From Dioscorea cayenensis subsp. rotundata (lineage: Eukaryota > Streptophyta > Magnoliopsida > Dioscoreales > Dioscoreaceae), in the NCBI RefSeq assembly GCF_009730915.1, contig NC_052475.1, forward strand, positions 28,085,016 through 28,149,015: a stretch of DNA of 64,000 nt. The letters run 5' to 3'. This document shows, piece after piece, positions 1-64,000 of the stretch (position 1 is its first letter; every line of letters starts with the position of its first letter). The translations under genes were made by a program, and so were the position numbers. The notes beneath the pieces were generated by a model. That model searched no databases and was not told the DNA's origin. It was given only the letters and a program-made list of their open reading frames with translations.

Positions 1-3000
1 TGGCACTGTTGCAGGCTCCCTGTTTAAAAGGCATAGCGCAAACCAGAAATCATAAGTATTACTCACTGAAGCAAAAGTCTCAACAATTACATAAACATAT
101 GAGTGTTAAGCATGTCAAAATTAATTTTAGACTCACCGGGCCAAAGTTACACTTGGCGCTGGAACAGGAGCTGAAACTGGAGCAGAGGCAGGGGCAAGGG
201 ATGGGGCTGGGGATGGGGTTGGGGCTGGGCCTGGGGCTGGGGCTGGGGTTTGAACCTACATAATAAATAAATTACTGTCAAAACATTTCAATTTATACAT
301 TAATTCATACACATTGATGTAGGCAAATAGGTCAGTCATCCAACGAAATATTAATCATTAAGACGAGATTAGATAGAAATAATTAATAACTTGGAATGGG
401 AGTTTTCCAATAGAACAAAGACTACAGAGCTTGATGCACAACAAACAAACAAATTAATACCAGAAATTGCATTTAATCAAAATGAAAAGCTTTTTTCCCA
501 TTTTCCTCTTTTAAAATCCTAAATGTTGATGTGTCAAAAAATAAAAGAAATGTTCAAAACAATGTGAAAGTGATAGTAACACTACCACTATTTAACAAAA
601 CCAATGAGTAGTTATACAAAATTGATGCAAGTGCAAAGTATAACCTGTAGCATAAGATAAATTAAGAACTTCCATATATATTAAATCTCAGCCAGTTATC
701 TGACCTGGCTTTTAGGTACGGTGTTGGTGCTCGAAGTTCCACTTGATGAACCTTTAGGCTGAAAACAACATTACATGAAGACATTATAAGTGTTCCTCAA
801 AGCATAGTGCTAGTGCAAGCTTACTGCCTAGAGCATAACAAAGCCTTGAACTAAAGAAAACCCTATCTACTATGAAAGCGGCCAGAAGCAACAACAAGAA
901 TAACAAACCCTTAGTCCCAACTATTTAGAGTTGGATATAGGAACTTTTTCCTTTCACGTTGTTCCATCAAAAGCCAAAAGGCTGGCTAAACTAAGACCAG
1001 ACATATCCTTTCTTAAGTTTCTACTAAACACTTTTTAGGTCTATCACTTCCTTTTCTACAACCCTCACCTACAATTCTCCACCTAAAGAGCTTCCACTTT
1101 TCTTATGTCGAGCATCTATCAATTGTGTAAGGACATGTTGACCATCTTAATCAATATTCTCTTGTTAGTAATAAATGTCATCTTAATCGATATTCCCTTG
1201 TCAATAATAAATGTCACTCCTAATCTATTTCGAATAAATTCATTCCTTAGCCGGTCCTTCCTGACAGCAACCAAAAAATATCTAGAACACTAATCAATTT
1301 TCCATAAAAAAATGCGAGATCTGGAATTATCCAGTTGAAATGTAGCATACATTCAAGTAAGAACTAATGATAACTTAAAAGAAAATTGTAGAGTTTACTA
1401 AGTGCAGGTATATCAAGAAAGCAAAGTAGACACAATAATCACAATCCCTACTATCATAACAGTATAAAACAAGTGTGCTGATCTGAAATTGAAGGCAGAT
1501 GTTAATATTGTTTTCTAATTCTTTAAGCACATACTACATACCTAGCACCCAACAGACAACAAAAAGTTTATGTCATACTAAACATAATATACAATGACCT
1601 AATCCCTAACCACTACCTTGAAGCGCAAATCAGCAAATGTCATAAGATAAGACTTCTTCCAAGGAGAGCGTCAATAATGGATAAGCATGTTGCAATAAAG
1701 AAAAGAAATTTCTAGAAGCATTCTGCAAGCTAACCATTTCAATAAAAATCTAAATGTTGTAGTTTAAGCACAACGTAAGTTTGATTTAAATTTCAAACTA
1801 ACTTGAGTTTCACTTCATTTGTCATATTTTGTTCATTATCATCAAATATCAAACAAAACTAGATTACCTGTGAACTTTGAACCATTGAAATTTGAAATGA
1901 ACCTCTACACAAAAATATGGTACCAAAATAAGCACTTCCGCAGGACAAGGCAAACAAGGTATACCTTACTCAACATTACAACAATAAAACTGTTTTCTTG
2001 AACTTTATTATCTTGCAATGTAGTATCATCTTTAAGAACTTTTCCTTGATGTATGAGCATCTGTTGTTCAGAAGGGTAAACATTTTGCCCTTGAGAGGTC
2101 TCTATATTCTTTTTCACATCTGCTACCTGCAAAACAAAATTAAGAAAACATCAACATATTTGTTCTTTACTAACCACAGGTGCAAAGAACTCAACACCTG
2201 ATGTTTTTACAAAGAACATAAAGAAGTGAAATGGGGAAAGTTCATGTGCCACTTTATTAAATAGTAACCATTGAAGCACAGAATGGAACACCCTCACATC
2301 ATCAAAATCACAAAAAAGTAGCATAATGGGGAAGACGTCATACATTATACCATTAAATAGCAGGGGAGGTGAGAAAATCCATATTCGAAACATATTATTT
2401 TAACAGCACAGGCATAGCCATGTTTAAAAAATCACTGACAAAACTTGGCAAACATGAGTAGCCTACAAAATAAAAATCTATCCAACAGAATCGGGATCCC
2501 TCGAGATTACCAGCTCTTCATACCTCATATTCATAGTCAAAACCTTACCCTACATTCAATTGTAAGATAAATGCACCCATATACAGCAAAAAATCATGCT
2601 GCCATCATAAGGTTTTCAGGTATCACAAGCACTTTTAATGGAACAGCTCGTTGGTCATTTAGTGATGGATCACTCATATTACAGACAACTTTCTAATTGA
2701 ACTGAATGCTTTTTTTCTAGCATATCAAACCCTAGAATGCAAGTCACTAATTATAATTCTCATGCTATCCAGCAACAAAAACGAAATAAGGAAATACTTG
2801 AATTCAGCAAAAGCAAAATATCCATTATTAAAAAAATTTCAATTCACAAAAAGAAAAACATTGGTAGAAACAGCACTAGCTAACATAGCTGAGCAAACAC
2901 ACAAATTTACCAATTAATTTGGCAACCAAAACCAATTCAAAACACTATATAATTTCTTTGCAAACTCCCATCACACACCGACATTGACAAACATAACTAA

Positions 3001-3415
3001 ACAGGAATCACTCACCACTAAGAAGACATACCAAGTGCACGCTTAAACAAATAGCAACCCTAGATCTGATCAAGCACAAAACAAAAACGAAAAGAAAAAA
3101 AAACAGCAAACTTCCAGACAATGAAGCTCAAATCAATACACAATTCAACATCTCATCGGAACATCTACAGTACAACTCATCCAAATTCCACAATTACTCA
3201 AATATTAGAAGACAAACCCAAAGAAAAACACAATCAATCAGAACGAAACACTGAATCAAGATCGGCGTGAATTCCAAAAAAAACAGCAAACCCTAATCAA
3301 AGCCAAAAAGAGAAATTGGGAAAAAGGGATCAAGAGAGAGATGAACCACCTTGTCATCGGGGCTGACATCGATCTCGAAGTTCGAGCCCTTCAAGGTCTT
3401 GACGAATATCTTCAT
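1..3415 (-). CDS. RAD23: RAD23-type ubiquitin receptor, partial (3' end outside window)
   Basis: Coding exons by eye: 3350-3415, 1965-2126, 705-758, 137-255 and 1-19, the last cut by the window edge. Reading phase is kept across all four GT-AG introns. Exons 1 and 2 make a 76-residue ubiquitin-like domain (starts [10 protein letters not shown], includes [13 protein letters not shown], ends near [10 protein letters not shown]), the usual length for the RAD23 UBL. It is followed by a Ser/Thr-rich linker (exon 3) and a Pro/Ala linker (exon 4), as in plant RAD23. The UBA1, XPC-binding and UBA2 domains should lie beyond position 1. In this family the UBL docks on the proteasome and the UBA domains bind ubiquitin chains, so RAD23 shuttles substrates and stabilises the XPC/RAD4 repair factor. 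The start at 3415 is the first residue of the UBL; the open frame runs further upstream but that part is not conserved. Family assignment is firm; the paralogue is not determined. Confidence 0.92.
176..255 (-). repeat. Tandem hexamer tract coding the Pro/Ala linker of RAD23
   Basis: The plus strand shows repeated GGGGCT/GGGGAT units. On the coding minus strand they read as alternating CCA and GCC/ACC/TCC codons, giving a run of Pro-Ala, Pro-Thr and Pro-Ser pairs inside exon 4. This is an in-frame coding microsatellite and may vary in length between alleles. Confidence 0.8.
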
Positions 3416-5726
3416 CTCGATCTCTTCGTCCTCACTGCGACCGCTCTTCTTCTTTCCTCTCTTCGTGCTCGAAAGCAACCAAATTAGCGCACAATGGCCT
3501 CGGTGCCTAGATAAAAGGCTCAGAAAACAAATGGAAAAAACGCCGCCCACGAAATGTCTGTGTTGCTTATAGAACAGCGTGCAGCTATTTCAACAAACCA
3601 ATGAGTGACACGTCGTTTTCAAATATAGAGCCCACTGATGATAGGTAGGGACAGATCAGCAAAGACTGGTGTTGGTGTGTAAAGTCGTGTTGGTGATTGT
3701 AGTAGATAAAGGAAAAGACGGAAAACCCGATTGCAAGTAAAGAGAAGAAAGAAGGATTTCTCTATATTATTAAGTCTACCCGATTCTTTTGGGTTGTGTA
3801 AACCTGGCAGAGAGCGATGGACATAAGCCCAAAAGTTCAATAGTCTAAAATTAAGTTTTTTATTTTTTTTTAATAAAGATATTACTCAAAATTTAAAATT
3901 CTTTTTATACAACATATCGAAATATTCTTTAATATTTTTTTATATATATTTTTAAACTAATTATACATCATCATCATCATATATATATATATATATATAC
4001 AAATGCTGTGATTTTTATATATACGTCTAATTTTTTTTATTAATAATATAGTTAAAGGCCAATAATTTTTTAGCATATTGCCATTGTGTTTATATAAGGA
4101 TATTTGTTTTGGAGATCACAAAACTTATCATGAAGATACAAATATGTTGAAATATTAATGTTACGTTTGTGTATGTCTCAAACTTTTTTATAAAAATATT
4201 TTATTATTTATTAATCAAAATAATAATTATTATTATTATAAAGATAAGACACACATCTTATTTACGAATCATCTGTGCGAAAGAATCATAAATAATTAAT
4301 TTTAACATGTATGCACAAAAATATTTTCCATGGGCGCTGGAGTAGTAGAAATCACCTCTCCTGTGTCAGCTTCAAGCTCATTTTTGATAGTTCCAGTGGT
4401 CTTGTCAACCATAATTTCCTCTTTGAGGAATATGAAGGTTGCCGTTAAATTCACTCTTCATGTACATTGATCTCCAATTGCATGGCAATTAATAATTAAA
4501 ATAAAAATGAAAAATGAACAAAAGAACATCTAATTAATCAAACAACCGAACGGAAGTTAGCAACCTTACTTACCTTCAGCTCTTCATTGTTAACCTTGAA
4601 GAAGATAACACTAACACCTGTACTGTTATTCATGCTAGCGCATCAAATTAGAATGGATTGATCATCCGGGAACTTTCACTCAGTGAGTCACTGATTTTTT
4701 TTTTTTTTTTTAATATTCATATGATCATAAAATTTTTATTAAAATACCAACCATATATTGAAAGAGAGTTAACCTCTCAATTTTTTACATGAAAGTCAAA
4801 TAATTTAATCGCCCAACCATTACGACTGTGATGTCACTAAAATTAATCACAGGATGAGATTTGAAAACCTATTTCAACCATGAATTTTCAGGTGAAGAAC
4901 TCAAATCATAAATATTTTTTCAAACAACTAACTAACAAAATTTCATATATCATGTTTAAATGCTTGTCCTAGAGCTTATCACACAACTCTAAAATGAGCT
5001 ACCATGAGTTACAAAACAATCTTCAACCATGAACAAAGAAAATATAATGAAGAGAAACAAAACCATTGAAAAGTACACAGCCACTATTACTACTCATTGA
5101 AGAGTCAAAATCAAAACTAAGAACATTAGTGTTCTAACCACAATTTTAAAAAAATTCATTCAGAATTTAAAGTTTCAATGATTTCATCTTTTAATATTTT
5201 ATATTTTAATATCTTCAATTTTTTCTATTTTATTTAAATATAAACTAAGAAAAAAATTATTTTTTAATTATAATTTATGAGTTAGTCTATTAGTTTTGGA
5301 AAGTTTAATGAAATATTTAATGCAAAACTAGTTATATATTTATAAACCTTTGTGTTATTAATATCCTATTTAATACAAACAAAAATTTAAATATAATATA
5401 TTATTAAAAAATATTTATATTTGTTGTTTGAAATGCTCTGCGAGTAAATATTATGTATAGATATAAATTCCCAATATTAGTTGTTGTTACTAACCATAAT
5501 TATAGATTGTCCTACAATGACGGTTAGTATTAATTACATGATGGTGGTCCATCCACTTGTTTTTCGAAAAGAATAAAATAAATAAACAATTACTTGATAA
5601 TCATCATTATAGATATATCTTGTCACAACACTGAGTGGCATACAATTAACGATTTCCATTTATCTTTCATTACTCAAGAATTCCATGTGACATGCATGAA
5701 CCATCCGCACATAACCCATAAACCAG
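3416..5726. other. Intergenic: RAD23 5' region and AT-rich DNA
   Basis: The first 200 bases upstream of the RAD23 start are less AT-rich and should hold its 5' leader and promoter. A weak TATA-like element on the minus strand (TCTATAAGC, near 3566-3574) and a CCAAT-type box near 3600 are only suggestive. The rest is AT-rich, with a short CAT/TA microsatellite at about 3968-4000. I see no gene. Confidence 0.5.
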
Positions 5727-6279
5727 CTCCCTCCGTACTTTTTTATCCATCATATTTAAACCAATTTTAAGTACTAAAAAACTTATTTATTCTCTTTGTT
5801 TTTTTTATCTATCATGATTAACCAAATCTCACATACCAAAAAATATAGTTATTTCATAAAATTTTATAACAAAGTAGTTATCTTTCCAAAATTAACCTCT
5901 TTCCAAAATTATCCATAATTTATATTTTCATATTTTCTCTTTTATAATTCTAGGAAGTGAATTGAATAGAGTATTAAGGGTAATTTTGAAAAAAATAATA
6001 ATAAATACTTCTTGATGTTAGAAAATGACCGATAAAAAAGAACACGGATCTGTGACGGATAGAGTAAAAAGGAACGAGGGAGTATTTTACAAAATTTTAT
6101 AAAAAATTAATTATTTTTCGAAAATTACCCCTAATTTATATCTTCATATTTCTTTTTCATATTTAATTCTAATAAGAAAGTTAAATAGAATGTTAAGAGT
6201 AATTTAAAAAATAATAATAATAAATATTTTTTGATGTTAGAAAATGACAGATAAAAAAAACATGAAGGAACAGAGGGAG
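5727..6279. mobile_element. Stowaway-like MITE with a duplicated right half
   Basis: The left end reads CTCCCTCCGTAC and two right ends read GAACGAGGGAG (ending near 6082) and GAACAGAGGGAG (ending near 6279). These match the Stowaway terminal inverted repeat CTCCCTCCGTTC. The stretches at about 5850-6082 and 6083-6279 resemble each other (shared blocks such as AATAATAATAAATA and TTGATGTTAGAAAATGAC), so the right half appears twice. It has no coding capacity, as expected for a MITE. Confidence 0.75.
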
Positions 6280-6779
6280 TTTATACATAAATAAATAACT
6301 CATCAAATTGAAAAACTATAAGGTTGTGTGTATTTCAAGTTAAAAAAACACTAATTTTTTTTACTCATTGTTATGCTAATCAAATAATTAACATATCTTT
6401 GTTGTTGTACATTTAAATACTTTTTTTAAATAGAATATGATATTTGTATATATATATATATATAAGTTGCTAAGCCATATGTACATATTTTCTGGCTTTT
6501 TATCATGCTCTACAAATGAGAAAAAACAAGTCATATTTTCTAAGAAATGTTTTCTTAAAAGTGAATGCGCAAACATATTTTCTGATTTTTTTTTATTATA
6601 ACTGAATAAATGAAAAATATGCCTAATAAACAGGCCTTTATTTGTATGCTTTTCTAATTGTTGTATTGACTAATTTCAGTTTAATTATGTGTGTTTAGGT
6701 CTTTCTTTTGTTTTTATTTTGCAGATTGCTACTAGAATTTTCTATTATTTAACAATGTTTTTTTTTTTCACAAATACAG
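6280..6779. other. Intergenic AT-rich spacer
   Basis: Low-complexity AT-rich DNA with a short TA microsatellite near 6448-6465. No gene seen. Confidence 0.5.
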
Positions 6780-7487
6780 TTTTTCAATTGACTTGTTTGG
6801 AGGAATAAGATTCTGTTCTTTGAAAATCTAGCCGCCATGAGATGTAATAAGCTCCCTACAACTACTTGTGTTCTTTGCCATGCGAACAGTGAGTCGGTTG
6901 ATCATCTCTTTCGTCAGTGTCAGTTTGCGACCCTTGTTTGGATTTTTTTTCTTACGACTTTTTGAGTTACCTGATCTCCCGCCCTTTTTGTGGGACGTGT
7001 GGAGAACCTAGTGGTTCAGGCTTAGACCTACCCAGAGGGTTCTGGGTGGCATCGTTATTAAAGCTATTGTATGGATTGTTTGGTTCACTAGAAATAACTG
7101 CACCTTTAATGATATCTTCGCATCTACTCAGTCTATTATTTCGAAAGTGACTCATACTCTGATCTCGTGGTTTTCTATAGCCCCGGTTCCCCAGCAGGAG
7201 AAGCTTGTGGACATATTTCCACTATTCATTACAGTCTGGCATTCTTTGGTCTTCGTGATGATCCCACCGGTGGAATTGCTCCCGGTGATGAGGCTCTTGA
7301 TCACCGTTTGACTAGTTTTCTTCTTGGTTGTTGTGCTTAGCCGGTTTTCTCAGCTGTTGGTGTTGATGTTGGGGGTTTCTTTTGTATACATATCTAGTGG
7401 TTTTTATCTGTTTTATATCCACACCTACTGGCTTTTTTTTATGAATGAATGTAGTTTATTCACCTTTTTTAAAAAATAAAATAAAAT
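6780..7487 (+). mobile_element. 5'-truncated L1-like LINE, 3' end with zf-RVT remnant
   Basis: Translation with frameshifts gives the C-terminal reverse-transcriptase zinc-binding (zf-RVT) region: KLPTTTCVLCHANSESVDHLF at about 6850-6910, then an Ile-Trp-rich tail region. The same Cys-His pattern occurs in the other LINE copies of this window. The 3' end at 7441-7487 reads ATGAATGAATGTAGTTTATTCACC followed by an A-rich tail. The coding frame is broken, so the copy is dead. Confidence 0.8.
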
Positions 7488-8449
7488 TGGAGACTAGATG
7501 ATTGGCTCAAGCTGAATTCATCTTCATTTCTGTGTGGATGTGCCTATCAATTTTCTAATATCTCTTATTTTGTTTTTTATAGATTTGTTCAGCTTTTCTA
7601 CTTGCTTATCTTGTTATACCCATATTTATTAACCAATATCCACTCTTATTAAAATTAAAAAAAAACCTCAAGAATTAATATCTTGTTAAAGTTCATAATA
7701 ATCTTTACTTTTAAGTTGGTTAATTGATTAAATATATTAATCCAAGTTAATCATGGTAAGATGTACCTAAGAATATCTAGTATAATGGATTAAAAAAAAA
7801 AAGCTAATATTACAAAGACATGAATGTAATTTCATTATAGCTAATGATTTCTTGGTTTATTGTCACTAGATCCCTATGTAGAATTGTAGGGTGTTGGTAT
7901 GTTTATCAGGAGACAGGTTGAAATGTCAACTTAAGCAAGATGAAAGTGTTAGGATTATTCCTTGGAATGCCAACGAGGATATTTATATTATGGATTTTCA
8001 TTTGTGTTATACATTATTATTAATATTATTAATATTATTATTATTATTATTATTAATAGGAATTTATTTTGATATTCATATAAATTTTGTGATGTCATTT
8101 TAATTAGTTTGAAACATCATAGTACATATGTATTAAGTTAAACTTTCTACTTCTTATGGGATAAAGATGAGGGCACTAGAAGGGTTTGGTACTTATACAC
8201 TTAAATAGTTCGCAAATCAGAAAATCTTTAATTGGGCGTTATAAATTCTTAAGGATTTGTATGACATATACTTTGACAAAAAGTGCTACTTGAACACTAT
8301 AGGATAGTGGGAGTATATGCCATAATTACATCATTGGGATTGATGTATTCGAACATCACTCGCAACAATTCAATTACATGGGTTTTACTTTTTGACATTC
8401 AATGATTGGGATTGTTAGTTATAATCATATGAGTGAACCTTAGATCTGA
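7488..8449. other. Intergenic spacer with an ATT microsatellite
   Basis: AT-rich DNA with an (ATT)n/(TTA)n tract at about 8010-8056. An open frame over 7891-8103 is largely this tract and I do not regard it as a gene. Confidence 0.5.
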
Positions 8450-9142
8450 GGTTTGAAATATTTGGAATACTGTAAAGTATTTCCTTGCAATTACTTTTCC
8501 TACACAGTAATAACACAACGTTTGGTATGTATAATGAAAATTATAATTGCAATCCATGTAAAGTTAATTTCCTCATTTGGTATAGATAGGTTTCTAGGTA
8601 AAGTTACATGCATTCTCAATTTTGCCTTTTATTACTCTAGTTAATGCAATTTAAAAAAACCAAAAAAACCATATAAAAAGTTAAAATCCCATCACCAAAC
8701 CCCTATAATATCAAATGAACTCATTAAAAATATACAAAGAACCAAAATCCTGTTCCAAAAAGACAAAAGTTTAACAAAAAAATAAGTATCACCACAAAAA
8801 ATGAAAAAAATAAGAAAAATATCAAAAAAGATCCAAGGAGTGATCCCTCTTGCCATAGGGTTTTAGAAAGGAAAGAAAAACGGAGGAGTTTTGCTCTAGG
8901 GTGTTAAAAACAAGAAAACATAAATAAAAAAAGATTTACTTAAACAAGGGTAGTATTGGAATTTCACTTGTCTAGCATTTTCACACCCCCCTTATGAATC
9001 ATTTTCCTTGGTCAAAGTGAAAGTATTTGCATGAAGACCGTTCCTTTGTATGGTTCATATTAAAACCAAACATGTGAAAGTCTTTCACAAGTTTTACTTT
9101 CTCTGCAAAGTTGTTACTTTCCCACATACCAAACATGCCCCT
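8450..9142 (+). mobile_element. Tourist-like MITE, copy A
   Basis: About 690 bp that align in the same orientation with the copy at 61085-61740. Shared blocks include GTTTGGTATGTATAAT, TGTAAAGTTAATTYC, TTCTCAATTTTGCC, GTTTTGCTCTAGGG, TTTCACACCC, AATCATTTTCCT and CACATACCAAAC. The 3' end reads CAAACATGCCCC followed by TAA. The element is non-coding; the short open frame at 8453-8644 lies inside it and is not a gene. Confidence 0.75.
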
Positions 9143-10800
9143 AAAGTCAAATAATGTTAAACTCCCATTCACTAAATTAAATTCGTTTGAACAGGAATGC
9201 CATGAGTTATTATATTATATTATCATTTTTAAACATTCACACTGATATTTTTTTTTTTTTAAACATTGGAAGGCCATGCTACTTTCGTTGGGAGACAGAC
9301 TCACTTTGTTAAACATTTTCCTATAAGCAATCCCCACCTATTGTATGTCAATTTTTAAATTACCCATGTTGGTTATTAAAGAAATTGACAGAGTCAGAAT
9401 GGACTTCATTTGGTCAGGACCAAGTTTGGATCACCCTAGGGCTAGACTGGTAAATTGGAAAAGATTATACAAATCCAAAGAACAAGGAGGATGCGGTATC
9501 CTTGATCTATCCTCTTTCAGTAACGCGCTCTTAGGGTCCTAGGGAAATGGTGGTGGAAGATCATCTCTAGGAAACCATGGTGTGAGGTTAAAGTCATCAG
9601 CTTTATAAATTACAGATGTGAACCTCCTTGGAATCTCTTCTAGAAGCAAATTAGGAGAATATCAGTTTTTTTTTATTATTTTTTTATTTTTTTGGAGTGG
9701 AATCCTACACATTCTTCAAGAATTTAAAAAGTGCATCCAACCCATTGTCCAAGATGGTGGTACGACGCTATTTTGGCTTGACAACTAGATAAAAAGTTGA
9801 GGCCCGGCATACATATGGCTCAGTTGTTCAACTCAACTCTTCTTCCTAAATGTCCCATTAAAGATATGACCTACCAAACCAGCAACATCCTATTGGAGAA
9901 CTTTCCATGGATAAGGGAACTGCTTGAACGACTAGCAAGACAACCACCCCACCCCCTCCTAATCCGGACTCAATACAATGGAGGTTGGCAACGAATGACA
10001 ATTTCACAGTTAGATCCATCTACAATTTCCTGAATGACAAAGGTCTCTGTTGCCAACTAACTCCATTCTTGCTTCTTGGCCCATGCCCCAGTAAAATCAA
10101 TTTCCTCAATTGGCTAGCATGGGATGACAAAATCCTCACCCTTAACAATTTGGTGAATAATCACTTTTTAACAACCATCTATGTCATGTGTCACGTAGCG
10201 GTTAAAACTGCTAACCATCTCCTAACTTCCTGTCCATGGGCCGCACGAATTTGGAACTACTTTGGAAACCTGTTTGGGACTGTTGAGAACCCAACTTCTC
10301 TCAAAGATTTATGGGGCCCATGGAGAGCTACGCTAAGCAACTCCATGAAATTTTCCTGGCACTTAATGATGAAAGAAATTACATGGAATATTTGGCTTGA
10401 GAAAAATGCGCGCATTTTTCATTCAAAATTCTCTCATATTATTCTATCATGCTAAAGATTGATCACATAATCCTCCTGTGGTTGAATGCAATTCCAGAAG
10501 CAAAGAAAGTAAGATTGGAGGAACTTGTGGAAAAGGTCAAACGAAGCTTGGAGTCCCTCTCCTCCAGAGCAGACAAGGCAGTAGAGACTAGTGCCCAAGT
10601 AGAGCAAGCTTCCCCGCCCGGCAATGGCTATATAGCGGTGCGATCGCTTCCCTAAGAAGACACTCTTTCTCTCCTCTTAGGAACATGCTGCCTCCCTTTC
10701 TCCCCAGCATCTAATGGGTGCATTTTTTTTTTGTTTTCCCCTTTTGTAGCGGCTGTGTCCGTCTATTTTTGTTTTCTTTGCTTTTTGTACTCTTTCGCCT

Positions 10801-11700
10801 TTTTTTTTTTGAAAAGATGGATAAACCATTCATTGAAAAAAGAAGACAAATAGCCCCCTGCAACAGCGGAAGCAACAAAAGAAGCATCTAATATTCCACT
10901 AGATGTGGAACAACATGAGATCTAAGACAAGCACAAAAAACAGGTACAACAAGGAAGAAAAACTTCCTCACAAAACCCCCCTTCACGGCTACACTCCTAC
11001 CCCATGCCATGATCCTGTATCTCAGCTCCCCCGTGAACATCACTAGACTCTAGAGAGCGAGACCCTAAGAACTCCAGGCTGCGACGGATGGTAGAAATGG
11101 GATCTGCAAGTTTCTTTTTTGTACCCTCCGAGGCTGCTGAGAACCAAGACAAAAGCATATGATTAATTTTCACAATGATAGCATGAACAGGCAAAACACA
11201 GGCATTAAAAATGCAATCATTTCTGGCTAGCCAAAGGTTCCAAACACAAGCTTTGACAATAAGCACACCAAACTCCTACAGTGTCGGTCTTACTAAAAAT
11301 CTCCAGGAATTCCACAGGTCCAGCATAGAATGTAAATGTGGTGGCTTAGGCAACTGCAACAACCGCACAAAATAATCCCAAACTTGTCTCGCAAAACTGC
11401 ACTTGAGAAAAAGGTGGTCGACTGATTCGATCCCAGCGTTGCACATCACACAAGTGGCACTCGGAAGCTTGTTGCAACAACGCTTCTCTAGATTTTCTAA
11501 AGAGAGAATCTTGTTCTTTTACATTAGCCAATTACAGGGGTTGACTTTCATCGGGCAGTTGCTACTCCAGAACCATCTCACTGACATCTAGTACCGCCAT
11601 CATTTAAAAAGTTATAGAAGGACTTGACCGAGAAGATGTCGTTGGACGTGAGGGACCACCTTTTAGTGTCCCTTGACACCGTGTCGAAGTTTAGAATTTG
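10801..11700 (-). mobile_element. 5'-truncated L1-like LINE nested tail-to-tail in the outer LINE
   Basis: Minus-strand translation gives SVKSFYNFLNDGG, then a frameshifted zf-RVT region (CVMCNAGIESVDHLFLKC), then a C-terminal segment at 10997-11266 (VWNLWLARNDCIFNA, LLSWFSAASEG). Its 3' end faces the outer copy and reads, on the minus strand, AATGGTTTATCCATCTTTTC followed by an A run (plus-strand T run from 10801). The coding part has several frameshifts. The 5' limit near 11700 is approximate. Confidence 0.75.
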
Positions 11701-11729
11701 GTTTCCTTCATTTTTTTTAATGCATGTGG

Positions 11730-11733
<4 letters not shown>

Positions 11734-11785
<52 letters not shown>

Positions 11786-11786
11786 G
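11734..11786. repeat. (TTA)n microsatellite, probable LINE tail
   Basis: An uninterrupted TTA/ATT trinucleotide tract of about 52 bp directly follows the LINE 3' end motif AATGCATGTGG. In this position it may be an expanded retrotransposon tail. Confidence 0.85.
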
Positions 11787-11794
11787 TTTAAACA

Positions 11795-13544
11795 CAGTTA
11801 TGGCAAGTAAATTAATTTAAAATGTCCATTGCACATTATTGTTCAAGTGTTTGTTTTTATAGTTTAATTATTGAAGTCAGATTATCAACTCGAAACTCTC
11901 ATCCACCTCAACTTTCAAGGAAGGCGGCATGCATGTATTTATTTTATGTTTTTATATAATTTATAATTTATAATAATAATTATTAGTAATTTATTATTAT
12001 TATTACTATTATTATTTTGCCCTCTCTTGTGAGGGAATTTAATTTAATTTATTCATTTATGTATTTATTTATTTTTTGAAATATCTTGAGAGAATCCGTT
12101 TGAAAACTAAACTTTCTTTTGGGAGAAACGACGACCATACAAAATTAATAAATACTAAGTTTATAATTAAAAAAATATAATGAATATCAACTTTATATAT
12201 TTATAATATTATCACATTATATTTAAAAAATACGCTTTTAATATGTAATTTTTTAAGAAAAACTATGGTAGATCACAATCACCCAATTATTATGTTTTAT
12301 TAAAATGGAAAAAAAAAAAACTATATCCACTCAAAAATATTTTTAGAATCCAGAGCATAAAAAAAAATCACAAAAGAAAATAAACAGGGCATAACATTGC
12401 CAAATAAAAAACTACCATTTAGTTAGGCAAATTAATCCAGTAAGTATGATTTATTCCTTTTGTTATGATATGTTTCATAAATGGACAAATAGTCTTCTTT
12501 GCTAGTGCTTGATCCATGCATGACCTCTGGAGTAATTAACTTCATCCTCTGCACCAGTGCCTAGTTCTTCTGACTAGAAAATTTTCCTTCTCCGCTCACA
12601 TTTAATTAAATATAACTTAATTTTGACGTAACTTGTTACTTGATGTATTATTCTTTTGTGTTAATTTAATTGTTTTCCGTTGTTCATGACGCAGTTAAAT
12701 AAAACTTTGCTTTAATTATTGTATATCATATATATATATATATATACATAATTAATTAAAGTGCTCTCGTAGCGCTCGCTCAGGAACAAACTTAACCTCA
12801 TATGAAAAATGAGTATGAGATATTCAAAGGTATGAAGTTTAAGAATTATTTTAAACAATAGTGATAATGAATCCCTGATCGAAGGTGTGCAGACTGGATG
12901 ATCAATTCTCAGCATAAACACAGGACTGCTCAAGGGTAAAAGTGTAAAACGAGTGAAGGAATTGCATTAGATCCCCAATTTTGAGGTCATCATACTAGTT
13001 TCTATTCTTGAGACAAGATTTAACCTATCATTGTAACTATAATAAATTAATTTTTTAATTTAATATTAGTCTCATACTATGCTTGAACTTTAATTTTTTT
13101 TTAAAAAAAAATCATCTTAATATAATTATTATTCGCTATAGTAAACTGATATTTTAAAATTTTAATTTAATACTTAATCAATTATATATATATATATATA
13201 TCAAATTAAACCCTTTACGAATTATTATGTTAGCATTTAAAATAATTAACAAATATTTTATATCAATTTTGTTATAAATATATAAAAATAAATAAATAAT
13301 TAGCAGCTCTATTTTAAAGTTTGGCTTTAGGCCTCACATTCTGTGACATTACAATTTCCTAATGCATATAGTATTTGTCACTTTTGTCAAATATATAAAT
13401 GTATATATATATATGCTTGATTTGATACCTTTCCTAAATTACGTGCAAAAGTTTTCTTCATTGTTGGTTTGCCTACAAATTTATGATTATTTATCCTTTT
13501 CTTTGGGATGTAATATAAAAGCAATGATATTTAACGCTCTTTTT
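11795..13544. other. Intergenic AT-rich spacer
   Basis: AT-rich DNA with several (TAA)n, (TTTA)n and (TA)n tracts, for example near 12728-12747 and 13184-13202. No gene seen. Confidence 0.5.
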
Positions 13545-13670
13545 TTTTAGTGTATGAACAGTATGGGGAACAATACTGCCGGGGGAGGGATTTGAACCCA
13601 TGATCTCTCCTTTTACACTTTGGTGTCATATCATTGGGTTATTCAATGGTCGACCATTTAGCTAAATCTA
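13545..13670 (-). repeat. SINE-like repeat, copy 1 of a family also at 26.05-26.24 kb
   Basis: It shares with 26130-26232 the string GGGGGAGGGATTTGAACCCATGA, then a C-rich/T-rich step, then ACTTTGRTGTCATATYATTGG. On the minus strand this contains GGGTTCAAATCCC, which resembles the Pol III B box (GGTTCRANNCC), so a tRNA-derived SINE in minus orientation is a reasonable guess. Confidence 0.45.
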
Positions 13671-13927
13671 GTTCATAAAATCATTGAATATTTGGTAGAA
13701 CTGATAAGTTTCTCTATTCTTAATTTATAATTGTAGAAAGCTGGTAACTTTATTTAATGTTTCAAGCACGAATCAAACTTAAAAAACAATTCATTTTTGC
13801 CCATAAAAATTAATGAAGAGGCCAACAACATGAGTGGTGCTACATCTTTCTGAAATATACGACAATAAAATTAAATTAATTGATCTCGTTGATAACTTCC
13901 AAGATTGATCGAGTTTACCAACATAAT

Positions 13928-14239
13928 CTCTCCATTCTTTTTTACTTGTCATATTTTAGACTCTTCTATATTTTTTTATTTATCATATTAAAAATTTTAT
14001 GTAACATTAAATAATTTGTTTCAAATTTATTTTTTAATTTAATGTACTTGTATAATTTTCAATAAATCCCAATCAACTAAGTATTAAATTATATACTCTA
14101 CTAGTTGAGTTTTAAATATGGATAATTTTAGAAAGTAAAGAAAATTTTTATAAAATGTAGTTGATCAATTAATTTTAACTATTTTTTTAATTAGCGTGAA
14201 TTAGATAAATATGACATGTAAAAAAAAAATTGGAGGGAG
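13928..14239. mobile_element. Stowaway-like MITE
   Basis: The left end reads CTCTCCATTCTTTTTTACTTGTCATATTT. The right end, reverse-complemented, reads CTCCCTCCAA, then a T run, then ACATGTCATATTT. The ends are imperfect inverted repeats over about 30 bp and match the Stowaway terminus. TA-containing sequence lies on both sides. Non-coding. Confidence 0.7.
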
Positions 14240-15658
14240 TAGTATATAATGAAAAAAATCTTGACCTAATTAATTAGATGATTGATAAAAAAAAGTGTTC
14301 TGTTAACGTACCAAAATAAACATTGACCATGAATATTGGAGAAATAAAATTTTATTTTCTTTTATGAGAATTATGGGCAAATTATGAGTAGAATTTGAAC
14401 TTTCTGCCTTTTACTAGGGAGGGCATAAAAGTACCATATTACCCCATCACAGGGAGTGATTTCACATATACTAATTATTTAGTAGTTTTTGTAATAAATA
14501 GACCAATCACTTTACTTTGAGAAATATTTTAACATATTGATTCTAATACTATCTTGTTGTGAAATTTTGTATCAGGAATGTATTAGGATAGTTTACTTAA
14601 AAAAATGTAATTGAACAAAAGAATTGAATTCTATAAAATTATAGCACATCAAATTAAATTTAATAAGTACCAAATTGTGGTGGCTCAGGTGAATTAATCT
14701 AGCCACATCTAACCCGATTTCAATTCTATTTGAAAACGATTGGATACTAAATCATATATACTAAGTAATTTTTTTGAACTTCAAACATGTTGAAATATAA
14801 GAACCATTATCCTAAACAAAATTTATAACCCTGTAATAAAAAAATGGCAGTTAAATCTTTTTTTTTCAAATAAAAGTTTAAGAGTGTGACTTCTTTCCAA
14901 CTTTATAGTGAAAAATTAGTAACTTATCTACATCTATTTTTTTTTTAAAAAAAAAAATCATGCATGCCTTTGTAAAAATGCATGCATATTTGTTTATGTA
15001 CCACCATATTTGTTTATATACTACCATTAAAAGACCACATATGTTATATACCCAATAAAAACTAAAATAAAAAGTCAATTAAAATTTTCATTTGAAAAAA
15101 ACCATTTTATTATTAGGTTACATCTTGCCAGTGAGATTTGATTAAAAAAAATGATAATTTTATACAATATTTTAATTATTTTTATGAGTTAAAATTAAAA
15201 AAAATAATGTTTAATGGTAATATAGCCCAATAATGAAGTGCCAGAGTCCCATGTGGGAGATAGGGAATGAAATTCCCTCTTCACTTATAATAAATAATAT
15301 AAATAGTAATTATGTATGGCATAAAAAGAAATTTTTAAGCATGTGTATATATAGAGTATATAGAGGTGCACACACTTTGTCGGCTTTTAGAATTTAGTTA
15401 AGATATATTGTAAAATTTAAATCCACATCGCAATAGTCTTGCTCAATTTTATTTTACCGAGCTATAAAACATACAAAATTGCAAATCCTCCAAAGAGTAA
15501 AAAAAGAAATAAAATAAAACAAAACAAAAAAATATATACTGTAAGCAACGAAAGCTGCCAAACATCACCACACAAAGATATAACAAGAAAAACATGCAGT
15601 TTTTTTTTATTATTAAAGTTAGGAAAGAAAAAGAAAAATTAACTTGTAGTGTTCTTGA
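14240..15658. other. Intergenic spacer downstream of the CONSTANS-like gene
   Basis: AT-rich. Around 15236-15290 the sequence GCCAGAGTCCCATGTGGGAGATAGG followed by TTCACTTATAAT looks like the conserved end found in some small plant LTR elements (TRIM type), but I cannot pair it with a second copy. The bases just before 15659 should be the 3' UTR of the minus-strand gene. Confidence 0.4.
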
Positions 15659-16821
15659 TTAGTAGGAGGAGACACGTTTTACAAAGCGGCCCTTCATTCT
15701 TGGCCTTTTCTCAGCGTTTAGCTTCCTGACCTCATACCTAATCTTCTTAGCAAACAACCTGGTTCTCCTCTTCTCTCTATACCTTGTCACTCTCGCCTCT
15801 CTCCCTCCATCTCCTCCACCCACCTGCCCCATCTCTCCTCCTCCTCCTCCTCCCCATACTCCTCCCTGTCATTATTTAGTAACATGCAAATTAATTAAAA
15901 AAACATGAAACATTAATTAATTAAATATTGACCATTTATATATACATATATATTATTTGTAGAATGCATTACCATTATAAACTCCGCCGGAAAACATTGA
16001 TTCAGGTTGATCACCGGCCTCTCTCCATCACCCCAAGGTGACAAACCATTACAAGAAGCCCATGCAGTCATAACCTTCTCATAATCCAACCTTAATATCA
16101 ATCTTTTACCATGCAAGCACTCATTTACCTTCTGATCATCAGTAGTCTCCAGTACTGACCCACAATCAAGGTTCATCTCCAAAGTCTCTCTTGCTAAATC
16201 CACATCTTCTTTGACCATCTTTTGATCATCATGATCCCCAATTTCCATCTTAATCTCATGATTACTCTCATCCTTCAAACCAAGAAACCCCATCCCTTCC
16301 ATGCATAACACATCCTCATCCATCCCAGGACCCAGAAGCCTCTCCATGTTCGCCGCAAACTCTGTCAATTCAGCATCATCCTCATCAACATGCAAATAAT
16401 TATTATTACAATCAACAAATGGCCGCTTCTCCGAAGGAGAATGATCAAGCACCGGAACACAATACAAAAGCAGCTGCTCCTCTTCAGTATTATTCTCGTC
16501 GGCCGACACAGTCTCAAGGTCCGGCACTAATGGTTCAGACTTGACTACAGCTCCGGCAGGCTTCGGGCGCGGTGTACGTGCTTTCCGAGTGATTCCATGC
16601 TGCCAAGCTGGAGTATGAAGCTTGAGGGCAGCTGATAAAGAGCCGGTCTTGAGACGGAGACGCTCGTGGCGGCGTGCAAGAGGATTAGCCGAATGGATCG
16701 ATGCGTCACAGCACTGGCAGAGAAACGCGTCGTCGGCGGCGCAGTACCAGCGGGCGCGTCGCCTGATGCATCCGTCGCAAGGGCGAGCGTGTATCTGTTC
16801 CTTGTATTCAGAATGGTTCAT
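15659..16821 (-). CDS. COL16: CONSTANS-like B-box/CCT transcription factor, COL16 type
   Basis: Two exons, 15973-16821 and 15659-15865, phase 0, give a 351-residue protein. One B-box zinc finger lies at residues 15-52: C15, C18, C27, D30, C35, C38, H43 and H52, including [14 protein letters not shown] and [14 protein letters not shown]. An acidic middle region follows. The second exon carries a Gly-rich start and a full CCT domain (residues 305-347: [20 protein letters not shown], then [20 protein letters not shown]). One B-box plus CCT is the group II CONSTANS-like layout (COL6/7/8/16). The intron just before the CCT domain is usual. These nuclear proteins act in light, flowering and chlorophyll-related transcription; CCT binds DNA together with NF-Y subunits. 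The exact orthologue is an inference. Confidence 0.93.
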
Positions 16822-18738
16822 CGTTCACGGACCCGATCGAGAGATGAGTCGTCTAAGAGACAAATATCATGCAGGGGCTTTGTTAATATCTAGGTACTGT
16901 TGCTGCACCAAAGTATCTTATTTCATATGAGTGCGCTTTTTGGGTGACGTGGAGCGCTTTTGGGGGCCATGGCCTTATCTGGAATGGGATTGGGTGAGGA
17001 TGAGGAGGGTATCCGTTTGGGTGGAATGCTATTGGTTGAAGGGTTGTTAAGTGGGATTTCTAGTGGGTCACATTGTGGACATGGAACGAGATATGGGCAC
17101 TGTGTTGGAGTTTAGTACCTTCTTCATTAAATTGGTGGTCCCACTTGATCACTAGCTTTCAAAAAAGTTATGTGTACGTTAAAGTGCTTTACAAACTGGG
17201 TTTGCAAGAAAAACAGTACTAGTGTTTTTTTTTTAATGTTTGAGAAACTAATGAATAATACTATGAAATAAAAAACCACTATAGGAGTTTTCCACTTTAA
17301 AAAAACCTACAAGATTGTAATAATTATTCCTCAATTTAGACTACAACAATTTTTAGAGCAAAATTTAGATAGATATACCCACTTTTGATTGTATGTGTGA
17401 TTGTTATTTTAAAAAACTTATTTTCATTTAGTATTGTTTTCACCAATATAACATGTAAAATATATCATATTTTGTAAATCATTGGAGATTTTTAAATTTT
17501 TTTATTTAAAAAATAAAGTTCAATATTTTTATGTTTTTTTCACTCCTAACTAATTCAAAGTTTATTCCATTAAAAAAAAATTACATTACTCTGATACAAA
17601 TTCTTTTCCAATTTCCAACAATATATTTTTTAATTCAAATAAAATGTTTAAACTAATGCATATCTTACAAATGATATATATACTTATACTTATAGCTTCA
17701 TCCAAGTAATTGTTTATGGTTGAAAATATAAGCCTATATTCGGATAGAAATTTGCAAAATAAACCCAAATGAAAAAGAATATAAAAAAAAAAATTAACAT
17801 ACTACAATAAATAAAAAGAATATATAACCATTCTTTCTTGTGCACTACCTAATGAATGGAATTTTTTTGTATTCTAATAACAATAAAATGATTTATTTAT
17901 TTATTTATTTATTGGGTTGTATTACAACACAACATATGCATTTTTGACTGGATATTTTAATCTCAAATTATTCACTCGTGACATTCACGGGAGGATTTGG
18001 AAGTACACGTCTACGTTGGACCTTTGTGTATGAATGTTGGAATATGCCACGTTTGTTGTTTATCTTTATATCATGTTGTGCTTATCTTCTTATATTATTA
18101 TATCTCTATATATATATATATAGATATACATATGCCATGCATGAGAAGATAAGATTTAAGTCAATCCTGCTCATACTCATGTGCATCATCTTATTCTTGT
18201 ATTGCATGGTGGTGAAATGTCATTCATTGAGCAATAAAGTTCTATCTAGAAATTGGATTAGTACTCAATCTAGTTTGTCCAAGCTTATCCATTGCGTATA
18301 GCTATATCCCAAGTATCAAGTAAAATATTAATGATAATTAATGGGTAATTAAATAAGTAGCCCAATATACGACAAATATTTGTTACACAGCCAATGGGCA
18401 TGACATGACGTTCCACTTTTAAGGAAAATCCAAAACGGAAAGTGATTGCTGTCTTTTCCATTTGAGGTTGGCATTCCCTTCAAAATTTTAACAATGAAAA
18501 TTAAATCATTAATTTTATTGATTCCTCATTCAATTCTAAACCTCCAAAACAAAAGAATAAGTGAGCCTCCAATTTTAGCTTTTAACTATATCTTAGGTTG
18601 ATTTTGTGTTTTTTTTTTCCTACTATAAAGTTGTATCTTTACATAATCTCCATCTTTAAAAATAAATACATATATTTTTAAGTTAAGAAACCAAAAATGC
18701 ATTTTCCACCTTAATTTATAAAGCCTCTAAAAATCTTC

Positions 18739-18778
<40 letters not shown>

Positions 18779-20374
18779 AATCAAGACTAAATAATTGAAG
18801 AGGAGGAGCCACATGGAGAACTAGGTTTGTAATATTCCACGTAGCAAAAGAGTGCTTATGGGGCCATCTGAGGTTTGCACCATCATTCTATTTGAGTCAA
18901 TGTTTTAATGGTTCTATATTTCAATGACCATTGGAAAAAAAAATACAGGACTTAATTAATTTATGAAGGTACAAATAGATAGATCTTTTTCCAAGAGCTA
19001 GCCCAAATGGGATGCTTGTAAGTTGTAACCAGATAAAAACAATCAAGAATAAAGACTTGAAAGAGGTCCAATTCTCAATACATGTCTTTTAGCTTAACCC
19101 TGTGGCTCATCCACAATAATAACAATAATAATGAAAATAATAATATTAACAATATTATAGATGGTCCTAAATATTCTACCTTGGATGTGGGATTATTGGC
19201 ATCTTGTCAATTTATGACCATGGTCCACTTTTTTGGCTTCTATGGTAAATTATGAGAATTAAGTTCAATTAAGATTCAAGATGAAAAAAAGATATGGTCA
19301 TGACAAAAAAAAAAACCCAATTATATATGTTGAAAGCTAAAAATTAATCTGATTTATTTGGTGCCCTGTCCTCAATGAGTCAATATATATGTCAAAATTT
19401 TACAAGGTTATTAAATATATAGAAGTAAAAGAAGGATGGAAGGAAAAGAAAATCAAAATGAAATTTAAAACTATATAATCAAATAAATGTATATTAAATA
19501 GAAAATTTTAAAAAAGAAACATTAAATAACAAAAATCCATATTGTACATGAAGAGATTCAAAGTCAGCCTTATGGCAACCTGCCCTTAACTCTTAATTTT
19601 ATTGTTACATAAAGAGAAAAAAAATTTGGTAATTCTTGTTTGTTCAAAAGTTCAATTTTACATGAAAAAATATTATTTTGAAACTATTGTTTAATCAGCT
19701 ATGTTTACATGATATTGAAGAGTTCAATTTAAAAAATACTTATAATAATAATAATAATATTGGGGTCGGGCATGTTTATTATTATTAAACACCCAATTTA
19801 TGTGCGCTCACTCGATGACATAGGTTCAAATTGCATACTCAACCCCACAATTGTAACTCATTATCACCACTATGTCACCAACGCTTTTCATAGTGAGGCT
19901 AATATTGTCATTGGATTATAAACCCTTTGGTTAATTAACTAAATTGTTTTTTGTTACTAAGATATGATTGTAGTCATTTTTGATAAACTAAATTTTTATA
20001 AATGTTTTTATTAAAATCAAATCTATGGTAATATATTTGTCTAATTAAACCCACCTCACAGGGTAAAAAAATATACGTATGTGTTATCAAAGGTTACTGA
20101 ACAAACTGAGATTTACTGTAGTTTATATTATCTTTGTGAACGTGAAAATTGAGCTGAGCTCAATTCATCTATTAATTAAAAGATAAATAAATTTTACAAT
20201 TTGAACAAGCCATATGTAAACTCTTTAATAAATTAAAACAACCTTCAAAATTATGTCTCCATTGTTATATGCCCTTTTCTCCGATCTAAGCCCATGACTT
20301 GATTGCTTCCAATTATACATGTTACATAAGAATAGAATAGAACCTTTTCCATTCTGTTTAGTGTCCATTTGATC
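16822..20374. other. Intergenic: COL promoter side and AT-rich spacer
   Basis: The first few hundred bases upstream of the COL16-type start are mixed in composition and should hold its promoter; I see no clear TATA box. Beyond 17200 the DNA is AT-rich. A pure (CT)n tract lies at 18746-18775. No gene seen. Short open frames here have no recognisable content. Confidence 0.5.
18746..18775. repeat. (CT)15 microsatellite
   Basis: An uninterrupted CT dinucleotide run of about 30 bp, in an intergenic position. Confidence 0.9.
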
Positions 20375-20383
20375 TGATAATAT
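20375..20383. repeat. LINE target-site duplication, left copy
   Basis: TGATAATAT, repeated exactly at 24123-24131 just beyond the other end of the LINE. It merges into a TA run, so its exact inner border is uncertain. Confidence 0.65.
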
Positions 20384-23300
20384 ATATATATATATATATA
20401 TTTTAAAAAGTGGATAAACCACATCTATTAGCATAAAAGACAGTACACCAAAAAACAACATGGAAGCCCACTAGATGTGGAACACCAAAAACAAAATACA
20501 AAACAGAGACAAATCGTCTCCACAAGACCACTAAGGCCGCAAAGGCCTCAACATGAGCCCACTGGCCAGCACTTTGATCCACAATCACCTCAGAGGATGC
20601 CCCCCCCCAGTCTCCTCTGCAAGTGCATCAGAAAACTCCAAGCTCCGTCGCACAATCAACATAGATCCCTCAATCTTCTACTTACCACCATCAGAAGCTG
20701 CTGAGAACCAGGATAAGAGCATATGATTAATCTTAACATATAGAGAGTGAACAAGAATCACAGAGGCATTAAAAATGCAATCATTTTGAGCAAACCAAAT
20801 ATTCCACACAACTGCCTTAACCACTAGGTCCCACATAACTCTAAACGATGATATTAACAAAGATCTCCAACCACTCTAGACCAAAGTCAAGGACTTGGGA
20901 GGGTCTGGCAGCTGCAGAAATCTCCCAAAGAAGGCCCACACCTGCCTAGCAAAAGTGCAATGTAAGAACAAGTGGTCAGTAGATTCCAAGTCTAAATAAC
21001 ATAACACACATGTTGCCATAGGCAGACAATTGCAACGACGCTTTGCTAGATTAGCCAGGGAAAGAATTTTATGCTTCCACGCAAGCCAATTAAGCAGATT
21101 AACTTTCTTTGGGCACCAACTACTCCAAAAGAACTTCACAATCGGGCATCTCAATCCACCATCGATAATGAAGTTATAGAAAAATTTAACTGGGAAGATT
21201 CATTTGCAGAAAGACACCAACATTTCTGATCAAACCGAGAATCACAAGTGGCCCTAACTGACTCCCTAATGTGTCGCATAGCCAAATTATCACTAAAGGG
21301 AGGTCTCTCCAATAAATAAGCAAGCTCACTGAATGTCCCATTTGGATGATGACTCGCAATAAAATCCTCCGGCCACAAGAACCGAGGAGCACTACCATTC
21401 AGCCAATTATCCTTCCAAAATAGAGTTTCTCTCCCCGTTAAGATAGTGTGCTGAATACAACCTCTGAAAGCTGGTAGACAGTTAAGAACACCTTTCTAGA
21501 AGTAAGAGATTCGACCTTTGTACTTAGGGAACATGTTCCACCGGGATCAACCATAATTAAATTGGATGACTGCAGTACCACACTAATCGGGTGTCAACAT
21601 GAACTTCCACCACCATTTCCTCAGAAGGACCTGATTGAACCTGTCCAGGTCAAGTATACCCCACCCCCTTGATCCCGAGGACGACACAAGTTTTTCCAGC
21701 AAACTAACCGACAGCTCAGTTGGTCAATATCTGGCCCCGATCAGAGAAAATCCCTCCTAATTTTATCAATATGCTTGATCACCCAACATGGCAATCTGAA
21801 CAACGACATCTAATAAGTGGGTAAAGCCGTAAGCACAGAGTTGAAAAGCGTAAGTCTACCCCCCAATGAGAGGTAACTAGCTTTCCAAGTCGAGAGTCGT
21901 CTCCTAATCTTAAGAAAAAGCCCTTCCCAGTCCTGCTTGCGCGGCCTTCGTCCAGAGATGGGGATACCAAGATAAGTGACCGGAAGCGTACCCACCGCAC
22001 AATTAAGAGTAAGAGCCGCAGCAACCTCCGGTAGTTTACCAATTTTGCTCGAGAACAGACATGTTTTATCAAAATTGGTCTCCAAACCAGTCAAGTCCTC
22101 AAACACATAGAGCATCACTTTCACCACCCTAAGGTCTTCAAGGCCCCCCATGATCAGGATTAGCAGATTATCAGCGTAATGAAGGTTACACCTACTACCA
22201 AACTCCCCAAGAGGAACCCCCACAAGCACTTTGGTGTTTAGAGCATGAACAAACATGGAGTTGAGCACATCCATCACCAGGGCAAAGAGCATAGGAGATA
22301 GCGGGTCACCCTGACACAGACCTCTTTAGTACTGAATATAACCGTTAGGGGATCCATTGATAAGAATCGAAGCCTTCGAAGTGGTAAGTAAACATTGGAT
22401 CCAACCCACACATCTCCTACCAAACCCTCTTGTTAGTAGTAAGTCCCACAGAAACTCCCAGTCCACAGTATCAAACACTTTAGCAAAGTCCACCTTTAGG
22501 ATATGCCCAGATGAACAGTGTCTGTTCATACTAAAAATCAACTCCTCTGTATTGGCAATATTATCTAGGATGCATCTTCCTTTCATGAAGGCTGATTGCT
22601 CACTTTCAATTAACCGATTCAAGACTTTAGAGAGCCGGGAGGCCAACATCTTAGAAATAATTTTCAGGATTGAGTTGATTAAGCTGATAGGACGGAAATC
22701 CCCGAGAGACTCCGGAGTGTCCACTTTAGGAATGAGAGTTAAACTTGCCCAGTTGATTCTTTCTAAATTAACCTTTCTATCGAAAAAGTCCACACAAAGT
22801 TTCCACAAATCATCCTTGGTCAAATCCCAGAATTCCCTAAAAGAGAGCAGTGGAAAACCATCCAGACCTGGCGCCTTGTCATGTCCTAATTCAAATACCG
22901 CCAATATCTGCTCATCAATCGTAAACGAACTCTCAAGATGAGAGAGGTCCACGGGAGGCTTGAAGGCAAACAATCTCCTAAGATCCACATGAATACCCGT
23001 CGATCTCTTGCTACCAAAGATCTTATTAAAGTGAGCCGCAAAAGCCTTGCCTAAATCCCGTAGCTTCTCAAGAAGGGCACCATCGACCTGTAAGGAGGAA
23101 ATAAAGTTCCTGTTCTTACGCCAATGCATTTGCCACCGCATGAAAAAATTTTGAATTTTCATCACCCTCCTTAAGCCATTGCAATTGTGATCGCTGCTTC
23201 CAATAGATCTCCTCCTGATTCCTAATTACAGTTAGGTTCTCCGAGATAGAAAGCTCCTGTTTCAACTCAGCAGAAGACAGTTCCCTAGCCTCCTTGACCA

Positions 23301-24122
23301 TATCCACTTCTTCAAGTTCGTGCAACATGGCCAGCTTACGTAGCTTAATTGAACCAAAGCTAAATTTTTTCCACTCCCTCAAGTTTCCCCTAAGCAGAGA
23401 AAGCTTTTTACTAATGATGAAGGCCCCATATCCAGAAGGAGAAGATGCCGACCACCACCGACAAACAAGATCATGAAACCCAACTGACATGGTCCAGACC
23501 AATTCAAATCTAAACGGCCGCGGGATAGACAGGTGCTGCCCTCCTTTAGACAAATTGGTACATGGTCCGATCCCAATCTAGGAAGACTCTTTTGAACAAG
23601 CCTAGGGAAACGCTCTGCGAAGCATTGTTCACAAGGAAATTGTCCAGCTTCACCCAAATCGGGACAGATTAACCGTTAGTCTAAGTGAATTTTCTCCCCA
23701 CCGAAGGGGTTCCAAGAAACCCCGATCCACCATGAAAGAATTTGCAAAACAAATGTCATCCACATTTGGAGTTCCAGAAACTTTATCTTCTAATGCAAAA
23801 ATTGCATTGAAATCTCCACAAACAATTGAAGGGACATCCGGGGGTCCTACATCCGCCCGTAGTTCCTCCCAAAAAGCACTCTTACGGGCTCTCGCCACCA
23901 GACCATACACCATGGTACAAAACCAAACCATTAGAAACTGCTTGGAGAAGAACTCAATCGTCAAGCTGTAATCACCCACTCTTAGCACTTTACCGTCTAG
24001 GATCGAACTATTCCACCCCACAATAATACCCCCAACTGAACTCAAAGCCGGAACAAACGCAAAATGATCTAATTGGCTCCCACTGATCTCCCTCCATAAA
24101 GCCTGTGAAACGCACTCCAATA
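20384..24122 (-). mobile_element. Long L1-like LINE copy, 5'-truncated and inactivated
   Basis: Read on the minus strand, the domains come in the usual order. First is the end of the apurinic endonuclease domain (23650-24120; VCGDFNAIFALEDK). Next is a reverse transcriptase (22326-23165 and 21810-22292; DFRPISLINSILKIISKML, QSAFMKGRCILDNI, FAKVFDTVDWEFL, QGDPLSPMLFALVMDVLN). Last are the zf-RVT domain (20876-21154; CVLCYLDLESTDHLFLHC) and a C-terminal segment (20678-20860). The 5' end lacks ORF1 and the start of the endonuclease. TGATAATAT occurs on both sides (20375-20383 and 24123-24131), a probable target-site duplication. The catalytic YADD box reads YADN, and an in-frame TAA precedes the RGLCQGDPLSP segment, so the element is dead. 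Confidence 0.9.
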
Positions 24123-24131
24123 TGATAATAT
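24123..24131. repeat. LINE target-site duplication, right copy
   Basis: TGATAATAT, the partner of 20375-20383, immediately outside the truncated 5' end of the minus-strand LINE. Confidence 0.65.
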
Positions 24132-26030
24132 TTATAAATACAATCGAGATAAAATAATTTTTATTTTTTTATTTTATTATGTTCTTTTTTTTTAATGATG
24201 GTGGCTCATCCAATTTCTGTTTTAAAAAATATAAATAAATAAAATTTTATTTTATTTTTATAAGATACTGAGCCATTAAAAAAATAAAAAATAAAAAATA
24301 GTTTAAGATAATTTAAATTCACATCATGTGCATCTAATTAATATTTCAATAAATGTATTTCGTATGAACTATGTTACTACAAAAGACTTAAACATGGAAG
24401 ATGGGATGAAAAAAATATGTGCTAGTTATTTGCTTTTAAAATAATTAGAAAAATATCATTTTTTAAATTGCTGGTTGAATCAATTAGTTATCACAAAATT
24501 ACTCTTGCTTATAATTATCTATCTATATTTAACAAGTAAAAGTTTATCATTAGAATAAATCTTAAGAGAAAACTTTAATTAATGACTTACAAAATTGCAC
24601 TTGCAACTAACATAATATTAAAATTTATTACGGATGTGATATTTAACTTAGTATTTACAATCATTCTACTTACAAACACAAAATTAACTTTTTTTGTTTT
24701 TTTTTACGACAGAAGAATTTTTTGTTTGCCCAGACAACATGACATGGCTAATAATTAATATATTGCAATATAAAGTTTTTTATTTAATAAATTTGTGGTT
24801 CATCCACTTTATTCAAAATATATATATATATATATATAAAGTCTTTTATTTGTGGTGTGGCACATCAAACCACCACCTTGTTTTATTTTTATTTTTCCTT
24901 TTAAACTAATAATGGGCCTCCACGTTAGTAGACCAACTCCGCAAATCACTAAAAAATATAAATGTTTATTTTTTTGGCCAAAACAAAAACTAACTAACTA
25001 ATGCCATTATTTAAATATCTATATCTTATTTTTTTAAATATCCTATGATGATTGATGACTTTACAAAGTCGGCATCTAAGATTCATAATAAGATTTAAAA
25101 TCAAAATCATGAGTTTCATATTAATTGAAAAAAAAAGTGTATAATTTAGTGACAAAAATAAACCACAAACTCACTCTTGTTTATGTAGTTTCCCTTGTAT
25201 TATTCCTCTCCTTTATTCCTTAAATCTTGATCATAATTTTCATGCATATTATTCCATCCCTGGTAGGTAAACACATGCAGATAAGTTAAGACTCTCCCAG
25301 ACATTTGGTAATCTAAGCAAAATGATATCCATTTCTCAAGCCTTGGATAAGTGAGTGTCATATCATGTGCCACCTAATCCTTCTAGGATAGAAAAATATA
25401 TAGTTCCTTATTGATTACCAAACTTTAAAGGTTATATATTAATTTCCAATGAGTTGGCCAACATTTTAGGTTGGAATTCAATAGAGAGTGGTACACTTCA
25501 ATGGCTAATTGTAAAGGTTTAGAGACCTGACACATGGAATCTCTCCTACTCCTCCATTTTGAGAATTGTCTAGAAATACCATGATGGATTTTGTGGCACT
25601 TCAACATGAAGAAAGAGAAATTTGTGAACTCTATATTTATTGCTTGTTATATGACCAAGTTAAGTTTCTCAAGAAAAAAACGAGCTCCTAAAGTCAATGA
25701 GCAAGTTTTCTATACTTAGATGATCATGATAGCCAAGCAAATCTTGAAATAGATTTCATAATTTTACTATTGATAGGACAATAGATAATTCCATCATTTC
25801 TTTGTTTTGTTTGGAACATATCTTTGTCACAGATGTGCTTGGGCCACAAAAATATTATAAAGTATGTGAGTGAAAATTTTCAACTGACTTGTTACACTGT
25901 AAAACATAATTCTGACAATTTTATTACTTAACACACATGTGTGTGTGTGAAATACTATGTTAATATTATTTGACAATTGACTTTCAACAAAAATGATGCA
26001 TTAATTACTATTTTTTTTATTTTTAATAAT
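24132..26030. other. Intergenic spacer with LINE-tail fragments
   Basis: AT-rich DNA. A possible LINE 3' tail (GGTGGCTCATCCAATT with an A-rich end) lies at about 24184-24243 and a clearer one at 24786-24834. The stretch 25240-25900 is more complex in composition but shows no convincing reading frame. Confidence 0.5.
24786..24834 (+). mobile_element. Orphan LINE 3'-tail micro-insertion (49 bp)
   Basis: AATAAATTTGTGGTTCATCC, then ACTTTATTC and a short A/TA tail, sits between two direct repeats of 17 bp with one mismatch: TATAAAGTTTTTTATTT at 24769-24785 and TATAAAGTCTTTTATTT at 24835-24851. The core matches the 3' end of the LINEs in this window. It appears to be an extremely truncated LINE insertion. 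Confidence 0.6.
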
Positions 26031-26240
26031 AGACGACAAACGTCCTTTTTATATGAATATAAATAATACCGAACAGTACTGAAACCCGAATGTACAGTAT
26101 ATATACAATATGAGAATAGTATAAGAATCCCGGGTGAACATCGTATGAACAATACGGTATACAGTACTTTCGGGGGAGGGATTTGAACCCATGAGACTTT
26201 CCCCTTATACTTTGATGTCATATTATTGGACCCGCATCAA
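26031..26240 (-). repeat. SINE-like repeat, copy 2 of the family at 13.55 kb
   Basis: It contains TATGAACAATACGG, CGGGGGAGGGATTTGAACCC and ACTTTGATGTCATATTATTGG, all shared with 13545-13660. On the minus strand, GACATCAAAGTATAAGGGG followed some 15 bases later by GGGTTCAAATCCC resembles the A box and B box of a tRNA-derived Pol III promoter. The two copies differ at several positions, so this is an old family. Confidence 0.45.
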
Positions 26241-28146
26241 TTACTAATTACTAAACTGATAATGTTGATATTTTTTTAGCACACACAAATATAAAATTAT
26301 AATATGTCTCTCTTTTATTATAAACAATTTCACCCTCATAAGTAACAAGAATCAAGAATGCCTTTACTTCTCTTAAAATTTCCAACCATTTGACTTTAGA
26401 TGCAAATATGTATACTATCAGTGACAACCATTTGATTTTTTTTCTTTAAAACTTTTTATATGGGAAATCCTTCAAAGTGCATATATATTTAAATAAATAC
26501 TATTGTTAATAATTTAACAAGTATGTGTACATATATATATTCTTCCCATAGACATATATAGAGTGCAAGTGAAGCTATGAACATTGCTTGTGGACAGAAG
26601 GGAAAATAGGACATGCTAAGTTGTCTTCAAGCAATAAAACCATCCAACAGCCATCCATCAAACCTAACAAACCAAGAGGCTGATCATTAAGAAACACAAC
26701 CACGACCAACCTTGATCATGATAACCCAATTTAATTCACTCCCTTCTGGCAATACCATGCCTTTTTAAAGTACTTGATCAATTTTATCATACTTGACAAG
26801 TACTAATTATTTTCATATTTAATGCTAACGAGACTTTCAGACTTTTGATTCCACTCCTTCACACTTATTTGAATATATATTAATGAGCAATATGGAGTGA
26901 TATGGCTTATAATTCCACATCACTTAATTAAGTAAATGGTTGAGTTTCAATTTTCTTGTTAGTTTTTAGATATGATCACACTGATTATTATTGTGATTGG
27001 TAGACTTTATGACTCACAATTGGACTTTTCCAGCGTCTACCACTCAATGCATTTCTTGACTGAAAGGAACCAGATGAGGTCTGAAGACGTGCAAATGGAC
27101 TCATGAGTATAAGAAGTGAATAAGATATCCATTGTTAATTAGTTATGATTTAATTAATTACAATCTTATAATTTAAGGTGTAAGTATAGAAATAATCCCA
27201 TGATTATAGAATATCAGCAATTGGAATGTTTTTTTACTGGACATTGTTTACTGGACATTGTCACTTCATATGTTAATTGTTTAATTTCACCAGGTCAACC
27301 AAGTAGCACATTTGAACACACACACACACACACACACACATTTTTTAGTCCAATTATCATATAATTAAAGGTTTTTATAATTTCTTGTTTGGGCATAACG
27401 GTCCTCCTTGATTTTTCTAGTACTATCCCATTTCCATATTACATCCCAAAGTAAATAATGTTATCCCAGATTATGTATGTATATATTCATCATGTGTTCA
27501 AATAAAACCTTTATTATTATTATTATTATTTTAATGAAGGTGACAAGTGTCGGATAAGAAAGGGTGTTAAAGAAATAAGCAGGTACAGTGATGCACTAAT
27601 TAATAATTTAGATGCCACATTAAATGAGTACTTTGATAAGAACTTCTCCTATCATTTAGCATATTTCAAGTACATAAACCTAAATATATATCAATAAAGC
27701 CTAGATGATGATATATACTGTGACATAATAGTGATATAGCCAGTACTGTGGCTGCAAACCGACTAGACCAACTTTGATACCTAGTTAAACAGAAAAGAAA
27801 AATCAAAGCAAACACTAAGTCTAATACCAACAAATTTAACAGCTCAATCAGCTGGGAGATTAAAAAGTAACAGAACTTTATACTTTCGCATGATATATAT
27901 AATACAAATCAAACTTTGTAAAGGACAACAATTAATAATGATATTCTGTAAACAAAGGACGAAGAAACACGTAAATTATACATGATGGAATTGGAAGGAT
28001 CGAAATCACTCACACTTTGTCTTCTTTTCCGATTCTAGAACCAAAGATATGATAACGCAATCTAGCTAGCTACTTATATATTATTTCACAACCTTAATTT
28101 GTTTTCTTGTTTCTAATTAAACAGTGCATGGGAATGAGTGAACCCA
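26241..28146. other. Intergenic spacer downstream of the KCS gene
   Basis: AT-rich DNA with a (CA)n tract at 27315-27340 and an (ATT)n tract near 27510-27530. The 3' UTR of the minus-strand KCS gene should occupy the bases just before 28147. No other gene seen. Confidence 0.5.
27315..27340. repeat. (CA)13 microsatellite
   Basis: An uninterrupted CA run, intergenic. Confidence 0.9.
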
Positions 28147-29652
28147 TCAGAGCTTGACAACGTCCGGAATGTGGACAGGGTAACGGTGGATACAGTCATC
28201 CCAAGGCCCTTCGGTCGGAGTCCTGACCGTGCGCATGCACTTCCAAACCGCACTGTTGCACTTGAATCCACTGCCGAACCCGATCTGCCACACCCGGTCA
28301 CCACGCCTCATCCTGCCTTTAGCTTCTATGTAACTAAGTTCGTACCAGAGTGAACTGCTCGACGTGTTGCCGAACCGGTGCAGTGCCATGCGAGATGCTT
28401 CGACGTGCTCGGCCGAGAGATGCAGGTTCTTTTGTAGCTCGTCTATTACGGCACGGCCGCCGGCGTGAATACAGAAGTGATCGAATGCTTGTTTGAAGTC
28501 TGGGATGTATGGTTTCCATTTGGGGTTGATGAGTTTTCTCCCGATGAGAGTGAAGAGGAAGAGGAGTTGTTCGGAGGCTGGGAGGACTAAGGGTCCCATG
28601 GTGGTGATGTTTGACTTGAGAGCTTCGCCGGCGATGGCCATGAGGTCTTTGGAGAGAGAGATGCCGGAGAGGCCATCTTTGTCCTCTTCTTCGTAGACAC
28701 AGTGGTAGGCTTTGTCGTCAGCGCCGCGGTGAGTGCGGACGGTGTGGAGAAGCCGGTACTTGGCTCGCCGAGCGTCACGGCTCCGGTTAGAGAGGAGCAG
28801 GGCAGCAGCGCCCATGCGAAACAAACAGTTGGGGAGGAGCATGGATCTCTGGTTTCCGGTATAGAAATTTGGAGTAATGATCTCAGTGGAGATAACAAGA
28901 GCGTTGGAGTTAGGGTGAGCTTGAAGGAGATCACGGGCGAGGTCGACGGAGATCAAACCGGCGCTGCAGCCCATGCCGGAGAGATTGAAGCTGCGAATAT
29001 TACTACGGAGTTTGTACTTATTGATGATCATGGCGGAAAGAGAGGGAGTAGGTGAAAAGAGACTGCAGTTGACGACCAAAATATCAATGTCTTTAGGTTT
29101 CAAACCGGTTTTCTTGAGAAGGTCGTCAATGGCGGAGAACATGACGAGGCGGGCTTCAGCGCGAGAAGCCTCCATGGTTGCTCTGGGAGGAATATAGTGA
29201 TTGGCAGGAGGTAAACAAGTCTCTTCACCGAGGCCGGAGCGTTCAAGAATGCGCATTTGGAACTGGACGCTCTTCTCATCAAAGGAAGAGATGTGGTGAG
29301 TGTGTTCCATGAAAGTGGCGAAAGGAACACGGCATGTTTTAGGGGGTTTGTAGCAGGAGTAATCAATAAGGTAAACAGGGTAAGGACGAGACATGAAGTA
29401 TATGGTGCATGCTATTATGGCTAAGAAAAGAGTAGAGATGACGTGCAGGAGTTCTAACTGGAGAGTCATTTTCCATAAAGCATGGAGATCTTCAGGCCCG
29501 GTTTTGAGAAGCTGTAAGATGATAGTGGCGATTACAGGGATGAGTAAGAAGGTGATGAAATTGTTGACGAGGTATTGGTAGCCGAGTTTCACGTATTTAA
29601 GCTTGACTGAGGAGGAGAACTCTGGTAAGGATGGCTGTGCAGAGGTTGCCAT
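28147..29652 (-). CDS. KCS: 3-ketoacyl-CoA synthase (fatty acid elongase condensing enzyme)
   Basis: A single open exon of 501 residues, the normal length for the family. Two hydrophobic segments (about residues 30-48 and 68-88) anchor it in the ER membrane. The FAE1-type condensing domain follows, with GMGCSAGLISVDLA holding the predicted catalytic Cys229, HFCIHAGGRAVIDELQ with His396 and HRFGNTSSSSLWYEL with Asn429. These correspond to the Cys-His-Asn triad known from Arabidopsis FAE1. The enzyme condenses malonyl-CoA with a long-chain acyl-CoA, the first and rate-setting step of very-long-chain fatty acid synthesis for waxes, suberin, sphingolipids and storage lipids. The N-terminal start resembles the KCS4/9/11/17 group, but I cannot fix the paralogue or substrate length. 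Absence of introns is common in this family. All catalytic residues are present, so it looks functional. Confidence 0.96.
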   Translation of the reverse strand: MATSAQPSLPEFSSSVKLKYVKLGYQYLVNNFITFLLIPVIATIILQLLKTGPEDLHALWKMTLQLELLHVISTLFLAIIACTIYFMSRPYPVYLIDYSCYKPPKTCRVPFATFMEHTHHISSFDEKSVQFQMRILERSGLGEETCLPPANHYIPPRATMEASRAEARLVMFSAIDDLLKKTGLKPKDIDILVVNCSLFSPTPSLSAMIINKYKLRSNIRSFNLSGMGCSAGLISVDLARDLLQAHPNSNALVISTEIITPNFYTGNQRSMLLPNCLFRMGAAALLLSNRSRDARRAKYRLLHTVRTHRGADDKAYHCVYEEEDKDGLSGISLSKDLMAIAGEALKSNITTMGPLVLPASEQLLFLFTLIGRKLINPKWKPYIPDFKQAFDHFCIHAGGRAVIDELQKNLHLSAEHVEASRMALHRFGNTSSSSLWYELSYIEAKGRMRRGDRVWQIGFGSGFKCNSAVWKCMRTVRTPTEGPWDDCIHRYPVHIPDVVKL

Positions 29653-29743
29653 TCTTTCTTTTGGTTTTTGGGAAGACTGACGCTGTTCTTGTGGAGTAAG
29701 TGGTTGAAGAGGTAGAGGGGTATTAGTAGTTGTAGTACTGGCA

Positions 29744-29825
29744 GTGTGCGTGTGTTTCTGTGTGTGTGTGTGTGAGCGTGTGTGTGTGTGTGTGCGTGTG
29801 TGGCGTGTGAGAGAGAAAGAGAGAA
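29744..29825. repeat. TG-rich and GA-rich tract in the KCS 5' region
   Basis: An imperfect (TG)n run followed by (GA)n, about 90-175 bases upstream of the KCS start. On the gene's own strand it reads TC-rich then CA-rich. It probably lies in the 5' leader or core promoter, where pyrimidine-rich tracts are common in plants. Confidence 0.75.
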
Positions 29826-32400
29826 GAGGGAGTATTGAATAGGGGGTGGGTGGGAGAGTTTAATGATGGGGAAATGAGAAGGATAGGCTGAGGGTTTACG
29901 CTTGTGAGACTCTTGACTCTGGTTGTATTGAATTTTGGAGTGAGATGGGGGTTGGGACAGTTGGCGGGAGATGGCCAGATCTCAAGCTTTATTTATTTAT
30001 TTATTTATTTTTTTCTTTAATTTTTCTTTTAATGGGGGCTAACTTTTTTTCATGAAGATGAATGAATGGAGAACAGTGACTGGTGATTTTTATATTTAGT
30101 GTTAGAATTGGAAATTGCAGATCAACTATCGTTTTCTTTAGAGGTTGTTTCTTTCTTAAGGCTTAATAAATATGGCTTTCTTTTCTTTGAAAAATAAAAA
30201 TAAAATTTTCTTTTTTCATTTCTTTGCAAAATAACATGGTGCATTGAATCATGCGTGGTTAACTTACCTAAAACCTTATTTAGAATGAATTGATTAATAT
30301 ATAAATATTGGTTGTTACGTATTTAACATGGTAGGGTATTATAGCTAATAAACCACGGCAGAAGCTTAACTTTTAGTCATGCACGTCATTCAGTCACCTT
30401 CATATGATTGCTTATAATCCTTGATTAAATATGTTGATGTCTTAGAAACACAACTGTGATACAAAAAAATGAAGGGGACCGCGGAGTAAAGCAGAAGAAA
30501 GCTGTATAAGGCCCTATGGATTTATAGCACTCACACATGACATGGCATCAACTACATCACCCAACCTGCCTCCATGCATGTTGCTGAGGGAAACATATAA
30601 CCTAATTGAGCTGTGAGCAAGCTGGAAGTCAGGGGAATCACATATTGAAAAACAGTTGCTCTGATCATTAAGGCTTTTTCAGTAAAATAGTTCTGCAGGT
30701 TCATGTATTCTATTATTATTATTATTATTATTAGTTTCTAAAACAAAGTTGTGATTGGTGATATCAATTGTTGCTATTCTCCAAATTTAGAGAAAACTGT
30801 CTGCTTGTCTACATCACTGTTTTTTGTTGACTATTCTTTCACTGTATCAATTATCAAATTCACCACATTACATCTACCTCTTTTCTGGAAAATATTTTTC
30901 TATTCAATATAAAAAAGAAAAGAAATAATAAGATACATGGACAATCACAAATTTTTTTAGCATTTTACACTGATGATATGCACAGAACTTTTAAAAATTG
31001 GAAACTAAGAATCTAGGCATAGCAATGGAACATTAATTTAAGCTTCAACATTTTATTAATCTTTCATTCATTTAATTTTTCTCTGATAATAGTTCTCCAT
31101 TTTCTATGGTCTATTAGTTGGAAAACAACAAAGAATGTGGGGGTTCCAAAATATTAGACAATCACTTGTGATGTCCTCATGTTTTCCACCATAAAGCAAC
31201 TTCTGAACATGGTTTCTTTTCATAAAAAGTGTTTTTTTTTAATAAATCCTTTTCTAACCGTTTACTATAAACAACATTACTAAGCCATATATGCAAAGTT
31301 TGTTAATCTGATGGTGATCACTTTTAGTATAAATTTAATAAAAAATTCCATATTTAGTGCACCCACCTTATCCACCTTTAATTATCTTCTCTTTTCCCAG
31401 CTTTCTCTAATAATGGATTGTTTCTATATAAATTAAGTTTCAATGACCCATTCATGGTATACTACAAGTCCATTAATTAAGATTTTATTCGTGTAAATAA
31501 AAATCTTTGAAGTGTGATTTATTCATTTATAAAAAAAAATTAATTTAGATCATCCATCGAGTTTTTGGAGCGTCTTAACTTCAAGTGTAGTGTTTCTTAA
31601 AATAGAAGATTTTATATATGTTTCTGAAAATAAAGTTTGTCTATATTGTCACGCAATCACCGGCTTGAGAGTTGAGAACTTGAGACTAGACCTTATTAAT
31701 CAGCCAGGTGTTCCTATTCATTATCTTTATGTTTTGTTTTTTTGGTGCAGCGGTTCCAACAAAACTGGAGGTGAGAAACACTGTATATTAGTCTAAGTCT
31801 CACATATATATATATATATATATATATGTTTGCCCATAAATTCATCATTGCCAGAACATGATGTTATTAACCTAGAAAGTTGGATGCAAAAAATAAATAA
31901 ATAAACAAATAAATAACAGTCATGTGCAGTGGAATAGAAGGTTCAACTATTTGATCATCTGAGAAACCCCTAAATAAATAGATAAATAAATAAATAAATA
32001 AATAAAGTTTTTTGTTAAATGTGGTTGTTTATTTATGTGGTGATTTATACAAAAGATATTATACTAATCTTTCGACTCACCTTATCCAATATCTAATATC
32101 CAATATCCAGTACTGTGAGAATGAATTGATCCTTAGTCTTTCACTTGGCAAGATAGAGAAGAATTACCATCTTTCTAATGTCACGTTAGTAAACCTTAAA
32201 CAATTCAAGTTAAACTATGGTGCCCTGGTATCTTTATTATCATTTATCAAGGGGGAGAACATTGAAGTCACTACTATGAATTTTATTCTTTTTCATATTT
32301 ACTTTTAAGTTTTAAAAGAACAATATTAGTATATTTCACTGAGTTATCATCACTTATTATTAGATCTCATTATTGGTAAAAATGTTAACATGCATGAACG
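29826..32400. other. Intergenic: KCS promoter side and AT-rich spacer
   Basis: Holds the upstream region of the minus-strand KCS gene; no clear TATA box was found. The rest is AT-rich with short (ATT)n, (TA)n and (AAAT)n tracts, for example near 30713-30735, 31803-31828 and 31975-32006. No gene seen. Confidence 0.5.
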
Positions 32401-32472
32401 TCTTCCGAAGGGCGAAGGGCGAAGGGCAAAGGGCGAAAGCCGAAGGGTGAAGGGCGAAGGGCGAAAGGCGTT
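32401..32472. repeat. GCGAAGG minisatellite
   Basis: About nine imperfect copies of a 7-bp unit (GGGCGAA and variants GGGCAAA, AGCCGAA, GGGTGAA). It is far richer in GC than its surroundings and directly abuts the foldback-like repeat to its right. Confidence 0.8.
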
Positions 32473-33090
32473 CATTTCATAGGAAGTGATCTGAAGTGGT
32501 GGAAGTGTCAGGGCGTTCACTTCGGGGGAAATGAAGAGAAGTGGGGGAAGTGGTCTGACTTTCCCCCACTTCTGGTGTTCACTTATCTTGAAGTGGTAGA
32601 AATGACACTTCCCCCATTTTCGTCTAAATTGGATTTTGAACTAAACCTACTTCAGCATTTTTTACTGAAGCAGAGGAAAGTGAGCCAATCTATAAAAATT
32701 CATTTCTCCTCACTTCCAAAGTTTTTTTTTGAATTCATAGAATGCCACCTAACTTTTAAATTCTCCAATTGTGTTCTTATTTTTAACAAATGAATACCTT
32801 AAGTATTAGAAATGATATAACTTCCCCCCATTTTAAGAAAGTGACACTTCTCACATTTCCCCATTTCAAATCACTTCCCCTGAAATGAACGCTTTGAAGT
32901 GAATGAAAGTACCATCCCAACCCCACTTCAGTAAAAAAAAAATTGTTTAAATGGGTTTAGTTCAAAATCCACTTCAGATGAAAGTGGAGAAGTGTCACTT
33001 CCTCCACTTAAAAACAAATGAACATTAAGTGAAGAAAGTTAGGTCACTTCTTCCCATTTTTTTCACTTCTCCCGATCAATTGGTGAAAAA
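32470..33090. mobile_element. Foldback-like repeat rich in CACTTC/GAAGTG
   Basis: Imperfect inverted repeats: the block TTGGATTTTGAACTAAACC near 32630 with its poly-T/ACTGAAG neighbour reappears reverse-complemented at about 32928-32985 (TTTAGTTCAAAATCC). The outer block GCGTTCATTTCATAGGAAGTG at 32470 pairs with CACTTCCCCTGAAATGAACG near 32872. CACTTC and GAAGTG motifs recur many times. It looks like two non-autonomous terminal-inverted-repeat elements in opposite orientation, or one rearranged foldback element. Non-coding. Confidence 0.6.
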
Positions 33091-35117
33091 TAGTGGAAAT
33101 GTAAATGAAATAAAAAATTTATTAATAAAAATAAAATAATTTTAAGTTAAAATTTATTCTTCAAATAGTAATAATTATTTGTTAATATTAATAGTCTTTA
33201 AAATAATTTGTAATAAAAATTGGTTTATAAAATATTATGAGTTGTTTGGTGGGGTAACGGTCCTCGTCCCCCAACCAAACATGGGGTACATATTTAGACT
33301 TTTGCTTTTTTTAACACTAATTTAGTTCATAATTATTTTAATATATTACCAAATTATTTTTACTAATAACATTATCGTTAATATGGTTCCACACTAATCA
33401 CAAAAGAATTTGGACTATGATATTTGCCTGTTTGTAGGTCCATATCCCATGGAAACTTGCATGTCTTAATAGTTAGATGGTAGTTATGGAACAATTAACT
33501 ATATATCCGGCCCCATTATTAAAAATAAATTAAAAACGGTGGAAAATATGAACTAATTAGTTAATGTTATAATGGACTAAAAATCTAAAATGCGTGAATG
33601 TATTAAATGAGAGAGATGGAGACAGAGAAATAGAATCACTTTATTTATTATAAGAACCTAAAGCATTTTTAATTTATAAGTCCCTTTCTTATATATATAT
33701 ATATACATACTGGATGAACTAATATGTTGACCCACATACGCCAAAGACCCTGATTGAGGGGGCATGACAAAGTATTTTAGAATTTGTGGCCACTTTATTT
33801 ATTCGCGACATTATTTTCAAAAAATAATTTAATCATATGTGCGCATGAGGCTTTGAAGTGATGGAAAATAGTTTGAAAAAAGAGTTTATTTATTTATTAT
33901 GATTGTGGCATTTATATATTTATATATATATATATATATTGGCATTGCTTCAAACTTAATTTTATCTATGTATTACCGATATTTATAATATAATAATTAA
34001 ATTTACATAAAATAGAGTTATATATTGAATGATTAATATTTATCAACATCACCTCTAGATAAAAAAAAAGAAGGAAAACTTAATTTATATGATTATTTTG
34101 TTTTATACAAATACATTATTCAGTAATGGTCAACTATGGGAGACCTTCATTATTTGCACTTATATTGTAGCAAAGAACAGCTTGTTTTAACTATTTAATA
34201 TTTAAATGAATCAAGGTTGTTAATTTGATTTTGTTTCACAAAACATTGAAAGTATTTCTTTAGTAAAAGACCACTTGCTAGAAGGCATTGAATATAATTA
34301 TTATATTACAAACGTAGTAATTTTAGATTAATTCTATCGTAACGATAAAAAAATGAAAAGTAAATACAATCAATCAGTGTAAACCAAACTGTGCCAATGA
34401 AAAGATAATAATAATAATAATTATTATAATAATAATTTCATACATAAACATTAATTTTTAGACATCTAGACCACTAGACAGGAACCTTCTCAAGATCTTT
34501 TAATAACCAAATTCTCCTATATACTAATTATACAATGTATGTATTTAGATATGCCAATTTAAGGTTTGGAGGGTTGGTGTGCTTACCAACAAATAACCAA
34601 CCAGTTAGGAAATTTTCACATCAAAAAACAAATCAAACTATTATTGACTCAATCTTATGTACACTTAACTCAAAATTTTTAATGTTTAAATACAACAATC
34701 AAATAAAAATTTTTCAATGAATAAAAAAACATGAAAACAATTTTACGGTGATTTTAATTTGCCCGGCTATAAAAAGATATTTCTAAACAAGATAATGTCA
34801 GAATAAAAAAAAATTCTATGGAGTTGATCACAGTTTCAGTTTATTAATATTATTAAACTGTTTTTTAAAATTAATATTTAATAATACTTAAATCATTATT
34901 TTGAATTTTTTATTTATATTTAAAAATCAGTAATTTCCTAAACTCTGGAATACCTAATGCATTAAAAACATTTAGAAGTCACTATAACAATAGTGAATCT
35001 GTAAGGTATTTAACTCTTGCCGAAATTCTAGGATTCGATTATTTATATATTTATTTTAATAAAATAAATAACTATAATTTATTAAGATCAAAATGACTAC
35101 AATAACACAGAGTGAAG
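33091..35117. other. Intergenic AT-rich spacer
   Basis: AT-rich DNA with (TA)n tracts near 33690-33706 and 33922-33939 and an (ATA)n/(TTA)n tract near 34405-34435. No gene seen. Confidence 0.5.
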
Positions 35118-35325
35118 GAACCAATAGCCTTAAGATCAATTGATATCGGGTTCTTTTCTTAGGGTGTTCGTTTTGGGGAGGACCCTAGATTAAACCTCAT
35201 GTCTTACGCAACAAAATGAGGGCACATGGGTCAGCGTTGAGCATTGCTCCTCACATGTGCACGTCCATAGGTTCTAGTGCTTGTCACCTTTCTCAAAAAA
35301 AAAAAATAATAATAATAATAATAAT
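35118..35325 (+). mobile_element. SINE-like repeat, sister copy of 35384-35553
   Basis: It shares with the next copy, in the same order: GATCAATTGATATCG, TTTTGGGGAGGACCC, ATGAGGGCAC, GCGTTGAGC, TTGCTC and TTGTCACCTTTCTCAAAAA, ending in an A/ATA-rich tail. It is more diverged than the next copy and I could not find its target-site duplication. Confidence 0.65.
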
Positions 35326-35383
35326 ATGAAGAAACAAAAAATAAGTTATTACAAATAATATAAAGACAAAACAACTAGCACAA

Positions 35384-35553
35384 CCAACTGGGCTCGATTG
35401 ATATCGACATCTGCTGCGTAGAGGCTTTCATTTCGGGGAGGACCCGGGATCGAACTTTTTGTTCTACACAAGATGAGGGCACGTAAATCGGTGTTGAGCC
35501 TTGCTCTCCACACGTCTGCAGTCCCCGGGTTCAGTCATTTGTTGTCTTTCTCA
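35384..35553 (+). mobile_element. SINE with a 16-bp target-site duplication
   Basis: About 170 bp beginning CCAACTGGGCTCGATTGATA and ending GTCTTTCTCA with a short A tail. It lies between exact 16-bp repeats AAAACAACTAGCACAA at 35368-35383 and 35554-35569. CGGGATCGAAC, about 60 bases in, resembles a Pol III B box, and the first bases resemble an A box, so a tRNA-derived SINE is likely. No coding capacity. Confidence 0.8.
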
Positions 35554-35569
35554 AAAACAACTAGCACAA

Positions 35570-35859
35570 ATAATAGAATCATGGAGAGAACAAAAACATC
35601 AACATGGAGTGGAAAAGAAACATAATCTTTATGTTTGTGATGATTTATCTATAGTATTGATAAATAATAAAAAAAAAATGTTTAGAAGACAAGCCCGGAA
35701 GACAAAGACAACTCAACATCATGTTGAACCTGCACACATTTGACGGCCAGATTCAGACGAAACAACAAAATCGGTCCACATTCATCTCACCAACATCGGT
35801 CTTGTTAGGTTCCTCCTTTTTCGTCTTCCTTCGCGCATGCTCTAAAGGTGTTTGATGAT
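35570..35859. promoter_or_regulatory. Probable promoter and 5' leader of the methyltransferase gene
   Basis: This 290-bp stretch separates the SINE duplication from the HMT start. It becomes T/C-rich towards the start codon (TTAGGTTCCTCCTTTTTCGT), as plant leaders often do. No clear TATA box is seen. Confidence 0.4.
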
Positions 35860-38800
35860 ATGAGTCTGAGAAGGAGCACCGTCGAGGAGCTCATAGAGAG
35901 GGCTGGTGGTTGCTTGGTCATTGATGGTGGTCTTGCTACCCAGCTCGAGGCCTTTGGCGCCGACATCCTTGACCCGCTCTGGAGCGCGCGCTGCCTCATC
36001 TCTGACCCTGACCTTATCAAACAGGTCTTCTTTCTTCTTCTTTTCACCTTCATATTTTATCCAATCCAATTGTTTCTTTGGTTTAATTGCATTATACTTT
36101 TGGAATGATTTATGCGCTTGTTCAATGTTTTGTTATTTGCATTTGGTAGTATGCATGTTGTAGAGTTGGTATCTGAATTTTGTTGTTTTTAAGACTTGGA
36201 TTCATCGTATTTGGCTGTATGCCATTTTTTTCGCTGCTAGTCTCCATACTTTATGAACTTTCTACAATGGGACTTGAACTTTGTAATTGATTGAAATGTA
36301 TACCTTTGATCAGAATTTTCATCAAGTTGATGCTTTTTTATAGAGTTGGCACGCTATATGGAACCACTTGACAATCCACTTTATGGCCTTGTGAGGGTGA
36401 AACTATAATTTAGATTACGCACTTTTACACATTGTGTTTCCAAAATATTAATTTTGTTGGTTAGAGAAAAGTTAAAGATGACTTCACTCATAGATAAGGG
36501 CGACATGGATTGTCATTTGGTCTCATGTGGCATGTCAATTAAGCAAGAAACGCACCAGCTGATGGGTGTACATTGTGTTAAATTGGGAAATCTAGGTTCA
36601 ACTGGTAAAATTTAAAATTTAGGAGTAAGACTTAAGTACAAGATTCATATTGTAATTTACCCATTCTTTGAGAAATACTGATACCCATGGAAATTATTGA
36701 CCGAAATATACTTGTTTTCAATGAATTCATTTGTATGTCAAGAAAAAGCGACCGGTATGGCGTCATATCATTGCTTATCCTCAATGGAAAAATGTGTCCT
36801 TTTATGACTGAATGTACATCCCATGTCTGAATTAACATTTTTTTTATTATAATTTTGGCCCTTGCATTATTTATTTATTTATCTACTTAATCTTTTGAAG
36901 TGATTAGTATATCCCGCTTTTTGTTTAAAAAAAAAAAATTATTAGTATACTAAATTAACTTTTGCAAATGTAGGTTCATCTACAGTATCTTGAGGCCGGC
37001 GCCGATATATTAATAACTTCTTCCTATCAGGTCTGCTTGTTCTTAATGCAAAACCTTGTATGCATCAGGCATTGAAGCGTTGCTGTCTTGGCTATATTAA
37101 AGAATTCTGTGCTTCTACTCTAACAGAGGTTTTATTTGGCAGCAATAAACATAATAATAGAAACAATTAAAACACATGCCTCAAATGCCAATTTGTGAGA
37201 TGAATCTATTTTCCTTGTCCAATGAATTTTCTTGGGCTTTTATTTTTCACCATTTGTTAAAAGTGAAACATCATTCAAGTGAATTTAACAAAGAAATCTT
37301 ATTACCATCTTTCTGGTCAGTCTATCAGAAGCTAGTGTCTCTTTTCATGTTACGTTGTGATTTGTCTTATTTTGCAGGCGACCATTCCTGGATTTTTAGC
37401 CAAAGGTCTTTCTATTGAAGAAAGTGAGCTTTTACTTCAGAGAAGTGTAAAATTAGCCCAAGAGGCCCGAGATAATTTCTGGAATGTTGTGCGAGGGAAT
37501 TCCATGATTACAGATAGCTGTCCACTGGTTGCAGCTTCAATTGGAAGTTATGGAGCTTATCTTGCAGATGGGTCTGAATATAGGTACTGCCTCATTATTT
37601 GTCTGACATAGTAATTATGATAAACATTGAATGCATCACAGGACTTCTTTTGTCATGAATTTAGCTAAAAGGTTGTTTTAACTTTCAATCAGTACCTTCC
37701 CTGCAGTGGTTGATTTACACGAAGAGAATTCTTGATAGACATTCTGATATTGTTTTCATTGCTTTTTTAAACCTATGGATTTTTTTCTTTCTGAAAATTT
37801 GTTCATTTTACATAAACTTTATTTCATAGTGGTATTTATGGGGATGTGAATCTGGAGAAACTGAAAGACTTTCATCGACGTCGGGTGCAAGTTCTGGTAG
37901 ATGCTGATCCGGATATACTTGCCTTTGAGACCATTCCCAATAAGCTTGAAGCCAAGGTTTGTCCTTGTTGCCAGTTAAACATGTTTTTTATCTCGTGGTT
38001 GGAAATGTTATAGTTATATGCATGATTGAGATATTTATTTCTATTGACAAAAGGCTAAATAAACATGTAGCCTGAGTCACTCTATAATTGAACTTTATAA
38101 CGAGTAATTTATTTTTTCCGTAAAAGTATTAAAGGTAAATAAAAATAATATCCATAATGCGGAAACTTTTTGCGCAGAACTTTAAGCATTTGTGATTTAA
38201 TTTTCTTTTCCTTTTATTTTAGCATCCTTCTGTGGCATCTGTTATGTTTGGACTTCAATTTTATTTCTTGGTGTTGTATCTGATTCATTATAAGCATCTG
38301 GCATATTTTGGAAAGAATAATGATGCTGTATAATGTTGTGTTTTATTGCAGAAGCATTTCTCCATTGATTTGCTATTAGTAAAAATTCTGTTGCTTCATA
38401 TATCTTTCACCAATTTTATAAGAGAACAATTTTCAGGCCATAGCAGAGCTACTGGATGAAGAAAATATCCAAATTCCTTCTTGGATTTGCTTTAGCTCTG
38501 TTGACGGTGAGCGTGCACCTTCTGGAGAGAGCTTCAAAGATTGCCTTGACATATTAAATAAGAGTGAGAAAGTCAGCATTGTTGGAATAAATTGTTCTTC
38601 ACCTTTCTTCATAGAGAGACTCATCATTGAATTTAAGAAAGTATGGAGGACTTGCTGAAACTTTATAATTATGCATAATTTGATACTCTGCTTGTGACCT
38701 TGCCTTTAATTTTCTTCTTAACACAATGGTTTTTTTTTTCTTAAATTTTTACAGCTAACAAGGAAACCAATAGCTGTTTATCCAAACAGTGGTGAAGTAT

Positions 38801-39483
38801 GGGATGGTAGAGCTAAGAGATGGCTGGCAAGTAATACTTATCTTGGATTACTTTTTTTAGTTTATGAATCATGCCTGTTGCTTCAATGCATGGCATTTCA
38901 TTTGCACAATCACGAGGCTTATGAAGATCTGTCACTATGCTATTGGTTAGTTTAAGAAAAGATTATTTACCTTATTATTATTATTGATTGATTTGGATTG
39001 TTAAACATATATCTTGGTATATACCGATGGATACACCATATTTAAATAGGAATGCAAGACAATGCCAATAAGTCTGATTTAGGATAGGAATTGTGCTTGT
39101 AACCGAAGGGATTCATGTTAAATTGTTAATATGTTTCTTTGTATATTTGTAGTATATTGGAAACCTAGTTCTCCATATTAAAACCATTGAGTGCCATATA
39201 CATTGAGGACCATATTTTACTCTCTGTTATTCTCAGTTACAACAAATACATTACCGGGTGCATTGGTTTTTTCCTATTTGCTAACAAAATTCCTTTGTTT
39301 ATTGATTTATTTATGTATTTATTTTGTGATAATGGACAGCCATCTGAATGCTTGGGGCATGAGAAGTTTGAGGATCTTGCAAAGAAATGGAAAGAAGCTG
39401 GTGCTAGGCTAATAGGAGGGTGTTGCCGAACCAACCCTGCAACCATCCAAGCAATATCCAGTGTATTGAAACCCAGAACATGA
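35860..39483 (+). CDS. HMT: Homocysteine S-methyltransferase
   Basis: Seven exons by eye: 35860-36024, 36974-37030, 37378-37583, 37830-37956, 38437-38640, 38755-38826 and 39340-39483. They give 324 residues with phase kept throughout, close to plant HMTs. Visible motifs: the N-terminal barrel start CLVIDGGLATQLEAFGADI, YLEAGADILITSSYQATIPG, SIGSYGAYLADGSEY, DILAFETIPNKLEA, IVGINCSSP with Cys238, and LIGGCCRTNP with Cys305 and Cys306. The three cysteines are the zinc ligands that bind homocysteine in this family. The enzyme makes methionine from homocysteine and S-methylmethionine in the cytosol, recycling the plant's S-methylmethionine pool. The start is the ATG at 35860; the frame opens earlier only at a GTG. 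Intron 6 appears to use a GC donor (CTG|GCAAGT). Confidence 0.95.
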
Positions 39484-40335
39484 AGCATGTTAAAGGAGAT
39501 TGTTTACTTAGTTTAGTACTAATGTTGTCTTGCTTTTTGTTGTTTCTACGTGGTTGGTAGATGACTACTACCCATTTTTATGGGCTTTGATACTTCTTCC
39601 AATGCTCTTTGTTGTTGTCCTCGGCCCATTGCTGCTTCTTATTATTTATTGTTGTTTTTGTAACTTTTGTTGATTTAATTTCCAAGCTTTGCTGCAAAAT
39701 TTAGACACTATAATTCCTATGTAGTCAAAACCAAGTTGAACTGGGCAGTTAGACTGGGTTGAATCGGACCTAGGTATATAGACGGTCCAATTTCATCCAA
39801 AAAAAACCAACCCAGCTAAAAACCGGTGTTAAATAGTATAAACTGGACGGTTGAACAGTGAATTGGATGAACCAGTTCACATGGTTGAACCACCTATTTT
39901 TATATATTTTTTTAATTAAAATTAAAAGCAAAAATTAAAAACCAAAAGGTAAAACCTATTTTGTGTGAATTTTAATTTCAAAATTGAAATCATTTTATAA
40001 GGTTTATTTGATTTAATATTTATTAATTTAATTTATGTTTTATAAATATTTTATTTTAAATATGAGATAAACGTTGTGAGATTTGTTATCGGTCCGGTTC
40101 ACTGCAAATAAAAATAGGTTGCAACTCAAATTCAAAGATACCATATAAAAGTAAATGCGTAAATCCCAATTCCCAAATTAACAATTTAATTTAAAAGCAG
40201 AATATTTAATATTAAAAAAAGAAATATGTATATATATATATATATATATTAATGGCAAAACCCTACGCGGAACCAAACCGACTCTTTTTATTTATTTATT
40301 TATTTTTCTTCTCCTTCCAAAATCTCCAAACCCTA
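39484..40335. other. Spacer between HMT and the BRF1-like gene
   Basis: The HMT 3' UTR occupies the first part. From about 39725 to 40110 a repeat-like stretch rich in GGTTGAAC/GTTCAC motifs (AACTGGGCAGTTAGACTGGG at its start, GGTCCGGTTCACTGCAAAT at its end) suggests an unclassified non-autonomous element. A TA run at 40228-40249 and an (ATTT)n run at 40288-40304 precede the next gene. Confidence 0.4.
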
Positions 40336-40839
40336 ATGAAATCTCCAAGCCCATCGGAAAAGGAAGAAACCTTCGCCGACATCGATGATTCCGAGGTTAA
40401 AGTCTACCTCAACAACAAGACTCGAACCCGGCTAAAGACTCTAATTTGGGAATCAATGAACAGTGACTACCTTGAGGAACAAGCCACTAAGAAAGCGGTG
40501 GTGCCTTCCCGGAGATCACGTGCAGAAGAAAAGCTTCACAAGGATCGGAAGCGGAAGCCGGTGAAGGACCGGCACGCCGCCGGAGAGAAAACCAAGAAGC
40601 CGCGCAGTTCTGCAGTCAATTACGATGCGCTCAAATCCTTGATCCCTGATTTTGATCGGGGAGATGAGGAACAACAGTATCAGGATCGGAGCGAATGGAA
40701 TAATGCTGGTGCTGCCGGTGCTAATGGTGATGATCGTAGTAGTAAGAGTGATGAGATGAATGCTTTCTTCAATGGTGGTTATGCTGGAGATGAGTATGAA
40801 CAGGATTATCGATTTGGGGATGAAGATGACTATTTTTAG
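40336..40839 (+). CDS. Small protein with only the BRF1-type TBP-binding domain
   Basis: A single-exon frame of 167 residues. Residues 13-50 (FADIDDSEVKVYLNNKTRTR, then KTLIWESMNSDYLEEQA) match the Brf1-like TBP-binding domain, whose hallmark is S/ADIDD-EV--YL followed by IWE-MN--YLEEQ. In full-length BRF1, a TFIIIB subunit for RNA polymerase III, this domain sits in the C-terminal half behind a zinc ribbon and cyclin repeats; neither is present here or in the 800 bp upstream. The rest is a basic Lys/Arg-rich stretch, a conserved-looking VNYDALKSLIPDF segment and an acidic tail ending DEDDYF. It may be a stand-alone nuclear TBP-binding protein or a partial retrocopy of BRF1. I chose 40336 because the upstream in-frame ATG at 40252 adds only a hydrophobic stretch coded by an ATTT repeat. 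Codon content and open length suggest a real gene. Confidence 0.8.
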   Translation: MKSPSPSEKEETFADIDDSEVKVYLNNKTRTRLKTLIWESMNSDYLEEQATKKAVVPSRRSRAEEKLHKDRKRKPVKDRHAAGEKTKKPRSSAVNYDALKSLIPDFDRGDEEQQYQDRSEWNNAGAAGANGDDRSSKSDEMNAFFNGGYAGDEYEQDYRFGDEDDYF

Positions 40840-41517
40840 TCTTTTTTTTTTAAATAAAAAAAAATTAAAAAGAAAAAAGTGTTATGTTAATGTGTCTTTG
40901 TCTGTAATTTTCTTTTTGGTGTAATTTTGTCCTTTTAATATTAAGAGCTTTACAAAAAATAAATAAATTTCTCCTAGTGGGGTGGATTTTCACTAGACAG
41001 AAATTTGAAATTATTTAGTTAATTAAGCAACTTAAATGTTTGTCTGTTTTTTTTATTAGACCAAGATTAATGATTTTTTTTTTAAAAAAAAAAGTAAATT
41101 ACCTGCATTGAAATGACAAGAAAGTACAAAATAGATGAAACATGGAAAAACAAAAGACCACAGAGAACAATAACAAGAGACCAAGACCAATAATTATTAA
41201 TAATTAATTTAGAGAAGTTAAGATGAGCTCAAAGCCTCAAATAATATATAATTTAATATGAATTAAAGGTAAAGTTCATCTATTAGGGCCTAAAATAATC
41301 ATCATATGAAATTCTAAGGCTGTTGAGAATCAACAACATTTGGACCCCATGCCATGTGTTGAGTATTAACTAATACCTTTCTCTCCCTCAGCATGCTTCC
41401 TTTTTCACTGCAAACGTACAACAGAATTCTATCCTTATTCACAAAGCAAAGTCAGCCAAAATGAAACACTTAAATTTATATAATTAATAATTCTTTTGAT
41501 CATGAATATATACCGAC
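40840..41517. other. Spacer downstream of the BRF1-like gene
   Basis: AT-rich DNA, including the likely 3' UTR of the BRF1-like gene (AATAAA-like signals near 40850 and 40960). No other gene seen. Confidence 0.45.
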
Positions 41518-41568
41518 TTTAATATAGTGGTTTATCCACCTTTTCAAAAAAAAAATATATATATATAT
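41518..41568 (+). mobile_element. Orphan LINE 3'-tail micro-insertion (about 51 bp)
   Basis: TTTAATATAGTGGTTTATCC, then ACCTTTTC and an A run passing into TA repeats, lies between ATATATACCGAC at 41506-41517 and the same string at 41569-41580. The core TGGTTTATCCACC plus A tail matches the LINE 3' ends of this window. The TA run makes the right border uncertain by some bases. Confidence 0.65.
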
Positions 41569-41666
41569 ATATATACCGACAGCTGATGAAAGGTTTCAGA
41601 TACTTATCTCTACCCAAGGGGTTTAGCAACTTAATTTTGCCTCAGAAGCCTCTTCTTGCATTAAAC

Positions 41667-41675
41667 CCTATAAAA
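41667..41675 (+). promoter_or_regulatory. Putative TATA box of the cysteine-rich Pmp3 gene
   Basis: CTATAAAAC about 90 bases upstream of the ATG at 41758, a suitable distance for a leader of about 60 bases. The leader ends in a (TA)n run that directly touches the start codon. Confidence 0.5.
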
Positions 41676-41757
41676 CCAAGAACCATTACTCCTTATCTTC
41701 GCCTCATGCATTTCCTCTCTTAGATAAATAAACAAGTATATATATATATATATATAT

Positions 41758-42340
41758 ATGGCCTTCAAGGATTTTCTTTCTTTCATATGTTGTCCATTTA
41801 GAATGTGTTTAGATATAACCAAGTGTTGTTGCTCTATATGTGAAAACACAAACAAAGTTTGTACCAAATTGTCTACTTGTTCTTGCAACTTATGTACAAA
41901 CACAACCATATGTTGTTCAAATGTTTGTGAAAAAACCGGCAAATGTAGCGGCAAACTCTGCGAAACCACCTGCTCATGTTGTGCTGATTGTTGCACAAAG
42001 TTGTACTCACTTTGTTGCAGTGCAGATGTATGGATGCAAATATTCTCTTGTTGTAACTGCTGTTGCCCAAACGATACTGGGGATGGGGATCAAAGCTCAG
42101 GTGCCATGGCAGTGATATTAGCAACACACTTCCCACCAATTGGAGTCTTCACTAAATATAAATTTGGGGTACGTAGTTTACTTAATCTTCTAGCTCTTCT
42201 ATATATATATATAATTACAATGCAAATGAAAAAAATTTCTCCTTAATTTGTTGTTGCAGATAGAGTTCTGGATCTGTTTATTGTTGACAACCATTGGCTA
42301 CTTGCCAGGAATGTTTTATGCTATCTATATCTTATCCTGA
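41758..42340 (+). CDS. Cysteine-rich N-terminal region fused to a Pmp3/RCI2 membrane domain
   Basis: Two exons, 41758-42168 and 42260-42340, joined in phase 0 through a GTACGT donor and TTGCAG acceptor, give 163 residues. Residues 1-118 hold 28 cysteines, many as CC or CCC, in irregular repeats of the form C-x2-3-C-x5-6-C (CSICENTNKVC, CNLCTNTTICC, CSNVCEKTGKC). Residues about 117-163 are a Pmp3 (UPF0057/RCI2/LTI6) domain: VILATHFPPIGVFTKYKFG, then IEFWICLLLTTIGYLPGMFY and AIYILS, with two hydrophobic segments. Plain RCI2/LTI6 proteins are 52-60 residues long, help hold membrane potential, and are induced by cold and salt. Here the Pmp3 part follows a long Cys-rich, metal-binding-like or disulfide-rich region with no signal peptide that I can recognise. 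The intron position within Pmp3 (before the IEFW segment) supports a real spliced gene. Function of the N-terminal part is unknown. Confidence 0.85.
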
Positions 42341-43140
42341 GAAGTGGTGCCAAGGTATATATTTGTGCTCAGTTGGGTTTATATATTATTATAAGTTACT
42401 TTTGATATCTGATTTTTTTTCATTAAAATATTTTTTATTGGCAGCAAAACAGTGGATATTTGATTGTGCATGCTTGATCAGAATAACAGTTGTTGTCAGT
42501 GTGGTTAATTATTTTGTTCAACTTCATTCATTTTCGGGAAATAAGAAATCTATGTATTTCTATATATCGTTTAATTATAACTGGTCATCTGTTTTCGGTT
42601 TGTCGTTTTTCACCTTTTAATTAGTTGTGACAATGCATGGTGCAATTTGTATAGTTTAATTAACCACAAAACTTAATTTAATTATGATGTGTTTCATATA
42701 TAAATGAAAGGTAATTAATGGAATTCGGAAAATTGATTTTTTATTTTTCAAATTAAAATAATTAAAATTCTAACAACGTAACTAATGGAATTATTCAGTG
42801 GCAAACATTAACATCATAGTTGATAATTATATTATGCTTTAAGATTCAGTTAAAACTTTATCAAAACTATAATTAATTATATCAGCCTAAATATACAGGA
42901 CAGTAATTTTAATCCTCAAACTCAAAATTGGTATTTGGACATCACTCACAAAAAGTTTTAAATAAGAAAATCAACAAAAAAAAAAAAAATGTCAGATATG
43001 CATAGGTGATTAATAGCTAGTAACTCATAGATTAAATAAATCACCTTTTTTTTTTTCATTTTCTTGTTTGACTAGCCTATAATTTTGATGGCATTTTAGT
43101 GACTAGTGGAAGTTGATGTGATGTAGATTGAAATATTCTA
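42341..43140. other. Spacer downstream of the Pmp3-fusion gene
   Basis: Contains the likely 3' UTR and AT-rich DNA. An open frame over 42294-42620 is out of frame with the gene and not convincing. No other gene seen. Confidence 0.45.
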
Positions 43141-43152
43141 AATTAATTTTTT
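43141..43152. repeat. LINE target-site duplication, left copy
   Basis: AATTAATTTTTT, repeated at 44576-44587. The T run adjoins the LINE's own tail, so the border is ambiguous by a few bases. Confidence 0.6.
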
Positions 43153-44575
43153 TTAAAGGAGGATTAACCACTTAAATTAAAGAAGAAAATCCTGAAACAA
43201 GAGACGAACCACAAGACACAAGAACATGACATACCACTAGATGTGGTACAAACCAGAACAACAAACCAAAATAAACAGGGTCAGATGACCCAAACAACAA
43301 AGAGAATCCAAAACAAGAAACAGAGTCTAAAGACAGACATTAGATCAGGTCCAAAAACACTAGCCCGTGTGCTGCTCACTAGCCTCCTCAGCAGTCAAGA
43401 CCTCGTTGGTCTCCTCCGCACGCTGATCAAGGAACTTCAGACTGTGCCTGATAGCAAGGGCGTAGTCTTCAAACTTTCCTCTAGCTCCCTCAACAATCAC
43501 TGTAAACCAGGAAAAGATCATCCGATCACATTTCATAATAATATCAGCAGCATGCACAACATTAGCATTAAAGATGCGATCATTTCGAGCAAGCCAAATA
43601 TTCCAAATAAGAGCTTTCATAATCCAAACCCCCACATCCTGGATCCACGTCTGTAAACGAGATCTCCAAGAAACCCAAATTAAGTAGCTCAATAGTATCG
43701 GAGGTTCCGGCAAATGTAACAATCTAACAAAATATTTCCACACGTGTTTAGCAAAGGAGCAATGGAGGAACAAATGATCCACTAATTCAATCCCCGCGTG
43801 GCAAAAAACACATGTGGCAGTTGGCAGCTTATTAAAACATTGCTTTTCCAGATTTTCAAGAGTAAGAATTTTGTTCTTCCAAGTTAACCAATTGAAGAGG
43901 TTAACTTTCCGCGGGTAATTGTTGCGCCATAACCAACTGGAAATTGGACATTGTAGGCCCCCCTCATTCAGGAAATTATAGAAGGATTTCACCGAGAAAA
44001 CCTCATTCGCCATGTGAGTCCACCATTTCGTATCTTTGAGCATTCCCCAATTTGCGGAAAAACATTCCCAGAAAGAACTCAACTCAACGTTGCCCAAAAA
44101 AGGAGAATTATCAAACAAAAAAACCAAGTCCTTGATAGTGCCATTTTGAAAGGATGATTCCCTGAAAACCTTTGGCCACAAGAGCATTGGTGCTCGGCTA
44201 TTGAGCCACCAATCTTTCCAGAAGAGGGACTCAGTACCATCATTAATGCCTTGCGTTATGCAACTCCTCAGTACCGGTAGACAGATAGACACCCCTTTCT
44301 AGAAGAACGAAATCCTCCCCACATGCCTAGGAAATAAGTTTCAATTGGAGATGTTATAGGTAAATCTGATCACAGTCGCACCACAACATTGAGGGCCCGT
44401 TGAGAATTTCCACCACCACTACCCCAGCAGAGCCTTATTAAAGACTTTTAAGTCAAGAATACCCCACCCACCTTACTCACGAAAGTGACCCAGATTCTTC
44501 CAACCCACTAACCTAAAATTTTTCTGGAGATCAGGACCGGACCAAAGGAAGTCACGCCTATAACTTCTACAACAT
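43153..44575 (-). mobile_element. 5'-truncated L1-like LINE with an intact 310-residue zf-RVT frame
   Basis: The minus-strand frame 43360-44292 is open for 310 residues and holds the post-reverse-transcriptase region. It reads ESLFWKDWWLN, SVKSFYNFLNEGG, then the zinc-binding motif TCVFCHAGIELVDHLFLHC, WNIWLARNDRIFNAN, and a C-terminal segment. Upstream to about 44570 is the last part of the reverse transcriptase (RRDFLWSGPDLQ, GGWGILDLK) with a stop. The 3' UTR holds CCACATCTAGTGG and ends TGGTTAATCC plus an A-rich tail at 43153. A 12-bp direct repeat flanks it. It lacks the polymerase, so it cannot move by itself; the open frame suggests a fairly recent insertion. Confidence 0.88.
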
Positions 44576-44587
44576 AATTAATTTTTT
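44576..44587. repeat. LINE target-site duplication, right copy
   Basis: AATTAATTTTTT, the partner of 43141-43152, next to the truncated 5' end of the LINE. Confidence 0.6.
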
Positions 44588-47500
44588 ATTTTAAAACAAA
44601 CCCATTGTTAATAATAAAAAACGCAAAGAATGACTACTCTTTAATAAAGTTGCTGGCATTTTTTAACAACTAATTAAAATATCGAATATTCAAATTTTAT
44701 TTATAATTTGTTCATATTTTTATATAAAAAAATACAAAAAAATAATTCTGATGAACAATGAGCATGCGAGTTTGTGACCACACATTGATTTAAATGATTA
44801 TTAAATATATAATTAAATATATAATAATATTTTAACAACAAATTTGATAACACATTGGTGTAGTGGATTGCCACTAATATTAAAAATTAGATGCTCAATC
44901 ATTAAAAAAATTACAACAACAATAACAACAACAACAACAATAATAATAATAATAATAATTAGAATTAAATCAAAGTCTAATAGAGCTACCAAGTGGCAAT
45001 AATCACCCACACTATCAAGGTGATTTCAGATTAAATCAATCAATTATACTATTTAAAACTAAAAAAAACTATTCCAAACTTTTGAAGAATTTAAATAAAC
45101 ACAAACCATTAGTTGAGCAGAATTTCAATAGGGCTGGCCGGCCGGAAAATCTTAGAAGAACTGTGTTCAATAAGATTTTTTATATGAATATTAATGTTTA
45201 TAATATTTTGTTTGTACAAAGCTAATATGTAATGGGCATGTACTTGAGTGGTTTGTTGGAATTAGATAGTAGGAACCCATCATGGTTCAAATCCAATGTT
45301 AAGTTTTTAATAACTTTAATAACTAAAAACAAGTTTTTTTTTAAAAAAAATTATGAAAATTATAAAAACAAAAACAATGTTTTAAACTTTATAATTTTTT
45401 TTAATAATTAAGAAAAAACTAAATTGATAATGTGGCATGACAAATGTAAAAAATTTTAGTAATGAAATTTTTTTCTTATTTAAATTTTTTTAAAATTTTA
45501 AGTTTTAATAAAATTTGAGAAATTGTTCAAAACATCCATCACAATGATAGTAGTTGACATTAACCCCCCTCACCGATGAGTTTTGGTTTTGCTACTGACC
45601 GTGGTTGGACTGAAGAGAGATCATGGTTGGGCTAAAAACGCCAGAAAATTAAAAGTTGACGAATATGAGAATGTTGACTTTTATTTAAGCCCGGGCTGAA
45701 CTAAATTCCTAGGTCAGCCACTAATAGGGCTCACTATAAGCTTTTTTAACTGTCACATACTGAGCATATCCTTTTAATTTTTCTTTTAATTATCACCAAG
45801 TAAATTAATCAATCACCCCATTTAAAAACAAAACACTATTCCAAACTTTTAATTAATTTATATGAACACTAACCATGCTTTTTAATGGAAGATAAACAAT
45901 TGTTTGGCAGAAATTGAACATAGTTGACTGGAATCTTTGAAGTGCCACAATCTGAATTCATCCTTTTCTTTCTCTTTCTTTTTATTATCATCCACTAATT
46001 ACATGATGTTTATTTTATTTCAGTTTATTTTTTATAAACTACGAAAGTTAGATGATGTTTTTAAGTCCACACACGTACTGCTCAATTATTATGGTGGTGA
46101 CATGATTTTTTTATTTTTTTTTTTAATTTTGGTCTCATACAATTATCACATAACATTGCTTATGTGGTTTATCCACCTTAAAAACAGAACATTGCTTTTT
46201 TTCTGTGACTTTTGTTTAAAGTTTTTTTTTTGCAACTTTTATATTTTTCATAATCCTTCAACAATTTATTAGTGATAAATTATAAAGCTTAAAAAAAAAA
46301 AAGGTTCACACCTAAAACGTGCATATATATTAGGCCGATCTTATTCAAGAATTTTGTAAGATATATATGACCTCAAAATATCATATCGGGTTCGAGTTGC
46401 AAGCCTGAACTCATACTAGAGACTCATTGCTACCATGTTATAACATAGATAATTTAAATTTAAGATAATAAAAAATTCTTGCCATAACCTTATCCAACTG
46501 GGGTATTGCAATGATGTATAAGCTAGTTGGCTTGTTATATATTTTTCACCCAAAGTTACTATAATGAATCATTGAATTCAAGAGCACAAGTTATCGTCCT
46601 TCGAAAGCTCATGTTGTATTGTTGTCACCTCAATCCCATATTCGGTCTTATCACGAATTCGATTAAATCTATGGTTTAACTTATTCAATCCAAAATTAAT
46701 TAAATTTTAACTAGGTACAACTGTGTATAATTAATTTCAACATCATATCTATTCTTTGTCGTTATCCATTAGAGTTTTAGAAATGGTAAGCTTCTCCTAT
46801 TAGAAAAGAGTTAGTACATGACTCTTTCTTGCATAAATAGGATAAGTTTATATATATATTTTTATAATTACACATAATATAACCTCACCAATGATTTTTT
46901 TTCCATGTGTTAGCAAACCTTAATCTGGGAAGACAATTTTGTTCTCTTCTCTTTTATTTTCAAAGTTTTATGACTTGACTGCAATGAAATAATATTAAAT
47001 CAGATTATTTATTCTATCTTTTTAAAGTCATATTGTTTTTTAAAAAACACAGATAAATCATGGATTCAAACCTTAAACTTTTGACATGTTATTTTTTTAA
47101 AAAAAGATCTAATCTAAATTAATTGATTTTTAAAATATATACAAAAATTTCTCTTGTCCCTACTTTTTTTTTTACTATAATAGATACATTATTATAAAAA
47201 TTGAATTTGTGGTATCCAGCCGATTCCAACGTATAAAAAAACCAATATCAATGATTTATAATAAAAAAAAATCTACAAAATCTTTTCTAGATTTTATTTA
47301 ATCAATTAACTATTTGATATACATTTGCATGACCCAAAAAAAAATCAACATAGTTATCAATTAACTATGTGATCTTAATAATAGTTTCAACATAATTTTC
47401 AAAAAATTAAATAAAAAAATAAAATAGTGATATTTAAAGAAACACAGTGTTGTATATGGCTCATATAGTAGTGTCTAATTTTTCTTATAATAGAATTGAT

Positions 47501-47730
47501 AGTTGCTCTGCTTCCAAGAACGTAGACATACTCTGCCGAATTTCGTTAATGTCTTTTTTGTGTGATTGCTTATTTTTTTTTAAGATCGTTGTTCTATTTT
47601 TCAATACACAATATAAATAAATAAAAAATAAAGCAATTGACAATTCCTAGCAAGAGCTAATTAACCATTGAATGTGGATAAGTTCATGACAACGAATTAA
47701 ATAATTAAAAAATGAAACACATTGGTGTTC
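44588..47730. other. Intergenic AT-rich spacer with small repeats
   Basis: AT-rich with AAC/AAT trinucleotide tracts at 44915-44960. At 45230-45300, TACTTGAGTGGTTTGTTGG followed by GGTTCAAATCC resembles the A box and B box of a tRNA-derived SINE head. A LINE-tail micro-insertion lies at 46162-46187. No gene seen. Confidence 0.45.
46162..46187 (+). mobile_element. Orphan LINE 3'-tail micro-insertion (26 bp)
   Basis: ATGTGGTTTATCCACCTTAA, then AAACAG, lies between exact 10-bp repeats AACATTGCTT at 46152-46161 and 46188-46197. The core TGTGGTTTATCCACYTT is the LINE 3' end. This is the shortest case in the window. Confidence 0.6.
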
Positions 47731-47925
47731 CACGTGTGGGAACCTCATTTGACCCAAATGTCACAAAAACAAAAGCACACGGTTGAACCATTACTAGATT
47801 CCTTCACAGACGTTCAAAGGAAGGCGCCGTCAAGCAATCGAAAACAAGTAGAACATTTTCCCACTAATTGCGCACAATTCACTCTGATGCTTTCTTTATT
47901 TGACTTTTTTGTGGTATAAATAAAT
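47731..47925 (+). promoter_or_regulatory. Promoter region of the 75-residue protein gene
   Basis: A G-box CCACGTGTGG near 47730-47739 and a W-box-like TTTGACC near 47748 precede a clear TATA box GTATAAATAAAT near 47913-47924, about 65 bases before the ATG at 47986. The G-box suggests light or ABA control and the W-box suggests WRKY input, but both are only sequence matches. Confidence 0.5.
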
Positions 47926-47985
47926 GACACCATTTGAGAAATGAGAACCAAAGTTCACAAGTTAATTACTTAGTTTGGAATCAAG

Positions 47986-48213
47986 ATGAAGAACAGCATG
48001 GAGAGAAGCAAGCAAAGAATTAGAGGGGGAGAAGAGTTTCCATTAATACATAGCCAAGTTAGGAAGATCAAGGAGGAGGAGGAGGAGAAGGTTGAAGACC
48101 ATTCACCGCCGGCCAGGTTGGTTGAGACGATGCCTGTGTTTCGGGAACTCTCACGGCAGCTCTCTCGGTCTCCGCTCGGCCGCGCCGGAGTTGCAATCTC
48201 TGTAGTAGAGTAG
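47986..48213 (+). CDS. Small unrecognised protein, 75 residues
   Basis: An open frame starting at the first ATG after a good TATA box. It is basic at the start (KNSMERSKQRIRGG), then FPLIHSQVRKIKEEEEEKVE, a Pro/Ser stretch, and a C-terminal half FRELSRQLSRSPLGRAGVAIS ending VVE. It has no signal peptide, membrane segment or cysteine. Codons are more GC-rich than the flanks (CGGCAGCTCTCTCGG and similar), which supports real coding. I do not recognise the family; the layout (short N-terminal FPLIH-QV segment and C-terminal SPLGRAG-AISV) looks like a small plant-specific protein. Function unknown. Confidence 0.6.
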   Translation: MKNSMERSKQRIRGGEEFPLIHSQVRKIKEEEEEKVEDHSPPARLVETMPVFRELSRQLSRSPLGRAGVAISVVE

Positions 48214-48559
48214 GGAAGAGATGGGCATGTCTTTTGCTCTGTTTTGTTTCCTTGATGAGGGTTTAGCTTGGTTATTAATTATAGATAGTTGATGGTTCTA
48301 CTACTCAAAACTAGGATTGAAATGTTTTGTTGTTTGTTTATTATTTTGGTTAAAATATATGGTTGGGTCAAAGCCACCTGATTCGGCTGGTGAGCGACAT
48401 AAACCTGAGTCTATTAGAGAGAGGAAGAACAGAGTGAATTCAAAGTCTATGTATGAGTATTACCTCTGTGGATGCATACCTCAATAACTCAAGATGATGG
48501 TGTATAACTCTACATATATACTGTTTGAACTAACCAAAATTTATCTCAGATGTTGCCGT
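48214..48559. other. Downstream region of the 75-residue protein gene
   Basis: Probably the 3' UTR and spacer. The stretch near 48360-48530 is less AT-rich (GATTCGGCTGGTGAGCGACA) but shows no clear reading frame. Confidence 0.4.
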
Positions 48560-48740
48560 CTTTCCCCATTCTCTTCTTCTTGTTATTATTATTATTTTTT
48601 ATTCTTTTGATGTCGTTTTGTTTCAGTTTTTGTTTTGCTTATCTATACCACATCTAATGGAATTTGTTATTTTTACCTTTGTTTCCTCTTTCTCTTTGTA
48701 CCTTTTCTTTTCCAATTAACATAGTTTTTTTTTTTATATA
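48560..48740 (+). mobile_element. LINE 3'-UTR fragment
   Basis: A T-rich stretch containing ACCACATCTAATGG at about 48648-48661 resembles the 3' untranslated part of the LINEs here (CCACATCTAGTGG in the copies at 20.4 and 43.2 kb). No coding part and no clear terminal tail. Confidence 0.45.
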
Positions 48741-51345
48741 AGTTTGTTTTTAGGTGGCCAGCCCACATCCCTTTACCTAAGGTTTGATGGGGCCGGAACA
48801 ACTTAGAGAAAAAAACACTAAAAATTAAAAAAAATATATAAAATGGATAAACAATAAATATATTACAGAAAAATGACAACATACACATTTGAATGATATC
48901 TATAAAAAATAAAGTACATATAAAACAGAAACAATACCACTAACTATAGTATTTAGATAAAAACAGACGCAAAATCAAAGTTAAAAAAAGATAAAATAAA
49001 AGTTGATAAAAATAGGCATTCCGCTTAATAAAAGAGGGTAAAATTTGAATTTTTGTATTTTCAATGTAGTATTCAACACTTGGAGAGTTGGGTTTTTGGT
49101 GCTTGGATTTGCTTCATGTGAAAAACGTTAGTAACAGAGGCTGAACAATCACATTTTTTTATTTGGGATAAAAATATTCTCAATCCTTTTGGATTTACAA
49201 GACTCAAAAACTCCTACAAATTAAAGGCCTCATCCACACCTGACAAAACTCAACTTATTCAATCACCACTTAAACTTAAATCTTAATAAAAAAGAACCAA
49301 GAGAGAGAATGTGAGGGTGTTTTTAATTCTTGCTTTTAGTGAAGTGTTGCTATATTGGTTAATTAATTGGTTAATTAATTTGCACTATAACCAAACAAGT
49401 CGCCAAAATATCTTAAACACACACACACATATATATAATGGACAACAAGCCTAGCCCTAGTTCCCATCATAAAATTTATTGTGATTGAGGCTTAACAAGA
49501 TGGAATGTAACAGGCTTCACATGGAGGAAGTGGGAGCAGTACTGTAAATACAAAATGATGGGTTATTTGACAAGAAAACAAGGTTCCACGCATGCATGCA
49601 TGTATTAAGATCCAGAGCATTCTCCATTGATTATTTCAGCCTAATGAGTGAGGAACAGTGATGTGAAATTGGGCCATAGTCTTGTGCAGACATGATCAAG
49701 CTCGCTGCCAAACAGGACTGATGGCTCATACTCTTTCCAATTGTCCATGCAAGTGGCATTGTTCAATTAGCTATCTTCCAAATTTAAACTTTAATTTGAT
49801 TGTGACATTAACTAGTGAATTTAAATGAATTTTTTTAAAATTTTTAAATTAAACTAAATTAATTTGATTCAATATTTAATCGCTGATCAACTTGAACCAT
49901 CTGATAGTGAGTGGTAGTTGTCCCCCAATTCCCAAAGCAACCAGAGGAGAATGGTCATATTTGGCTATCATTAACTAGAGTTTTTAATTTTTTTAGTTTT
50001 CCTGCTCTTTATTTTAATAGTTGGGATACTATATCACCTTATTGTTGAATCCCAGTTTGCTACTATTTTACTGTCTTTGTTGCTTTTAATTTCCATGTGT
50101 CTTGCTTGCCTTTTTATTATTTTAATAAAGTTTTTATTTTATTTTATTATTATTATTATTATTATTATTTTAACAAATGAGACAAGTATATTATATATAT
50201 ATCCAATCAAAGATGTGCTCACATAGGCGAAGACAATATGGTCATATATATTCATCCAATCAAAAAAAATTGGATTGGATTGTAAATTCACTCTTACAAT
50301 TGAGTATTCTTGGCACCATTCCAGTCAATGTGCTTTAAAACAAGTAATAAAATTTTTGTAAATTAAATCTTACACGGTGGGACCATTATAGATGGACCAA
50401 ATTCTTTTATAGTAATCAATAATAAGATAAAAATAAAAATAAAAATAAAATATTAATAATATTACGATTTATCTATTATAATAATAATAATAATAATAAT
50501 AATATGAAGCTAACAAAATTAATGTATAAAATATCTGATTGGTTGAAGATACAGGAATGAGTGGAGAAAATTGCTATATAAAGTAACAAATAAATCACCA
50601 AAGAAAAAATTCAAAAAAGTAAAAAAACAAATTTAAAAAAAAACCAATGATTTTAAATTAACATGGTAAATAATGAATAAATAATTTAAATAAAAAATAT
50701 ATCTCGTAAAGTTTTGTTGTTAATATTTAGCCTGCAGAGATATTGATTCATGTTTAACAAACTTAAAAAATAGCATTGATCATCATTTAAATAAAATTTT
50801 TGTTTCTTTGAATCTTCTCTTTTAATAAATTTTGAGAAGTATATATATTGACAAAATGAATAAACCATTGTGAGTTAGATAGCCGATACTGGAGTATGAG
50901 ACTTAGTCTCTCAAAACTCACATAATAAGCTGAACGGGCGACATACCTACTACTCGGTCTTGTCGAAGGGATCGTGCAAGTATAGGCACGGAGTTAATTT
51001 CTTAACATATACCATACACCCTCACCTGATGGAGGCACATAATTCATTTCTCATATGCGTTTTTGAGAGTTTAATATTGGGTCTATTCCTATACACTAGG
51101 GATCTTTATCACTTGTATCTAGAGGTTTTTGACCTTGATATATATACATAAATCCTTTGTCTTTGTGCACTCCCCCAATTTTCTTTAAATGAAAGAGTGT
51201 TTGTCATCTATCTTTTATTTTTTTAAAAAAAATACATTTGTTATATAATTTGAGTTAGGTGATAATAATTTGTGTAATTGTGTTCCAAAATTCAAACATT
51301 ATTATCATTGATGTTATTGCCCATTAGATCCGCCTTAAATTGAGA
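48741..51345. other. Intergenic spacer
   Basis: AT-rich DNA. The part 49440-49780 is more complex and contains CATGCATGCATG, but I see no frame or hairpin in it. (ATT)n and (AAT)n tracts lie near 50140-50170 and 50478-50505. At 50850-50875 a sequence like AAAATGAATAAACCATTG resembles a reversed LINE tail. No gene seen. Confidence 0.45.
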
Positions 51346-52370
51346 ACTTCCACTGAATGCACGCCGCACTTGACGATCGCCGGTGTCTGAATGGGGAGCC
51401 GCCATGGTTTCCCGCGCATGCGTTTCCATTATCCATTAATGAAAATAATAAAAAATTATTATTAAATCCAGAGACATCACTATCCTTGACTCCTCTCAAT
51501 CCATATACCCTGCAGGGGCGTGGACCCTTCCATATATATCAATCTGGTTATTTGCGTGCATATAAATCAATCATGTTTCCACTTGAGAAGAAATAGAGAA
51601 ATATCTCAAATTTTATTTAAAAAAAAAAACAAAAATAAATAAATAAATAATAAAAAGGACCCAATGTTCATGGGAAGCAGTTCCATGAAGCACGCCGCAG
51701 TTGAAGGCAGCCCGGTTTCCTCAATGGGAAGCTGGCGTGTCTTTCCCCACTTAACACTCGCCCACGCCACGCACGCACACAAACTCACACTCTCTTTATC
51801 ACTGTCAATAATCCACAACCACGGGACCCACTCCTCAACAATAATCATCATTTTCTGGGTTTCATATATATATATATTGTTTTATTTGTATTGGTTTTTG
51901 GAAAACCCAGAAATGTTTTTTTTATAAGTTAAGCATTTCTGGATTCCAAAAATGTTGTTTGTATTGACTTTTTTGAAAAAACTGAAAAAAAAAAACTGAA
52001 AAATATTTTTTTTTCAAAAACTCGTAATGACCAGCTTATAAAAAAAAAAAAACTGTTTTTAGCTTAATTTTACAACTTCTGCTTTTACATAAAAGCTAAT
52101 CCAAATCGAAAATACAAAAAGTGCTTAACATACTCTGGAGAAGCACTTCAACTAAATTAAAAAAAAAAACACTTTTTTGATAAGCTAATTCAAACAAGTC
52201 ATATATATATATATATATATATTGTTTACTATGGAAGCATAATATTTATCTTTTAAAAATTTAAAAGATTAATCACATTCAGAATGGCAATCTCGATATT
52301 TCCATCAATGAATGGTGGCAAACCCGTGATTCCACATCACACCCTCAATCCACTCAACCCTCAACATCTC
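51346..52370. other. Region upstream of the PMEI gene
   Basis: Two GC-rich patches near 51356-51430 and 51660-51780 share loosely similar text (CACGCCGCA-TTGA, GGTTTCC, AATGGG-AGC). They contain short open frames that I do not take as genes. From about 51910 to 52200 an A/T-homopolymer-rich stretch with AAGCTAATCCAAA and TAAGCTAATTCAAACAAG looks like a MITE of uncertain class. A TA run lies at 52199-52221. Confidence 0.4.
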
Positions 52371-52372
52371 CT

Positions 52373-52382
52373 CTATATAAAC
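52373..52382 (+). promoter_or_regulatory. TATA box of the PMEI gene
   Basis: CTATATAAAC lies 70-80 bases upstream of the ATG at 52454, in a C-rich context (CATCTCCTCTATATAAACCT). This spacing gives a leader of about 40-50 bases. Confidence 0.75.
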
Positions 52383-52453
52383 CTCACCTTCATCTTCTCC
52401 TCGGTTATCACGAGCCATCATCATCCCCAAAACCAAATCCTAATCCAAAGGCA

Positions 52454-53068
52454 ATGGCCCCAAAATCCCCCGCCATTGGCCCCCTCCTCCTCCTCCTCCT
52501 CCTCCTCCTCGTTGCCTCGATCTCAACACTAACCCTCGTCTCCGGCTCCGACGACGACTCCCTGGCCTTCATCAAAAAGAGCTGCGATTCAACCCTTTAC
52601 CCCGATCTCTGCTTCTCCTCCCTCTCTCGTTACGCCGCCTCCGTCCACTCCGACCCCATCCGCCTCGCCTGGCTCGCCACCAACGTCACTATCGGCCGCT
52701 TGCGCTACATCTCTTCCCACATCTCCTCCGTCCGGCGCACGGCTGTGGTCGGAGAGGGCGGTCGGGAGGCGGCGGCCCTGAAAGACTGCGCCGAGACCAT
52801 GGGCGACGCCGTTGATCTCGCACGGAGCTCGGCGTCGGAGATCGGGAAGCTGACGGCGCCGTCGACTGTGGGAACGGAGATTGCCTGGCGCGTGTCGAAC
52901 GCACAGACGTGGATGAGCGCCGTGATGACGAATGAGGACACGTGTACGGATGGATTTGCGGCTGTGCCTGGGCAGTTGAAGACCGACATATGTGGGCGGA
53001 TCCGGTGGGCCCACAAGTTTACCAGTAATGCCCTTGCTCTTTTGAATAAGCTCGTTTCTAACCGTTGA
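52454..53068 (+). CDS. PMEI: Invertase/pectin methylesterase inhibitor family protein
   Basis: An intronless frame of 204 residues, typical of the family. It begins with a signal peptide (long Leu run at residues 11-19, likely cleavage near residue 31), so the product enters the cell wall or vacuole. The mature part shows the four conserved disulfide cysteines: C44 and C53 in the N-terminal hairpin (KKSCDSTLYPDLCFSSL), C112 (ALKDCAETM) and C164 (NEDTCTDGF), plus a fifth, C180. The QTWMSAVMTNEDTCTDGF segment is characteristic. Family members bind pectin methylesterases or acid invertases one-to-one and block them; which target this one binds cannot be told from sequence. The gene is strikingly GC-rich against AT-rich flanks, which is common for intronless genes of this type. 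The in-frame ATG at 52454 directly precedes the signal peptide. Confidence 0.93.
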   Translation: MAPKSPAIGPLLLLLLLLLVASISTLTLVSGSDDDSLAFIKKSCDSTLYPDLCFSSLSRYAASVHSDPIRLAWLATNVTIGRLRYISSHISSVRRTAVVGEGGREAAALKDCAETMGDAVDLARSSASEIGKLTAPSTVGTEIAWRVSNAQTWMSAVMTNEDTCTDGFAAVPGQLKTDICGRIRWAHKFTSNALALLNKLVSNR

Positions 53069-54050
53069 TTTCAGCTTCTTCGCCTCGTCGCTTTACAGCC
53101 GTTGGATTGTACATTTATTAGTTATAATTATCGTCTTTTGATAATTACTTATATAAAGTAATTGTTGCTTGAGAGTTTGCCAGTCTCAGTACTGTGTCTG
53201 TTATTTGCTTTTGTTAGAGTGGAAATTGTGAATATAAAATACTAGTTTTTTTTTTAAAAAATTATTTTCTTTTCATAGAAATCTAGTACAGTGAAAATCT
53301 GTTATTTTGCATTTAAATTTTTTATCATTTGTTATTAATAATTTAATAATATACTAATGCAATAGAGTATCTGTATGGATAAAATAAAAATAATTATTTT
53401 TTTTAATAATATAATTCTAAAATAAGTACATAGTCTTTAAGTTGAGTCTCATTTTGATGAGACACTGCACTCTGGAAAGAAAGAAAGATAATGAGTTTTG
53501 TGTCTGTGAAAGTGTGTGACTGAAAATAGAACACATCTCTCTTCAACAACTAATTGGGCATGCATTCAATTATTTGGTATGATCTGCCCTTCTGTGAATA
53601 TAAATAGGTACCATTGACAAATACTGCTGTGAAGAGAGACTTGTCCTTTTGTGCGTATGCTTGCTCACGTGAAGACATCCATCAAAAATGTTTATATTGC
53701 CTTATAGCTAAATATCTTTCATATCTTTGTTGAAGGTTCTAAAAGTATTTAAGTTAAAAGATAATAAAACCATGAAATTTTAGTTCCTCTTAAAATAAAC
53801 ATATATAAACAATTGGCTAGAATTATATTACAATTTATCTTCATCCTAAAAAAGCAGTATGTTAATTTATTTTTTTCACTTAAACACTAACCAATAAAAC
53901 AAATGTATGTTGTTGCTTGGCTTTGAAATTATGTAATTATTGTTTATTAAAAAATATTAATATTATTGAATATAGGTAATTATCCCTGCAACAACAACAG
54001 ATTTGTATTTTATTCCATTCTCACGCGTAAAGTCAAAGGTTTGAATCAAT
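53069..54050. other. Spacer downstream of the PMEI gene
   Basis: The first 150-200 bases should be the PMEI 3' UTR. The rest is AT-rich without a visible gene. Confidence 0.45.
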
Positions 54051-54406
54051 GTGAGCACTAACATTTAATTTGGTTACACCGATGAGACTGTTGGGATTTT
54101 TCATTCATTGACATGGATGTTGGACTCCACATTATCTTCACCCATAGAGGTTGCTACTTCAGCAATTTCTCCACATGTGCACTTCTCCTCCATGCTAGTT
54201 GTCACATCAACCTCTTCATCCTCCTCACTCTTTTTTTTCATCATCTTCTTCTTTTTTTCTTCCCCACAGTTGGTAATCTAAGAAAATTAAAAAGGTGACA
54301 TTCAGTCTCCGACCAGCCTAAGGTCGCCTTCAGCAGGCAAACGGTGGGGCCTCCACACCGGAAGGTGCAGGTGTTTCACCAAACAAGGCTCAACCGGTGT
54401 TTCACA
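54051..54406 (+). repeat. Left arm of a long inverted repeat
   Basis: About 355 bp that pair with the reverse complement of 54991-55342. Shared blocks include ACATTTAATTTRGTTA, AATTTCTCCACRTG, CATCATCTTCTTCT, AGTTGGTAAYCTAAGAAA, AAAAAGGTGACATTCA, GCAGGCAAAYGRTGGGGCCTC and CTCAACCGGYGTTTCA. The arms differ by many substitutions and small indels, so the structure is old. No known transposon terminus recognised. Confidence 0.8.
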
Positions 54407-54990
54407 TTCCTAGGAAGCTTCACATTACTGCACTAATTTTTGTGGAACTAGCTAGGGTAGCTCATTTGTGCCTATCTTTCATGTATTGCAAATTTTTTTT
54501 AAAAAAAAAAACAACACGTACATGTCCCTCCATGTGTTCATGTACTGCTTTTGTTTATCTCCTAAATTTATTTTCTTAATTCCAATTGAATAATTAGGTT
54601 ATCTAAATTTTAACAGAAATACATGTACATGTCCCGCCATTATGTTGGAATACATACAGAAATACACAAATGTGAAGATTTCAAAAATGAGATGAAAGAA
54701 AGTGGAGTACAAGGAATAAATTCACTTGTTATAGATATATCACTTGAATTATATATAAATAAACACACATACGTGGGATGTAACTAATTTTACTATAGAA
54801 ATACAATATACATTGCATACCAACATTGCAAAAAAAAATACATTATGCAAACCAACATTGCAGAAAAGTAAACCATTTCAATAGAGATCCATAAAGTAAC
54901 ACAATTCATCAAGAAACAATAAAAGAGAAATATACATCAACAAAAACCCACAATTCATTTAGAAAAATACACTTACATTCATTTATGTTT
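54407..54990. other. Spacer between the long inverted-repeat arms
   Basis: About 580 bp of AT-rich DNA between the two arms. No gene or clear repeat seen. Confidence 0.5.
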
Positions 54991-55342
54991 GATGAAACGC
55001 CGGTTGAGCTTTGTCTGGTGAAACACCGACACCTTCTAGTGTCGAGGCCCCATCATTTGCCTGCTGCAGGCGACCTCAGGCTAGTCTGAGAATGAATGTC
55101 ACCTTTTTGGTTTCTTAGGTTACCAACTATGTGGGAGAAAATGAGAAGAAGATGATGAGAAAAGAGGGTGAAGATGCTAATGTGGCAGCTAACACGGAGA
55201 AGTGCACGTGGAGAAATTGTTGTTGTGGCAGCCTCCATGGATGAAGATGATGTAGAGTATGGCTTGTGTCCACATTATTGAATTCTCGCCGAAAAACCCC
55301 AACAACCTTACCGATATAACTAAATTAAATGTTAATACTCAC
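54991..55342 (-). repeat. Right arm of a long inverted repeat
   Basis: Reverse-complement partner of 54051-54406. The two matching short open frames in the arms (ending VGNLRKLK and VGNLRNQK) reflect the shared DNA, not two genes. Confidence 0.8.
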
Positions 55343-56809
55343 TTTGACATATTTTGAATATTGGTGCTCAAATTTAAATATAACCAAATGTTAGTGCTCA
55401 ACCAAGAAAATTATTCGGTTTGAATCTCTCCAAACTCTATGGTTGAGTATTCATGGCTTTGCCCTCATTTATATATATAAAAAAAAATTGATTTTTTTTT
55501 TTTGGGTGTATGCTGTCAATATTTTAGGGCAACTGTCTAATTTATGATGATAAACTTTTAATTACTAAATAGAGGTGTAAACCTCTGTTTAAAATATCCT
55601 CATTTATATATAAAAAAATTGATGGTTTTTTGAGTGTACGCTGTCAATTTTTTGGGGCAACTGTCAGATTTATGATGATAAACTTGCATTATTAAATGTA
55701 AGTGTAATCATGTGTTTAAAATGAAAGAAATGAAAAAGAAAATGATCACAGGATAGGGGACATGTTCCATCACCATTGGTCTGCGTCTACATAAATAAAA
55801 ACTTTAATAAAAAAATTAATAAGATTTATTGTTACTTATGTTTCCCACTCTATATAATTAATTCCACCATTTAATAAGCTACAATGAAATCATGCAAAAC
55901 TTGACCAATTAATATGACAACATTTTTATGGAGAATTAGAAGATTTTATTAAGGCAAATTAATATCTTCACAACCAATAATTTAACCACTTAGAATATCT
56001 TGGCTAGTGGCATCTAATAATTTAATTAAATTTATTAAATACCCACTTGAGGGTCATATATCTAGGCCAAGATTAATAGATGCAAATTTTAGGCAACTAG
56101 GTTGCCCCCCATTGGGACCGCTTGCAGTTCACTTCACTGTGCTGGCTTAGAAAAGAAAATATAAAGAAAACGGACCAAGTTGGGCCATGACAGATTTAAT
56201 TTTATTTTTTAATAAATATTACTCACTTCCAGAGTGTTTTAATGCATAAAACAAGATCCAATAAAATTTATAGGACATTTTTGTCATGATCCCAAGCTAA
56301 GATGTTATTAAATGTTTCACGCTACTTTAATAGTTTTGCAATTGATATTTTTTTGTACCAACATCCAGACGTTGTCCCACTTCTACTATGCAATCACTTT
56401 CACATTCATATTTGTACCTCTAAACAAACAAAAACACATCATAAACGATGCATGAACAAAACCAAGCACGTTAACATCGTGCATGGGATCCATCACCAGA
56501 GAAAGAAGCACAAGTTCACCCCAACCCCAAGGGATCAGCAAACTCCAGTAAGTAAGAAATGAACGTGCAAGTGGGATTAGAATCTTCCCAAGTCCCAAAG
56601 TTTTAGCTTAACTTGATTAAGACTTTGATGCATGGTTGAAGACTAGATTCAAAGTAGCTAGCTAGGTTTCCTATATATTAACCAGGACCACTTTTAGTTG
56701 GGTCCATCTTATTATCCATATTGCTTGTTGCACTGCAAGTATGACAAGTTGATCTCTCGATTAATTTGCCGACTTGAGGGGGTTTAAGCCAACTTGAATT
56801 TGTTTTGTC
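55343..56809. other. Intergenic spacer
   Basis: AT-rich. Two similar stretches at about 55467-55590 and 55596-55715 share TGTATGCTGTCAATATTTT / TGTACGCTGTCAATTTTTT and the string RATTTATGATGATAAACTT, a diverged tandem duplication of about 125 bp. No gene seen. Confidence 0.5.
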
Positions 56810-56821
56810 TGGACGGATAAA

Positions 56822-56861
56822 TTTTTTTTTTTTGAAAATATGGATAAACCACTTCAATTAA
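56822..56861 (-). mobile_element. Orphan LINE 3'-tail micro-insertion (40 bp)
   Basis: On the minus strand it reads TTAATTGAAGTGGTTTATCC, then ATATTTTC and an A run. It lies between exact 12-bp repeats TGGACGGATAAA at 56810-56821 and 56862-56873. This is the clearest example, because the duplicated site is not low-complexity. Confidence 0.75.
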
Positions 56862-56873
56862 TGGACGGATAAA

Positions 56874-57769
56874 ATTCACATATCAAGATAAAAAATTTTA
56901 ATATAAATTTTTAATTATATATATACATATATCTTTTATTTTAGACCTACATAGTTTAGGTTAGGCATTAGAAACCTTATAAAAACATAAACTTCTTTCA
57001 GTGTATGTATAGGATTTAAACCTGATATTACTTATTATATATATATATATATATATATCTCACAAAGAATTGAAAGATGAATTGATGCTCATAGTTCGGG
57101 AGTGATAAGGCTCGAACCCATATCTTTCACCTTGACAGTGCAGTGCTCTAAGTGATTAAACGTACCATCCCAACTGTATAGACCACCCGAAAAAATATTT
57201 TTTATTCGAAAGTCTCCATCACTTTGAACAAATTCCGTTGATATTTTTAATAAATATCTCAATAATTTATAAAAGCAAAATGAAAAAGAAAAAAAAATTG
57301 ACCGGTTCTAGCACAATTAATTAACAACTAATCTGCTAATAGATTTAAATAAAGAAACATCAGAAAAACTTTAAAATATCTAGTTGGTTGTGAGTAACTA
57401 TCTCCATTGATTTTCATAATTGTTAATGAAATAATTAGTTCTAATTATAATGCTTTACGTTAAAAAAAACTTGAGTGCATTTGCGGAAGACATAACAGAC
57501 CAAAAGTAGAGAAATCACATGTAAATACTAAATCAACGGATTCTGATTATTCATATTGCTCTTAATTAACTAAATAAGAAAAATAAGAAAAGCAAATGCT
57601 TTATGAATCCATGTTAAGGATTACAGAAATTAATTTCAGTCTAGAGCTTGAATTAGAGAAAGATAACAAACATACTAAACTAAATTTATGCTAGAAATAG
57701 ACTCTTAATCCAAACCAAAACAATACTAAGAAGGAAAGAACAAATAAAGGAGATATTTATCCAGAGAGA
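56874..57769. other. Spacer with a SINE-like head
   Basis: AT-rich DNA with a (TA)n tract at 57035-57058. At about 57075-57165 the minus strand reads CACTTAGAGCACTGCACTGT, then GGGTTCGAGCC some 20 bases on. This resembles the A and B boxes of a tRNA-derived Pol III promoter, so it may be a SINE remnant. No gene seen. Confidence 0.45.
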
Positions 57770-59262
57770 TCATGCAAGAACAAAGTAAACAAAGCCTGAG
57801 AAAATCATAATAATCACAGCCTCCAAGCTTTTCCCAAGACTGGCTCCACTTCCTGATGGACCTGAAAAAAGAAATAATAAAAAACAATTTAATCATGTGA
57901 GTTTTATTACTGCTAATAAGAAATATTAATTTATAAGAAGGCACATTATCCATATAAATGAAATGCATATATGAAAAATGTTTCATTAAAACCAATAAAG
58001 AAACAAAGATCATTTAGCTTTCTATTAGGAAAATTTATCAAGATGAGAGCATTATGATTAATACCTGCAGGGTTAGATGGGGTTGGATTGGAAGGAGATA
58101 CTGGAGGCACTGGGGTTGAACCTGCAAAGAGATTGAAAGAAAAATCCATAGTAGCAGTTTTGCTTGCATGTAGTAGACCAAAACTACATAGCATTATATT
58201 ATAACAAGTGTAACTAGTTAAAGACTACTACAATCTAAAAAAAGTAATGAACAAATGACTCCGAAATAGAATGTTAATAACTGGTTAAAGAAAACTATCG
58301 CACTTTCACTAATGTACACTAAAAACATAGAAACAAAAGAGAAGAGATTAACTATTGACATTCATACTACTTTGGGCTTTTGATAAGAGATTAAAAGAGA
58401 AAAGTAGGGTTTGCATATTCTCTTCAAAGAAAAAACTCAAAAAAGAACTACGGTTTTGAAGGAAAATAAACAAACAATTAGCTAAACAAAACTCTGAAAC
58501 ATTCACCCAGAAAATTTATTTTACGATTGATGGATTTTTGAAGAGGTTGGCATCTATAATATACAGTAAGAAAAAAGTTAATGAATAGATAAAATACTAT
58601 TAACAACTTCTTGTACTGAAGAGTACTCTGTTATGTAATCTTCACTTAACTGAAACTAATTAAAAGCCTAAAAAGAAAGAAATATATATATACCTACAAA
58701 CACAAAATCTAAACTCACATTTAAAAGAGGCAGGGATATATATATATATATCACTGTGTAACAATAAAGAAGCTAACAACAAAAAACATACAACGCTATA
58801 ACCCGAAGAAAATTAACCATCAACTATATATATGATCATATCTATAACTTAATTTTCTATTGAAACAAAACTATTTATATATATATATATATATATGCAT
58901 GCATGCATGTATAGAACATTGAGAAGCATACCATTATTGCAGAGGCTAGTATCAGCCTTGGCTCCACAGTTACCAACCATATTCAAAGTATCCTGTTTGG
59001 TGACATTCAAGCTCTTCAACAAAGCATCATCATTGTATAGGGTGCAAAGGCAAGCAGGTTGATGAGCCACCATGTCTTTCAATGGGACACAACATGTCGC
59101 CGGTGGAGGACTCGTTGACTTAAGGTATGGTTCACATGGCATCAACTTCTGCAGGCACTGTTGTATATCACCGCCACCGCCGGCAGCTGCATGGTATGCT
59201 CCGGTAGACGATGAGAATACACTTATTAATGTAACCAAAGTGATGAACTTCATGGCAGCCAT
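57770..59262 (-). CDS. LTPG: GPI-anchored non-specific lipid transfer protein
   Basis: Three exons by eye: 58932-59262, 58065-58121 and 57770-57861. They give 159 residues with intron phases 1 and 1. A signal peptide (residues 1 to about 24, MAAMKFITLVTLISVFSSST) is followed by the eight-cysteine motif: C36, C43, C57-C58, C71-x-C73, C99 and C108. This is the spacing of lipid transfer/alpha-amylase inhibitor proteins. Exon 2 codes a Pro/Ser linker (TPVPPVSPSNPTPSNP). Exon 3 codes a small-residue stretch GPSGSGAS followed by a hydrophobic end, VIIMIFSGFVYFVLA, a typical GPI-attachment signal. Such LTPG/xylogen-like proteins sit on the outer plasma membrane and help export cuticular or suberin lipids. 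The first ATG in frame is at 59262; a second, at 59253, is possible. The family is secure, the exact member is not. Confidence 0.92.
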
Positions 59263-59320
59263 TATTATCAAGAAGGTGTTTTGCTTCTCTCTCTGATCAG
59301 TGTTTCTGTCTGTATATGTA

Positions 59321-59334
59321 GATATTTATATATA
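59321..59334 (-). promoter_or_regulatory. TATA box of the lipid transfer protein gene
   Basis: On the minus strand TATATATAAATATC lies about 60-70 bases before the ATG at 59262, behind a CT-rich stretch. An (AGATAT)n repeat at about 59350-59372 lies further upstream. Confidence 0.55.
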
Positions 59335-59372
59335 TAGAGAGAGAGGGAGATATAGATATAGATATAGATATA

Positions 59373-59716
59373 TGAATTCTGGTAATTGTTTAAGAGGTGT
59401 TTGAATTTGGATGCACTTCATGCATTGTATGGGATTTTATTGTTGGAGAAAATCCCGGGATAGATGCGAAGATATTGCGATGAGGATAACGGGAGAAAAT
59501 TTAACTTTTTTATATATATATATATATTTTAAAAAATGGATGATTTTTTTCATATACATATAATGCATAGAGATGGGTAATTGTACTTGTATAGATTAGA
59601 AGAGAATTGATATTTTAATTTGTATATATCCTTAAGTCATTAACATTCAATTTAAATTTCATGTAGATCGATATTTTTCACTTTTCAAGAGAGGGAGAGT
59701 GATAAAAAATATCCTT
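59373..59716. other. Upstream region of the lipid transfer protein gene
   Basis: Promoter side of the LTPG gene followed by AT-rich DNA with a TA run near 59511-59527. No further gene seen. Confidence 0.4.
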
Positions 59717-59942
59717 GTTAAACCCTGCATGAATATTTTGAACCTCCATGTAGCATATTCATGCAAGGTTTAACTAGAATATGCATGATAATTTAGATTT
59801 AACTAGAATATTCATGCAAGGTTTAACTAGAATTGTAATATATATTTAGACCTCCATGTAGCATATTCATGCAAGGTTTAACTAGAATAAGTTTAAAATT
59901 CTAGTTAAACCTTGCATGAATATGCTACATGGAGGTCTAAAT
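59717..59942. repeat. Cluster of direct and inverted copies of a 38-45 bp unit
   Basis: The unit CATATTCATGCAAGGTTTAA, extended to ACTAGAAT and preceded by CCTCCATGTAG, occurs at 59743-59780, partly at 59808-59833 and fully at 59844-59888. It occurs inverted at 59898-59942 and, as a partial, near 59717-59735. The last two full copies form a perfect palindrome of 45-bp arms with a 9-nt loop. Confidence 0.9.
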
Positions 59943-60428
59943 TATCTTCAAGCAGACATTGCTTACATTTTTTTCCTTTCTAGAATTAGTTTTTTTTTAA
60001 ATAAAAATGAATAAATCATAATTTATTGAAGAAAAAAAAAGCAATACCATCAAAATTAATTCATAGAAGAGTCTTTATTACTAAAAACAATAAAATTTAA
60101 CCAAAGCTAAATAATATCCTTAACAAATCCAATTATAAGTGATCTGTAATATCTTAAGTTTAAAATACGTTCAGACAACATGTATCTATTCAATTTAAAG
60201 AAAATGATAAGAAAGAGAAAGTTCATTAATTTCAAATTTTAAAAATGAAAAATCAAGTCTCATCCACAATTCTCAAAAACAAAAATAAAAATAAAAATCA
60301 ATATTGTTGTTTCCAGAGTTAAATTAATATGATACTAAGATAGAATTTGTCCTAAAAAACTAACAAACAAAAAAAAAAAAAAGGTTTAACTCAGATATCC
60401 GTTAATACTAGTAACATATATAGGTATT
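59943..60428. other. Intergenic AT-rich spacer
   Basis: AT-rich DNA. Around 60000-60040, AAATGAATAAATCATAATTTATTG weakly resembles a reversed LINE tail. No gene seen. Confidence 0.4.
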
Positions 60429-60430
60429 AA

Positions 60431-61083
60431 GGGCCAATTTGGTATAGTAAAACACTTTTTCTGTAAAATATTTCTTCACAAAATTTATGATTATTCTCAA
60501 TTTTATCTTTTAATAATAACGAAGTAGAATAAAACAATACCTTAAGTACATGGGTTAATTTTTACATTAGTTAATGTTTATATATAAATAAATTAAGAAA
60601 GTTGCTCATATACCCGGCAAAAGTAGGTATTTAACTCATGCTCTTCTATTATGAGAAATATAATTACCCGAACTTGATGATCCACGAGGCATGCTTCCCG
60701 TATGAATTCTTAAAAAGAAATACAAAAAAATTATATGACTAACCAATAGAGATTGTCTTATCCCAAGGTTTTGAAAAGTAAGAAGCAGTGAAGGAGTTCT
60801 TCGCTAAGACTAGGGCTCTTAAAAGGAAGACATGACAAAAGAAAAACATTTTTATTTTACAAAGGGGTAAATTTGAAATTTTATATATTTCATATTTTCC
60901 AAGAAACCATGATGTAATCCGTTGCAGGCCCCTCCCCCTGTAAATCCTTTTCCTTAGTCAAAAGAAAATAATTGCAAGTTGACCATTACTTTACAAAATT
61001 TCTTTTACAACCAAACACATGAAAACATTTTACAACTTTAACTTTTCCAGGAAAGTTACTTTCCCCATATCAAACAGGCCCTA
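60431..61083 (+). mobile_element. Tourist-like MITE, copy C
   Basis: It starts TAA|GGGCCAATTTGGTAT and ends CATATCAAACAGGCCC|TAA, an imperfect terminal inverted repeat flanked by TAA. That pattern fits PIF/Harbinger-derived Tourist MITEs. Internal text, for example CCTGTAAATCCTTTTCCTTA and AAACATTTTACAACTT, aligns with copies A and B. The 5' half is more diverged. Confidence 0.65.
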
Positions 61084-61084
61084 A

Positions 61085-61740
61085 GGGCCCATTTAGTGCT
61101 TTGCAGGGAAAGACTTTCCCTGTAAAGTCTTTCCCTGCAATTATTTTCCCTACAAAGTAATAAAACAATGTTTGGTATGTATAATAAAAAAATGTAATTG
61201 AAATGCATGTAAAGTTAATTCTTTCGTTTGGTATGAATAGGTTTCTATGTAAAGTTACATGTATTCTCAATTTTGCCCTTGATTACTCTAGTTAGTAAAA
61301 TTAAATATATATATATATATATATAAAGTTAAAATTCCATCACCAAATCATCGTAACATCAAATGAATTCATTAAAACCATAAAAAAGCTAAAATCTAAT
61401 TCCAAAAAAATATAAAAAAAATATATTAAAAAAGTAAAAAGAATATAAAAAAAAATCTAATGAGTGATCTCTCTTGCCCTAGAGTTTTTAAAAAAAAGAA
61501 AAATGAAGGGGTTTTGCTCTAGGGTTTTTAAAATCAAGAAAAAATAAATAAATAATTATTTAAATGAGGGTAGTATCGGAATTTCACTCATTTAATATTT
61601 TCACACCCTCCCCCTGTGAATCATTTTTCCTAGTCAAAGGGAAAGTAATTAGATGAAGACCGATACTTTGCATTACTTGTATTAAAACCAAACGTGTGAA
61701 AGTTTTTCAGAACTTTACTTTTCCACATACCAAACGACCT
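61085..61740 (+). mobile_element. Tourist-like MITE, copy B
   Basis: Begins GGGCCCATTTAGTGCTTTGC directly after copy C and ends CACATACCAAACGACC. It aligns over its length with copy A at 8450-9142 in the same orientation. It sits immediately next to copy C, with a shared TAA between them. Non-coding. Confidence 0.7.
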
Positions 61741-64000
61741 CTTAATCCTTGGGTAATTGGCTTAATTAATGTTACTCCCTGGTTTTGAGTTTGGGCCACC
61801 ATATCCACCAGGCCCACCACTACAAATGTGGTCTAACACGTTTAATTTTTGTTCTTTTTAATCAGCAATTAGATACAATCCCTTTGTGCACTGGAAATTA
61901 AAAGGATGCCAAACAAATAAGCAATTAATTAGAAATGCAATACATAATTTTTAGCAGAAATTAAACCTCTAATTGGAAGGTTAAACCACTTGAAGCAATT
62001 TCACCTTTTTCAAAAATGGGTTAAGAAAAATTTTCTCTAAATACAACTAAAGATTCATAATTATAGTAACATCAACGCATCATCAAAAGCTCAAATCAAA
62101 GTTGAAATCATCACTAAAGAGGATACTAAGATAACATCAAGAAGAAAGATAAAATGAGATATAAAACATGGTAGACGAGGAGAATTTCTTATAAGAATTC
62201 ATCACTAAGAATTTAGACAAGACGTGATATTGTTACACAGTTTAATCTGCTTGTCCTTACTCAAACCCTTCTTTTCCTTTTCTTCTTTTTCTTCCTATTT
62301 TTTTTTTGAGTCTCACTATTTTTTACCCTTTCAATGTTTTTAGATTTTTTTTCTTTTTGGGTGGGCTTACGTCCATGTATTGGCAGCCCACTAATTAAGG
62401 CAGAACCCAACAAATTTAAATACACAATAATGTGGATCTCTTCAAGACGCTGATATACATCACAAATCCTTGTCTCTAAAATTTAATAATTGGATGAATA
62501 GGTGAATTTACTTTCGCTTCTGCCCTCACTGAAATATAAATATTTAATCTAATCTTAACAGGATAAATTTTATTAAATATCAATAATTAGGTTGTTTTTG
62601 TCTAATAAACCTTTCCCATTAAAAAAAAAACAAAAAATAGTTAGCTTTGGTGATGTATGTGTCATATCATATTTGATTCAATGCTTACTAGGAATATATA
62701 TGAGAATTATTCTTCAGTTTTTTCTTACAATTTAATTTAATAATAAATAATTAAAATTAAAAATATATATTAATGTGAAAACTTCAAATTCCGAATTCAA
62801 ATCACATTGGATGCGATTATGACAATGGATCCCAATTATGGATACAGGTTTGCAATCCAAATTTTGTGTCACGAGTTAAGAATAAATTGACCGGATGATC
62901 AATTCTTGATCTGTGTATACACGCTCATGATTCTATTCCTGTCATCTAAATAAATAAATAAAATAGGAATGACCATCAAAGTTCTTTAATTAAAACATTT
63001 GATGGATTATTAAAAATTGACAAACATAGGAGTCACATGGTTGAAACTTGAAACTAATGAATATAAAAGGACTGATGTCAAGATTCTTTTTCTGTGATTT
63101 AACATTGAAATTGTGGTTATGTAAATGAAGATAGCATACATAAGCAACGACTTTATAATGTTCTGGTAACCACCAAAGAAAATACAACCTTTCAAACGAG
63201 TTGGTTGAAATTTCTAAGAATAATGTCTTCTTTCTTTGCCAAAATTCTAGATAATATTAAAATTCATTATGATGATGTGTGTTTCAATAAGATGAATGAA
63301 TGGGCATTCCAAGATAAAGATGTTAGCATAAAAAGTAATTATACTTAGATTCGTTGTGTGCTTATAAAATTCTAAGTAGTTGCAATATTATCTTTGTATG
63401 AACTGTTAAATGTTCTTTCTTTATTTATTTCTAGAGGACCATGAATCCAAGTGATAGTGACGGTGATGGAGAGAAAACCACTCTTTCTGGAAGAAAGAAA
63501 TTTATCATAGAATAAAGTTTTAAAGTTATTGTTTTATAACTTTCTTTTTTCTTGATAGCCAACATGTCTTTGGTCCAAAGCGTTGACCTTAATATGAAAA
63601 AGTGTTGATATAAAAATTTTATTATTCAAATTTGAAATCCATTAAACGCAAGGGTGGTAACCGATTTTTAGTTATAAATATAAATTTACAATCATAATCT
63701 CGTGTCATTCAGCATTTGTCGAAAATGTATAACCTTGCCGTTTAATTTCCAGTTAAATGTATGTCATTAATTATATATGTGCTTGTTACATTTATTAAAT
63801 TAATTTTTATTTTATTTTATGAGACTAAAGTGTGGCACATAATCAATGCTTTTCATCTTGTTTTTATTAATTTTATGGACTTTTAACATCATTTCTATAA
63901 CTCAGAAATACGTGATAATGTACATTGATAAAATAGACCGTGAAAAATATTGATCATATTTATATTAATTAAAGAAAAATAAATTTTTATATAAAAATTA
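61741..64000. other. Intergenic AT-rich spacer to the window end
   Basis: AT-rich DNA with T-rich and A-rich runs. No coding frame of substance, RNA gene or transposon terminus was recognised. Confidence 0.5.

Follow-up and report, generated by a model that had tools for sequence, protein, structure and literature searches.

The gene described here lies in a window of 64,000 nt from Dioscorea cayenensis subsp. rotundata (C5:28085016-28149015; the genome comprises 584 Mb in 2,249 contigs). The ORFs tested in the window are of plant type: a B-box protein, a condensing enzyme of the FAE1/CUT1 type, a PMEI, a lipid transfer protein and LINE-like pieces. An earlier note, made from the DNA alone, had proposed that two exons join in frame to encode 163 residues. 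Both the coordinates and the splice sites of this model were confirmed from the sequence: exon 1 (41758-42168) and exon 2 (42260-42340) are in frame and give a predicted protein of 163 residues, and the intervening intron begins with GT (42169-42170) and ends with AG (42258-42259), as judged by inspection. The features of the locus are as follows.

41668..41675, + strand: candidate TATA box, CTATAAAA, from a pattern scan; about 90 bases 5′ of the start codon
41758..42168, + strand: exon 1, residues 1-137, encoding the cysteine tail, the acidic linker and the first hydrophobic segment of Pmp3
41788..42066, + strand: cysteine region, residues 11-103, with 28 cysteines and internal repeats of 11 and 29 residues
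42073..42105, + strand: acidic/Ser linker DTGDGDQSSGA, residues 106-116, part of which is kept in the related gene on C7
42106..42337, + strand: Pmp3 domain (Pfam PF01679), residues 117-163, interrupted by the intron
42169..42259, + strand: intron 1, GT-AG, between codons, by inspection; an ordinary Pmp3 gene on C7 has its intron at this place too
42260..42340, + strand: exon 2, including the stop codon
42355..42444, + strand: candidate second intron (GTATAT...GGCAG), 3′ untranslated, by inspection; weak

Several other elements surround the gene. An ORF with a Brf1-like TBP-binding domain (PF07741; 40216-40839, + strand) lies directly upstream, and a zf-RVT stretch that appears to be a LINE-like remnant (43363-44298, − strand) lies about 1 kb downstream. 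Another LINE-like remnant, a reverse transcriptase domain spread over two frames, is found at 21813-23225 (− strand). In the presumed 5′ leader, an ATG at 41706 opens a five-codon ORF (41706-41723, + strand) in a different frame from the main start, and a stretch of (TA)n (41737-41759, + strand) reaches the start codon. A search of the window against Rfam gave no match at the gathering score.

Reading frame, cysteine content and Pmp3 domain

The predicted protein contains 29 cysteines, 28 of them within the 93 residues from 11 to 103; the earlier count of 28 cysteines in the first 118 residues was thus correct. The extension that precedes the Pmp3 domain is 116 residues long and 24% cysteine, and its N-terminal position is the one that defines Group III and 'PMP3-like' proteins. 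To ask how often such a frame arises by chance, we compared it with first-order Markov sequences modelled on the same DNA. These contained 10.2 ± 3.0 cysteines per 106 codons, with a maximum of 24 in 20,000 sequences, as against 28 here, and only 0.5% of them remained open. Among the 37 stop-to-stop frames of at least 100 codons in the window, the runner-up has 9 cysteines per 100 residues. A chance open frame is ruled out by the Markov control together with the other frames of the window. A simple DNA microsatellite was also considered as the source of the cysteines and rejected, since the TA run ahead of the start codon is the sole repeat that Tandem Repeats Finder lists.

The C-terminal end of the protein carries a complete Pmp3 domain, as had been noticed previously: residues 117-162 match positions 3-48 of the 49-position Pfam profile PF01679 (E 3.3e-15), with a score of 56.3 bits against a curated cut-off of 22.9. 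The intron falls between codons, separating FG from IEFW, and in the ordinary Pmp3 gene at C7:29077607 it separates CG from VEFW at the same place. The protein ends in YAIYILS and lacks the hydrophilic, charged C-terminal tail of group II RCI2 proteins, which is described as about 20 residues beyond the second hydrophobic segment (PMC8775908). The loop differs from that of the four ordinary copies compared, in which a GC pair is present (FGCH, YGCG, YGCC and HGCC); in their place, the two tailed genes, the one in the window and the one on C7 described below, carry YKFG and HKLG.

By contrast with the Pmp3 domain, the tail resembles no catalogued family. Residues 1-116 matched none of the families in a 24736-model Pfam library, metallothioneins included, at E values up to 10, a setting at which the HMMER filters still drop most weak matches. 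A zinc-finger-like CxxC design was considered for the tail and set aside on the same result. The C7 protein likewise matches no Pfam family except Pmp3. A sequence search of the PDB with the window protein returned nothing convincing, the one match having an E value of 0.28; the same search with an ordinary Pmp3 copy returned PscF (E 0.0047) and one unrelated-looking match (E 1.4).

A second tailed gene in the same genome

A Pfam search of the whole genome gave nine exon matches, which correspond to seven Pmp3 loci, and the tail is present at two of the seven. The copies on C12 and at C7:29077607 are ordinary Pmp3 genes, and those on C9 and C3 have charged C-terminal ends and are group II-like. 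At C15:19000044 there is an ordinary-looking Pmp3 whose exon 1 is split across frames and which is perhaps a pseudogene. The second tailed gene lies on the minus strand at C7:374421-375071. Neither the complete window protein nor its N-terminal 116 residues retrieved this gene when used as protein queries against the genome; it surfaced in the Pfam family search and was then confirmed by a search from its own side. Because the protein searches missed it, counts of relatives given here are lower bounds. Pattern scans for relatives gave no matches in viral contigs and 32 in prokaryote contigs, none of which was confirmed; such contigs could hardly hold plant genes.

The C7 gene has its intron at the same codon boundary as the window gene, and its Pmp3 match scores 51.6 bits. 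A candidate GT-AG intron just before a stop codon roughly corresponds to the possible 3′ untranslated intron of the window gene. If it is used, the predicted protein has 189 residues and 38 cysteines, 37 of them in the tail; without it, the frame runs to 217 residues and 40 cysteines. The C terminus is uncertain, since this intron may or may not be used.

The window and C7 proteins are 42% identical over 158 residues (E 6.6e-33). Aligned on their own, the two tails score 213, as against 105 ± 11 for 3,000 composition-matched shuffles (z 9.6, a value inflated by the loss of internal repeats in the shuffles). A cysteine of the C7 tail is aligned with 20 of the 28 in the window tail, partly by chance, as both tails are about one-quarter cysteine, and identical residues include the motifs CPFxMC, CCxSxCE, WxQ and DxGD. 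The number and spacing of the cysteines differ between the two genes. Conservation of the cysteine region was one of the checks named in the earlier note, and it holds to this extent, between two paralogues. The idea that another gene of the same architecture should exist is likewise borne out within this genome, which is the range of the comparison.

Over 161 codons, the two genes differ with pS 0.73, dS 2.6 and dN 0.59, so that synonymous divergence is at or near saturation. The cysteine region taken alone gives pS 0.80 and dN 0.69, and the linker with the Pmp3 domain gives pS 0.61, dS 1.25 and dN 0.43. Because the synonymous sites are at or near saturation, the tailed design is old and has been retained, with both frames having stayed open for a long time. 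We also considered a recent segmental duplication. This was rejected, since the only matches (E up to 1e-6) between ORFs of the window and those of a 40 kb region surrounding the C7 gene fall in the gene itself and in LINE-like stretches. The synonymous sites at or near saturation, together with surroundings on C7 that hold no other shared ORFs, argue for an old duplication. When the Pmp3 domain is compared by itself, the tailed pair is 57% identical and the window gene is also 57% identical to the ordinary gene at C7:29077607. Hence, it is the shared tail, rather than the Pmp3 domain, that groups the tailed genes.

A fragment of the gene is present on C16 (C16:3693379-3693633), where the sequence is 88% identical to window positions 42006-42256, covering part of exon 1 and most of intron 1. 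Its frame is broken by one inserted base. Only 5 of the 12 coding substitutions between window and fragment alter an amino acid, as against 9.3 expected (P 0.004), and both substitutions inside cysteine codons are silent. This points to coding constraint in at least one of the two lineages. Once gaps are set aside, there are 12 differences over 163 coding places and 4 over 83 aligned intron places, so that exon 1 is not the slower part in this comparison. By eye, we had suspected a plant transposase beside the fragment; neither of the two short ORFs at that place has a match in Pfam.

Repeats of the tail and its possible roles

The cysteine repeats had been described as irregular, a description that needs to be revised. 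When all residues are considered, the window tail matches itself at lags of 11 (z 3.95) and 29 (z 3.94), and residues 24, 35, 46, 57, 68 and 79, which form one column of the 11-residue repeat, are cysteine throughout. For cysteine alone, the excess at lag 11 is not significant after correction over 39 lags (global P 0.11). The C7 tail matches itself at lags of 25 (z 13.2) and 50 (z 6.5), and includes three almost identical units of 25 residues (residues 31-105). Repeats of 11, 25 and 29 residues would span 3, 7 and 8 α-helical turns, with a deviation of no more than 2 degrees from 100 degrees per residue. This fit is suggestive only, because among the 23 lengths between 8 and 30 it is shown by 5, and because 11 and 29 come from one protein.

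The tails were also examined by Fourier analysis. Polar residues of the window tail peak at 98 degrees (global P 0.0008). When apolar residues and cysteine are pooled, the maximum falls at 98 degrees for the window tail (P 0.002) and 100 degrees for the C7 tail (P 0.003); the shuffles behind these values destroy the repeats. We also used a repeat-aware control in which the repeats were kept and only the columns permuted. With this control, P was 0.005 for polar residues and 0.06 for apolar residues with cysteine in the window tail, and 0.15 and 0.018, respectively, in the C7 tail. For cysteine alone, the peaks lie at 64 degrees (window tail) and 72 degrees (C7 tail), and significance is reached in neither tail with the repeat-aware control (P 0.19 and 0.15). 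The other apolar residues peak at 162 and 72 degrees, respectively, and the polar residues of the C7 tail peak at 144 degrees, with 100 degrees second. Peaks near 100 degrees are thus confined to the apolar-plus-cysteine sets and to the polar residues of the window tail, and the helix argument is weaker because the single-class periodicities are mixed. The AlphaFold model of exon 1, built from a single sequence, shows five helices in the tail, among them residues 20-30, 46-60 and 71-86; it is not used as evidence here, because its confidence is too poor (mean pLDDT 41.6).

The data described above lead us to favour, tentatively and as something short of a probable account, a combined reading of gene and tail. 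In this reading the window locus would be a true plant Pmp3/RCI2 gene, belonging to a subfamily whose N-terminal tail carries cysteine repeats, as judged from the sequence of its frame, domain, intron position, old second gene and repeats; and the tail would be an amphipathic helix in the cytosol, anchoring and sorting the Pmp3 protein by means of S-acylated cysteines. The tail would lie on the cytosolic face, beside the membrane-embedded Pmp3 hairpin, and would form at least one amphipathic helix, one face of which would hold the cysteines and other apolar residues and the opposite face the polar ones. The topology proposed for relatives offers some guidance: both termini of the C. elegans Pmp3 relative PMPL-1 are predicted to be cytosolic, with a monotopic fold favoured by the authors (PMC12136403), and Lys 19 of yeast SNA3 is placed in the cytosol (review PMC7835403). 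If the tail were placed likewise, its thiols would sit in a reducing compartment next to the membrane. There, they would stay reduced and within reach of S-acyl transferases, and many of them might be S-acylated to give a reversible, multi-point lipid anchor. Such an anchor could confine the Pmp3 protein to certain membrane domains or vesicles, and could in this way modulate the influence on membrane potential and trafficking that is reported for RCI2 proteins.

The main rival to the S-acylated helix, and a possible though doubtful one, is that the tail serves as a membrane-held thiolate trap for metals or other soft ions, as has been proposed for the Cys-rich part of rice DEP1. A density of 28 cysteines in 93 residues, with many CC, CxC and CxxxC pairs, would suit such a trap, as would a cysteine number that is high in both tails (28 and 37) despite their drifting positions. 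There is also a precedent, in that the Cys-rich C-terminal half of OsDEP1 is described as sufficient by itself to confer Cd tolerance on yeast and Arabidopsis, and a Cd trap was proposed (PMC3808331). However, the failure of the window tail to match even metallothioneins in Pfam, and of the C7 protein to match anything but Pmp3, counts against this rival, and a metal trap presumably does not need repeat lengths that resemble those of a helix.

A broader reading, which we regard as rather unlikely as a whole, is that the tailed genes form an undescribed, anciently duplicated plant Pmp3 subfamily in which a tandem-repeat amphipathic 'cysteine helix' acts as a reversible multi-acyl or thiol-redox/metal switch. 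Such a switch would allow stress chemistry, in the form of oxidants or heavy metals, to act by way of the Pmp3 hairpin on membrane potential or vesicle traffic.

It is improbable that the tail is a fast-evolving translated repeat of little function, with only the Pmp3 domain mattering. Turnover of repeats does appear to have occurred, since the units differ between the genes (11 and 29 residues in the window protein, three near-identical 25-mers in the C7 protein), and dN is higher in the cysteine region than in the linker and Pmp3 domain (0.69 versus 0.43). Nevertheless, 20 of the 28 cysteines, as well as CPFxMC and WxQ, are still aligned despite synonymous sites that are at or near saturation.

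A disulfide-folded tail facing the exterior or an organelle lumen is very unlikely: the even number of cysteines in the window tail (28) speaks for it, whereas the number in the C7 tail is odd (37), and PMPL-1 is predicted to have cytosolic termini. Least credible of all is translation from residue 117 to give an ordinary Pmp3 protein of 47 residues, for although the ATG at 42106 has a strong context (GCCATGG), the ATG at 41758 a weak one (T at −3) and a further ATG lies upstream at 41706, there are 12 other ATGs between 41758 and 42106, the pattern TATA[AT]A is absent from 41758-42105 and has one match at 41669, a Met is missing from the equivalent position of the C7 protein, and the tail is related in frame and amino acids between the two genes. 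The TATA-like box and the missing Met also speak against the start near residue 110 that the earlier note had named as a refuting result.

Comparison with known Pmp3 and cysteine-rich proteins

The precise mechanism by which RCI2/PMP3 proteins confer stress tolerance was described as unknown in a 2021 review (PMC7835403). A large, old and thiol-rich tail offers a handle on this question, in that deletion of the tail or changes to its cysteines could probe control by lipid anchoring, redox state or metals. Cysteine-dense stretches beside a membrane are also found in cysteine-string protein, which is multiply palmitoylated, and in CYSTM proteins, neither of which is known to have a Pmp3 domain. 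In rice DEP1, a class C G-gamma subunit, a very Cys-rich region is also described and has been proposed to trap Cd (PMC3808331); DEP1 is, however, not a Pmp3 protein, its Cys-rich part is C-terminal, and the likeness is one of composition as described.

Plant PMP3/RCI2 proteins have been sorted by their C termini into groups I and II (PMC6288971). The window gene shares with both groups the complete Pmp3 domain (PPIGV, EFWICL, GYLPG, YAIY), and its intron lies where an ordinary copy of this genome has it. It differs from them in length and in the side of its extension, since the Arabidopsis proteins have 52-64 (group I) and approximately 60-89 (group II) residues and group II is extended C-terminally (PMC6288971), whereas the extension of the window protein is N-terminal. 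In Brassica, 42 RCI2 proteins of 50-170 residues are reported, all but one of which contain only a PMP3 domain (PMC8775908).

N-terminal extensions do occur elsewhere in the family. Those of the Triticeae (wheat; Esi3-9), of 49-79 residues with a Val run followed by a Pro run, define a new Group III, which is described as absent from Arabidopsis and the other well-studied species; Eutrema has a single, dissimilar case (PMC6288971). For Esi3-9, the paper reports an abundance of hydrophobic residues in the extension, together with charged ones and the Val and Pro runs, and the word 'cysteine' is absent from the main text of that paper (PMC6288971). The window protein contains no run of five Val and five Pro; the comparison with Esi3-9 is one of published descriptions. 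The 'PMP3-like' proteins, cucumber CsaRCI2C and yeast SNA3 and SNA4, are said to have an N-terminal tail too (review PMC7835403); CsaRCI2C could be an orthologue of the tailed genes, the likeness being by description. Among the matches listed in the literature on Pmp3/RCI2, which mostly excludes subscription papers and supplements, a Cys-rich Pmp3 tail was not found. The remark in the earlier note that its author knew of no described family with this order of parts therefore stands for the cysteine-rich make-up, as far as the sources cover it, and needs to be qualified for the order itself, N-terminally extended Pmp3 proteins being described in wheat relatives and one being mentioned in cucumber. 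We conclude that the tailed genes, as predicted from their sequences, extend the known N-terminally extended Pmp3 proteins, that their Cys-rich make-up is new relative to the published descriptions covered here, and that this type of N-terminal extension joins Triticeae Group III in a family that is usually sorted by its C terminus.
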